Positions 1-49,253 of a stretch of DNA of 49,253 nucleotides are shown here, one piece after another (position 1 is the stretch's first letter; the number at the start of each line of letters is the position of its first letter). The notes under the pieces are model-generated. The model searched no databases and was not told where the DNA came from. It worked only from the letters and a program-made list of their open reading frames with translations. Both the position numbers and the translations under genes were made by a program. The stretch is from NCBI RefSeq assembly GCF_015062935.1, contig NZ_SUTM01000021.1, positions 1 to 49,253 on the forward strand, in the 5' to 3' direction. The stretch is from Methanobrevibacter sp. GTDB taxonomy: Archaea; Methanobacteriota; Methanobacteria; Methanobacteriales; Methanobacteriaceae.

Positions 1-50
1 GATTTGACTTAAAACTGAGGTATTGGGATGAGGACAATGCGATTTTCTAA
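1..50 (+). CDS. 3' end of a repeated gene (putative transposase), truncated by the window edge
   Basis: Reading from base 3, the frame gives FDLKLRYWDEDNAIF followed by TAA at 48-50. The minus strand at the other edge encodes FDLKLKYWDEDNAFY followed by TAA, so these are the C-termini of two paralogous proteins. The DNA similarity continues about 27 bp past both stop codons and ends at the same point, which is what one expects at the end of an insertion sequence rather than of an ordinary gene duplicate. The protein family cannot be told from 15 residues, so 'transposase' is an inference from the repeat behaviour only. Confidence 0.45.
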   Translation, partial: FDLKLRYWDEDNAIF

Positions 51-77
51 AAATCACTTAAGTTTTTGAAAGTGCCT
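1..77 (+). repeat. Terminal repeat copy 1 (probable insertion sequence end)
   Basis: Bases 1-77 match the reverse complement of 49179-49253 with a few substitutions and one 3-base gap near the outer end. The match covers the last 16 codons of an ORF plus about 27 bp of 3' flank and stops after GTGCCT. Beyond that the two flanks differ. The sharp boundary suggests the element terminus is at or near base 77. Confidence 0.6.
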
Positions 78-147
78 AAAAAAGGTATTATTTAAATAAG
101 ATTTATAATATACCTATAAATGAATAAAATAATATTTGGTGAATTTT

Positions 148-1857
148 GTGTATTGGTTTTTAGTAATACTTACTTTTCTTTTGGCCAGCATAAAAACTGA
201 AAAGCCTAAAAAATATCAAAAGGTTTCAGTAATTATTCCGGCATACAACGAAGAGGCAACCGTAGCCAAAGTGGTTGAGGTTATCAAGAAAGTGTCGTTT
301 GTAGATGAAATCGTCGTTGTTAATGACGGGTCAAGCGACAATACTGAAGCTGAAGCTCTAAAAGCAGGAGCGGTTGTAATCAACCATGAAGTCAATAAAG
401 GAAAAGGTGAAGCTTTATATACAGGATATACTCAGATTGACTGTGATATCATAGCTTTCATTGACGCTGATATCTACAATCTGACATCACAAAAAGTTGA
501 AGCCATGATCAGGCCTATCCTTGACGGTAAAACAGACATTACTAAAACCAAATTTGCCCGTGAAAGCGGTCGTGTTACAGAACTTACTGCAAAACCGCTG
601 TTAAACTTTTTCTTCCCTGAAATTTCATTTGAACAGCCTTTAAGCGGTCAGTTTGCAGCACGTAAGGAAATCTTAAAAAGAATTAATTTTGAAAAGGACT
701 ACGGTGTAGACGTAGGAATCGTTATTGACGCTGATGTTTTGGGAATTTCCATTATGGAAGTCGACATTGGTGCAATTCAACATGACATGTCTCCATTGGC
801 TGACTTGAATCTGATGGCTAATGAGGTTGTAAGAACAATAATAAATCGTGCCAACAAATACGGTAGGGTAACCATGATTGATGACATCGGTTACTACATC
901 AGGATGGCCATTGTCGGATTATCACTTATAATCCTCGGACTGTTTACAATATTCTTTGTTAAATTCGTCCCTATGTTTATAGCTATACTGATTGGAATTA
1001 TCGGAATTATAATAGCGGTATTTTACATGGCTAAAGTCATCATCCAGTCCATCGTGATATTCAGGAAGAATTCGAAGGGAAACCTGCTGAAATCCTTCAT
1101 TAAGATTCATTTCCCTATGATTATTTCAATAATCATACTTCTTCTGATGATTTCAACATTCATCGGTGCGGCCCACTTTGAAAACGGTGTGCTGTCCGTT
1201 GAACCAAATTCAAGAAACCTAATTATTTATGCCGACAACAGCCCAAGAGACACTGCCATTTCAGTCAGAGGACCATTTACTATTGATGCTGCGATTGAAA
1301 ACGAATCATCTGAAATAAGAATGCCTTCGGATGCCATGATGACGCTGGGAATTAAGACAAATGATACAATGGTAATAAACGATGAAATTTACACCATTAA
1401 TGACACCCGTCCTGGTGAGCAGGACATTATCAGATTGCCAAGTGATGCAAGAAAGGCCTTGGATGTGCAGACCGAATCAGTTATACAGAACAGCCGTCTG
1501 AAAGAAATATTTGAAGGTGTTGGTGTTCTTCACAATATCGGAATCGGAAACAACACTACAATAGAAAAACTAACCATTTCCGCAAGGGACAAGGATGCAT
1601 GCAACTTTGAGGTTTTCCTAGACAACCAGTCAATAGCATCTTCATTTGGAATATTCAGAGACAATTCGACATATGACATTTCAATCAACGATGAGGTTGT
1701 AAAGTCAGTTACATACAACAACAAAACCTTTGATGACTGCAATTTCACTTATGGAGACCATGAAATCAGAGTTGAATTTGTTGACAGAAACAACACATCA
1801 ATAAAACAGTTTGTAAGGTCCGATCAGGGCAATTTCTTAAATCTATACCTTGAATAA
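148..1857 (+). CDS. Family 2 glycosyltransferase with membrane anchor and extracytoplasmic C-terminal domain
   Basis: The N-terminal 230 residues form a GT-A glycosyltransferase of the GT2 / dolichol-phosphate-sugar synthase kind. Visible motifs are VSVIIPAYNEE, VVNDGSSDNT, NKGKGEAL, the DADIY metal-binding motif and QPLSGQFAARKEIL, the last as in glucosyl-phosphoglycerate and polyprenyl-phosphate transferases. Two hydrophobic helices follow at about 260-310 and another at about 330-350. The last roughly 220 residues are hydrophilic and probably face outside. They hold two similar half-units (IRMPSDAMMTLGI and IRLPSDARKALDV). Start choice: GGTGA at 138-142 is 5 nt from GTG 148, which is better than the in-frame TTG 136 or GTG 139. 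It stands alone and converges on mmp11. The sugar and acceptor are unknown; a role in cell-envelope or lipid glycosylation is likely. Confidence 0.75.
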   Translation: MYWFLVILTFLLASIKTEKPKKYQKVSVIIPAYNEEATVAKVVEVIKKVSFVDEIVVVNDGSSDNTEAEALKAGAVVINHEVNKGKGEALYTGYTQIDCDIIAFIDADIYNLTSQKVEAMIRPILDGKTDITKTKFARESGRVTELTAKPLLNFFFPEISFEQPLSGQFAARKEILKRINFEKDYGVDVGIVIDADVLGISIMEVDIGAIQHDMSPLADLNLMANEVVRTIINRANKYGRVTMIDDIGYYIRMAIVGLSLIILGLFTIFFVKFVPMFIAILIGIIGIIIAVFYMAKVIIQSIVIFRKNSKGNLLKSFIKIHFPMIISIIILLLMISTFIGAAHFENGVLSVEPNSRNLIIYADNSPRDTAISVRGPFTIDAAIENESSEIRMPSDAMMTLGIKTNDTMVINDEIYTINDTRPGEQDIIRLPSDARKALDVQTESVIQNSRLKEIFEGVGVLHNIGIGNNTTIEKLTISARDKDACNFEVFLDNQSIASSFGIFRDNSTYDISINDEVVKSVTYNNKTFDDCNFTYGDHEIRVEFVDRNNTSIKQFVRSDQGNFLNLYLE

Positions 1858-1879
1858 TACTTTAAAAAAAATAGTTAAA

Positions 1880-1903
1880 AATCTAAGATGTTAATCTTAG
1901 ATT
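1880..1903. terminator. Bidirectional stem-loop terminator between convergent genes
   Basis: A perfect 10-bp inverted repeat (AATCTAAGAT / ATCTTAGATT) encloses a GTTA loop. It is preceded by an A tract and followed by a T tract, so either strand reads as a hairpin plus U-run. It lies between the glycosyltransferase stop and the mmp11 stop. Confidence 0.75.
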
Positions 1904-2840
1904 ATTTTTTGTCATAAGCTTTAACAGCTTCTTCAACATCGTTGTAAAGACCTAAAGCTGCTAGAGCACCAACTTTTCCTTGTTCGCCTGTAACGGCAAT
2001 CAAAGGAATGTTTAATTCTTCTGCAACACTTTCTGCAGTTTCAACATCCATCATACCTGATTTTGTGGCAATTGAATACTCCCTTAATTTTTCAGGAATC
2101 TCCAAACCTTCCAAAATAGCTATCGCTGTTTTATCGGATAATGTATCCCTTTTGAGAATTTCAATAACCCTGTCGATTAAATCCTGCTTTTTGGATTGCT
2201 CAACTGCGAATGTTAATGCAATAGAAACACAATTTTGAGTTTTGTGAGGATTATGAGGGTACAGTTGAACAATAATATGGTCAAGGTACTCAAAGCCTTC
2301 GCCTGCAAGCTCAACACCTAAGTTATGAGCCATTGTCCATGTAGCACCGGCATCCTTTGTATCTGTATCATCAACACCGATAACAACTTTTTCAAGTTTA
2401 GGAGTTACAACAGTTGCCTTTCCGGCTTTAGATCCTCCACCGACTTCAATGAGCTCCACATATTTTACGCCTTCGCCCATTCCTCTGCACATTCCGGCTC
2501 CAACACCTGCACCGGCAAGTCCGGCATGAGTTACCTTTACCTCATCGCCGTCTATAACAATTTCATCTATTCCGGCTGCATTGAAACTAGCTTTTAAATC
2601 AAGAGGTGCTGAACCTACATGACAGGAGTAAACATGCTTATTTCCATCACGATAAGCTGAATCTATTAACTCTGAATTGTTTCTGTATTGATTTAACAAC
2701 CAATGAGACCCAGAAATGCATGGATGGTATTCTACGATTTCCACCTTGTCGCCGTCAACCATAGTCAATACCTTTTCATATGGTGCAATCCATGGGTCTT
2801 GGAATTTTTCTCTTAATTCGTTTGGTTTTAAAATTTCCAT
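1902..2840 (-). CDS. Methanogenesis marker protein 11 (TiaS-like DUF1743 domain)
   Basis: 312 residues from ATG 2840. The GVDDTDTKDAGATW stretch at about 155-168 is the nucleotide-binding signature shared with TiaS, the tRNA-Ile2 agmatinylcytidine synthetase. The Gly-rich AGLAGAGVGAGMCRGMGEG block before it and the overall length fit the methanogen-restricted marker 11 family, which is universal in methanogens and of unknown biochemical function. A GTG at 2873 would give 11 more residues but overlaps ribH by 25 bp, so the ATG 8 bp after the ribH stop is preferred. It is the last gene of the leu-rib cluster and ends in a shared terminator. Confidence 0.85.
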   Translation of the reverse strand: MEILKPNELREKFQDPWIAPYEKVLTMVDGDKVEIVEYHPCISGSHWLLNQYRNNSELIDSAYRDGNKHVYSCHVGSAPLDLKASFNAAGIDEIVIDGDEVKVTHAGLAGAGVGAGMCRGMGEGVKYVELIEVGGGSKAGKATVVTPKLEKVVIGVDDTDTKDAGATWTMAHNLGVELAGEGFEYLDHIIVQLYPHNPHKTQNCVSIALTFAVEQSKKQDLIDRVIEILKRDTLSDKTAIAILEGLEIPEKLREYSIATKSGMMDVETAESVAEELNIPLIAVTGEQGKVGALAALGLYNDVEEAVKAYDKK

Positions 2841-2848
2841 ATAATCAT

Positions 2849-3265
2849 CTAAATTTCTTTTAATCTGTCGCACATTTTAATAGCTGCTTCAACTGCACTT
2901 TTTGCGTTTTTAACACGTCTGTGAGCATCGAGTCTGGTCATTCCAGGACCTGTAATTCCAAGTGCTACTGGAGTATCATATTCAAGTGCTAAATCTGCGA
3001 TTTTACGGGAAGCGTGCTGTGCTACAATTTGATCGTGGTCGGTTGCGCCTTCGATTACAGCGCCTAAAGTGATGATAGCGTCATATTCGTCTTTTTGTAA
3101 TAATTTTTTAATTACAAGAGGCATATCGAATACACCAGGTACAGCTACCACTTTAGTAATTTCACAATCTCTATTTTTAGCTTCCGCTTTAGCCAATTCT
3201 AACATCATTTGAGTTATATCATAATTAAATTCTGCAACAACTGCTGCAATTTCATATTTTACCAT
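2849..3265 (-). CDS. ribH: 6,7-dimethyl-8-ribityllumazine synthase
   Basis: 138 residues, the usual size for archaeal lumazine synthase. The enzyme condenses 5-amino-6-ribitylaminouracil with dihydroxybutanone phosphate to give the riboflavin precursor. Diagnostic segments are the EFN substrate-binding site at 12-14, VPGVFDMPL at 42-50, LGAVIEGATDHDQIV at about 67-81 with the conserved His77, and PVALGITG with downstream Arg116-117 for phosphate binding. In a methanogen this pathway feeds both FMN/FAD and the deazaflavin F420, so a leucine operon neighbour is not an obvious partner. It sits 22 bp downstream of the 37-residue membrane peptide gene and 8 bp upstream of mmp11. Confidence 0.92.
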   Translation of the reverse strand: MVKYEIAAVVAEFNYDITQMMLELAKAEAKNRDCEITKVVAVPGVFDMPLVIKKLLQKDEYDAIITLGAVIEGATDHDQIVAQHASRKIADLALEYDTPVALGITGPGMTRLDAHRRVKNAKSAVEAAIKMCDRLKEI

Positions 3266-3287
3266 TTTATCTACCTCGTTTTTTTAA

Positions 3288-3401
3288 TTAAGCTCCACCG
3301 CTGAATATAATGAGAAGGAAACCAGCTACCCCACTAACTACCATAATGAATATGATAAAAAGTGCTGCCAATTGCATTCTAGTTAATTTTTTGAAATTCA
3401 T
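3288..3401 (-). CDS. 37-residue single-pass membrane peptide between leuB and ribH
   Basis: This ORF starts at ATG 3399-3401 and ends with TAA at 3288-3290. The product begins MNFKKLTRMQLAALFIIFIM and continues as a hydrophobic helix, ending SGGA. A good ribosome binding site (GGAG, complement of 3410-3413) precedes it. The gene is exactly in step with its operon, filling the gap between leuB and ribH on the same strand. The basic N terminus followed by one transmembrane segment predicts an inner-face-in orientation. No function is recognised. Its strong SD and fit in the operon argue that it is real. Confidence 0.7.
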   Translation of the reverse strand: MNFKKLTRMQLAALFIIFIMVVSGVAGFLLIIFSGGA

Positions 3402-3421
3402 TCGTTTGTCTCCTATATTTT

Positions 3422-4429
3422 TTATAAATTATTTTTAACCGCTTCGGCAACTTCCATTGTAGAAGCATTACCACCCAAATCACCGGTTAAAATATTAGCA
3501 TCAGTTAAAACTTTTAAAATTGCTTTATCGAATTTATCGGCTGCTTCAGACTCTCCAATGTATCTAAGCATCATTATTGATGACAGCATCATTGCTATAG
3601 GATTTGCAATTCCCTTACCTGCAATGTCCGGTGCTGAACCGTGGACAGGTTCAAACAATGCAGCATCCTCACCAATATTTGCAGAAGGAATCAGACCCAG
3701 TCCTCCAACAAGCCCCGCTCCTTCATCGGATAGAATGTCTCCGAAAAGGTTTGTGGTAACGATGACTTCAAAGCTTTCAGGCTGTGTAATAAGATACATT
3801 GCTGTTGCATCCACATAAAAGTCCTCGGTTGCAATATCCGGATAATCATCTGCAACTTCATAGAAAATTTCCTTAAACAGACCGTCACTTTTCTTCAATA
3901 CATTAGCTTTATGAACAGCTGTAACTTTAGATTTATTATTTTCAACTGCATAATTGAATGCATAGTCAATAATACGCTTTTCAGCTTCTCTTGTAATGAT
4001 ACGTCTTGCAACTGCACCTTCATCAGTGAATTCCTCTTCATCCGCTATATACATGCCTTCTGTATTTTCACGGACAATCATAAAATCAATGTCATCTGAA
4101 AGTGAATTGGTATTCGGATATGCTTTTACAGGCCTTAAATTAGCAAACATTTTCATTTCCTGACGTATCTTAACAATAACGTCAGCTGCAGTTTCGCCTG
4201 CCGCACCGAATAAACATGCATCTGCATTACGTATAATCTCTAAGGTTTGCGCTGGAAGTGCAGTGCCTGTTTTTTCTAGGCATTCGTCGCCAGCTTCACC
4301 ATAAACATAATCAAAATCAATACCTAAACTATCAAGAACAAAAAGTGTAGCTTCCATTACTTCCCTGCCTATTCCGTCACCGGGAACAATAGCTATCTGA
4401 TATCTATCTTTTGTTTTTGAGGTACTCAA
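3422..4429 (-). CDS. leuB: 3-isopropylmalate dehydrogenase (possible homoisocitrate dehydrogenase activity)
   Basis: 335 residues of the isocitrate/isopropylmalate dehydrogenase family. Motifs are IAIVPGDGIGREVMEA at the N terminus, MIVRENTEGMYIADEEE, the substrate/metal region DATAMYLITQP and NLFGDILSDEGAGLVGGLGL, and the NAD-binding HGSAPDIAGKGIANP near the C terminus. It oxidatively decarboxylates 3-isopropylmalate. Methanogens also carry an AksF paralogue for coenzyme B synthesis; linkage to leuC-leuD with an IPM-type small subunit favours leucine synthesis. Start: TTG 4429, preceded at 5 nt by AGGTGG inside the leuD coding sequence, giving a 26-bp overlap and probable translational coupling. 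Confidence 0.85.
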   Translation of the reverse strand: MSTSKTKDRYQIAIVPGDGIGREVMEATLFVLDSLGIDFDYVYGEAGDECLEKTGTALPAQTLEIIRNADACLFGAAGETAADVIVKIRQEMKMFANLRPVKAYPNTNSLSDDIDFMIVRENTEGMYIADEEEFTDEGAVARRIITREAEKRIIDYAFNYAVENNKSKVTAVHKANVLKKSDGLFKEIFYEVADDYPDIATEDFYVDATAMYLITQPESFEVIVTTNLFGDILSDEGAGLVGGLGLIPSANIGEDAALFEPVHGSAPDIAGKGIANPIAMMLSSIMMLRYIGESEAADKFDKAILKVLTDANILTGDLGGNASTMEVAEAVKNNL

Positions 4430-4883
4430 TCAAACCACCTTGCTGTAAAATTTCTAACATGAACGGAGGTAATTTTTTAAATGTTACTGATTCTCCATTT
4501 TTATTGGTAATTATACCCTTTTCCATGTCAACTTCTATTTCTTCTTGATTTTCAACTAATTCTGTAATTCCTGGAGCTTCAAGAAGTGGAACACCTACAT
4601 TTGTAGCATTTCGGTAAAATATTCTTGCAAAGGACTCGGCAATGACGGCGGAAACTCCAACACCTTTAAGTGCAATAGGTGCATGTTCACGTGATGATCC
4701 GCAGCCGAAATTTCTTCCTGCGACTATGAAATCGCCTTTTTTGCATTTACTGTTAAAGTCTGCGTCCAGTCCTTCCATGCAGTGCTGGGCCAGTCTTTCT
4801 TCATCTGTATAGATTAAATATCTTCCCGGAACAATGATGTCCGTATCAATATCATCGCCAAATTTCCATGCTGTTCCTTTCAC
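4404..4883 (-). CDS. leuD: 3-isopropylmalate dehydratase small subunit
   Basis: 159 residues, the normal length for the archaeal small (swivel) subunit. It carries [16 protein letters not shown] at 11-26 and the [10 protein letters not shown] signature at 60-69. The loop reads YLIY at 22-25. In methanogens an Arg-bearing YLRT loop marks the homoaconitase (AksE) type and a YLVY-like loop marks the isopropylmalate type, so this one fits leucine synthesis. GTG 4883 is used, with GGAGTGA at 4888-4894 overlapping the leuC stop and 4 nt of spacing. It works as a heterodimer with the large subunit encoded just upstream. Confidence 0.87.
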
Positions 4884-4887
4884 AATA

Positions 4888-6132
4888 TCACTCCGGTGCC
4901 ACTATTCTTCCTTCAATAGCTGAAGCCGCAGCTACAGCCGCTGAAGCCAAATACACTTTTCCGTCCGGTGAACCTTGCCTGCCTTTAAAGTTTCTGTTTG
5001 AAGTGGAAAGGCTTACTTCTCCAGGACCAATAATTCCGGTGTGTCCTCCAAGACATGGACCGCAGCACGGAGCGGATACGAGCGCTCCTGCATCAACGAA
5101 TATTTTAAGCAAACCTTCATCAAGAGCCTTTGAGTAAACTTCTTTTGATGCCGGAATAACCAGCATTCTTGTGCCTTTAGCTACCTTTTTACCTTTAAGG
5201 ATTTTTGCGGCCTGCCTTAAGTCTTCCAATCTTCCGTTGGTGCATGAACCTAAAAATACCTGATCCAGTTCCTGGTCAACTTCACTTACCGGACGTACAT
5301 TATCAACGTTATGAGGACAAGCGACCTGAGGTTCCAAGTCACTGACATCAATATCAATTATATTAAGAGACGGGGAATCCAAGTCGGTTTTATATACTTT
5401 ATATGATTTTTTTGAGCGGTTTTCTACATAGTCTATTGTCTTTTTGTCAGGTTCAACCAAACCTGTTTTTCCGCCCATTTCAATGGCCATGTTGCATAAT
5501 ACCATCCTGTCGGATACGCTCATGGCACTTACGGTTTCACCGGCAAACTCACAGGCCTTGTATGTTGAACCGTCAACGCTGACCTGACCGATAATGTGTA
5601 AAATTACATCCTTTGCATAAACATTTTCCCCTAGTTTTCCGGTGATTTCAAACCTGTTGGTTTCAGGGACCTTAAACCATAAATTGCCTTCAGAAAAGAC
5701 CATTGCCATGTCAGTTGAACCGATACCGGTAGCAAATGCTCCTAAAGCACCATGGGTACAGGTATGTGAATCTGCTCCAACAATTACCTCACCAGGTACA
5801 ACATGACCCAGTTCAGGAAGTATCTGATGACAAACTCCCGCATTAACATCATAAAAATGTTCAATGCCCTGTTTTTTAACAAACTCTCTCATTAAAATAT
5901 GATTGTTGGCTGAATCAATTGAATCTGCCGGAACCTGATGGTCGAAGGGAATGACTATTTTTGATGGGTCCCAAACTTTTTCAGTCCCAATTTTTTCAAA
6001 AGATTCTACTGAAAGAGGTCCTGTTAAATCATGTGTCATTGCTACGTCAATATTTGCTATAACTATATCTCCGGCTTCAACTTCATCCTTGCCGGATGCT
6101 CTGGCTAATATTTTTTCTGACATTGTTGGCAT
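4888..6132 (-). CDS. leuC: 3-isopropylmalate dehydratase large subunit (aconitase family)
   Basis: 414 residues with the aconitase-fold iron-sulfur signature: GSCTNG with Cys near residue 295 and CCGPCLG with two further ligand Cys near 355 and 358. [20 protein letters not shown] in the first third is the substrate-site block. With LeuD it isomerises 2- and 3-isopropylmalate. It is the first gene of the minus-strand leuC-leuD-leuB cluster. ATG 6132 is chosen because AGAGG lies 8 nt upstream; an internal ATG at 6123 would lose three residues. The intergenic region upstream is very AT-rich and holds the divergent promoters for this operon and the DUF2264 gene. Confidence 0.87.
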
Positions 6133-6227
6133 ATTTTTAACCTCTTAATAATGATAATTATATGTATTTTATAAAATATATAAGTTGTTTTATTTTAGAA
6201 AAAAATCAATTTTTTAAAAATTTTAAA

Positions 6228-6235
6228 TTTATATA
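6228..6235 (+). promoter_or_regulatory. TATA box for the DUF2264 gene; implies a leaderless mRNA
   Basis: TTTATATA at 6228-6235 is centred about 26 bp before ATG 6258, the usual archaeal TATA-to-start-site distance. No purine-rich ribosome binding site precedes the ATG (CCAAAATAATATC), so transcription probably begins at or next to the start codon. Confidence 0.5.
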
Positions 6236-6257
6236 TAATGTATGCCAAAATAATATC

Positions 6258-7463
6258 ATGAGCTCATTTTTGAATAAACTAAGAAAAAAGGAAGAACCTA
6301 TTATAGAAGAACAAGGCCCTGTTTGGGATGATAGGATTTTCTGGGTTTCAACATTACAAAAAATGACTTTTCCAGTTTTGAATAATCTATCAAAAGGATC
6401 ATTAAGGAAAAACATGCCTTATGAATCCCCTAGTCTTGAAGGTCAAAAATTTTCATACCTTGAGGCTTTTGCACGAGTATTCAACGGAATTGCACCATGG
6501 TTAGAGTTAGGACCGGATAGCTCAGAGGAAGGAATTGTTCGTGAAAAATACATTCAGATGACAAAGAAAGCTATCTCAAATGCAGTTAATCCCAACAATA
6601 ACGATTACATTTTTGTAGTTGAACCGAAACAGTCTTTAGTTGATGTCGCTCTATTTGCTCAGGGATTACTCAGGGCTAAAAATCAGATTTGGCTCAATTT
6701 ACAAATGGATGATCAGGCAAGGATTATCCGTGAGCTTAAAAATACAAGAGTAATCGCACCTTATGAAAATCACTGGTTATTATTTACATCCATGATTGAA
6801 GCTGCTCTTTTGGAATTTACAGGAGAATGTGACAAAGAGCGTTTAAGTTATGGTGTTCGAAAATTCAGAGATGAATTATATATGGGAGACGGAATCTATT
6901 CAGATGGAGAAAGCTTTACATCCGGTTACTTCAACAGTATGGTAATTCATCCGATGCTTAATGATATTTTAAAAGTAATGAGAAAATACGGAATAAACGA
7001 CGGTGAGTTTTTGGATGTGCAGCTGATGAGATCATCAAGATTAGCATCACAGCTGGAAAGAACAATATCACCTGAAGGAACCTATCCGCTTATAGGAAGC
7101 TGTATGGGATACCGCTGCGGAATTTTCCATTTACTTTCACAGGCCGCACTATTGAAAATACTGCCAAGAAACATCAATCCAGCACAGGTCAGGTCTGCAC
7201 TGACAGCAGTTCTGAAAAAGCAGTTCGGTGAAAATCAAAACTTCTCAAGCAGTGGATGGTTGATTCTTGGATTGAACGGTTCACAAACCGACATTGCGGA
7301 AAATGATATCAACACAGGCAGTCTTTACTTCTGCTGCACAATATTTGTAGCATTAGGATTGGATGCCAATGACGCATTCTGGACTGCTCCGTTTGCAGAA
7401 TGGACCAGCATACAGGCATGGAACGGACATCCACTACAAAAAGATCAATCAATTGATTTTTAA
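6258..7463 (+). CDS. DUF2264 family protein
   Basis: 401 residues from ATG 6258. The upstream in-frame ATG 6162 lies in AT-rich promoter sequence and would sit before the TATA box, so it is rejected. The segment FWVSTLQKMTFPVLNNLSKG followed by LEAFARVFNGIAPWLEL is typical of DUF2264, a family with a predicted (alpha/alpha) barrel often placed near carbohydrate-active enzymes. No signal peptide is seen, so it is probably cytoplasmic. No catalytic residues can be assigned. It is a single-gene unit, divergent from leuC and followed by T-rich tracts. Confidence 0.75.
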   Translation: MSSFLNKLRKKEEPIIEEQGPVWDDRIFWVSTLQKMTFPVLNNLSKGSLRKNMPYESPSLEGQKFSYLEAFARVFNGIAPWLELGPDSSEEGIVREKYIQMTKKAISNAVNPNNNDYIFVVEPKQSLVDVALFAQGLLRAKNQIWLNLQMDDQARIIRELKNTRVIAPYENHWLLFTSMIEAALLEFTGECDKERLSYGVRKFRDELYMGDGIYSDGESFTSGYFNSMVIHPMLNDILKVMRKYGINDGEFLDVQLMRSSRLASQLERTISPEGTYPLIGSCMGYRCGIFHLLSQAALLKILPRNINPAQVRSALTAVLKKQFGENQNFSSSGWLILGLNGSQTDIAENDINTGSLYFCCTIFVALGLDANDAFWTAPFAEWTSIQAWNGHPLQKDQSIDF

Positions 7464-7521
7464 ATTCTTTTTTTATTTTTTATTATAATCTTATTTTTTA
7501 AAAAAAGCATTTTAATAAAAG

Positions 7522-7542
7522 TAGGGTTAAAAATAAACCCTA
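7522..7542 (+). terminator. Stem-loop downstream of the DUF2264 gene
   Basis: TAGGGTT and AACCCTA form a perfect 7-bp stem around an AAAAATA loop, about 60 bp after the stop codon. T-rich tracts at 7465-7500 come before rather than after it, so termination may occur at those tracts instead. Confidence 0.35.
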
Positions 7543-7643
7543 ACAATTATTAATTTGGAAACCAAATTGAATTTCCATACACAACTATTATTAAATTTAT
7601 TTTTTTAATATAAATAATTTGATATTAAATTAAAAAGTAATAC

Positions 7644-7651
7644 TTTATATA
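7644..7651 (+). promoter_or_regulatory. TATA box upstream of the micro-ORF
   Basis: TTTATATA at 7644-7651 would place a start site near 7673. That gives a leader of about 90 nt before the micro-ORF, which includes the second copy of the direct repeat and the SD hairpin. Confidence 0.4.
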
Positions 7652-7742
7652 TTATAAGTAATAATTATGTAGTACTGGAACTGATAAAAATTCACTAAAA
7701 TTAGGAGCTTCCAAATTGATAAAATACACAACTAAATTTTAT

Positions 7743-7756
7743 CCTCCTAAAGGAGG
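7743..7756 (+). promoter_or_regulatory. Ribosome binding site buried in a CCTCC/GGAGG hairpin
   Basis: CCTCCTAAAGGAGG is a perfect palindrome. In RNA the CCUCC at 7743-7747 can pair with the GGAGG Shine-Dalgarno at 7752-7756 across a UAAA loop, hiding the ribosome binding site of the ORF that begins at 7764. The left arm is itself identical to the 16S anti-SD core. Confidence 0.55.
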
Positions 7757-7763
7757 TGGATTG

Positions 7764-7841
7764 ATGGTAGAAATGCTTTTTGACTGCATTATTTTTTTAG
7801 TGGTCACATATATTCCATGCTACTATAAGCATAAGATATAA
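7764..7841 (+). CDS. 25-residue hydrophobic micropeptide (type I toxin-like or leader peptide)
   Basis: ATG 7764 to TAA 7839-7841 encodes MVEMLFDCIIFLVVTYIPCY followed by YKHKI. It is one membrane-spanning segment with two Cys and a short basic tail, the general build of small membrane toxins or regulatory peptides. The ribosome binding site GGAGGTG, 6-7 nt upstream, is the strongest in the window, yet lies in a hairpin. The 3' end of the ORF pairs with downstream RNA (7822-7830 with 7881-7889). No family is recognised. The strong, structurally masked SD is the main argument that it is translated. Confidence 0.45.
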   Translation: MVEMLFDCIIFLVVTYIPCYYKHKI

Positions 7842-7978
7842 AGGCATTTCTGATTAATCTTTCAAAATGAATCAAAGCCAGCTTATAGTTTTCAAAGTGA
7901 TGGCTTAGTTTTACAAAAAAATAAGTTTAGCTGGAATTTTAATGTGTTGCATTCTTTGTGCAATTGAAAACATTAATC

Positions 7979-7998
7979 TAGGCAAAAACCATTGCCTA
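7979..7998 (-). terminator. Stem-loop downstream of the AmrS-like gene
   Basis: TAGGCAA and TTGCCTA form a perfect 7-bp stem with a 6-nt loop, 9 bp beyond the stop codon of the minus-strand radical SAM gene. It could also end a plus-strand transcript from the micro-ORF locus. Confidence 0.45.
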
Positions 7999-8006
7999 AC
8001 CATCAC

Positions 8007-8879
8007 CTAAATATTTCCGAGATAGACATTTTCAATTCCCTTTTCCAGCGCAATATCACGGGCCTTAAAAAGAATCTCAGGCCTTGTTGGTGAAATGTCA
8101 TTCATCTTATAGTATGGAAAAGCCCTTGAAAAATGAAGTGGAACTTCCGGACCCAATTCATCAACAACAAAATCACATAACTCATTAATTTCATCAACTG
8201 AATCGTTATAATCATTAATGATTAAATTTGTAATTTCAAGATGCTTGCCTTCAAGATAAATTCTTCTTAAATTATCCAAAACAACATCCAAATCAGCGCC
8301 GCATACCTTTTTGTAGAAATCAGAAGACATGGATTTCAAGTCTATATTGAATGCATCGACAAATGTCAGGACCTCTTCAAGAGACCTGTCGGAAAAATAC
8401 CCGTTGCTTACATAGATTACTTTCAGATTTTCACGCTTTGCCAGAAGGGAAGTTTTTTTGTTGAATGGCAAGTGTATCGTAGGTTCATTATAGGTCCAAG
8501 CAATTGACTTACAATTATATTTGAGTGCATTTTCCACAATCGCTTCTGGCGTTATCTTAATAGCTCTTGAATTTTTATCATATTCATGAGATATCATATA
8601 GTTCTGGCAGTGCAAACATGTCATGTTACATCCAAAACCACCAATTGAATATGTAAATGTTCCCGGTAAAAACTTATTTAAAGGCTTTTTTTCAATAGGA
8701 TCAGGACTTAAAGATGAAACAATACCATATGATTCATCAAACAGCTCGCCGTTAATGTTTTTATGCTGTCTGCATACTCCAACCTTACCGTCGGCAATCT
8801 TGCAGTAGTTTGCACAGATTTCACATCTGATTTTCTGTGTCTTGGAACTTTTTTTGTATAAATCTCTACTCACTAACAT
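8007..8879 (-). CDS. amrS: AmmeMemoRadiSam-system radical SAM enzyme (AmrS-like, COG1180)
   Basis: 290 residues from ATG 8879. The N-terminal four-Cys cluster (C19, C22, C26, C36 in RCEICANYCKIADGKVGVCR) and the radical SAM ligands C84, C88 and C91 in CNMTCLHC match the AmrS branch of pyruvate-formate-lyase-activase-like proteins. The WTYNEPTIHLPF block is also typical. The AMMECR1 and Memo partners are not in this window. The start overlaps the thiL stop by 14 bp; the longer frame to 8927 is only overlap with thiL. The exact substrate is not assigned here. Confidence 0.8.
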   Translation of the reverse strand: MLVSRDLYKKSSKTQKIRCEICANYCKIADGKVGVCRQHKNINGELFDESYGIVSSLSPDPIEKKPLNKFLPGTFTYSIGGFGCNMTCLHCQNYMISHEYDKNSRAIKITPEAIVENALKYNCKSIAWTYNEPTIHLPFNKKTSLLAKRENLKVIYVSNGYFSDRSLEEVLTFVDAFNIDLKSMSSDFYKKVCGADLDVVLDNLRRIYLEGKHLEITNLIINDYNDSVDEINELCDFVVDELGPEVPLHFSRAFPYYKMNDISPTRPEILFKARDIALEKGIENVYLGNI

Positions 8880-9789
8880 AGTGTTCATAACCTTTATTTT
8901 TAATTTCCTCAACAAAGCCGTTTTCAAGTGTCAGCTCAACAGAATCTGAATCTGTAACTTCACCAATTACCATACAGTCAATAGGCAGTTTCTCCAAATT
9001 CTCTTTTGATATTGTAAACAGTAATTCAAAATCTTCCCCAACATGTAAAACCAAATCCAGATAATCCAAATCGTGCTCACCTGCAATCTGCTTATATTCA
9101 TCAGAGATTCCCAAAAGCTCTTCATGAATCATGAATCCGTAGCCGTCCTTTTTAATCTCATATAATTCACTTGCAAGTCCATCAGTAATGTCTGTTGCAG
9201 AACTTGCATAATCCTTTAAAATTAAACCTTCCTTAACCCTTGCCTCAGGTTTTAGTGCTTTTTTTGTATAACTATTGTCAAAAGTTTCCAGTTCAAAGCC
9301 TAATGCTGCAAGACCAATTTCTCCTGTAACTGCAATCAAATCGCATTTATTGTAAGTATTCTTCATTAATGGCTTGTCACATAAGCCCAAAGCTGTTCCG
9401 GTGATTATAATCTCTGATGCCTCGTTGGTATCGCCGCCGATTAAAGGTATATGATAATACTCACAGGCATTTAAAACACCACTGATAATTTCCTTAAATG
9501 AATCCAGCTTTAAATCTTTAGGAAGGGCAATAGCTAACAGAAATCCTAAAGGTTCAGCCCCCATTGCCGCAAGATCACTAACATTAACCGTTACGGCTTT
9601 GAATCCCATTTCAAAATAAGACATTTTTTCGGGAAAGTGCCTTGACTGAATAAGCATGTCACAGGTTGAAATTAAATTGGTGGAATCAAATTCAGTGATA
9701 GCCGTGTCGTCGGGAGTTATTTCTCGAGAATTGGCAATAATATATCTAACCAATTCCTTTTCGCCAATATCAGAGACTTTCAAGGTCAT
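8866..9789 (-). CDS. thiL: Thiamine-monophosphate kinase
   Basis: 307 residues, the normal ThiL length. It phosphorylates thiamine monophosphate to the diphosphate with ATP. The characteristic blocks of the ThiL/PurM fold are ISTCDMLIQSRHF, NVSDLAAMGAEPLGFLLAIALP, GGDTNEASEIIITGTALG and ATDITDGLASELYEI, with the Asp-rich metal/ATP sites present. It is followed with a short overlap by the AmrS-like gene, and preceded by 65 bp carrying its own AT-rich promoter and the cfbA terminator. Confidence 0.93.
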   Translation of the reverse strand: MTLKVSDIGEKELVRYIIANSREITPDDTAITEFDSTNLISTCDMLIQSRHFPEKMSYFEMGFKAVTVNVSDLAAMGAEPLGFLLAIALPKDLKLDSFKEIISGVLNACEYYHIPLIGGDTNEASEIIITGTALGLCDKPLMKNTYNKCDLIAVTGEIGLAALGFELETFDNSYTKKALKPEARVKEGLILKDYASSATDITDGLASELYEIKKDGYGFMIHEELLGISDEYKQIAGEHDLDYLDLVLHVGEDFELLFTISKENLEKLPIDCMVIGEVTDSDSVELTLENGFVEEIKNKGYEHYVSE

Positions 9790-9845
9790 GAATATTAATA
9801 TGAATTTTAAAATAAATATATTTTAAGAAAAAAAGTTAAAAAATA

Positions 9846-9871
9846 AGTTTCAGACTATAAAGCATCTGAAA
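9846..9871 (-). terminator. Hairpin plus T-run at the 3' end of cfbA
   Basis: GTTTCAGA and TCTGAAAC form an 8-bp stem that includes the cfbA stop region. On the minus strand it is followed by a TTATTTTTTAACTTTTTTTC tail, a good intrinsic-type terminator. Confidence 0.6.
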
Positions 9872-10355
9872 CTCTGTCTTTAATTATCTCGTATAAACGT
9901 GTGTCAACACCTAATGGGTCGGTCAATACGATTTCACCGTCAAATTCGAATGTTTCATCATCGTGGTCATGATGGTGGTGATGATGATGTCCGTGATCGT
10001 GTCCGTGGTCATGCCCATGGTCGTGTCCGTGATGGTGATGATGTCCGTGTCCACCAATTGATTCAGGGTCAAAATCACTTTCAATACCTAATAATCCTGG
10101 TATGTCCCTTTTGGTATGTAAACCGTGTGCTACAAATACAGGCACAACAATAATTTTATCCAAATCATTTTCTGAAGTCAGTTTGTTAATTGTTTCAGGA
10201 ATACCTGGTTTTCTGATTTCCATAAATCCGTATTCTACAGGCATATCTGGAAATTCTTCTACATACATTTCTTTATAAGCTTTAATAACTTCCTCACCAT
10301 CGTCCAATCTGGAACCGTGGCTTAAAAGTAAAATTCCTGTTTTTTTATCAGCCAT
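9855..10355 (-). CDS. cfbA: Sirohydrochlorin nickel/cobalt chelatase, short CbiX/CfbA type with His-rich insert
   Basis: 166 residues. A single CbiX domain with LLLSHGSRLDDGEE (His13) and VPVFVAHGLHTKRDIP (His77, His80), the metal-site histidines of the class II chelatases. In methanogens the short homodimeric form inserts nickel into sirohydrochlorin as the first step of coenzyme F430 synthesis and can insert cobalt for B12. Residues 103-131 form a remarkable insert with about 20 His among Gly and Asp, likely a metal store or delivery loop. Without it the length is close to the family norm. The neighbour upstream is a two-domain relative, so the two may divide nickel and cobalt between them. 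Confidence 0.87.
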   Translation of the reverse strand: MADKKTGILLLSHGSRLDDGEEVIKAYKEMYVEEFPDMPVEYGFMEIRKPGIPETINKLTSENDLDKIIVVPVFVAHGLHTKRDIPGLLGIESDFDPESIGGHGHHHHHGHDHGHDHGHDHGHHHHHHHDHDDETFEFDGEIVLTDPLGVDTRLYEIIKDRVSDAL

Positions 10356-10448
10356 AATTATCTTCCATTAAGTAAATTATTATTAAGTTTTAAGTTAAAT
10401 TCATTTAAGTTATCTTGATTAAAAAATTTATCAAAAAAATATACGAAG

Positions 10449-11363
10449 CTATTCGGCCTCGTTTATCATCTTAATTAAAATATCAATTAGTATATCATCT
10501 GCCTTGATTGGCTCAGGATATAGGATTTCTCCGTCAAAGTCAACAGGAGTCAAATCATGAGTATGGTCATGACCATGTTCGTGACTGTGAGAGTGATCAT
10601 GTGAATGTTCATGCTCTTCCAAAAATCCCAGGATGTGTGGAATGTCATGGGTTGTGTGCATTCCCGGAGCAATGAATACCGGAACGACGACCAGTCTTTC
10701 CAAATCGTTTTCATCAACTAATTTGTTGATTGATTCAGGGATGTTAGGTCCGCACAATTCCATAAATCCGAAACTGGATGGCAGCTCACAGGTTTTTTCA
10801 AACTTGTTGTATAATGCTGTTGCAAACTCCTTGTTGTAGTTTAATCTGGAACCATGGGTTACAAGTAAAATTCCGGTTTTTGCATCGTCTTCCAATTTGG
10901 ACTCTGACAATGCCTCATTTATTCTTTTATCAATTATGTCTAAAAGTTCATCCCTTGGACCGATTGAACTTAACAGCTTAATTTCACCATCAAAGTCAAC
11001 ATCGTCGGCAATTGACAGGTAATGTTCCGGCGGATAATTTCCATCAGGACATCTTGGGTCGACTTCAAGAGGTTCTAAACCCAGCAATTGCGGAATGTCA
11101 ATGTTGGTGTGAATTCCAGGAGCCAAAAATACGGGAAGGGCAATGATTTTATTCAAATCTTTGACTTCATCCTTTAAAATTTCGACTGCTCCTGCAATGG
11201 TCGGCTCGGATACTTTCATGTAACCAATTTCAGCTGCAATTCCTGATTTTTTGATAAATTTTTCCTTGATTTCTGTGAAAACTTCTTCAGCATAAGGCAG
11301 AGTACTACCGTGGCTTACTAATATTACAGCAGAATTATTTGATAACTTTGAATTTGTATCCAT
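10449..11363 (-). CDS. cbiX: Two-domain CbiX-type sirohydrochlorin chelatase with His-rich insert
   Basis: 304 residues comprising two tandem CbiX units. Unit 1 has VILVSHGSTLPYAEE (His18) and VFLAPGIHTNIDIP. Unit 2 has ILLVTHGSRLNYNKE and VFIAPGMHTTHDIP. The second unit is followed by a loop with about ten His alternating with Ser, Glu and Asp (HEHSHDHSHSHEHGHDHTH). The gene is a fused counterpart of the single-domain chelatase 93 bp downstream. By analogy with long bacterial CbiX it is a candidate cobaltochelatase for corrinoid synthesis; the metal cannot be read from sequence. ATG 11363 lies inside the end of the DUF35 gene (29-bp overlap), with GGAG 9 nt upstream. Confidence 0.82.
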   Translation of the reverse strand: MDTNSKLSNNSAVILVSHGSTLPYAEEVFTEIKEKFIKKSGIAAEIGYMKVSEPTIAGAVEILKDEVKDLNKIIALPVFLAPGIHTNIDIPQLLGLEPLEVDPRCPDGNYPPEHYLSIADDVDFDGEIKLLSSIGPRDELLDIIDKRINEALSESKLEDDAKTGILLVTHGSRLNYNKEFATALYNKFEKTCELPSSFGFMELCGPNIPESINKLVDENDLERLVVVPVFIAPGMHTTHDIPHILGFLEEHEHSHDHSHSHEHGHDHTHDLTPVDFDGEILYPEPIKADDILIDILIKMINEAE

Positions 11364-11733
11364 AGGAGATTACTCCGTCTTTTCCATCCTCTCTGATTTT
11401 TCTAAATACCATCTCTACATCGTCACCGATTTCAAGACTGTCAACATCACAATCAACAAGTTGAGTTGTTAATTTTGCACCTTCTTCAAGTTCAATTACA
11501 GCTACAGCATAAGGAGCTGATTTTTTAAAGTCATCCGGTGCTGATCTGATTACTGAATAAGTATATATTTTTCCTTTTCCTGAAAATTGGAAAGGTTCAA
11601 GATCTCCTTTTCTTCTACAATTAGGACAAACTACACGAGATGGGAAGAAAACTTCACCACAGGTGTTACATTTAGAACCTATAAGATTGTATCTTTGTTG
11701 TATATGACGCCATGTTCTTACAGTATCTGACAT
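11335..11733 (-). CDS. DUF35 / Zn-ribbon OB-fold acyl-CoA-binding protein
   Basis: 132 residues. An N-terminal zinc ribbon with C22, C25, C36 and C39 (CNTCGEVFFPSRVVCPNC) is followed by an OB fold (GKGKIYTYSVI, APYAVAVIELEEGAKL, IGDDVEMVF). In archaea such proteins bridge acetoacetyl-CoA thiolase and HMG-CoA synthase in the first steps of mevalonate and archaeal lipid synthesis. Neither partner is adjacent here, so this copy may be encoded apart from its complex or serve another thiolase. The start is fixed by GGAGGATTTAC-ATG. It overlaps cbiX by 29 bp. Confidence 0.82.
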   Translation of the reverse strand: MSDTVRTWRHIQQRYNLIGSKCNTCGEVFFPSRVVCPNCRRKGDLEPFQFSGKGKIYTYSVIRSAPDDFKKSAPYAVAVIELEEGAKLTTQLVDCDVDSLEIGDDVEMVFRKIREDGKDGVISYGYKFKVIK

Positions 11734-11876
11734 GTAAATCCTCCATATATTTTCAATAAGTATAATTTATCCTAAATAATATAAATAAGTATTTTTTTTA
11801 TTACTCTTTTCAATAAATATGAACTAAATGTATTACACTTTTGTGCAAAATCATGAAGTCGCACTTTAAAAATAAA

Positions 11877-11884
11877 TTTATAAA
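11877..11884 (+). promoter_or_regulatory. TATA box for the pilin-like gene pair
   Basis: TTTATAAA at 11877-11884 is centred about 25 bp before ATG 11905, and no Shine-Dalgarno precedes the ATG. The mRNA is probably leaderless. Confidence 0.45.
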
Positions 11885-11904
11885 TTCAAGCCATATTTTT
11901 AATA

Positions 11905-12849
11905 ATGAAAATCGATTCAAAAGGAAATTTAATATTAGGTACAACCGTTATTTTAATAACAACATTGTTATTGCTTGCAATTTTTGTTTTTACGACCTTA
12001 AATTATATGGAAAATCATAATATTGAATCTAAAGAGGATGACAATTTCAAATTTATTGTTGATGACTACTCGAACAACATTGAAGTTCTGGGAAGGGATT
12101 CACTGGCTGACGCTTGTGACAAGGTTTACCATACATTCAAGCTCTTTGACAGTGAAGACCAAATTAAAAAATATTTAAACAAGAAACTGGAAGCCAAAAA
12201 TGAAGAATTCAGCAGAAAATACGACATAGAAATAAACTCTGACGTTATGTCTGTGGAAAGTTCGGACACTCCCTGGAAGGTGCTTTTTAAGGTAAAACTG
12301 AACATTAAAAAGAACAACAATCGATATTTTAAAATTGTAGAAAAGCCCGTTTCAATAGAAGGCCTTAGAGACCCCCTGCCTCCTGCAATACTGACAGTTG
12401 CCTCAGGAATATACGTCCAGGGAGACAAAATACATTATAAAAACGCTCTTTCCAGATACTTAAAGCTTAGAAATCTTGATTCACCGTTTTCATACATGTT
12501 TGCAACTTCACCCCTGACAATTAAGAAATGTCCATATGACCCTTATATACATCATGGAGATCCGGGAGTGTTGAAGGACTGTCTTGATAAAGGATATTTT
12601 CATGAAAGCGCTGACGGAAGCTGTTATCTGTGCAGACTTGAAGGAAAGGGAAAATGTCCCCATTATGGAATGGAAGTCTTTATCCAAACCCATACACCTT
12701 TAATTAACGATTCAATTTCATGTTCAGACCATGTTGTGTATCATGACCACTACACCGGCCAGAAAATAGATAAAACTAACATCAACAGTCTGATTCTGGA
12801 CAGCTCACACAGGAAAAAATACGGATTAAGCGGTGAAGATGATGGATAA
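11905..12849 (+). CDS. Membrane-anchored protein with pilin-like N terminus and Cys/His cluster
   Basis: 314 residues. MKIDSKGNLILGTTVILITT followed by a long hydrophobic helix resembles a class III (type IV pilin-like) leader: short, charged, ending in KG before the hydrophobic stretch. The +5 residue would be Gly rather than the usual Glu, as seen in some minor pilins. The remainder is extracytoplasmic. A cluster at about 208-258 (KKCPYDPYIHHGDP, DC, SCYLC, KCPHYGME) holds several Cys and His that could bind metal or form disulfides. It overlaps the next gene by 8 bp and is therefore co-expressed with it. No named family is recognised. A plain membrane-anchored surface protein is the alternative. 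Confidence 0.5.
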   Translation: MKIDSKGNLILGTTVILITTLLLLAIFVFTTLNYMENHNIESKEDDNFKFIVDDYSNNIEVLGRDSLADACDKVYHTFKLFDSEDQIKKYLNKKLEAKNEEFSRKYDIEINSDVMSVESSDTPWKVLFKVKLNIKKNNNRYFKIVEKPVSIEGLRDPLPPAILTVASGIYVQGDKIHYKNALSRYLKLRNLDSPFSYMFATSPLTIKKCPYDPYIHHGDPGVLKDCLDKGYFHESADGSCYLCRLEGKGKCPHYGMEVFIQTHTPLINDSISCSDHVVYHDHYTGQKIDKTNINSLILDSSHRKKYGLSGEDDG

Positions 12850-13708
12850 CCGGGGCCATATTGCAGTTGAAATAGCCATCGTTCTGGTTGTAATATTAAT
12901 GATAAGTGGAATAGTCCTGAATATGTCTGAAAAGATGACAAACAAAGCCATCAAGGCGTCTGAAATAGAAAACACGCAGCTGATGATCTCTGAAGTGATT
13001 GACAACCTAATCAACAATCCCGGAGTTCCTGACAAATGGAATGAATATAAAAAGGGAACTCCCGGACTTGCCGTCATTAATGAAAACGAGGAAATTATAC
13101 CCAACAGTGTCTCATATGACAAGTTTACATTTCTTGGGAAAAACTACAAAAAATTCGTTACGGAGAAAATATTTGACTCAAAAATAAAATCATCAATGGA
13201 ACTGATTCCACAGGAGAGTAGTATTTCAAGTGTAAAAATTGGAGACACTCATGAAAGTGGAAACATCTATTCCCAGAACAGACTTGTAAAATGTGATTTT
13301 TTTAAAAAATTCGTCCTGAAAGACTTTAAAAATGAAGGCAAATGCAATCATGGACATAAACAGTCATCACACAGCTGCAATTATTTTAAAATCTTTAAAG
13401 GCAATTTAAAACATTCAAATTACTATCTGATAATAGACAAGGATGAAAAAACCAACTTACAGTATATGGTCGATACAACAAGAGTTGTAAAATCACGCTT
13501 TTGGGAATCTCCGCACTCAGATATCATTTATCTAAACGATAAAATAAATTTCTATGAGGATACCAGTGCAATCGTATTCATACACTTTAACAAAGCCCAT
13601 GCAAAGGCCGTTCTGGTATCAGTGCCGAAAACTTTCAAAATAAACGATTTAAACTATGACCATTTCAGAACAAACGATTGTGAATTGATTCTAAAAGCCT
13701 GGTATTAG
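12842..13708 (+). CDS. Type IV pilin-like protein with Cys/His cluster
   Basis: 288 residues from ATG 12842, chosen because GGTGA at 12832-12836 lies 5 nt upstream; GTG 12833 is part of that SD. The N terminus MDNRGHIAVEIAIVLVVILM fits a prepilin: a short charged leader, RG at the cleavage site, Glu at +5 of the mature chain, then the hydrophobic assembly helix. The C-terminal domain carries CDFF, then KCNHGHKQSSHSCNYF, a second small Cys/His cluster like that in the upstream partner. It is translated in overlap with that gene. No pilus ATPase, platform protein or EppA/PibD peptidase is encoded nearby. It converges on and overlaps the MgtE gene by 4 bp. Confidence 0.55.
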   Translation: MDNRGHIAVEIAIVLVVILMISGIVLNMSEKMTNKAIKASEIENTQLMISEVIDNLINNPGVPDKWNEYKKGTPGLAVINENEEIIPNSVSYDKFTFLGKNYKKFVTEKIFDSKIKSSMELIPQESSISSVKIGDTHESGNIYSQNRLVKCDFFKKFVLKDFKNEGKCNHGHKQSSHSCNYFKIFKGNLKHSNYYLIIDKDEKTNLQYMVDTTRVVKSRFWESPHSDIIYLNDKINFYEDTSAIVFIHFNKAHAKAVLVSVPKTFKINDLNYDHFRTNDCELILKAWY

Positions 13709-14967
13709 ATGAAAATAGATAAAATCAGTAGTGAAACGGATATTAATATCAGACTTGAAATGGAATCTGTTACACTGGTTGAAATAGGAATTACAATGTT
13801 ATCAGGGTCGAGATTATTATTATAGGAAACTGTTGAAATGTAATAAACCACAAATACCATAATAGTGACCAAAATAAGCCCTGATAATGTACTTATTAAA
13901 AGGATTTTATCAAAGCCGACGCCTATTGTTCCAAGACCTAATGAGGATGTTTCGGCCAGAAGACCAATGACAGGGAAAATAATGATAGCCAAAATGTAGG
14001 ATATTATGAAGTTATGAACAGCTTCGCCCTGAGGTCTTCTGAAAGGTTCGACTAAACCGGAGTGAAGACCTGATGACAGTCTTGCGCCCAAAATACTTAT
14101 TAAACTGCCGCTTTCTCCTGAAAATAGAGGAATTAAAGTAAGCAAACTAGGATTGGTAAGCAGTGTTTCTACTGAACTGTTCAAAATACCACCTGCAGAA
14201 CCTCCTAAAAAGGAGCATAAAAGCAGGATTGGTGTAGACTGCTTTAAAATAGTTTTTGTTTCATCGGATAGCTTATAGCAATAAGCAAAAGCAACCAAAA
14301 CGGCAACTACTATAACAACTAAAGCAACATCCTTAACAATGAAATTATAATTTAAGGCTTTAAGAATATAGGTTGAAGCTATAATTGCAGGTAAAGTAAA
14401 TAAATCTCCGAATGCCGCTATGATAGGACTTGTAATGTTATCCGGATCCCACCCATGTTCAAAACTTTTGAATGAAACGAACATTGTAATCGGAAGCATT
14501 ATCAGATTTGATATCAAGCCCGCAAGTGTACAAATCAAAATGAAATCAATCAGATTCATTGAAGGGGAATGCAGCAAAATACAGAATATCTTACCGACAA
14601 TTCCTAAAAATATTGATAAAACTAGAGTCAGGACAAATGATGAATAAATGTTATAATTCAATTGTTCGGAAAATTCAAATTCGGGAGATATTAAACCAAT
14701 GTGCAGGTTAGTTGATAATCTTGAAGCAAAAGAGCCGAAAATATTTCCTCTCATGCCTATGGCCCCAGGAACAATTACCAATAATCCCGGGAAAGTTTCA
14801 AGGAAAAAGGTCATGCGGCCTAAGATTATTCCTGCACACAAATCTCCTATAGCACAGATTAAAAGAGCAATTAAACCTTCTTTAATAATGGATTTGTGTT
14901 CTTCGTAAAAATCAGTGAACGCTGATGTAGATAGTGAACTGCGAATCTTCTTCTGTTGGTCTTTCAC
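13705..14967 (-). CDS. MgtE/SLC41-type divalent cation transporter
   Basis: About 420 residues from GTG 14967, preceded at 5 nt by GTGA; the longer GTG 14976 is part of that SD. Two homologous halves of the MgtE membrane domain are seen. The first has PGLLVIVPGAIGMRGNIFGS and WDPDNITSPIIAAFGD; the second has GESGSLISILGARLSSGLH and LDPDNIVIPISTSVTD. The paired Asp/Asn-Gly motifs are the ion-path signatures. The cytosolic N and CBS gating domains of bacterial MgtE are absent, so this is the SLC41-like archaeal form, with a duplicated membrane domain. The PhoU/TrkA-C gene just upstream probably supplies regulation. The ion (magnesium, cobalt or other) cannot be told from sequence. Confidence 0.83.
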   Translation of the reverse strand: MKDQQKKIRSSLSTSAFTDFYEEHKSIIKEGLIALLICAIGDLCAGIILGRMTFFLETFPGLLVIVPGAIGMRGNIFGSFASRLSTNLHIGLISPEFEFSEQLNYNIYSSFVLTLVLSIFLGIVGKIFCILLHSPSMNLIDFILICTLAGLISNLIMLPITMFVSFKSFEHGWDPDNITSPIIAAFGDLFTLPAIIASTYILKALNYNFIVKDVALVVIVVAVLVAFAYCYKLSDETKTILKQSTPILLLCSFLGGSAGGILNSSVETLLTNPSLLTLIPLFSGESGSLISILGARLSSGLHSGLVEPFRRPQGEAVHNFIISYILAIIIFPVIGLLAETSSLGLGTIGVGFDKILLISTLSGLILVTIMVFVVYYISTVSYNNNLDPDNIVIPISTSVTDSISSLILISVSLLILSIFI

Positions 14968-15000
14968 AAATATCACTACCCCTAATCATGTTATCACTCT

Positions 15001-15600
15001 TTAATCTTCATCATCTAATTCTTCTGGAATATCTTCTAGAGAACAGGCTCCTGCAGCAAGTTTTTCCAGTAAATCCGCACCTGCTTCGGTACCTTTCAAT
15101 ATTAATGTATCATTTGGTAAAATTGTTGTATGTTTATCAGGTCCGTAAATCCAGGATGTTCCTCTTCTAATAGCTATAACTCTCATACCTGTACGATTTA
15201 CCAGAAGCAAATCACCTAAACTGTTATTTGCAATGTCTGATTTTTCATCAACAACGACTCTAACAATGCTTTTGTCAGATTCTTCCATTACCATCTTAAA
15301 AACAGGATGTGGTTTAAAACCAGTAATCACTAAATCAGCTAAATCTTTAGCTGCATTTGCAATACTTTCAGCAGCTTCAGCAATTTCTAAAAGCGCTGTT
15401 AATTTTTCTGCATCTTCATAAGATCTGGCAGCAACCAATGATTCTTTTTTGATTTCGTAATTCATTGCATTGACTTCATTTTCCAAGGTAATTACTTCCT
15501 CTGCTGCTGCTTTACTGTTGAATAAAATCGCCGAATAAGCTAAATCAACCATTAGCTCCGACAAGTTTTTCATTTCAATTAATAAATTTTTGATTGACAA
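15001..15600 (-). CDS. PhoU-like / TrkA-C domain transport regulator
   Basis: 199 residues. Residues 1-95 are an Ala/Glu-rich PhoU-like helical bundle ([20 protein letters not shown] and [20 protein letters not shown]). Residues about 105-185 form a TrkA-C (RCK_C) ligand domain with [20 protein letters not shown] and [11 protein letters not shown]. This architecture occurs in archaeal cation-transport regulators. The gene lies between cbiH and the MgtE transporter on the same strand, so it is the likely cytosolic gating subunit of that transporter. TTG 15600 is used with AGGTGA overlapping the cbiH stop, which implies translational coupling. Confidence 0.8.
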
Positions 15601-15610
15601 TTAAAATCAC

Positions 15611-16684
15611 CTAAAGATCATTTGGATTACTTTTCAATAAGCATGCTCTTCTAAGCTTTAATAAAGTTTTTTTCTTGGTTTTTAAATCTTCAACATCTTC
15701 TAAAATATTTTCCAAAGGCTCTCTTAAACATTCAACTGTATCCTTATCGTGCAACCAGTCACAGTCCTTACAGTTCCAAACATTTTTGCCTTTAATCCAT
15801 TCTCCGCCTGTTGAAGAATCTCCACAAGGATAAAACGGACAATAACAGAAATCACAGTATTGTCCCTCATAATGGCAAGGATAATAGTCACACTCCCTGT
15901 TAGGTCCGTGTGCAATTTCACCATTCAAGAATTTTTCATAATGATTTTGTGATAAAGGATGTATTTTAGACCTTATTACATAACCTCTAGGTGTAATAAG
16001 TTTTTCTTCTTGAACGTAAGTTAAATCATTGCCTACAATCAGTGTGCAGGACATATTGACAATGTCTTCAGTTAAATCTTTTACCTTAACTATTGTTTCC
16101 TTAGCAGGTTCGTATGTACTGTCAACAATACCGATTAAAGCATCTTCCCCTTTAATTTCAGTTACACATTCCTTAAACCTTTTGAAAGGTTCACGGCGTG
16201 TTTTGCTTAAAGGATTATATATGGCTACAATTAAATTGGCTTCAAGTGCATATCTTAACTTTTTCTCGATTTCAGATAAAGGAGTTAAAATATTGCTTAA
16301 ACTAATTGCAGCAAAATCATGAAGAGGTGCTCCAAGTTTACTTGAAGCGTAATTGAGTGCTGAAACTCCTGGATAAACCTTAACTTCAACGCCTTCATAC
16401 TTACTTACAATCTGGTACAGTACGTTTGCCATTCCAAAAACACCAGGGTCTCCGGAACTGATTAATGATACTGTCTGGCCGTCTAAACTTTTTTCAATAG
16501 CCATTTCAGCTCTAGCTATCTCATCGCCCATTCCTTTTTTAATAATCTCTTTTCCGACTATTAAATCTTCTATTTGATTGATGTACTTTTTATATCCAAT
16601 AATTACATCAGACTCTTCAATAGCTTTAATAGCTCCCAAAGTCATATTTTCTCTATTCTGACCAATACCTATAACATTAATCAT
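15611..16684 (-). CDS. cbiH: Cobalt-precorrin-3 C17-methyltransferase with C-terminal cysteine-rich domain
   Basis: 357 residues. Residues 1-245 are the tetrapyrrole methylase (VIGIGQNRENMTLGAIKAIE, SSGDPGVFGMANVLY, VYPGVSALNYASSKLGAPLHDF and IYNPLSKTRR), which adds the C17 methyl and contracts the corrin ring. Residues about 265-320 form a cysteine-rich small domain (CDYYPCHY, YCDFCYCPFYPC, WNCKDCDW, about nine Cys) that could bind metal or an iron-sulfur cluster. The same fusion is seen in other Methanobacteriales. ATG 16684 has AGTGAT 3 nt upstream. The gene is second in a minus-strand unit with a membrane protein upstream and cation-transport genes downstream, away from cbiG-cbiB. Confidence 0.85.
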   Translation of the reverse strand: MINVIGIGQNRENMTLGAIKAIEESDVIIGYKKYINQIEDLIVGKEIIKKGMGDEIARAEMAIEKSLDGQTVSLISSGDPGVFGMANVLYQIVSKYEGVEVKVYPGVSALNYASSKLGAPLHDFAAISLSNILTPLSEIEKKLRYALEANLIVAIYNPLSKTRREPFKRFKECVTEIKGEDALIGIVDSTYEPAKETIVKVKDLTEDIVNMSCTLIVGNDLTYVQEEKLITPRGYVIRSKIHPLSQNHYEKFLNGEIAHGPNRECDYYPCHYEGQYCDFCYCPFYPCGDSSTGGEWIKGKNVWNCKDCDWLHDKDTVECLREPLENILEDVEDLKTKKKTLLKLRRACLLKSNPNDL

Positions 16685-16691
16685 AAAATCA

Positions 16692-17189
16692 CTAATAAAG
16701 TTTCAATACTGAATTAATTGTAACGGAGTTCTTATCAACAAGCAATCCTGTTCCCTTATAAGAAGCAACACCATTTGCTATAATCTTGTAGGAAGGATCC
16801 TGGCTGATTACAATCTGTCCGGATGTGGAATTCGGTGAAGCGTAACCTAAAGCTTCAATAGTTACATTGAATTCGGAATTGTCTGGGTCTTCATAGGTGG
16901 TAACGTTGATTGATTCATAATTGACTCCATCCACCTTCGACATCTCCTCCAGCTGCAGGGCAACGTCCTTTTTATTAGCAATTGAAACTGGAGTAGGGTC
17001 TTTAACTAAAACCTGATTGACAGTTTCCGGACTGAAAAAACCTGTAATTTTTGATATTTGCATGTCTATTAATCCCTGAATATTAGGTGCTTCGGAAGTA
17101 ACAATGGTGTATGAACCAAAGAGCCCTAACTCAAAGAATACAAGGAATAATACAACAATTAAAATAATTCTAACTATTTTATTCGCCAT
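16692..17189 (-). CDS. Conserved membrane-anchored protein, function unknown
   Basis: 165 residues. It begins MANKIVRIILIVVLFLVFFE, a single N-terminal anchor or uncleaved signal, followed by a soluble extracytoplasmic part of about 135 residues. That part is rich in beta-prone segments (YESINVTTYEDPDNSEFNVT, QIVISQDPSYKI, LVDKNSVTI). No Cys or catalytic signature is seen and no family is recognised. It starts the cluster leading to cbiH, PhoU/TrkA-C and MgtE; only 7 bp separate it from cbiH. GTGAT lies 3 nt before the ATG. Confidence 0.6.
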   Translation of the reverse strand: MANKIVRIILIVVLFLVFFELGLFGSYTIVTSEAPNIQGLIDMQISKITGFFSPETVNQVLVKDPTPVSIANKKDVALQLEEMSKVDGVNYESINVTTYEDPDNSEFNVTIEALGYASPNSTSGQIVISQDPSYKIIANGVASYKGTGLLVDKNSVTINSVLKLY

Positions 17190-17378
17190 TTTATCACAAT
17201 CATTACTTAATTATAATAATTATACTATAATAATTTAAATTTTATTTTTAATATAAATAAATATAACTATATAATGAAAGTAATTTTGATTTAATTTTAT
17301 ATTTTAGCAAAATGAAAAAATATTAGCAAATAAAATTCTCAAAGTTTATTAACATAGAAAATAAAAAATTAGATTAAT

Positions 17379-19127
17379 ATGTCAACTAATAAAATTCTAT
17401 TAAAATTTGCAAAAAAAGGAATTAACCTATCACCTGAAGCTTATAATACTGTTATTAATGCTGAAAATCCTCTAGATTTTGCATCTTCATTAATAGTTAA
17501 GCTAAAAAGTGATAAGTTTTCATCAAAGGATTTAGTATCTGTAAGCGGTGAAACTATAAATGAACTTTTAGGAAATAATACAAAAACTGACAATACAAAT
17601 CAGAAAACATTGACTAACGAAAATTCAGTTGATAAATCTCCAGAAGTTAAACCGGAGATTAAAAAACCTATAAAACAAACACCACAAATAGAAAAACCAA
17701 AAAAAGAAATTAAAAAGCCAGTAGAAACCAAACCGGCAATTGAAAAACCAAAAGAAGAAACAAAAGCTGTCAAACCAACATCTATTGATAATCTTAAAAA
17801 AGACAGTGACAAACCTGAAAAATATGTGAATAAAGCAATTGTTGAGGCTACAGAGACTGTTAAAGATGAAAAGATTAAATTCAAAAGAAACGAGCAAAAA
17901 ATCAATGCCACATATGACTTTAAAATCATCCAGGATATGAGTAAAAAGTCATATACCAGCGGAGAGCTTGAAAATTTAATCGCTTACTTTAAAAACAGAT
18001 ATGAAAAGCTTGAAAAAATATTATCAAAAAGGCCTGAACTTAGAAATTACACAAAAATTGCTGACATTGATGATTCACAGGACAGCTTGAGCCTTATACT
18101 GATGGTTCGTGAAATAAGATCAAGTAAAAACGGTCATAAAATTGTCGAGTTTGAAGATGATACTGGTAATATATCAATATTATTTTCACAAAACAATGAA
18201 GAGTTGTTTGCAGAAGCCGAAAAGCTTGTAAGAGATGAAGTAATAGGTGTCATTGCAAATAAAAGTGACGACAGGCATTTTGCATTCGGTCAGCAAATCA
18301 TAAATCCAGGTGTGTTAAGGGTTCCTGATAAGGAAATGGACTTTGGTATTGTATTTTTATCCGATGTTCACATTGGAAGTTTAACTTTCCAGGAAGATGC
18401 ATTCTTAAGATTCATTGACTGGATTAACTGTGATTTTGGAACTGAAGAGCAAAGAAGAGTTGCTGAGGATGTTAAATATCTAATTATCGGTGGAGATATC
18501 GTTGACGGTATTGGAGTATATCCAAACCAGGAACAGGAACTTGCAATTAAGGACATTACACAGCAATATAACGAAGCCGCCAAATTTTTAGGAAACATCA
18601 GAAGCGACATCAAGATTATCATTGCTCCTGGAAACCACGATGCATCAAGGGTTGCTGAACCGCAGCCGGCAGTTCCTGAAAAATACGCAAAAGCATTATA
18701 TGAACTGGACAATGTTGAATTCATTTCAAATCCTGGTGTAGTATCCCTAGACGGCATCAACGTTTTAATTTACCATGGACGTAGTTTTGACGACCTGGTA
18801 ATGGCAGTTAAGCAATTCACTTATGAGAAAAATGATTTATTGATGGAAGAGCTTCTCAAGAAAAGACATTTAGCTCCAATTTATGGTGAAAGAACACCTC
18901 TTGCATCAGAACTTGAAGATTATCTTGTAATTGAAGAAGTACCGGACATTTTCCATACAGGACATGTTCACGTTAACTCTTACAGAAGATTCAATGGTAT
19001 TCATTTAATCAATTCAGGTACTTTCCAGACACAGACAAGCTTCCAGAAAATTCACAATATTGAACCTACACCAGCAGAAGTACCTGTTATTCATAAAGGA
19101 AAATATAAACATTTCAAATTCTTATAG
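17379..19127 (+). CDS. polB: DNA polymerase D small subunit (DP1)
   Basis: 582 residues. The small subunit of the euryarchaeal replicative polymerase PolD, which carries the Mre11-like 3'-5' exonuclease. The phosphoesterase motifs are intact: SDVHIGS (D329, H331), GGDIVDG (D373), PGNHD (N419, H420, D421), YHGRS (H466) and TGHVHVNS (H529, H531). An OB fold precedes them at about 240-310. Residues about 70-150 are a Lys/Pro/Glu-rich, low-complexity tether (KPEIKKPIKQ, EIKKPVETKPAIEKPKEE) typical of DP1 linkers. No SD is seen; TTTATTAA lies about 31 bp before the ATG. The large subunit is not in the window. The gene lies 4 kb from the origin. Confidence 0.93.
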   Translation: MSTNKILLKFAKKGINLSPEAYNTVINAENPLDFASSLIVKLKSDKFSSKDLVSVSGETINELLGNNTKTDNTNQKTLTNENSVDKSPEVKPEIKKPIKQTPQIEKPKKEIKKPVETKPAIEKPKEETKAVKPTSIDNLKKDSDKPEKYVNKAIVEATETVKDEKIKFKRNEQKINATYDFKIIQDMSKKSYTSGELENLIAYFKNRYEKLEKILSKRPELRNYTKIADIDDSQDSLSLILMVREIRSSKNGHKIVEFEDDTGNISILFSQNNEELFAEAEKLVRDEVIGVIANKSDDRHFAFGQQIINPGVLRVPDKEMDFGIVFLSDVHIGSLTFQEDAFLRFIDWINCDFGTEEQRRVAEDVKYLIIGGDIVDGIGVYPNQEQELAIKDITQQYNEAAKFLGNIRSDIKIIIAPGNHDASRVAEPQPAVPEKYAKALYELDNVEFISNPGVVSLDGINVLIYHGRSFDDLVMAVKQFTYEKNDLLMEELLKKRHLAPIYGERTPLASELEDYLVIEEVPDIFHTGHVHVNSYRRFNGIHLINSGTFQTQTSFQKIHNIEPTPAEVPVIHKGKYKHFKFL

Positions 19128-19136
19128 AGGCATTTT

Positions 19137-19724
19137 ATGAAAAAACATATTCAAGAAATTATTGATACAGGAAATAACATTTATCAAAAGAATTTAATAT
19201 CCGGAAAATCCGGAAACATAAGCAAAAGAATAAAAGGATCATACGGAGACATTATTGCAATAACTCCAACATTAAAATCATTATCCGGATTAAATCAAGA
19301 GGATATTGTTCTAGTTGATTTGGATGGAAATACATTAACAAGTGGAAAACCATCATCTGAAGTGAACATGCATTTGGAAATCTATAAAAAAAGAGATGAT
19401 GTCAATGCAATAGTTCACACACATTCACCATATGCAACAGGCTTTGCTTTTTCAAACAAAAGCATAAAAAGGCTTGAAGGCTTTGGAGAAATAAAAAAAC
19501 CATATTTACCATCAATAGAATATGAAAAACCTGGTAGCAGTGAACTGGCCAAAAACGCTAGTGAAGGCATTGGAGACAGTGATGTTCTGGTGTTAAAAAA
19601 TCATGGTGTTATCTGTGTTAGTGAAAACTTAAAAGAAGCACAATCTCTTGCGGTATTTGTTGAAGAGTCCGCAAAAACTCAATTTGTTACATTAATGTTA
19701 AATTCAGTTGAAGATAATGATTAA
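19137..19724 (+). CDS. fucA: Class II aldolase, L-fuculose-phosphate aldolase type
   Basis: 195 residues. It has the class II aldolase signature: SGKSGNISKR at 22-31, catalytic Glu75 in SSEVNMHLE, zinc-ligand His94 and His96 in HTHSPYA, and His156 in KNHGVICVS. In methanogens such an enzyme is thought to make lactaldehyde for the lactate moiety of coenzyme F420. It follows polB by 9 bp with GAGGC upstream, so the two are probably one transcript. Its stop codon overlaps that of the convergent ribbon-helix-helix gene by 4 bp. Confidence 0.85.
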   Translation: MKKHIQEIIDTGNNIYQKNLISGKSGNISKRIKGSYGDIIAITPTLKSLSGLNQEDIVLVDLDGNTLTSGKPSSEVNMHLEIYKKRDDVNAIVHTHSPYATGFAFSNKSIKRLEGFGEIKKPYLPSIEYEKPGSSELAKNASEGIGDSDVLVLKNHGVICVSENLKEAQSLAVFVEESAKTQFVTLMLNSVEDND

Positions 19725-19888
19725 TCTTCATCTGAAATTAAATCACTTTTATTTCTACTAGCCATTCCTTCTTCAATCATTTTAATGATTAAACCTGATA
19801 ATGAAGTATCTTCATCGATAGCTATTTTTTTTAATTCTTTTTTCAAATCCTTAGGTAAGTTAATTGTTGTTTTGCTTATTTCTGACAT
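19721..19888 (-). CDS. 55-residue ribbon-helix-helix (CopG/Arc-type) DNA-binding protein
   Basis: ATG 19886-19888 to TAA 19721-19723 encodes MSEISKTTINLPKDLKKELK followed by KIAIDEDTSLSGLIIKMIEE and a short acidic tail. The pattern is that of a CopG/Arc repressor: a short beta strand (KTTINLP), helix A (KDLKKELKKIAID), a turn (DTSLS), then helix B (GLIIKMIEEGM). It overlaps the fucA stop by 4 bp tail to tail, and the divergent UPF0147 gene lies just upstream, sharing an AT-rich promoter region. No toxin partner is adjacent, so it is more likely a solo regulator than an antitoxin. Confidence 0.75.
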   Translation of the reverse strand: MSEISKTTINLPKDLKKELKKIAIDEDTSLSGLIIKMIEEGMASRNKSDLISDED

Positions 19889-20030
19889 GTATAATAATTC
19901 AATTTAATTTAATATAAATTTTTCTACATTTAATTGTCCTTGAATTTACCAAAAAATATTTAAAGTTATAATTAACATACATATATTTTAATATACTTAT
20001 TCTTATTACATAATTTTGGAGGGAGTGTTT

Positions 20031-20279
20031 ATGAGTAATAGTCAAATTGATGAAGTATGTGAAATACTTGAGTATATTGCAGATAACAATACTGTTCCTC
20101 GTAATATTAGAGAAGCTGCTAGTGACTCTAGTGAATTATTAAAAGACGAAGAACAAGATCAATCTGTTAAAATAAGTACTGTATTAGGAAAATTAGATGA
20201 AATCAGTAACGATCCTAACATTCCAGTACATGCAAGAACTTTAATTTGGGAAGTTCTATCTAAATTAGAATCTATCTAA
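20031..20279 (+). CDS. UPF0147 family protein
   Basis: 82 residues from ATG 20031. The upstream in-frame ATG 20016 would include the GGAGGGAGTG ribosome binding site in coding sequence, so it is rejected. The protein is all-helical (QIDEVCEILEYIADN, NIREAASDSSELLKD, KISTVLGKLDEISND, HARTLIWEVLSKLES), as expected for the archaea-wide UPF0147 family of unknown function. It is a single-gene unit with a strong ribosome binding site, suggesting high expression. Confidence 0.88.
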   Translation: MSNSQIDEVCEILEYIADNNTVPRNIREAASDSSELLKDEEQDQSVKISTVLGKLDEISNDPNIPVHARTLIWEVLSKLESI

Positions 20280-20300
20280 TTTTACTTTTTTTCTTTTTAA

Positions 20301-21314
20301 TTATTTTGAAACGGCAACAGATATTGTAACGCCGTCATATGATGTTTTTTTATACACTAATTTTGAATCAAAACCTGCTGTAATCAATGCTGAAGGTTCA
20401 CATACACCATAAATTCCAAACTTGGATTTTACAAATTCTGATTTTTGAATATCATTTGATGTGAATAACTTTAACTTATCCAATTCCACAAAATTAACAG
20501 GTATATCTAACTTTTCAGATAATTCCAATATGCCTTCTTCATCTTTTTTTATTTCTACAGAAGATAACATGTTTATACGTGATATATCAATGTTTAAATC
20601 TTCAATTGATTTTTTCATTCCTTCAAATATTTTTCTGCATTCCTTTCCACGCCTACAGCCGATTCCCACTACAACTTTTTTCTCTTTCAGCACAATATTG
20701 TGTTCATTTACACAGACATGTATTTCATCTGTATTTATTTCACTTAAACATTCAATTGAAACATCCATTTCAAGTGTATTTTCTGAGAGATAATTTCTTA
20801 GATAATTATAATTTCCATCAGGATTTAAAAGAAAAGTGATTTTTTTACCTTCCAAAATGGCCTTATTGAAATATAATATTTCTTTAGTATTGTCAATTGA
20901 CAAATAAAGGTCTTTTGCCAAAACATCAATTCCCAATTTCTTATTTACATCAGTTGATGTTGTAATGACCGGAACTGCATCAATTAAATCTGCAACCTTG
21001 TTTGTTAATGCATTTGCACCTCCTAAATGTCCTGATAATGTGGATATTACAAAATTTCCATTATCATCAACATTCAATATTGCAGGATCAGTTACCTTAG
21101 ATTCTAAAAATGGTGCAATTGACCTGATTAAAATTCCAGAGGCCATTATGGCGATTACAGCATCATATTCAAAAAATGCAATTTTCAAATACTTTTTAAC
21201 ATTCTTATGATACAAGTCACACTTGATTATAGTAGAGTCATTATCTAACTTTTCCTTTAATTTCAATGCCAATTCATGACCCTTATTTGAAACTGAAATA
21301 ATAGCTACCTTCAT
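20301..21314 (-). CDS. cbiG: Cobalt-precorrin-5A hydrolase
   Basis: 337 residues. CbiG opens the lactone ring of cobalt-precorrin 5A and releases acetaldehyde in anaerobic cobalamin synthesis. The N-terminal and central parts show IMASGILIRSIAPFLESKV, VISTLSGHLGGANALTNKVA and PVITTSTDVN. The C-terminal CbiG domain has VGIGCRRGKECRKI and GVCEPSALITAG. It overlaps cbiB by 4 bp (ATGA), so the two are translationally coupled. Confidence 0.92.
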   Translation of the reverse strand: MKVAIISVSNKGHELALKLKEKLDNDSTIIKCDLYHKNVKKYLKIAFFEYDAVIAIMASGILIRSIAPFLESKVTDPAILNVDDNGNFVISTLSGHLGGANALTNKVADLIDAVPVITTSTDVNKKLGIDVLAKDLYLSIDNTKEILYFNKAILEGKKITFLLNPDGNYNYLRNYLSENTLEMDVSIECLSEINTDEIHVCVNEHNIVLKEKKVVVGIGCRRGKECRKIFEGMKKSIEDLNIDISRINMLSSVEIKKDEEGILELSEKLDIPVNFVELDKLKLFTSNDIQKSEFVKSKFGIYGVCEPSALITAGFDSKLVYKKTSYDGVTISVAVSK

Positions 21315-22348
21315 AATATCACATAAATCAATGTTAATAAAATCAATATTGTTAAAGTAAATAAGATTATTGTTAGTTTTGACAAATTGACCGCTTTGGT
21401 AATGTCATCCTTTTCAATATCCTTGTTTGGATCTCCGAGAATATAAGTGTCTTTCTTAATCAACTGTATGTTCAAAGCTCCTGCTGTTGTTGCCATTGTA
21501 AAGCCTGAATTTGGTGACGGACATTTTCTTGCATCCCTTTTCATTATATAAAAACTGTTCTTACCGTCCAGCTTAAGCAAATATGCTGAAACAACAACAA
21601 ATACGCCTGAAATACGTGCTGGAATATAGTTGAGTATATCATCGATTTTTGCCGGGAAAAAACCAATGTCCTTTAGCTCTTCAGTTTCATAGCCCACCAT
21701 TGCATCAAGTGTATTGAACATTCTGTAAATCATTGGAACCAATAGCAGATAGAACAGCTGATTTTCAACAGGACAAATAAAAATTACAGCTGCAAAAACA
21801 GTGTAGTAAAACACAGGAGCAACATATGAATCAGTTATGTTTTCTGTCAGACTTTCAATAACAGCTGAGACAATGAATCCTTCTGTCAACTCACCTGTGT
21901 TTCTGCTGACAAGATATGAAACTGACTTTCTTGCCTTGTCAATGCTAACGTCCAGGTCCTTTTTAACATCAACAGCTGTCTTTAAAAGCATATTAACAGA
22001 ATATGTAGATGATAACAATATAATAAATATAATAAATAATAATATAATATTTATTTTAAAAATAAAGTAAATAACAAATAGTAACAAACTAACGACAATA
22101 CCTGTTGATACAACCAGAAGCAAACCTGAAAATCTGTTTTTAATTCGAATGAATATATTTTTGAAAAATGATATCACAGATCCAATAATTACAACAGGAT
22201 GAACTCTTGTCGGCAGCTCACCGAAGAGGACATCTATTGCAAGTGAAAATAATAATCCTAAAACTACAAATAAAAATAAGTCCAATGAGACAATGTTTGT
22301 TGCCTTAACTGAAATTATATTATTTATTATATTATTATAATCAATCAT
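21311..22348 (-). CDS. cbiB: Adenosylcobinamide-phosphate synthase (CbiB/CobD)
   Basis: 345 residues, an integral membrane enzyme that joins the aminopropanol-phosphate arm to adenosylcobyrate. Family signatures are DVLFGELPTRVHPVVIIG near the N terminus and CPSPNSGFTMATTAGALNIQ near the C terminus, with about five hydrophobic helices. The first about 20 residues (MIDYNNIINNIISVKATNIV) are low complexity and may be leader or non-conserved. The start lies in very AT-rich DNA shared with the divergent DUF2299 promoter. It forms the first gene of a cbiB-cbiG unit. Confidence 0.9.
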   Translation of the reverse strand: MIDYNNIINNIISVKATNIVSLDLFLFVVLGLLFSLAIDVLFGELPTRVHPVVIIGSVISFFKNIFIRIKNRFSGLLLVVSTGIVVSLLLFVIYFIFKINIILLFIIFIILLSSTYSVNMLLKTAVDVKKDLDVSIDKARKSVSYLVSRNTGELTEGFIVSAVIESLTENITDSYVAPVFYYTVFAAVIFICPVENQLFYLLLVPMIYRMFNTLDAMVGYETEELKDIGFFPAKIDDILNYIPARISGVFVVVSAYLLKLDGKNSFYIMKRDARKCPSPNSGFTMATTAGALNIQLIKKDTYILGDPNKDIEKDDITKAVNLSKLTIILFTLTILILLTLIYVIL

Positions 22349-22406
22349 ACTTTATTATATATAATAAAAAAATAAATAATTTATTATAAAATTTTAAGAT
22401 GATAAT

Positions 22407-22889
22407 ATGAATGTTGAAGAACAAATCGAAAAGTGGTTACTTGACGAAGATTGTCTAAGAGAAATGAAATATGATGAAAATGCTGAGTTTCATTTCATTG
22501 TTGAATTTCCAAAGGACAATATAATGGATGTTGTCAGACCAAAAGATAAGGATTGTATTATAATTGCATGTGCTACCCAGGTTGCACCACAACATGTTGA
22601 CCTAATGAATTCAGCAGATGCAAAAACACAAAAAGATTTCCTTCTGGATTTGAATTTTGGGTTGAATAATTTTTTAGTTGATTTTGAGCTTCAAATCAAT
22701 CAAAACATTTTAAGACAATTTGTAATAACAGATCAAATATTTGATGATGGCCTAACCAAAAATGAATTTATGAAAACCATGAAAAAAGTTTTCAAATCAA
22801 AATTACATTGCATTTGGTTAATTGACAAAAAATTCGGCAGATTGAATGATATTCCTGCCCCTCACAATGAAAACGACATGTTCGTATAG
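22407..22889 (+). CDS. DUF2299 family protein
   Basis: 160 residues, soluble, no signal peptide. The pattern IEKWLLDEDC, then EFHFIVEFPKDNIMDVVRPK, followed by FVDFELQINQ-like helices fits the archaeal DUF2299 family of unknown function. The stop codon directly abuts the first origin repeat region. It has no obvious operon partner. The position next to the origin may only be synteny. Confidence 0.65.
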   Translation: MNVEEQIEKWLLDEDCLREMKYDENAEFHFIVEFPKDNIMDVVRPKDKDCIIIACATQVAPQHVDLMNSADAKTQKDFLLDLNFGLNNFLVDFELQINQNILRQFVITDQIFDDGLTKNEFMKTMKKVFKSKLHCIWLIDKKFGRLNDIPAPHNENDMFV

Positions 22890-22902
22890 AGGGAGAGGTA
22901 CG

Positions 22903-22915
22903 TTTCAAGTGTAAC
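22903..22915 (-). repeat. Mini-ORB 1
   Basis: Reads GTTACACTTGAAA on the minus strand, followed by ACC and a CT-rich string toward 22890. Confidence 0.8.
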
Positions 22916-22949
22916 CTTTTCGAAGGTATATTAAGACTGAAGGGGTATA

Positions 22950-22963
22950 TTTCAACTGTAAAC
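22950..22963 (-). repeat. Mini-ORB 2 with G-string
   Basis: Reads GTTTACAGTTGAAA on the minus strand, followed after TAT(A) by CCCC (GGGG at 22942-22945 on the plus strand), the layout of a full ORB. It is in the same orientation as mini-ORB 1. Confidence 0.8.
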
Positions 22964-23053
22964 ACTGGAAGTATATCTCTCTGTTTTTTCATTTTCACAT
23001 CAATTTTAAATTGTGTATATGTTGTTATATTTTCATCGATTTTTTACAATTTC

Positions 23054-23068
23054 GTTACACTTGAAATA
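23054..23068 (+). repeat. Mini-ORB 3
   Basis: GTTACACTTGAAATA on the plus strand, opposite in orientation to copies 1 and 2 across an AT-rich gap. Confidence 0.8.
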
Positions 23069-23100
23069 CATGTCTTCAATTTTGCTTTGCGGATGAAATA

Positions 23101-23116
23101 GTTTACACTTGCAATG
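23101..23116 (+). repeat. Mini-ORB 4 with C-string
   Basis: GTTTACACTTGCAATG has one substitution in the core (GCAA for GAAA) and is followed by CACCCC at 23117-23122, the ORB G-string complement. Confidence 0.78.
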
Positions 23117-23210
23117 CACCCCTCTCTCTTTGTGTAAAATCATGACAATTTTTTAAAAAATCTTGTTTTTTAAGCTCATAGCGGAAGTATTTTCATTGTT
23201 TTTCCTAAAG

Positions 23211-23226
23211 GTTTACACTTGAAATT
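23211..23226 (+). repeat. Mini-ORB 5
   Basis: GTTTACACTTGAAATT, the closest to consensus. A weaker relative, TTTATATTTGAAATAG, follows 5 bp later. Confidence 0.8.
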
Positions 23227-23459
23227 GTTATTTTATATTTGAAATAGTTTTATTTCATACATTAATTTTTAATAAATTTATTTTACTTATTCTTAAATCA
23301 ACCACTAAATAATTATTTTTTCATTAATTAAAGGATAATTTGTTTTTATATTGTATTTTAAGCAATTTTTAATCAAATAATTTTATAATTTTTTCCAACT
23401 TTTATGAAAAAAAGTAACTTTTGTAATAAAAAAGTTTATTTATGAGCTATTAAATATTA

Positions 23460-23474
23460 TTAACACTGGAAATA
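23460..23474 (+). repeat. Degenerate mini-ORB 6 near the cdc6 promoter
   Basis: TTAACACTGGAAATA differs at two positions from TTTACACTTGAAATA and lies about 48 bp before the cdc6 start codon. This is where Cdc6 could repress its own gene. Confidence 0.45.
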
Positions 23475-23521
23475 ATACTATTATTTTTTTCATATTTTTT
23501 TAATGTTAATGTGGTGGTATA

Positions 23522-24691
23522 ATGTCAAATGTTTTTGAAGATTTAGAAAAAGATATTGGAAATTCAATGTCTTCACGTATATTTAAGGATAAGATGCCCT
23601 TGGATCACAGGTTTTTACCTGATAAGCTGGTTCACAGGGAAGAACAAATCAGGCAAATTGCAAAATATTGGGTTGATGTTTTAAACAATGTCACACCTTC
23701 AAATGTGACACTTTATGGAAAAACAGGTACAGGAAAAACTGCAGCATCAAAATTTGCACGTGAACAGCTTCTTGAAATTGCAAACAAGAAAAATGTTTTC
23801 GTCAGAGTTGAATATATAAGATGCACAGATTATACTACAGAGTATCAGGTTTTAGCCCAATTATGTAATAAGCTAGGCCGTGATGTTCCTAACCGTGGCT
23901 GGACCAAAGGTGAAGTCGTAAACACTTTCAGAGATATTTTCAAAACCAATGCATTTGGCAGAAAACTGCATCTAATTGTTATTTTGGATGAAATCGATAT
24001 CCTTCTTGACAAGGATGGAGACGGTATATTATACACATTAACAAGAACTGACAATGTATCAGTTTTATCAATCAGTAACTTTTTGGATTTCAAGAATTTA
24101 ATCAAATCCAGAGTGAACAGTAGCTTAAATGATAAAGAAATAGTTTTCCCACCTTATGGTGCAGATCAGTTATCTGACATATTGTCTGAAAGGGCAGAAC
24201 TGTCATTCGTTGAAGGTGTCTTGGATGATGATGTGATTCCTTTATGTTCAGCAATGGCAGCTAAAGAGGAAGGTGACGCAAGATATGCTCTTGATTTACT
24301 TAAAAATGCCGGTGAACTGGCTTTCGATGAGGATGCAGAAAAAGTAACAGGAGAACATGTCAGAAAAGCAAAGGATACTATTGAACATAATAAAGTTATT
24401 GAAATTATTTCCACATTACCATTACAGCAGCAAAGGGTTTTAGAAGCTATTTTAATTTTAACAAAACAGAATGAGGAAATATCTTCAGGTAAGCTATATG
24501 AGCAGTATAAAGAGATTTCCAAAAAGGATGCTGTTACCTACAGAAGAATATTTGACTTTATAAATGAACTTGAACTGTTAGGTATTATTTCAACAAACAC
24601 CATTTCACGCGGTCGTGGAAAAGGTAGAACTAACATTATTAAATTGCAATGTGATGAAACATTACTTGAAACAACCCTTTACACTATTTAG
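23522..24691 (+). CDS. cdc6: Orc1/Cdc6 replication initiator
   Basis: 389 residues. An AAA+ ATPase with Walker A GKTGTGKT at 66-73, Walker B VILDEID with D156/E157, and a sensor-1 Asn in SISNFLDF near 187. The C-terminal winged helix (about 295-389) holds the [20 protein letters not shown] and [14 protein letters not shown] segments used to bind ORB DNA. It binds the repeats upstream, melts the origin and loads MCM. It starts at ATG 23522, 4 nt after GGTGG. Its stop region forms one arm of a bidirectional terminator shared with pyrB, and the two genes overlap tail to tail by 8 bp. Confidence 0.95.
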
Positions 24692-24698
24692 GGTTGTT
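24670..24698. terminator. Bidirectional terminator built into overlapping stop codons of cdc6 and pyrB
   Basis: AACAACCC at 24670-24677 pairs perfectly with GGGTTGTT at 24691-24698 across a 13-nt loop that contains both convergent stop codons. A CTTTATTAATGTTTTT tail follows on the plus strand. Confidence 0.65.
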
Positions 24699-25619
24699 CT
24701 TTATTAATGTTTTTAAAATAGCCATTCTTACGGGAACGGCATTAGCCGCCTGGGTAAAATATTTATTGTATTTTGTATCATCAACATCTGTTGAAATTTC
24801 ATCTATTCTTGGCAATGGATGCATTACAATTAAATCTTTACCTTCTAACATTTTTTTATTAATTATATATGCTCCTTTTATTTTCAAATAATCGTTAATG
24901 TCGCCAAAGCGCTCTTTTTGAATTCTGGTAACATATAAAACATCAACATCATCAATTATTTTTTCGATTGAATCAACTTCAATCCATGTGACATTTGTTT
25001 TGTTAATGTCGTGCAGGACCTCCTGCGGCATCTTAAGCTTTGGAGGTGAAACAAGATAAATTGTAACGTTTTTGTATAATCCTAATGCGTTTGATAGGGA
25101 GTGAACTGTACGGCCATATTTCAAATCACCAATCAGAGCTATTTTTAAGTTGTCAATCTCTCCGATTTCCTTTCTGATGGTGTATAAATCAAGAAGTGTC
25201 TGTGTCGGATGTTGACCTGCACCGTCGCCTGCATTAATAACCGGGACGTCCACAATATCTGATATGAATTTTGATACTCCTTCAAGTTCGTGCCTGATTA
25301 CAAGTGCATCGCAATATCCTTCAAACATTTTAGCGGTATCTGCAATACTTTCACCTTTTGAAACAGAACTTGATCCACTATTTTCAAATCCTATTCCTTC
25401 TCCGCCCAAACGTTTAATTGCGGTTTCAAATGACATTCTTGTTCTTGTAGAAGGTTCAAAAAACATCAAACCTAAAATTTTTCCCTTAAGTTCCTCGGAT
25501 ATTTCCCTGGATTTGGCAATGTCCTCTAACTTTGCCGCTTCATCAAGGATGTAATCGACATCTTCCCTTTCAAAGTCTTTTATTGAAATAATATTTTTCA
25601 GTTCAAAAATTTTAACCAA
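24684..25619 (-). CDS. pyrB: Aspartate carbamoyltransferase catalytic subunit
   Basis: 311 residues, the normal catalytic-chain length. Carbamoyl-phosphate site S57-T-R-T-R61 in [14 protein letters not shown], Lys88 in [12 protein letters not shown]137-P-T-Q140 in [13 protein letters not shown], and the late [10 protein letters not shown] block are all present. It catalyses the committed step of pyrimidine synthesis. The regulatory chain PyrI is not in the window. It lies 4 bp after hisG on the same strand, so both are likely one transcript. Confidence 0.95.
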
Positions 25620-25623
25620 CCCT

Positions 25624-26484
25624 TTAAATAATTCTTTCGATAGGCATTACCAGTATGTCTTTTGCACCTGCATTTCTTAAATCATTAACCAGTTCAAAAA
25701 CCTGTTTTTCATCAATTACTGCCTGAACAGCAACAGTTTTTTCATTAGACAATACTTCTGATATTGTTAAACCACCCATTGAAGGCATTACTTCTTTAAC
25801 TTTATCCAAATCACTGGTTTTAACGTTCATTGTAACAAGTTTTTTACGGTCAGCATCCAATACACCCTTAATGCTTGTACTTACAGCTTCAATTAAATAT
25901 TTCTTTGATTTAATACTTTCTTCATTTGCAATAAGCTTTATGCTACTTTCAAGTATCACGTCTATTATTTCAAGATGATTCATTTTAAGTGTTGTACCTG
26001 TACTTGTTAGGTCTGTTATCAGGTCCGCAATACCTATAAATGGAGCGGCTTCTGTAGATCCGCTTAATTTAACAATCTTTAAATCCAAACCTTTTCCTTC
26101 CAAATATTTTTTTGTCAAAACAGGAAATTCTGTAGCTACTTTCATATCCTGTGTTATTTCATCTACGGATTTGATGTTTGATTCTTCAGGAGCTGCGAGA
26201 ACCAGTTTTGTCTGACCGAACCTTAAATCAAGCAGTTCAACTACTTCTGATTCACTTTCCTGAATTAAATCGACACCTGTTATTCCCATATCTGCAACAC
26301 CATCATTGACGAATTCAGGAATATCTGATGCTCTTGCAAACATTACTTCTATATTTTCATTAAAAGTCTTTGAAATTAATTTCCGATTGTTTTTATCAAT
26401 TAATCCTAAACCGGCTTTTTCTAAAATGTTTATTGATGGTTCACTTATTCTCCCTTTGGAAGGAATGGCAATTTTTATTTTCAT
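25624..26484 (-). CDS. hisG: ATP phosphoribosyltransferase, long form
   Basis: 286 residues, including the C-terminal ACT-like HisG_C domain (about 210-286) that gives histidine feedback control and makes the enzyme independent of HisZ. Catalytic-domain landmarks are [21 protein letters not shown], the [20 protein letters not shown] block and [13 protein letters not shown] for PRPP binding. It catalyses the first step of histidine synthesis. It is first in a two-gene unit with pyrB; both pathways draw on PRPP or nucleotides, but co-transcription may simply be historical. Confidence 0.93.
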
Positions 26485-26590
26485 CGTATCTTCTCAATAT
26501 TTTTTTCTATATATATTTTTAAATCTTTTAATTAAATACTTTGTCTAATATGATTGATTATTTATCGTTTTATCCTTGAATTTTGCAAAA

Positions 26591-26600
26591 TATTTAAATA
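26591..26600 (+). promoter_or_regulatory. TATA box for the histone gene
   Basis: TATTTAAATA at 26591-26600, preceded by a purine-rich GCAAAA (BRE-like), predicts a start site near 26621 and a leader of about 60 nt. Confidence 0.5.
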
Positions 26601-26625
26601 TTAAGTTATGTAATATGTTATTTAG

Positions 26626-26659
26626 CTTATTATTAATTTTTGTTAATAATAAGTTTTTT
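26626..26659 (+). promoter_or_regulatory. Hairpin plus U6 element in the histone 5' leader (attenuator candidate)
   Basis: CTTATTATTAA at 26626-26636 pairs perfectly with TTAATAATAAG at 26643-26653 around a TTTTTG loop, and TTTTTT follows at once. It lies between the predicted start site and the GAGGTGA ribosome binding site at 26672-26678. In form it is a terminator placed before the gene. Confidence 0.5.
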
Positions 26660-26683
26660 ATAAACTATTGTGAGGTGAAAAAC

Positions 26684-26890
26684 ATGTCTGAAATACCAAA
26701 AGCTCCTATCGCAAGAATCATTAAAGAATCTGGTGCTGAAAGAGTTAGCGAAGATGCAAAAGCTGAATTAGCTGCATACTTAGAAGAAGTTGCTCGTGAT
26801 GTTGCTAAAGAAGCTAACCAAGTTGCTAAAATCGCAAAACGTAAAACTATTAAAGCTGAAGATATTAAATTAGCTATTAAAAACTTATAA
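26684..26890 (+). CDS. Archaeal histone (HMf family)
   Basis: 68 residues from ATG 26684, fixed by GAGGTGA 5 nt upstream. Full histone fold: PIAPARI-like start (KAPIARIIKESGAERVS), long central helix AKAELAAYLEEVARDVAKEA and the KRKTIKAEDIKLAIKNL end, including the paired TIKAEDI loop residues used in DNA binding. It packages the chromosome as dimers or hypernucleosomes. Codons are of the highly expressed type, and a strong SD and U-rich 3' end are present. The long upstream frame to 26576 is the promoter and leader, not protein. Confidence 0.95.
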   Translation: MSEIPKAPIARIIKESGAERVSEDAKAELAAYLEEVARDVAKEANQVAKIAKRKTIKAEDIKLAIKNL

Positions 26891-26927
26891 ATAAGTTTTT
26901 ACTTTTTTTATTTTTTTAGGTGTTATT

Positions 26928-28232
26928 ATGACAGATAATACTATTTTAATTAAGAATGCATTAATTTTAAATCCTAATAATTTTGAAGAAAAAAGACAGT
27001 CTGTTTTAATTAAGGATGATTTAATCTCAGAAATTGCAGACGAAATTGATGAAAGCAATGCGGATAAAATAATCGACGCTTCTGGAAAAATTTTACTTCC
27101 AGGATTTGTAAATACTCATACTCATTTATCAATGACTTTATTTAGGGGATTGGCTGATGATTTAAGTTTGGACAGTTGGCTTAACGATCATATATGGCCA
27201 ATGGAAGCTAATCTCAATGGTGATTATTGTTATATTGGAGCTCTTTTAGGGGCTGTTGAACTCATTAAATCCGGAACAACAACATTTTCCGATATGTATT
27301 TCTATATGGAAGATGTTGCACGTGCAGTTGATGAAGCTGGAATCAGAGCAGTTTTATCCTATGGAATGATTGATTTTGGTGATGCTGAGAAAAGGGAAGC
27401 TGAAATAAAAGAAAATTTACAGCTGTTTGAAAACTGCGACGGAATGGCTGACGGAAGGATAAAGGTCTTTTTTGGACCTCATTCACCTTATACAGCATCC
27501 GAGGAACTGTTAATCAAAGTACGTGAACTGGCAGACAAATACAACATGGGAATTCATATCCATGTTTCAGAAACTCAAAAGGAAATTGATGATGTCAGCC
27601 AGGAAAAAGGATTAAGACCATTTGAATATCTTGACAAAATCGGCTTTTTAGGTCCTGACGTTGTTGCAGCACACTGTGTATGGTTAAGTGATGAAGAAAT
27701 TGAAATCATTAAGAAAAATGGTGTTAAGGTTTCACATAATCCATGCAGTAACATGAAATTGGCTTCAGGAATTTCTCCTGTTTCAAAATTGATTGAAAAT
27801 GATATTTGTGTTTCTATTGGTACTGATGGTGCTTCTTCCAACAATAACTTGGACTTGATTGAAGAGCTAAAAACCGCCAGTCTGCTTCAAAAAGTTTCCA
27901 CTCTTGACCCTAATGTAGTGAACTCTCATGAGGCTATTGCAATGGGTACAATTAAAGGTGCAGAAGCTTTAGGATTAAGTGATGAGATAGGCTCTATTGA
28001 AGTGGGCAAAAAGGCAGATATCATTTTGATTGATACAAATTCCGCTAATATGGTTCCTGACAGTTCCACATTAACATCCAACATAATCTATTCTGCAAAC
28101 GGTTCAAATGTAGATACTACTATCTGTAACGGAAAAATATTAATGGAAAATAAAAAATTGACTGTTTTGGATGAACAGGAAATCTATGAAAAAGCTCGCA
28201 AAGCTATTAAAAATTTAAAAGAAGCTATCTAG
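26928..28232 (+). CDS. dadD: 5'-deoxyadenosine / S-adenosylhomocysteine deaminase
   Basis: 434 residues of the amidohydrolase superfamily. Metal and catalytic residues: H64 and H66 in NTHTHLSMTLFRG, H212 and E215 in HIHVSETQKE, H249 in VAAHCVWLSDEEI, and D300 in SIGTDGASSNNN. These match the MTA/SAH deaminase family, which in methanogens prefers 5'-deoxyadenosine, the by-product of radical SAM enzymes, and also deaminates SAH and MTA. It starts at ATG 26928 after AGGTG with 5 nt spacing. It follows the histone gene by 37 bp with a T-rich tract between. Its 3' end overlaps tfrA tail to tail by 8 bp. Confidence 0.9.
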   Translation: MTDNTILIKNALILNPNNFEEKRQSVLIKDDLISEIADEIDESNADKIIDASGKILLPGFVNTHTHLSMTLFRGLADDLSLDSWLNDHIWPMEANLNGDYCYIGALLGAVELIKSGTTTFSDMYFYMEDVARAVDEAGIRAVLSYGMIDFGDAEKREAEIKENLQLFENCDGMADGRIKVFFGPHSPYTASEELLIKVRELADKYNMGIHIHVSETQKEIDDVSQEKGLRPFEYLDKIGFLGPDVVAAHCVWLSDEEIEIIKKNGVKVSHNPCSNMKLASGISPVSKLIENDICVSIGTDGASSNNNLDLIEELKTASLLQKVSTLDPNVVNSHEAIAMGTIKGAEALGLSDEIGSIEVGKKADIILIDTNSANMVPDSSTLTSNIIYSANGSNVDTTICNGKILMENKKLTVLDEQEIYEKARKAIKNLKEAI

Positions 28233-29868
28233 CTTCAAAATTTATTTCTTTTTTATTTACTACAATGCTTCTTTTCCATTCATCATTGGTTTCAGGGAAA
28301 TCAGATCTGTAATGCGCTCCTCTACTTTCTCTACGTAGAATTGCTGATTTTACACTTAATATGCATATTTCCAGCATGTTGATGACTTCAAGAGCATTCA
28401 TCAATTCGTTATTGTATTGCTTTTTATCTGAAACATCTAAACTGTCCAGTTCATTTTGCATTTCAAGCAGTTCTTTCAGTGCTTCATTGAGGGTTTTTTC
28501 TTCACGAACGATGGATACTTTTTCCCACATTAACTGTTTGATTCTATTTTTGAATTCTTTTGGTTTTATGGAACCTTTTTTAATTAGGCTTTCTATTCTG
28601 GACGCTTCTTTTTGAACTTGTTCCTCGTTGCTTTTAAGTTCTGTGTCCTTTGCCAGTTTGGATGCGCTTTCACCTGAAATTTTTCCGAATACCTGTGTAT
28701 CAGCAAGTGCGTTTCCGCCTAAACGGTTTGCTCCATGGACTCCTCCACAAACTTCTCCAGCTCCAAACAGGTTTTTGAGTGAAGTTGATCCGTCTGTGTT
28801 GATTTTCAAACCGCCCATAAAGTGATGTGCTGTAGGTGCAACTTCTATTGGGCCATGTTTTATGTCTACACCAACGTTTTCGAATTGCAGTACCATTGTT
28901 TCGAGTTTTTCATCGATATAGTCATCGTCCAAATGGGAAATATCCAGGTAAACTCCTCCGTTTTCTGTTCCTCTGCCTTCAATTATTTCCTGGTAGATTG
29001 ATCTGGCAACGACATCACGGGTAGCCAGTTCCATTTTTTCCGGAGCGTATTTGCTCATGAATCTTTCGCCGTCTTTATTTTTGAGCTTTCCTCCTTCTGC
29101 TCTTACGGCTTCAGTTACGAGTATTCCTTTTTTGGATTCAGGTGTTACCATTCCTGTAGGGTGGAATTGTATTTGTTCCATATCTATCAAATCGGCACCT
29201 GCTCTGAAAGCTATTGCAAAACCATCTCCATTTTTTTGTGAGGTGTTTGATGTTACAGGGAATAATTGACCGGCTCCTCCACTAGCCAGAATAACGGATT
29301 TTGCTTTAAAATAAATTAAACTGGAATCTTTAAGGTCCAGACCGGTTGCACCAATTACCTGGTCGCCTTCAGTTACAAGTGAAGTAATCATAACTTCTTC
29401 AATACATTCAATATCTCTTCTTATGATTTCTTCTTTAAGGGCATTAAGTAGTTCTGCACCGGTTCTGTCTCCTTGATAGCAGGTTCTTCTATATGTCTGT
29501 CCACCGAAAGGTCTTTGGTCTATTTCACCGTTTTCCTGTCTGTCAAACAATGCACCATAGTTTTCCAGATCAATCAGTCTTTTCGGTGATTCATTAACGA
29601 GAATATTTACAAGCTTTTCGTCATTGAGATAGCTTCCGCCTTTAACTGTATCATGTATGTGGGCTTCTATTGAGTCATCTTTGTCAACAGTTTTAAATAC
29701 AGCATTGTATCCTCCTTCTGCCATTCCGGTACATCCAGACCTGAATGAAAGACCTTTTGACACAATTGTTGCTTTTAATCCCGCATCATCAACTTCAATA
29801 GCTGCTCTTGAACCTGCTCCACCAGATCCGATTATTAATACGTCTGTTGAGATAGTTTTGATTTCCAT
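28225..29868 (-). CDS. tfrA: Thiol:fumarate reductase subunit A (CoM/CoB-dependent fumarate reductase flavoprotein)
   Basis: 547 residues from ATG 29868, with AGGG about 8 nt upstream; the longer frame to 29934 encodes a Lys/Asn-rich leader that is not family-like. FAD-binding VLIIGSGGAGSRAAIE at the N terminus, FRSGCTGMAEGGYNA, the substrate-site HFMGGLKINTDGST and the C-terminal RRESRGAHYRSDFPETNDEW place it in the fumarate reductase / succinate dehydrogenase flavoprotein family. In Methanobacteriales TfrA with TfrB reduces fumarate with CoM-SH and CoB-SH for the incomplete reductive citrate pathway. TfrB is not adjacent. L-aspartate oxidase is the main alternative but is less likely by motif and length. 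Confidence 0.85.
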   Translation of the reverse strand: MEIKTISTDVLIIGSGGAGSRAAIEVDDAGLKATIVSKGLSFRSGCTGMAEGGYNAVFKTVDKDDSIEAHIHDTVKGGSYLNDEKLVNILVNESPKRLIDLENYGALFDRQENGEIDQRPFGGQTYRRTCYQGDRTGAELLNALKEEIIRRDIECIEEVMITSLVTEGDQVIGATGLDLKDSSLIYFKAKSVILASGGAGQLFPVTSNTSQKNGDGFAIAFRAGADLIDMEQIQFHPTGMVTPESKKGILVTEAVRAEGGKLKNKDGERFMSKYAPEKMELATRDVVARSIYQEIIEGRGTENGGVYLDISHLDDDYIDEKLETMVLQFENVGVDIKHGPIEVAPTAHHFMGGLKINTDGSTSLKNLFGAGEVCGGVHGANRLGGNALADTQVFGKISGESASKLAKDTELKSNEEQVQKEASRIESLIKKGSIKPKEFKNRIKQLMWEKVSIVREEKTLNEALKELLEMQNELDSLDVSDKKQYNNELMNALEVINMLEICILSVKSAILRRESRGAHYRSDFPETNDEWKRSIVVNKKEINFEAR

Positions 29869-30247
29869 TTCTATTACCCTGTAAATTTTTTTATCAGTAT
29901 TACTTTGTTTTTTATTATAAATAAATTTCTTCAAAATAGTAAATTATTAAAAAAAGATTAGTTTTTAGCATCGAATCTATATCTGATAGTTTAAATTTTC
30001 ATGATATATGTTACATTTCAATTAAATTAAAAATACCATTAATATTATTGATATTTATGAGTAATGCATGATTTAAATGGGGGGGTTTTACAAGAAAAAT
30101 GGTGGTGAAGTTACGACCTGTTTGGGAATATCAACTATTTTTCACAATTGAATTTAGAGAATTATTTTAAGCAGATTAAAAGTTATTAAAAATGAAAAAT
30201 TTGAAGTTAAATTTAAAAATAAAAAAAGAAGTGAGAGGTTAGTCTCA
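29869..30247. other. Intergenic region with no recognisable gene
   Basis: About 380 bp of AT-rich DNA between tfrA and the first adhesin-like gene. It contains a run of seven G at 30079-30085 and a few short frames (14-24 codons), none with a convincing ribosome binding site and conserved look. The last part holds the adhesin terminator. Apart from the tfrA promoter I see nothing to assign. Confidence 0.4.
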
Positions 30248-30249
30248 CT
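30230..30249 (-). terminator. Terminator of adhesin-like gene 1
   Basis: On the minus strand AGTGAGA and TCTCACT form a 7-bp stem with a 6-nt loop that includes part of the stop codon, followed by TTCTTTTTTTATTTTTAAAT. A clear hairpin plus U-run. Confidence 0.7.
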
Positions 30250-33200
30250 ATTTGATTGTTAATTTTACAGATTTGCTTGTAGCTTCGTATGTTACATCAC
30301 CTGCAAATGAAACTTTAGCAGTGAATTTGCCTTTTTTGGTTATTTTCAGGCTGAATGTTGCTTGACCTTTTGCGTTGGTTTTTGCTGTGTAGGTCTTGCC
30401 GTTTACTTTTAAAGTTACTTTTTTGCCTGCTTTGAGGTATGTTTTTCCATCGATGGATGATCCTTTGATGGTTTTTAAGGTTACTGTGTATTTTTTGGTT
30501 TTTGCAGTAGCCTTATATGTTTTTGCGCTTGCAGATATTGATGTTGTTTTCTTTTCAATGGTTACTTTGTGTACAGCCATGGTTGCGTTGTAGTCTTCAT
30601 CACCAAGGAATACTATTACAAATGTGTACAGACCTGCGTTTTTGAGGTTTATTTGAACATTTGCGAAACCGTTTTCATCTGTGGTCCTGTTTAATGTTAC
30701 ACCGTTGTAACCGATGTAGATGGTTTTGTTTGCAATAGGATTACCCATTTCATCTACAAGTTGGAATGTGAAGTTTCCACCACGTTCTCCTTCGTAGAAA
30801 TCACAAGCATATTGTGTGAAGTCACTGCTGTTAAATTGTGTAGCTTGTCTTACTGGAGCAAGATCATTTAATTTTAAAGTGATGTTGCTTGGTAAGTAGA
30901 AGTCATCACCAGCGTATGCTATTTCAACAGTAGCAGGAGAAGTAGCATTGAATGCAAAGAAACCGTTTTCATCAGTGGTTATGTTTACTTGTACGCCGTT
31001 TACAGTGTATGTGATTGTTTTGTTTGCAAGTGCGTCTCCCATAGCATTTACCAGTACACCGTCGATTAAACCAGTACCGTCAACTGTAAGGTCGTCGAAT
31101 CTGGTATCCATTTGAGCAGCGTCAAATGTATCTACTTGGTGGAATGGAGCATAGGTATCGTCACCTTCGTATACAACTACTACACTGTGTTCACCAGCAG
31201 TCAAGTTTTCAATAGGAACTACAGCAGTACCATTTACTAAAGGAACAACTTTTTCAATACCGTCAACAATAACACTGACATTACCGGTAGCACCAGGAAT
31301 TTCAACAGTCACATTAGTGTCTTCACCAACTTTGAAGTCAACAGGAGTTGTAATGTTTGCTTCTGTGGTTTCTTTTGTGACGCTTATTGCTTTGGATTCT
31401 ACTGCTCCTTTATGGGTGTCGTCACCTTCGTATACAACTACTACGCTGTGGTTTCCTTCGCTGATTGCTGGGATTGTGTAGGTTGCTTCTCCGTTTTCAT
31501 CTAATGGTAAGATGTTTTCTTCACCGTCTATGAATACGGATACGTTTCCGGTTGCTCCATGGATGGAGATTGTTACGTTAGTGTCTTTACCAGGAACTAC
31601 ATCGCCGATGGTAATGTTTGCTTCTGTGGTTTCTTTTTCAACACTAATTGTTTCGGATGCGACTGCACTGTTGTAGTTGTCATCGCCATCGTATACTGCA
31701 ACAATACTGTGGTCACCGCTAGCAATATCTTCAATGGTTAAAACAGCTACACCATCTTCATCTAAAGGAACTACATGTTCAACACTGTCAACAAAAATAG
31801 AAACATTTCCGGTAGCATTTGCAACAGTGACAATTACTACAGCATCGTCACCAGCTACAACATCGCTAGGGACATATATTTCAGGTTCAGCATCTTGTTT
31901 GATAACTCCGTTAAATGTGAAAGTTTTATTTGAAGCTAAACTATTACCGTTTCCGTCAAATTTAATTAATACTTCACCATTAGCAACGCATGGAATGTTG
32001 AAATTACCGTTTTCATCAGTGGTGACATTTTCTTTAACATCGCCAATTTCATATGAAACGGTTGCATTGCTTATAGGATTACCTTCAATGTCTGTTAATG
32101 TGACATTAACACTTAAATCTTTGTTAATTGAATCAACACTAATTTGAGTGTCTTTTCTTACAACAGTTAAATTGACAGTTTGGTTATCAACAGTTGCTTC
32201 AATTGCGTAACTTAATCCGTCAACATCAACAGTTGTTTTAACATTATTTGCGATAGTACCGTTTTCAATTCCTAAAACAGCATCAGTAGCATTAATTGTG
32301 AATTCTCTAGCAGGTAAGGTTCCTTCATAATCAGTTAAGTTTTCACCATCGAAGGATTTGAATGCTAATTCAACATCATTACCAGTTTGGTTTAATGTTA
32401 AAACCAAGTAATTTTCAGGGTTAACTATTTCTGAACTGACTTCTCTGATTTTTAAAACATAATTGGAAATGAAATTGGAAGTTGCAATGGTAGCATTATT
32501 AAATGTAGCGTTGTTGCTTCCCCACCAGTTGTCAGAGATATCCATATCAATAGTTTTACCAGCAGCAATTCCTATTTTAGCAATGTCATCTGATAAAATA
32601 ACGGAATTGTGTATAGCTACTGAGAAATTACCTGAGTTGAGAACTGCGATTATATATTCGACATTTTCAAATAAACATCCGTCAAATATTCTATGGGAAC
32701 CGTATGAAGTGCCGTCGGTTCTTGAGTAGAATAAGCTTACGGACTGTAAATTTCTGAATGTGGAATTATATACTTCAATATCTCCAGGTACTATAGTGTA
32801 ACCTCCTCCTGCAAGGTTCCAGGAGTTGATTCCACCAAATGCGTTTGGAGTGTATCTTCCACCTTGATCTTCGAATGTGGAGTTGATAATTGTTACATGT
32901 TCACTGGATCCGATTGCAAGACAGGTCAATGAATTTTGAGGCATGTATATGCGACTGGATAATTCATTAACTGTTCTGTTGGTAACAGTGAAAATGGAGT
33001 TTTCTATTGTGATATTACCTTTTTGACCACCAAATGCACCGATAGCTACTAAGTCCATATTCATTGCGTAAGCATCTAAACTGTCAATTACTTTAGAATT
33101 GTTCACGTATAATGTACCTTGGTTTGCAATAGTGGATAATCTGCCTGCGTGGTTTGCTTCAAATGTTGAATTATCAATTATTAAAACACCATCATTGTAA

Positions 33201-36200
33201 ATAGCTCCACCGTAATAAGCGTTTGCTCTTTTAGATGCATCTCCATATCCATTATCAAAGAAATATGAATTGTTTATTACTAGAGTACCAGCAGTATTAA
33301 TAGCTCCACCGTAGTTACCTTGTCCGTTAATGAATTTTACGTTGTCAATTTCTGCGTTAGCGCCTTCTTCAACATAAATTGCAGATTGGGTATCACGAGC
33401 AGCTCTGTTTAAGGTTACATTAGCTAATGTTAATTTAGCATTACCTGCTAAAGCAGTAATGAAGTAATCAGCAGCACTGTCTGAGACAATGACTTTGTCT
33501 GCATCTTCACCGACAAGCAATACGTCAACAGTTGTTGGAATTCTTAAATTTGTATTTAATTCACCTGTGTAATTGCCTTCTAAAACATGAACGGTAATAT
33601 TTGTAGATTTACTATAACCTTCGATTAATGCTTTGGAAATTGATTTGAAAGGACTGTCTTCACTACCGGTTCCGTTTTCATCATCACCAAGGCTGTCAGA
33701 TACATAGAATTCTACGCTGTCTAAAGCATCAGCAATGTTTGTAGATATAGTACCGTTTACATAGGTATCGTTTTCGGTTGCATATTCATAAACGCTTGTG
33801 AATTGATATTCAGTATCATTTTTAAATCCAACGTATTGCAAGGTTGCATTTTGATTGATTAAATCAGCTTTTCCAACTATAGAACCGTTAAAGTAGAAGG
33901 TTACTTGACCTCCTCCAATTATTGCACCTGATGGGTGGGATACTGTTACGGTTATGATATCTGATAATTCAGTTACATTTTTGCTGTTTGCAGTGATTGT
34001 TAAATCAGTTAAGTTTGCAAATACATTGTTTCCTGCACTAGGAGCTATAAATATATCATTTCCGCAAGATGCAGTATTGTTTTCAAAAGTAACATCTTCA
34101 ATGCTCATTTCACATACTTGAGAGGTTTTACCATGGTTTAATAAGTATATTGCACCACCGTTTCCTGCAGCAGTGTTGTTTATGAATTTACCTCCTTTGA
34201 TTTTAGCACCGGTAGTAACTAATCCTGCACCGTTTGCAGAAGCCCTATTGTTAATCATAGTAATGTTTTCTACAATGATTTGAGTAGGATTATTACCGCT
34301 GCTTCTATATTGAGCAACATAATTTGGAACTTCATTATTGATGAACTTATCATTGATTGAAGTAATGTTATTACCACCTGCATAAGCAATATTTGATGCG
34401 GTGCCTGTCACGGTATTTGAATCAAAGGTGTTGTTGATACTTACTAAATCACTTTGAACATAATATGCTGCACCACCGGAATAACCAGCGATTGTGTTTC
34501 CTTTAAAGGTATTGTTTTCTAAATATGTTACATGGCCATTATTGGTAGTTAACCAGAGTAAACCGGTTGAAGTTCCACCATTACAGTTTTCAATCACGGA
34601 ATTGGTCAAAGCTAAATTGTAAGCGTTGATTGCTTGACCGGTTCCATTAATGATTTTTATGTTGTCAATGATTACTCCGTCGTTAGGTGATTGAGCACGG
34701 ATAGTGCTGGAGTTTATTACAATATTGTCTTTCATTGTTAATGCATATGCATCTACAGGATTGCCGTCACAGTTGATTAAGGTTAAGTTAACCATTTTAA
34801 TTTCAAGGTTTTGACCAAATGTGAATATGTCTGATGCGATTGGCCACCATCCACTGCTAGAACTTGCATGTTCAGCATCAATTATGACATTTCCGTAGGA
34901 TTCACCGACAATTGTAATTTTTCCTACATTTGAATAGGATAAATCCCTGTTTTCAGATCCGTTGTATAAACCGTTTTTAATGTGTACGGTTAAATCTACA
35001 GTAGCTGCAGTTCCGTAATCTAAAGCTTTTTTAAGAGTTAAGAATGGATTATCTTCACTACCAGTACCGTTTTCATCATTTCCTTCAGTTGAAACCCATA
35101 CTTCTGCAGGGGTGTGATCGAACTCTACAGTTGCTGTACCGTTAATTACATCCACATCAAAAATATTTTCATCGGAATAAGCTTGTGTACCAGTAATTGT
35201 GTGGTTGCCGTTTTCTAACAATTTGTTAACGGTTAAAGTTGCAACACCTTCTGCATTGGAATTTGCTGAGCCAACATTTGCACCGTCAATAGCGAAAATG
35301 ACTTTAGCACCTTGAACGGTATTGCCCATGTCATCAGTAACGTTAGCTTTTAAGGTAAATCTTGTACCGTCGACTGCTACATCTTCAAAAGCAACTTTTG
35401 CATTGAAATCTGTTACAGAATAAAGTATAGCTGTTGTAGAGGTACAGTTTATGAATTCATTGCCTTTAAGATATGAATTTTGGAAAAATACAATTCCTCC
35501 ATTTGAACCTGTGTAAGTACAGTTGATGAAGGTATTGTCTGTAATATTTGCAATATTTTCTCCATTATTGTATCTGACAGCTAATGCTGCTGCACTACGG
35601 GAGCTGGTTAAATTCTTAAAGGTGTTTCCTTTAATGACTGATTTACCAGTACCTACATAAACTGCCGGGGTGTCTGCCCAGGAGCTTGTTGCAACACCAT
35701 TTTCAAATGTGTTGTTGATTAAAGTTACAAAACCTGTATGTGAGAAATATAAATCCACATATTGATTTCCTGAATTTTTGTTAAATTTGGAATTTGTAAT
35801 AGTTAAATTACCGTTTTCAGAATAAACAGCACCTAAATTGGTAACATAGTTTTCTTCAAATACACAGTTATCAATTGTTAGGTCACCTGCTGAAGTTACT
35901 GCAGAACCCATGTTAGCTTTACCATTAGTGAATTTAATGTTTTTTAATGTAACAATGGAGTCACTGCTTATTCCTGTAAAAATTGGAGAATCCCCATTTC
36001 CGTCAATTACAGTGGTACCGTCTTCAGCACCGATTAAGGTTAAACTTCCACCGTAATTTTTATGGGATAAATCAATTCTTAAGTTTGTATTGTTATCTCC
36101 AGAGTAAGTTCCACTACCTAAATAAATAACAGCATTATCGGATGCGTTGACATCGCTGATAGCTTTATTTATTGTTTCATATGGACTTGCTTCACTTCCC

Positions 36201-36424
36201 GCTCCGGTGTCTGAACCTTTTGCAGTTTCAACATATACTGTTTTGTTATATGTTGTTGAAGCATCGTCACTAAGTTTTGAATCATCATTTATTGTTAATT
36301 GTATTGCATTATCTTGGCCGACTGATGTTACATCATCAGATTCATTATCTTGAGCACTTACTGCTCCTAAAGATAATATAGCCAGTAAAACAATTGTTAA
36401 AAATAAAATTTTATCAAATTTCAA
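30248..36424 (-). CDS. Adhesin-like protein 1: three beta-helix modules plus Ig-like repeats
   Basis: 2058 residues, secreted. The signal peptide covers 1-24 (MKFDKILFLT to GAVSA). Three right-handed beta-helix modules begin near 50, 445 and 908, each opened by a DUF1565-like GxDxxGxGSExxPFxxIxKA motif and rich in NNTF/NSTF-type turns. From about 1370 the chain is Ig-like. Residues about 1505-1765 hold three tandem 87-residue repeats (TEANIT, ATGNVSVF(V/I)DG, YEGDDT). The C-terminal 100 residues are Lys/Thr-rich (KTYTAKTNAKG type), as in other Methanobrevibacter adhesins, and may contact pseudomurein. TTG 36424 is used with GAGGC upstream. Likely role: binding host, partner microbe or polysaccharide. 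Confidence 0.88.
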   Translation of the reverse strand: MKFDKILFLTIVLLAILSLGAVSAQDNESDDVTSVGQDNAIQLTINDDSKLSDDASTTYNKTVYVETAKGSDTGAGSEASPYETINKAISDVNASDNAVIYLGSGTYSGDNNTNLRIDLSHKNYGGSLTLIGAEDGTTVIDGNGDSPIFTGISSDSIVTLKNIKFTNGKANMGSAVTSAGDLTIDNCVFEENYVTNLGAVYSENGNLTITNSKFNKNSGNQYVDLYFSHTGFVTLINNTFENGVATSSWADTPAVYVGTGKSVIKGNTFKNLTSSRSAAALAVRYNNGENIANITDNTFINCTYTGSNGGIVFFQNSYLKGNEFINCTSTTAILYSVTDFNAKVAFEDVAVDGTRFTLKANVTDDMGNTVQGAKVIFAIDGANVGSANSNAEGVATLTVNKLLENGNHTITGTQAYSDENIFDVDVINGTATVEFDHTPAEVWVSTEGNDENGTGSEDNPFLTLKKALDYGTAATVDLTVHIKNGLYNGSENRDLSYSNVGKITIVGESYGNVIIDAEHASSSSGWWPIASDIFTFGQNLEIKMVNLTLINCDGNPVDAYALTMKDNIVINSSTIRAQSPNDGVIIDNIKIINGTGQAINAYNLALTNSVIENCNGGTSTGLLWLTTNNGHVTYLENNTFKGNTIAGYSGGAAYYVQSDLVSINNTFDSNTVTGTASNIAYAGGNNITSINDKFINNEVPNYVAQYRSSGNNPTQIIVENITMINNRASANGAGLVTTGAKIKGGKFINNTAAGNGGAIYLLNHGKTSQVCEMSIEDVTFENNTASCGNDIFIAPSAGNNVFANLTDLTITANSKNVTELSDIITVTVSHPSGAIIGGGQVTFYFNGSIVGKADLINQNATLQYVGFKNDTEYQFTSVYEYATENDTYVNGTISTNIADALDSVEFYVSDSLGDDENGTGSEDSPFKSISKALIEGYSKSTNITVHVLEGNYTGELNTNLRIPTTVDVLLVGEDADKVIVSDSAADYFITALAGNAKLTLANVTLNRAARDTQSAIYVEEGANAEIDNVKFINGQGNYGGAINTAGTLVINNSYFFDNGYGDASKRANAYYGGAIYNDGVLIIDNSTFEANHAGRLSTIANQGTLYVNNSKVIDSLDAYAMNMDLVAIGAFGGQKGNITIENSIFTVTNRTVNELSSRIYMPQNSLTCLAIGSSEHVTIINSTFEDQGGRYTPNAFGGINSWNLAGGGYTIVPGDIEVYNSTFRNLQSVSLFYSRTDGTSYGSHRIFDGCLFENVEYIIAVLNSGNFSVAIHNSVILSDDIAKIGIAAGKTIDMDISDNWWGSNNATFNNATIATSNFISNYVLKIREVSSEIVNPENYLVLTLNQTGNDVELAFKSFDGENLTDYEGTLPAREFTINATDAVLGIENGTIANNVKTTVDVDGLSYAIEATVDNQTVNLTVVRKDTQISVDSINKDLSVNVTLTDIEGNPISNATVSYEIGDVKENVTTDENGNFNIPCVANGEVLIKFDGNGNSLASNKTFTFNGVIKQDAEPEIYVPSDVVAGDDAVVIVTVANATGNVSIFVDSVEHVVPLDEDGVAVLTIEDIASGDHSIVAVYDGDDNYNSAVASETISVEKETTEANITIGDVVPGKDTNVTISIHGATGNVSVFIDGEENILPLDENGEATYTIPAISEGNHSVVVVYEGDDTHKGAVESKAISVTKETTEANITTPVDFKVGEDTNVTVEIPGATGNVSVIVDGIEKVVPLVNGTAVVPIENLTAGEHSVVVVYEGDDTYAPFHQVDTFDAAQMDTRFDDLTVDGTGLIDGVLVNAMGDALANKTITYTVNGVQVNITTDENGFFAFNATSPATVEIAYAGDDFYLPSNITLKLNDLAPVRQATQFNSSDFTQYACDFYEGERGGNFTFQLVDEMGNPIANKTIYIGYNGVTLNRTTDENGFANVQINLKNAGLYTFVIVFLGDEDYNATMAVHKVTIEKKTTSISASAKTYKATAKTKKYTVTLKTIKGSSIDGKTYLKAGKKVTLKVNGKTYTAKTNAKGQATFSLKITKKGKFTAKVSFAGDVTYEATSKSVKLTIK
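31158..31940 (-). repeat. Three tandem 261-bp repeats inside adhesin-like gene 1
   Basis: Equivalent points (TCGTCACCTTCGTATAC and variants) fall at 31158, 31419 and 31680, an exact 261-bp period or 87 codons. The first two are nearly identical across tens of bases. Outer limits are approximate. Confidence 0.8.
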
Positions 36425-36445
36425 AAGTTTCGCCTCTATAAATTT

Positions 36446-36470
36446 ATGTAATCAAGTAAATTGATTACAT
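36446..36470 (-). promoter_or_regulatory. Perfect 10-bp palindrome at the predicted start site of adhesin-like gene 1
   Basis: ATGTAATCAA and TTGATTACAT flank a 5-bp centre. The minus-strand TATA box TTTAAATATA (36493-36502) places the start site near 36471, so the palindrome is either an operator over the start site or a hairpin at the very 5' end of the mRNA. Confidence 0.5.
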
Positions 36471-36604
36471 GGAATATATTTTTGTTATAAAGTATATTTA
36501 AATCTTATTAATGTATAATTTAATAAATTTATTAAGAATAAACTTAATTTTCAATAGATTTTTTCAATAAATGAGTTATTTTAATGAATAAAAAAAAGTA
36601 TTTT

Positions 36605-36635
36605 AAAAAATAAGGTTAATTTTTCCCTATTTTTT
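36605..36635 (-). terminator. Imperfect AT-rich stem-loop after adhesin-like gene 2
   Basis: AAAAAATAAGG and CCCTATTTTTT pair with one mismatch around a 9-nt loop, spanning the gene's stop codon. U-rich sequence follows on the minus strand. Confidence 0.4.
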
Positions 36636-39600
36636 AATTGTTATAGTATTGGTAATTTTGGACTTTCCATAAGTGGAATATATCTTGTATTTGCCCGGAT
36701 TTAATGTTAGTTTAATGCTAGCTATTCCTTTGCTGTTGGTTTTTGCGGTGTATTTTTTGTTTTTAATCTTGAAAGTTATTTTTTTGCCTTTCGCTATTTT
36801 TCCTTTATTTGTAACGAGCTTTGCTTTAAATGTAACTTTTTTAACTTTCTTTTTGGAAATGTTTTTTGCAGTCAATAAAGGTTTCACTGTTATCTTATTT
36901 GTTGCTTTGTATTTTCCATATTGTGTTGTTATTGTGTATTTTTTAGCTTTCAGGTTAATTTTCATTGATGCATAACCATTTTTATTGGTTTTAGCAGTGT
37001 ATGTTTTTCCGTTAATTGTAAATTTAACTGTTTTTCCCTGACCGACTGCCTTTCCTCCTGCGGCAATTATACGTACCTTGAATTTAGATCCGCTGGTGTA
37101 ATACATTATCAAATCCTTATTTTCAGATATTGGACTGAGTACTTTAACTGTATTCTCGACATATTCTCCAGTTACTGGATTTATTGCAGTTACAAGATAG
37201 CTGTTAGGATTAAATTCCATGCTTAGTTTTATTTGGCCTTCAGAGTCGGTTTTATATGTGTAATTTATTCCGTTAATAATCACATTAACGCTTTTATTTG
37301 TTATCAATGAATTGTTTTTATCATAGAATGTTGCTGTGTAATATTGGCCGTCTCCTAACACTTTTAAAAGATTATTTACAGTTATTGTTGGTGTTATTGT
37401 TAATTTATAGCTTTCGGATAATCCGTCAAAAGGATTTATCACGGTAATGATATGATTTCCAGGATTTAAATTCAAGTCAAAGTAGAATATTCCTTCATCG
37501 CTGGTTGTTGCAAAATAGTTTGTTCCGTCAATGCCTATAATGAAATCCTTATTTTTAATTCCATTGCCTGCGCTGTCTAAAAACTTAAGTGTTAGATATG
37601 GGCTGTCGCCATATGTTTTAACTTCGTCATTACCCAATATTGTTGTTAAAACGTCAATGGTTGTCTTGTTGAATGAATATTCTTCAGAACTTTCATTTGC
37701 AAAATAACATTCAGCCTCATAATGGCCAGGCTTTAAGTTAATGTCTAAGGTTATCCATCCGTTTTCATCTGTAGTGCAGTTGTATACTGCATTATCCAAT
37801 ATTACAGTAATTATTCTATTAGCTATTGGTCTTCCTGAATCGCTTGTAAGCAATGCATGGAATTGAGTTGAATTTCTGTAGTATTTCACTAAGCTTGGAG
37901 CATAAAGCTTTGTAAATAAGTTTGAAACGTATAATTTAATCAGATTGGAGCTTGGTCTTAGATTATCGTCACCATTGAATATTACATTAACGTTGTGCAT
38001 TCCTGAAGTGGTATCAACCTTAACGACTGCTTTTCCTTCACTGTTTGTTTTTGTGGAATAGGTATTGTTTTCAATAATAAAGGTAATATCCTTATTTGAA
38101 AGCAATTCTCCGTTTTCATCATGCAACACAATTGTGAATGTATCATTAGTGTTGATTTGAACATCGTCAACATAGATTATTGTTTTAGTACGGTTATCAC
38201 TGGTTTCAATATTCACTGAATTAATGCTGCTGCTTGGTAAATATAAATCATTTCCCTTGAAACTTGCTTTAACGGTGTATTTGCCGTAATCCAAATTAAA
38301 TTTAAATATTGCATTACCGTTTGCATCAGTAATTTCAGTGATGTGTTTAATGGACTTTCCGTTGGAGTTAAGTATTTCAAGTGTAACTTCACTGTAGGAT
38401 ATGCCGTTGTTGAGGCAATCCGCTAATGTTAATGTGAAATTGACCAAATTATTTTCATCTTCATTAAGGTCTTGGGCAGTTATCTGTGTGGATGTCTGCT
38501 TGCTGTCAACTACTAAAATTCTATTTGTATTTGATGAATAAATGTAGTTTGGATTTGAAAATGTGTATTCGATTTCATATTCCCCTATATTTAAATTTAG
38601 AGGTAGAATAGCTACTCCTTTGTCATTTGTTGTAATGTCATATTCTTTTCCATCTATTTTCATATGGATTTGCATATTTGGTATTGCTCTGCCGTTAATA
38701 TCCCTTAATGTTGCTTCGAATAATCTTTGATCGTTAACATTCATGATTATATCATTAGCTGTCAGGCTAACCGGCATTTTATAGACTGTTATTTTATTTG
38801 AACCGCTTCCATAAATGTTATAGTATGGATTTGAGTATTTGTAGGTTGCATTGTACTCTCCCGGGTTTAATTTTATTTGTAGGCGGGCAGTACCGAAGGC
38901 GTCTGTTATCGCTTCAAAAGACTGGGACCATTTTTCATTGTATATGCTTATGGTTATTGTTTTCCCATATTGATTATAGGCATTAGGATCGTTTAAGTCA
39001 ATTGTAAAGAATTTGTTTTCACCATAGTACTGTAACAAGTCAGTTCCATTAATGCTTACGGATTCAAGGACCGCATTTTTATCAACTACAATTGTTGCCG
39101 CATTTGTAGCATCATTGTACCACAGGCTGCCGTCATAATCAATTGTTGTCAGATATGTTCCTTCAGCCAAATCAATTATAAATGAAGCTTCTCCATTAGG
39201 GTCTGTAGTGTTGGTGTATGTTTTGACTAGCCTTCCCTGATAGCAGTTCAGTGTTACAGTTCCATTGTTAATCCTGTTTCCGTACATATCATTTAAAACA
39301 ACTGTATATATGCCGTTTAAAGGAATCACTTTATAGTGGAAACCTGTAACCATTGTTAAAACCTTGCTGACAGTTATTTTACCTGAACCTTCAGCGGAGC
39401 CGTAAATGTTATCTCCTTTGTAAGTTGCTTTAACATTATAGGTTCCAGGAAGATAGTTTATAGTTAAACTGGCTATTCCATTTTCATCAGTCTGCAATAT
39501 GAAATTGTCTGTCAGGTTGCCCTGTGAAATTGCAACCTGAATGTTTTCTCCTCTAATTAAGGTTCCGTAGGAATCTTTTAATGTGATGTTGTAAAGATTT

Positions 39601-42600
39601 CCTTCACCGTACAATGTTGCATCAGGCACAATCATTGTTGAATTGACTGGCTTAATTATTATGTGAGAGCTGTTTGAACTGTATGCATACCAGGAATCTC
39701 CCATGTATTCTACCTTAATGTTATATTCCCCAACAGCCAGATTAAGCACGATTTCACTTCTTCCGTAAAAATCAGTATTTGAAGTGATTGTCCTTGAATA
39801 TCCATTTGGTGAAATAACTGTAAATGTTAAATTGTAATCAACTAAATTTTTACCGTTTTCATCATGTAAAATTCCATAAAATACATTATTTTTACCATAA
39901 TAGGTGTAGTTGTATGATATGACCTCGGTAAATAATGTTATAACCTCAATTTTTGCTGAAGCGTTGGATTTCTCATATTTTCCGTTTCCATAATAATTAA
40001 CTAGAACTTCATATTTTCCAATCGGATAATCTATATCGAAGCTTCCACGACCTTCATCATTGGTTTTAATTGTAAACACTTTGCTTTCATTGTTTGAATC
40101 AATAACTTGTATAGTCAATGTTTGATTTGCAATTTTAAAGCCGTTTGCATTAATCAAATCAACATAATATTTGTTATCCCTTCCTTTAACAGTAACATTC
40201 TCAATTAATATCACTGTATTTGTGTTTCTAAGGTTTAAATCTAAAACTTGGTTGTCAATAGTTGCATATATCTTAAAATCACTTGAATTCAAATCATAAC
40301 TTACATTGGCATAAGCAACATTTTCTTTAAGATAATCTGAGCTAGGAGTAATGTTTCCCAAATCAATGGCGAAATAAACAGGTCTTGACGGCAATATTTT
40401 TCCAATTTTTTTAATGTTCCCGTCATCATCCACTACATGGTCAAGGGATGCTTCAACAGTATTTTCATAGTATGATTCAAATGTCATTATTACCCAGTCG
40501 GTCAATTTTAAATTTCCGAGGAAAATGAATATTTTGGAATCATCAGGCTTCTTGTTGTCTCCCCACCAGTTGCTTGAATAATCTACATCACCTGAATTGG
40601 AGTAAATGTCGTTTCCTGAATAAAGTGCAGTGTTGTTTACAAATACACAGTAATGTACTTCTTTTGAATTTGAAACGGCTCCACCAAATGATGCTTCATT
40701 GTTTATGAATGTTGAATAGGTGATTGTCTGTGCGCTGACTATTCCTTCACCGTAGGATGCTTGACTGTAGTCGGTGTATCTGTTTAAATTGCTGATAAAA
40801 ATGGAATTGTTTATCATTTCAGCTTCAATTAAAGCTCTTCCTCCATAATCAAGTCCGTGATTGTTGTAAAATGATGAGGAATTAACTGAAGTTGCCTTTG
40901 CTATTTTTCCTGTGTTGTCTTTAAAGGTACAGTTGTTTATATATCCGTAAAATGATCCGTAATTGTCTGCAATATCAAATCCGATGCCTATGGTTGTGTA
41001 GGAATTGCCCATATTTGTAAAGATGTTGTTTGTAAAAGTTGAATTTTCAATGTATGCATATCTGTTTTGGCTGGAATATTGTGAATTTGAAGCTCCAAGC
41101 AATGAGGAACGTGAATATGTGTAAGGGTGAAGGGTTATGATTCCCATGGTGTTGTCCCTAAATTCAGAGCTGTAAATTTCTATTGATGATGTAATTGTAA
41201 ACAGGGCATTATAATTTTCCATACCTGCAATTGTATAGAAATTGGATATTTTTTCAAAATTACAGTTTTCAATATTGACTTTTGCAATTCCACTGACTAT
41301 AGATCCGCTAATGTCTGAGAATTTACTGTCCTTTATATTTATTAAACCGTTATTGTTAATTCCGGATGATGAATAAATCACCGCTCCTGAGCTGATTGAG
41401 GTAAATGTACAGTTTTCTACAGTTAAAGTACCTCCTCTAACCATAAACAGGTCATCGTTATATTCCCTTACCTCGCAACCGAAATCGATGTTTTTAACAA
41501 TAACGTTTCCTAATTCTTGCACAGTCATTATGCTGGCGCCATTAACCCTTAAAAACTTAACATTTCCAAGTCCAGCTATTGAAATGTTTTTTGAAATAGC
41601 TACATTAGAATTGGAACTGCCGTTGTAGGTTCCCTCAAGTAAGCAAATGGTATTTCCGTCCACAGCATGAGATACCGCATATCCAAGTGTCCTGTACGGA
41701 TTTTCCAAACTTCCTGATTCGGGTCTGTCCTGTCCCCAGGGAGCTATAAAGTAATTATATGCTGAATATCCTTTTCCAATTGTTAATGTTAATTTTTGAT
41801 TGTCAACAGTTGAATAGACACTGCAGTCAAGGGTATTTCCAATCAGATAGTTTTCAAATGATTTTGTCAGGCTTCCTGATGAATATAAAAATCTTCCGTT
41901 CTGTGCTTCAAACTGAACTGTACGTGTTGGGATTGATTCATCTTCTTTTAAATCAAAGCTATTGTTCCCGTCAAACCATTTAAATGAGGTTATGAATTTT
42001 GAAGCAGTTCCAACAGAATTGTTTCCATCATCTATTTCAAATGATGCAATAGCCCAGTTGCTTATATCAATATTTTTGAAATATTCAACTGCAGGGCCTG
42101 AATTTACTCCCCACCAGTTGTAAGGAGCATATAATACTGATTTGTCCCCTCCACCAATAATTCCATGTAAAATAGAGGAATAGGTTATGTTAAAGTTTGT
42201 ATGTCCGCTTGATATTGACAGACCAAAAATTGTGTTTTTTGCTGTAAAATTTGATTCAAAGACTGATAATGTGTTAAATAGTTTTGATGAAGTTGGGATG
42301 ATTTTACAATTATCAACATATGCATCACAACCTTTAAATGAGAAGCGTCCGTTAATGTTTGAATTTAAAAGTTTAACGTTTGCTTTTTCAGCTTCCAGCA
42401 GTGTTAATGTTGAATTTTCTATTAGAATAATGCTTGTCTGATATGCTGAAGGTTCATATTCATCGTTTGATTTTAAATGTGAAATTTGAGATTTGATGAC
42501 ATTAACGTTTTTGAAGTTATATATGTTCGGTAAATCAGCATCGCTTTCGATTGCATCATTCAATTTTGAATTTGATATTGTACAATCCCCTAAATTGGTG

Positions 42601-43196
42601 ATACTTTTTGCAATGTTTTTGGATTTTGAGTTTGAAACGACTGAATTATCAATAATTAACTCTCCTTCATTCAAAAATGTTGCCATAATGCTGTTCATGT
42701 TGTTGAATGAAGAATTGTTAACCAAAAGTTTTCCCTGATTTTTAATTACTCCCAATTGGGAATATGAGTCAGTAAAACCGTTAATGAATTTTATATTATT
42801 CAATATTAATGATGAACCCTTATTTATATTGAAGAAATAATTTTTTCCTTCACCATTTAATGTAACGTCTCCTTGTGTTTCTATTGTAATATATTTGTTG
42901 ATGTTAATGTTGGTGTTTAATGATCCGCTGTAAGTTCCTTCTTTTAAAATGATTCTGGAGTTGTTGCCTGCAATACTGACTGCATGTTTGATGGTTTGGA
43001 TAGGCGAAGCCTCACTTCCGATTCCATCCTCATCACTTCCATTAGGGCTTACATATAATTCATTTATATTTGGTTCTTCAGTAGGTTCTATAAATGTGGT
43101 ATTGCTGTCATTAGCACTAACAACCATCATAGATGACAGCATTACTGTTAGCAATAGCAATACTAATGTGATTTTTTTATTTAAAATTAATAACAC
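36627..43196 (-). CDS. Adhesin-like protein 2: beta-helix modules plus about ten Ig-like repeats
   Basis: 2189 residues, secreted (signal NKKITLVLLLLTVMLSSMMV to VSAND). Beta-helix modules begin near 47 (YVSPNGSDEDGIGSEASPIQ) and 482 (FIAPWGQDRPESGSLENPYR). From about 1000 to the end run Ig-like/Big_1-type repeats of roughly 90-100 residues with a recurring NGxI..xxxxTDENGxA..x(L/I)xxGxY pattern. The last two are compact, Lys-rich KTYTAKTNKNG and KKYTAKTNSKG domains like the C terminus of adhesin 1. The coordinate uses GTG 43196, but this codon lies inside the SD GAGGTG. The codon at proper spacing is ATT 43187, so the true start may be non-canonical. Confidence 0.87.
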   Translation of the reverse strand: MLLILNKKITLVLLLLTVMLSSMMVVSANDSNTTFIEPTEEPNINELYVSPNGSDEDGIGSEASPIQTIKHAVSIAGNNSRIILKEGTYSGSLNTNININKYITIETQGDVTLNGEGKNYFFNINKGSSLILNNIKFINGFTDSYSQLGVIKNQGKLLVNNSSFNNMNSIMATFLNEGELIIDNSVVSNSKSKNIAKSITNLGDCTISNSKLNDAIESDADLPNIYNFKNVNVIKSQISHLKSNDEYEPSAYQTSIILIENSTLTLLEAEKANVKLLNSNINGRFSFKGCDAYVDNCKIIPTSSKLFNTLSVFESNFTAKNTIFGLSISSGHTNFNITYSSILHGIIGGGDKSVLYAPYNWWGVNSGPAVEYFKNIDISNWAIASFEIDDGNNSVGTASKFITSFKWFDGNNSFDLKEDESIPTRTVQFEAQNGRFLYSSGSLTKSFENYLIGNTLDCSVYSTVDNQKLTLTIGKGYSAYNYFIAPWGQDRPESGSLENPYRTLGYAVSHAVDGNTICLLEGTYNGSSNSNVAISKNISIAGLGNVKFLRVNGASIMTVQELGNVIVKNIDFGCEVREYNDDLFMVRGGTLTVENCTFTSISSGAVIYSSSGINNNGLINIKDSKFSDISGSIVSGIAKVNIENCNFEKISNFYTIAGMENYNALFTITSSIEIYSSEFRDNTMGIITLHPYTYSRSSLLGASNSQYSSQNRYAYIENSTFTNNIFTNMGNSYTTIGIGFDIADNYGSFYGYINNCTFKDNTGKIAKATSVNSSSFYNNHGLDYGGRALIEAEMINNSIFISNLNRYTDYSQASYGEGIVSAQTITYSTFINNEASFGGAVSNSKEVHYCVFVNNTALYSGNDIYSNSGDVDYSSNWWGDNKKPDDSKIFIFLGNLKLTDWVIMTFESYYENTVEASLDHVVDDDGNIKKIGKILPSRPVYFAIDLGNITPSSDYLKENVAYANVSYDLNSSDFKIYATIDNQVLDLNLRNTNTVILIENVTVKGRDNKYYVDLINANGFKIANQTLTIQVIDSNNESKVFTIKTNDEGRGSFDIDYPIGKYEVLVNYYGNGKYEKSNASAKIEVITLFTEVISYNYTYYGKNNVFYGILHDENGKNLVDYNLTFTVISPNGYSRTITSNTDFYGRSEIVLNLAVGEYNIKVEYMGDSWYAYSSNSSHIIIKPVNSTMIVPDATLYGEGNLYNITLKDSYGTLIRGENIQVAISQGNLTDNFILQTDENGIASLTINYLPGTYNVKATYKGDNIYGSAEGSGKITVSKVLTMVTGFHYKVIPLNGIYTVVLNDMYGNRINNGTVTLNCYQGRLVKTYTNTTDPNGEASFIIDLAEGTYLTTIDYDGSLWYNDATNAATIVVDKNAVLESVSINGTDLLQYYGENKFFTIDLNDPNAYNQYGKTITISIYNEKWSQSFEAITDAFGTARLQIKLNPGEYNATYKYSNPYYNIYGSGSNKITVYKMPVSLTANDIIMNVNDQRLFEATLRDINGRAIPNMQIHMKIDGKEYDITTNDKGVAILPLNLNIGEYEIEYTFSNPNYIYSSNTNRILVVDSKQTSTQITAQDLNEDENNLVNFTLTLADCLNNGISYSEVTLEILNSNGKSIKHITEITDANGNAIFKFNLDYGKYTVKASFKGNDLYLPSSSINSVNIETSDNRTKTIIYVDDVQINTNDTFTIVLHDENGELLSNKDITFIIENNTYSTKTNSEGKAVVKVDTTSGMHNVNVIFNGDDNLRPSSNLIKLYVSNLFTKLYAPSLVKYYRNSTQFHALLTSDSGRPIANRIITVILDNAVYNCTTDENGWITLDINLKPGHYEAECYFANESSEEYSFNKTTIDVLTTILGNDEVKTYGDSPYLTLKFLDSAGNGIKNKDFIIGIDGTNYFATTSDEGIFYFDLNLNPGNHIITVINPFDGLSESYKLTITPTITVNNLLKVLGDGQYYTATFYDKNNSLITNKSVNVIINGINYTYKTDSEGQIKLSMEFNPNSYLVTAINPVTGEYVENTVKVLSPISENKDLIMYYTSGSKFKVRIIAAGGKAVGQGKTVKFTINGKTYTAKTNKNGYASMKINLKAKKYTITTQYGKYKATNKITVKPLLTAKNISKKKVKKVTFKAKLVTNKGKIAKGKKITFKIKNKKYTAKTNSKGIASIKLTLNPGKYKIYSTYGKSKITNTITIKK

Positions 43197-43298
43197 CTCA
43201 ACAAATTTTGTAAATAGTCAATTATATTATAAATTTATTAAAATATTTTATAAAAAAGTTTCCATTAAAAAAAGTAAAATAGAAAAGAAAAAAGGAAT

Positions 43299-46200
43299 CT
43301 ATTCTTCATTTTCCCTTTCTTTTCTCTTATAGCCGATAATTAACAGTAATAATACAATGATTGCCAAAGCGACAAAAGTCATCATTGACTTGTCATCATC
43401 GACTATTTCATCTAATTTTTCTGTAATTTCGTAGGATTTACTTACACTCTGAGCACCTGAATCGGAACTGTCAGCTGAATTGGAAGTTTCACCTTGACCT
43501 CCACCATCAGAACTTGATGATGCAGCTGCATTGGATATCATTCCAACTGTAGATAAACTTGAATCATAATTAGAACTGTTTACTTTACTTTGACTGTTGG
43601 AATTGGTTGTTCCGTCAACGTTTGAATTTGGATTGGATGTGCTTGAATTGTAGTTTCCGGTAACTTTTTGGCCAGTATAAGTATTTCCCGGAATGAATCC
43701 ATATGAATTTGTGTTTCCACTATCTCCAGGAGTATATGGTGTTCCAGGATTTCCTGTACCACTTCCGCCAGTGCCTGTGCCGCTTCCAGGTCCATAGTTG
43801 TTTCCAGATCCCTCATTGTTTCCATTTCCACCAATAGTTCTGCCGGTAGATGTACTTGATTCTGTTGTACTTGGATTGTAGTTGACTGAAGGATTGTTTC
43901 CATCACCCCCATGTCCTTTAGAATCATCATCAGGATTTACTTCTATTGGAGGATTTGAAGGTTCATCATCAACTATATTAGGATTCCAATTAATCATTTC
44001 TCTTTTAATCGGATAAAAACTGTCACGACTCATTGCTTTCCACACGGAATCGTCCGGCCCTGTCTTTCCCCAGTAGTTATATCTCATATCAATGTCCTGT
44101 TCACCTCCAATAACTCTTGAGTGGAATGTATTTCCGCTAGGTGCCACATTATCGACAATGTTTGTATCACGTACAGTGATATTCGCATATCCGATGTTAA
44201 ATGCACCTCCACCGTTTAAAGCTCTGTTATTGGATATTGTAGAGTTGTAAATGTTTATATGGTCCTGAACATGGCCGTAGTACTCATATGAATTGTATTC
44301 GATAGCACCACCATATCTGGCAGAATTATTTGAAATAACACATCTTTCAATGATGAAGTTTTTGGAAATTTCCAATACTCCACCGCTTGTACCTGCAGTA
44401 TTCAGCATAAATATTGAATCCAGAAGTTTTCCATCATTAGCTTTAGCATAAATAACTCCCCCATTGTTGGTTGCTTGATTGTAATAGAACTCTGAATTTT
44501 TAGTTTCAAGTATATTATAAGCTCCGTAAATAACTCCGCCGTTAAATTCACTGTAGTAACGGTAATTGTCCAAATCAACAGATCCTAATGACCTTCTTGT
44601 ATCATTTGCTCTGTTGTTTACAAACTCACAATTATTAATTTTTAAATCAATATTGGAATTTGCAGAACGGGATGTTAAGCTATCGAGCGGAGATGAAATT
44701 ACTCCTCCGATTTTAGCTGAATTTTTCATAAATGTTGAATTTTCCATTGAAATGCCGGTATTTTTAGTGTATATTACACCTCCCTCACCGACAGGATTTT
44801 CACAAAGTGAAGAGTAAGTGTAATGATATCCTGTAGTTATAGACCAGCTGCTTCCGCCAATTCTTATGGTACAGTAATCCAGTGATGTTAGTGCAGTATT
44901 ATTCGCAAATAATGAATTTTTAATTGCTATTTCATTATTGGAATCTGTAAAGATAACTCCACCATGGACTCCTTGATTATTGTAGAATACTGATGAGTCA
45001 ATATTCAATTTACCATAATCAGCAATAACACCTCCGGTATGACCTAAATTATTGTAAAATGCGGATGCATTAATGTATAGTTCTCCATTATTTAAAATAG
45101 CTCCTCCTTTACCGGTTTTGCTGCAATTAAGAGTGTGAGCTGATTTCATATCACCATCTTCATCTATTACGATATCATGGTCAAATATAGGATTTGAATT
45201 ATCATAGTATGATGAGGAATTGCAGATAACAGAATTTACAATGGACAGTTTACCATTATTTATAAAGACTGATCCTCCATCTACATTATGTGCATTTTGG
45301 ATGGTAATTCCGTTAATTGAAAGAATTCCGCTTTGTGTGATATTGAATAACTGGCTTGATTGCGCATCAATTACAACGTTTTCACCGTTGCTGTGTATAG
45401 TCACGTTCTTATCAATGAGTATACCAGTTTCATTGTAAAGTCCTGGACCCACATAAATTACAGCATGATTTAAACTGTTTTCAATGGCTTTTGTGATAGA
45501 AGCATATGGGCTGTAGATGCTTCCGTCTCCACTTTCATCACTGCCGTTGGCTGAAACATAAATGTCAATAGGTGAATTGTTTTTAATAGTTCCATATTTA
45601 CTGTATACAGCTTCATCCGCTCTTTTAGATCCATTGGAACTTATTAAATAGTTATTAGTAATGCTGTTGTGTAAATTAATGTTTGATATTATCATAACTG
45701 CATAATCATCTCCGTTTACAGAAAATGATTCGATGTGGTTATTGATTACATCATTTTTTGTTGATGAGCCTTTGAAATAAACACCGGATTGGTCAGTCAC
45801 ATCTGAAGTTCCTTTAATTTCAATATCGTTCTGTTCAATGTATCCGAAATTGGAATTGGTAGCATAATATCCGTATATGGATGATGCATTTCCTTTTAAT
45901 GTGTTTTTTGTAATGTTATCATACATTGATTTAGTGGATTCAATGAAAACTAATTTATTTGCATCCGAAAGGATAACATTGCCTGCAATAACATTATATT
46001 TTGATGAATCCATGAGAATTGCTTTAACATCATCTCCTTTAATGTAAAATTCATTGTTATTTATGTTATTGTAATCTGCTTTTCTCAATTCAACCGCTGA
46101 AATTCTATTGCCGTTCATATTAATGGAATTATTCTTAAATGTATTATTTTCCCCATTGCTAATAATCAGTATGTTTGATTTTGATGAATTAAAGCTGTTA

Positions 46201-49049
46201 TTGATAATTGAATTGTTTGAAGAACTTTTAAGTTCAATTGTTGAATTTACAAAGTTAATGTTTGAAATTGTCACATTTGATGCTTTATTTAAGATTATTG
46301 AAACAGTAGTTGGAATGCTGTTGTCATATGAGCTGATGACAACCGGAGAGCTAATTTCCATTTTTTGGCCATTTGTCAAATTATATAATAATATTATACC
46401 GTTTTCCTCAATATTTCCTTTTATCAGTTGATTATTATTGAAATAGGTATTGAAGTTATTATCACTGACAACATATGAATTGGAATATATATTTACTTCA
46501 GATTCATTATTCGCATCAATTTTAGATATTGGATTTGTAATATTGGTTATAATTGTGTTGTTATTTATTGTAATGTTATTTACAAAGTTCATTGATGAAA
46601 TTGCAGCATTTCCGATTCCCAGCACATCTTCAATTGATTTTATATTTTTCAAGTCTCCGCCAAATGCTGAAATTGTATTATTTTCAATTGTCACATTGCT
46701 TGAGCTGTAAACTCCTACACCATAAACACCATTGCTTTCGCTGTATAATGTATTGTTTGCAATTGTAGCGTTTTCCACCATATGCAATTCAATCAGATAA
46801 GCCATTCCTTCAGCATAGATTACAATTTCATTGTTTGTAATGCTGTTGTTGGTTAGTTTACCTATTAAATTAGCAAGAGCAATACCATATGCATAACCAT
46901 CAGCTTTGATATTGATTTTATTGTTGTCAAATTCACTGAAAGCTATTGCATCAGTATAAATTGCTTCTGCCATTCCTGATGAAATAATAATGATTGTATT
47001 ATCGTTAATTTCAAATCCTTTTGAAAATTCCCTGTTCAATCTTCCATAAGAATTCACCGCAGGTGCAGTAATACCGTAAACATAATCGGTTTTTGAGTTA
47101 ATGTAAATATTATTTTTAGAAATTATTTCATTGTTACAAACTCCCTGAACTAAAATCACGGCATTTGATTTGCTTCCCTGCCTATAGATATCTGTGATGT
47201 TGTTTTCACTAATTGTAATGTCATCAACGTTGTTAATTATGACTGCTTCTTTATCATAATTGATGAAATTGAAATCTCTTAGAATGGATCCTTCTGCATC
47301 CCCTTCAAAGGTTATTGTAACATTGAATAGGAGATTGTCCATTTTATTGCTGATAACAGTAATTTTATCATCAAAGATTAGATTTTTATTGGTTAAAAAT
47401 GTTAAAAAGACAACTTTTGGCTTATTTTCCTCAAACTTGTAAATGAAATATCCGTCTTCATCAAAGAACTGGTTGAAGTTATCATCATTAATTATAAGGG
47501 CTGTTGACTTTAAAATTACTCCATTTACAATATTGTCCATTTCAGTATTGGATTCCTTGTCGGTAATCTGTATATTAATACCTTCTGACCTGTTTGTTTC
47601 AATAATATTGTCTTTGATAATTGAATTATAAACCAGGCCTTCTATTGAAATACCATAACTTTCACTGGTTATCCTGTTGTCTGTAATGGTGTTGTTGTAG
47701 TATCTTACATTACTGTTCATTGTGGATGGTATTGCAATACCAATACTGCTTGTAGTTATAATGTTTTTGCTAACAGTATTATAACTACCTAATATTGAAA
47801 CACCTGAATCATGATTATTTTTTACTTTATTGTGATGAACGGTAGTGTTTTCACCTGTAAGCGATATACCTATTCCATAATTACCAATATTAATGTTATT
47901 GTTATATGCTTCTATATTGTTTGATAATGACATACCGACTGAAACATCATTAAAGGTCACATTATTGTCATATATTAAACCTTTTGAACCTTCAGCACAG
48001 TCAGACCTGATACCTGTCTGCTGGCTTGTTCCACTTAAAGTATTGTTATAAACTGTAAATTCACTTCCGCTAACAGAAATACCAACTGCGCTGTTGGTAA
48101 CTGTATTTCCATAAACTGATACGTTATTACCATTTAAATTAATCCCGATTGACCCTTTAATAATCGTATTATTCGCAACAACTGTGCCGTCGTGGCTGGC
48201 ATATTCAAACTGTAATATTATAGACATTGGTAATGTACAAAATCCTTTCAGATAGTTGTAGGAAATTATGTTGCCTTTACATAATGGACTTCCAGAATAG
48301 TCGGCATGACTAAATGGATTAAAGTAAATCAAATTTGTAACAGACATATCTGAATATGACAGGACTTCTAAACTATTATGTGAAATCAGGTTATAGTGTG
48401 AGTCTCCCATAATAATATTTGTACTCACGTAAGTTTTCATGTCATTGTAAATAATCCGATTATTACTGGACCATCCCATAGGCATTGCATAAACTCCTCC
48501 GGAATTTGCTATTCTTATTGTATTGTAAGAAATTAGATTATTATTGGAATGTGATAACCATATACCATGTAGTTGACCTACAGTAACACCTAGGATTTTT
48601 AATGTAGCTTTTGTATTATTAATAGTTAAATTTGTAATTGTTGATCCATCACTTCCTTTAATCAGATGTATAAAACCATTTTTTATCTGGTCATTTGGAG
48701 TAATGGGCATTAAAGTTAGTTGGCGGTCAATAACAAATGCTCGCTCGGAAATATTTCCAATTTTCAATGTATCTCCACTTGAAATACTGGCGGTTTTTAA
48801 TATTTTACCAGTTCTAACATCAAAATAATTTTCATAGTTATCCTGTCTAATTTCAATGACTTTACCTTCCTCAGCACTTAAATTATCATCAATTTGGATA
48901 TCTGTGCTTGATGCCTGCAGTATATGCTCGTTTATAAGAGATGTATTTTCATTTCCGGATATAGTTTCATTATTTGCAGCAACAAAATTTAATGATAACA
49001 TTATGAAACAAATAAACATTAATGAAATCAATATTTTTTTCTTATTTAT
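43299..49049 (-). CDS. Adhesin-like protein 3: NosD/polymorphic-repeat beta-helix, low-complexity stalk, C-terminal membrane anchor
   Basis: About 1916 residues. A long NosD-like right-handed beta helix (about 100-1150, repeats of NNxIxxNxI) is followed by a DUF1565 opening (YVSANGSDESGDGSIYSPYA) near 1157 and a polymorphic-membrane-protein-type helix with GGVIY/GGAI repeats to about 1690. A Gly/Ser/Asn/Pro/Thr stalk (about 1690-1865) leads to a transmembrane helix (FVALAIIVLLLLIIGY) and a basic tail KRKERENEE, an anchor unlike that of adhesins 1 and 2. The SD GGGAGGTGA is followed by ATA 49049, which would give the normal signal peptide MNKKKILISLMFICFIMLSL. The nearest canonical start, TTG 49031, would delete all its basic residues. 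Confidence 0.85.
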   Translation of the reverse strand: MNKKKILISLMFICFIMLSLNFVAANNETISGNENTSLINEHILQASSTDIQIDDNLSAEEGKVIEIRQDNYENYFDVRTGKILKTASISSGDTLKIGNISERAFVIDRQLTLMPITPNDQIKNGFIHLIKGSDGSTITNLTINNTKATLKILGVTVGQLHGIWLSHSNNNLISYNTIRIANSGGVYAMPMGWSSNNRIIYNDMKTYVSTNIIMGDSHYNLISHNSLEVLSYSDMSVTNLIYFNPFSHADYSGSPLCKGNIISYNYLKGFCTLPMSIILQFEYASHDGTVVANNTIIKGSIGINLNGNNVSVYGNTVTNSAVGISVSGSEFTVYNNTLSGTSQQTGIRSDCAEGSKGLIYDNNVTFNDVSVGMSLSNNIEAYNNNINIGNYGIGISLTGENTTVHHNKVKNNHDSGVSILGSYNTVSKNIITTSSIGIAIPSTMNSNVRYYNNTITDNRITSESYGISIEGLVYNSIIKDNIIETNRSEGINIQITDKESNTEMDNIVNGVILKSTALIINDDNFNQFFDEDGYFIYKFEENKPKVVFLTFLTNKNLIFDDKITVISNKMDNLLFNVTITFEGDAEGSILRDFNFINYDKEAVIINNVDDITISENNITDIYRQGSKSNAVILVQGVCNNEIISKNNIYINSKTDYVYGITAPAVNSYGRLNREFSKGFEINDNTIIIISSGMAEAIYTDAIAFSEFDNNKINIKADGYAYGIALANLIGKLTNNSITNNEIVIYAEGMAYLIELHMVENATIANNTLYSESNGVYGVGVYSSSNVTIENNTISAFGGDLKNIKSIEDVLGIGNAAISSMNFVNNITINNNTIITNITNPISKIDANNESEVNIYSNSYVVSDNNFNTYFNNNQLIKGNIEENGIILLYNLTNGQKMEISSPVVISSYDNSIPTTVSIILNKASNVTISNINFVNSTIELKSSSNNSIINNSFNSSKSNILIISNGENNTFKNNSINMNGNRISAVELRKADYNNINNNEFYIKGDDVKAILMDSSKYNVIAGNVILSDANKLVFIESTKSMYDNITKNTLKGNASSIYGYYATNSNFGYIEQNDIEIKGTSDVTDQSGVYFKGSSTKNDVINNHIESFSVNGDDYAVMIISNINLHNSITNNYLISSNGSKRADEAVYSKYGTIKNNSPIDIYVSANGSDESGDGSIYSPYASITKAIENSLNHAVIYVGPGLYNETGILIDKNVTIHSNGENVVIDAQSSQLFNITQSGILSINGITIQNAHNVDGGSVFINNGKLSIVNSVICNSSSYYDNSNPIFDHDIVIDEDGDMKSAHTLNCSKTGKGGAILNNGELYINASAFYNNLGHTGGVIADYGKLNIDSSVFYNNQGVHGGVIFTDSNNEIAIKNSLFANNTALTSLDYCTIRIGGSSWSITTGYHYTYSSLCENPVGEGGVIYTKNTGISMENSTFMKNSAKIGGVISSPLDSLTSRSANSNIDLKINNCEFVNNRANDTRRSLGSVDLDNYRYYSEFNGGVIYGAYNILETKNSEFYYNQATNNGGVIYAKANDGKLLDSIFMLNTAGTSGGVLEISKNFIIERCVISNNSARYGGAIEYNSYEYYGHVQDHINIYNSTISNNRALNGGGAFNIGYANITVRDTNIVDNVAPSGNTFHSRVIGGEQDIDMRYNYWGKTGPDDSVWKAMSRDSFYPIKREMINWNPNIVDDEPSNPPIEVNPDDDSKGHGGDGNNPSVNYNPSTTESSTSTGRTIGGNGNNEGSGNNYGPGSGTGTGGSGTGNPGTPYTPGDSGNTNSYGFIPGNTYTGQKVTGNYNSSTSNPNSNVDGTTNSNSQSKVNSSNYDSSLSTVGMISNAAASSSSDGGGQGETSNSADSSDSGAQSVSKSYEITEKLDEIVDDDKSMMTFVALAIIVLLLLIIGYKRKERENEE

Positions 49050-49085
49050 CTTTTCACCTCCCTTTACATTTAATCAAATTAAAAC

Positions 49086-49128
49086 ATAATCAATTCTTTT
49101 TTATTTTTTATAATATCCCATTGATTAT
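49086..49128 (-). promoter_or_regulatory. Promoter region of adhesin-like gene 3 with split ATAATCAAT/ATTGATTAT palindrome
   Basis: ATAATCAAT at 49086-49094 is the reverse complement of ATTGATTAT at 49120-49128. TATA-like TTTAAATTATAA lies at about 49125-49137 on the minus strand, so the two arms flank the expected start site near 49105. The TAATCAA half-site is the same as in the adhesin 1 palindrome. Confidence 0.4.
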
Positions 49129-49178
49129 AATTTAAATATTTATTTCAAAATTATTTAAATATTCTCCATGTTTTTTAA

Positions 49179-49253
49179 AGGCACTTTCAAGAACTTAAGT
49201 GATTTTTAGTAAAACGCATTGTCTTCATCCCAATACTTCAGTTTCAAATCGAA
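49179..49253 (-). repeat. Terminal repeat copy 2 (probable insertion sequence end)
   Basis: Reverse complement of the repeat at 1-77, with the same coding end, the same 3' flank and the same sharp boundary (AGGCAC at 49179-49184). The element end lies about 130 bp upstream of adhesin-like gene 3. Confidence 0.6.
49206..49253 (-). CDS. 3' end of a repeated gene (putative transposase), truncated by the window edge
   Basis: The minus strand encodes FDLKLKYWDEDNAFY followed by TAA (49206-49208), 12 of 15 residues identical to the frame ending at base 50. The rest of the gene lies outside the window. Family unknown; assigned to a mobile element only because the repeat extends past the stop codon. 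Confidence 0.45.
   Translation of the reverse strand, partial: FDLKLKYWDEDNAFY

Follow-up and report, generated by a model that had tools for sequence, protein, structure and literature searches.

Start codons of the adhesin-like genes

Where does translation begin in large surface genes whose codon at the proper distance from the Shine-Dalgarno (SD) sequence is neither ATG, GTG nor TTG? The question is raised by two neighbouring genes in the window (the whole stretch of 49,253 nucleotides analysed, contig G000:C21), which belongs to a 2.5 Mb Methanobrevibacter draft genome in 44 contigs. The features of the locus are collected in Table 1.

Table 1. Genes and start-site features of the window
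Feature	Position	Strand	Description
Gene 1, adhesin-like neighbour (contrast)	30248..36424	(-)	ordinary TTG start; Ig-like Big_1/Big_3_5 repeats
Gene 2, adhesin-like protein	36627..43187	(-)	2186 aa counted from ATT; signal peptide and Ig-like repeats (Big_1/Big_3_5); 19 further species have an orthologue
ATT, probable initiation codon of gene 2	43185..43187	(-)	6 nt past GAGGTG; kept in 12 orthologues
Shine-Dalgarno GAGGTG of gene 2	43194..43199	(-)	holds in-frame GTG 43196, the rival start
Gene 3, adhesin-like protein	43299..49049	(-)	1916 aa counted from ATA; signal peptide, repeats of the Beta_helix/NosD type and a transmembrane anchor at the C-terminus; 19 further species have an orthologue
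TTG, first canonical codon of gene 3	49029..49031	(-)	rejected start; inside signal peptide, past basic residues; missing there in many orthologues
ATA, initiation codon of gene 3	49047..49049	(-)	sole frame-consistent codon at SD distance; ATH in 19/20 orthologues
Shine-Dalgarno GGGAGGTGA of gene 3	49054..49062	(-)	4 nt (AAAG) upstream of ATA; GGAGGTG present in most orthologues
Stop codon TGA, in frame ahead of gene 3	49074..49076	(-)	no canonical codon between TGA and ATA

The repeat domains recognised by Pfam (Beta_helix/NosD in gene 3, Ig-like Big_1/Big_3_5 in genes 1 and 2), together with the signal peptides read by eye in genes 2 and 3, mark these products as large secreted proteins. 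All three are typical of methanogen adhesin-like proteins, with a predicted role in surface attachment or adhesion, and share with those described from Methanobrevibacter the signal peptide and the beta-helix or Ig-like repeats (PMC2812497, PMC12134236). They differ in the non-AUG starts, of which we found no description in the open-access papers searched; nor did a search of the open-access literature for AUU, AUA or ATT starts in archaea or Methanobrevibacter give anything relevant. Vesicles of M. smithii and M. intestini are rich in adhesin-like proteins, which speaks for expression of the class taken as a whole (PMC12134236).

Read directly on the minus strand, the start region of gene 3 consists of TGA, GGGAGGTGA, AAAG and ATA, followed by AAT AAG AAA AAA ATA TTG, exactly as the first-pass annotation had described the AUA start and its SD spacing. 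The eight codons from the stop to the ATA include no ATG, GTG or TTG. After the ATA the protein continues NKKKILISL, and the first canonical codon, TTG 49031, comes after every basic residue, which bears out the earlier argument that only a start at ATA gives a normal signal peptide. In gene 2, GAGGTG, TTATTA and ATT follow one another and the protein goes on with LNKKITL. The nearest canonical codon is here GTG 43196, lying inside the SD itself as had been noted, with the ATT 6 nt further on.

The start of gene 2

Gene 2 probably starts at its ATT, as gene 3 does at its ATA, judging from the SD spacing and from the ATT found at the same place in 12 orthologues. This part of the earlier proposal stands less firmly than that for gene 3, since GTG 43196, which had itself been named as the alternative, is in frame in all 12. 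Looking for ATG in other strains gave a mixed answer, with these 12 orthologues showing ATT without ATG and the others carrying ATG (six) or GTG (one) at or beside the slot. If translation began instead at the GTG within GAGGTG, gene 3 would be the only one of the two with a non-canonical start, a reading that we hold unlikely, though a live rival. Besides being in frame, the GTG stands at a spacing of exactly 6 in each of the 12 orthologues with ATT, whereas in those with ATG it is mostly out of frame or missing, and the signal peptide extended to MLLILNKK that it would produce is not impossible. However, a GTG inside the SD would have no separate SD ahead of it, the ATT is retained and its T never varies, and the constant distance between GTG and ATT may simply reflect shared descent. 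Moreover, the same GTG/ATT geometry is found in the tiaS gene of the same genome, broken there by an in-frame TAA, so that use of the ATT is proven in that case (see below).

An AUU start in a housekeeping gene

The tiaS gene of the window's genome, coding for tRNA-Ile2 agmatidine synthetase (PF08489; G000:C9 31316, minus strand), has an ATT start within GGTGATT TAA ATT AAT GTT TTA CAT ATT GGA ATA GAT GAC. Because the TAA stands in frame directly before the ATT, a start at the GTG or anywhere else ahead of the ATT is impossible; the canonical codon that comes next is located past the conserved GIDDTDSP motif, which a start there would delete. As read from its sequence, tiaS supplies proof from within the genome that translation can begin at AUU. 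The slot holds ATT in all 17 Methanobrevibacter copies read, while the codon preceding it varies from ATG to TAA. Beyond the genus, ATA or ATT occupies the slot in eight other genera (L190, L253, L255, L259, L265, L266, L267, L270, L273, L274, L275, and L276), in one case (L275) with a stop again immediately ahead; elsewhere in the family, outside the genus, the codon is ATG or, in group g12, TTG. The enzyme that enables decoding of AUA by tRNA-Ile2 thus itself begins at AUU or AUA.

Conservation of the gene 3 start codon

Orthologues of gene 3 were searched for in 67 genomes of the genus, and 19 were found besides the window's own copy, mostly of similar length. The codon in the SD slot has the form AT-N in all 20 copies, being ATA, ATT or ATC in 19 and ATG in one (L058), and its first two bases are invariant. 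The ATG that had been suggested as a check in other strains does occur, once in the slot and, in a second orthologue (L056), one codon ahead of an ATT, but the rest have ATH. The three isoleucine codons swap freely among the orthologues; mapped on a phylogeny built from the remainder of the protein, the third base has changed at least nine times, two of these changes being to ATG (with L056 scored as G). These two orthologues, and several of gene 2, tolerate ATG, indicating that the constraint is not absolute.

Usable canonical codons are absent from gene 3. In 12 of the 20 copies, the window's included, there is none from the in-frame stop to the ATH. Only GGT GAA AGT in L046 and AGG GGT GAA AGG in L057 separate the stop from the ATT, and with three to four non-start codons in between an upstream start is impossible in both. 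As to a downstream start, it would take the TTG at 49031 for the true beginning of gene 3 and the ATA region for an untranslated leader. TTG is a canonical start and is found at the same place in several orthologues; nevertheless, it has no SD at a suitable spacing, and a start there removes all the basic residues, which the orthologues preserve through different codons. Other orthologues have no canonical codon at this place, and the first one downstream is codon 17 in L043, 34 in L052 and 12 in L057, inside or beyond the signal peptide, which also argues against the TTG of the window's copy. A start at 49031 is therefore very improbable, and we retain the ATA as the start of gene 3.

A third adhesin family and the decayed-start explanation

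A non-canonical codon kept between species is found in gene 3, in tiaS and in a third adhesin family, represented in the same genome by IRSKTLFVSLIM (C1:14518). In this family the codon is ATT in all 26 species read, five bases past GAGGTG or a similar sequence in 25 of them, the spacing favoured by ATG genes. Again there is no usable canonical codon, 23 of the 26 having none from the in-frame stop to the ATT. Codon periodicity (second positions near-fixed, third ones variable) starts at the codon after the ATT, and the sequence ahead of it has no periodicity of the coding type.

Adhesins are typical phase-variable genes, and the odd codons could be decayed starts, that is, phase-variable or switched-off alleles, as had been suggested. 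This general property is the sole pointer in that direction, nothing in the sequences supporting it. Against it, ATH is conserved in some 20 species for gene 3 and ATT in the 26 of the third family, the reading frames being long and the SDs intact in most cases, and the third base of gene 3 drifts among A, C and T but rarely to G. We find switched-off alleles hardly credible. An error of sequencing or assembly at single bases can practically be discarded, given that, draft though the window's genome is, the same codon class recurs in genomes that were sequenced independently, some of them closed in a single contig (L054 from G034, L055 from G011, and L053 from G014). The same odd start across so many species points to a retained feature, probably one that limits expression, rather than to a defective allele or a misread base.

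Some further candidates came up. A separate adhesin family of about 690 aa (L032 and L033, around position 1470-1500) begins GGGGAAAAGCATATAATT / GGGGTAAAGCGTATAATA and has no canonical codon until the middle of the signal peptide; its relatives L034, L037, and L038 have ATG. Non-secreted ORFs with a candidate ATT at SD distance are located at G000:C4 152680 (+), C9 73285 (-), and C9 33507 (-), some of them acetyltransferase-like. Two are related to each other (about 330 aa) and the third has 264 aa; orthologues of one of them occur in 66 of the 67 genomes. An adenylate-kinase-like ORF (C20-3483) was discarded as ATT-started, as a TTG two codons downstream fits better.

Candidate near-cognate starts across the genome and the genus

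The phenomenon is wider than the first-pass annotation had seen, extending from gene 3 to the third adhesin family and tiaS and to an enrichment at the level of the genus. A census over 2.0 Mb of the window's genome took the ORFs that have an SD of at least 6 nt but lack a canonical start 3-9 nt from it. In these, ATH was enriched at the right spacing: at spacing 5, the commonest one among ATG genes, it made up 15 of 52 codons, compared to about 10% elsewhere (P about 1e-4). Over the 67 genomes, the pattern GGAGGTGA-N4-ATH-AAR gave 35 matches, 34 of them without a nearby ATG, compared to a background of six true matches when shifted by 3 nt and six for the reversed pattern. These counts are at the pattern level, gene 3 alone having been traced to its gene, and it makes up six of the 34. 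Considering any codon found after the full GGAGGTGA-N4 and before AAR, ATH (34) surpasses TTG (22), ATG (10), and GTG (3), which makes isoleucine codons the commonest class behind a perfect SD with lysine as second codon.

Nine secreted ORFs of at least 400 aa in the window's genome have an ATH at SD distance and no nearby ATG, and 51 have a canonical start with an SD. The former have stronger SDs than ATG-started secreted genes, reaching at least 6 nt in eight of nine against seven of 23 (P 0.005, both sets restricted to SDs of at least 5 nt), in a census based on a simple hydrophobicity rule and with few secreted ATH genes. Within the 400 kb examined of genome G034, no secreted ATH ORF was detected.

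A probable mechanism and its parallels in bacteria

It is likely, in our opinion, that translation begins at near-cognate AUH codons positioned by a strong SD, the case being firm for gene 3 and probable for gene 2, with the codon class held by selection. The initiator tRNA, with anticodon CAU, would pair with the first two bases of AUH and mismatch the third, which is why initiation there should work, albeit more weakly than at AUG; a strong SD would hold the ribosome and partly offset the mismatch. Selection would keep AUH in the adhesin-like genes and tiaS of Methanobrevibacter, either to limit how much is made of very large secreted proteins or to tie that output to the stringency of initiation. 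The long retention of ATH, despite the easy step to ATG, suggests a preference for a reduced or conditional rate. From all this we infer initiation with methionine at AUH, a low yield, and throttling or conditional control as its purpose; throttling by a near-cognate start behind a strong SD appears to be the best mechanism and is compatible with everything found. Low yield is not demanded of every adhesin, since gene 1, like the majority of adhesin genes in the genome, begins with ATG or TTG. An initiator tRNA of a special kind, with an isoleucine anticodon, was also considered, and ARAGORN, run on 80% of the genome, revealed only ordinary tRNAs and no odd initiator-like one, so that no new tRNA is invoked.

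Parallels can be drawn with bacteria. As cited in one study, infC, the gene of IF3, starts at AUU in E. coli and at AUC in Streptomyces, and IF3 represses the non-canonical starts of both infC and sigR (PMC5472188). In Streptomyces, sigR starts at GTC in 32 of 34 species (GTT in two), behind a strong AGGAGGTG SD, and is misannotated by gene finders; as in the adhesins, the non-canonical start is conserved and its third base drifts while the codon stays non-canonical (PMC5472188). The likeness to infC resides in a near-cognate AUH start kept by selection and affecting the rate of translation, while the difference is that infC is bacterial and autoregulatory on IF3, whereas here mainly surface adhesins are involved and the fidelity factor aIF1 starts with ATG. 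In the case of sigR, a bacterial sigma factor, repression by IF3 has been demonstrated experimentally, whereas for the archaeal adhesins such control is putative. By analogy, the adhesin AUH starts would resemble those of infC (AUU) and sigR (GTC).

To our knowledge, archaea lack IF3, and aIF1 is the natural archaeal candidate for such control of initiation. The AUH start might then define a translational regulon in Methanobacteriaceae, with giant adhesins and tiaS responding jointly to the stringency of initiation, e.g., to the level of aIF1. This is a speculative idea that we regard as rather doubtful; if true, it would be the archaeal counterpart of the bacterial IF3/AUU circuit. An AUH-started, autoregulated aIF1 is rejected by its ATG start.

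Recurrent, conserved AUA, AUU and AUC initiation in a common genus of gut archaea would make near-cognate starts a standing archaeal feature and not a curiosity. Gene finders limited to ATG, GTG and TTG would clip the signal peptides of adhesins and mis-start tiaS, and such mis-called starts would mislead lists of surface proteomes and vaccine targets.

The region upstream of gene 3

A promoter inverted repeat shared by AUH-started genes was rejected as a mark of the regulon, as the repeat precedes gene 3 in several species but is no more frequent over the genome than in shuffled sequence. Upstream of gene 3, the inverted repeat ATAATCAAT-N25-ATTGATTAT (window 49086-49094 and 49120-49128) flanks a TATA-like stretch and is a possible operator. 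It is kept in L041 and L042, and L043, L044, L054, and L055 carry TAGTC..GACTA arms, both arms being altered jointly.
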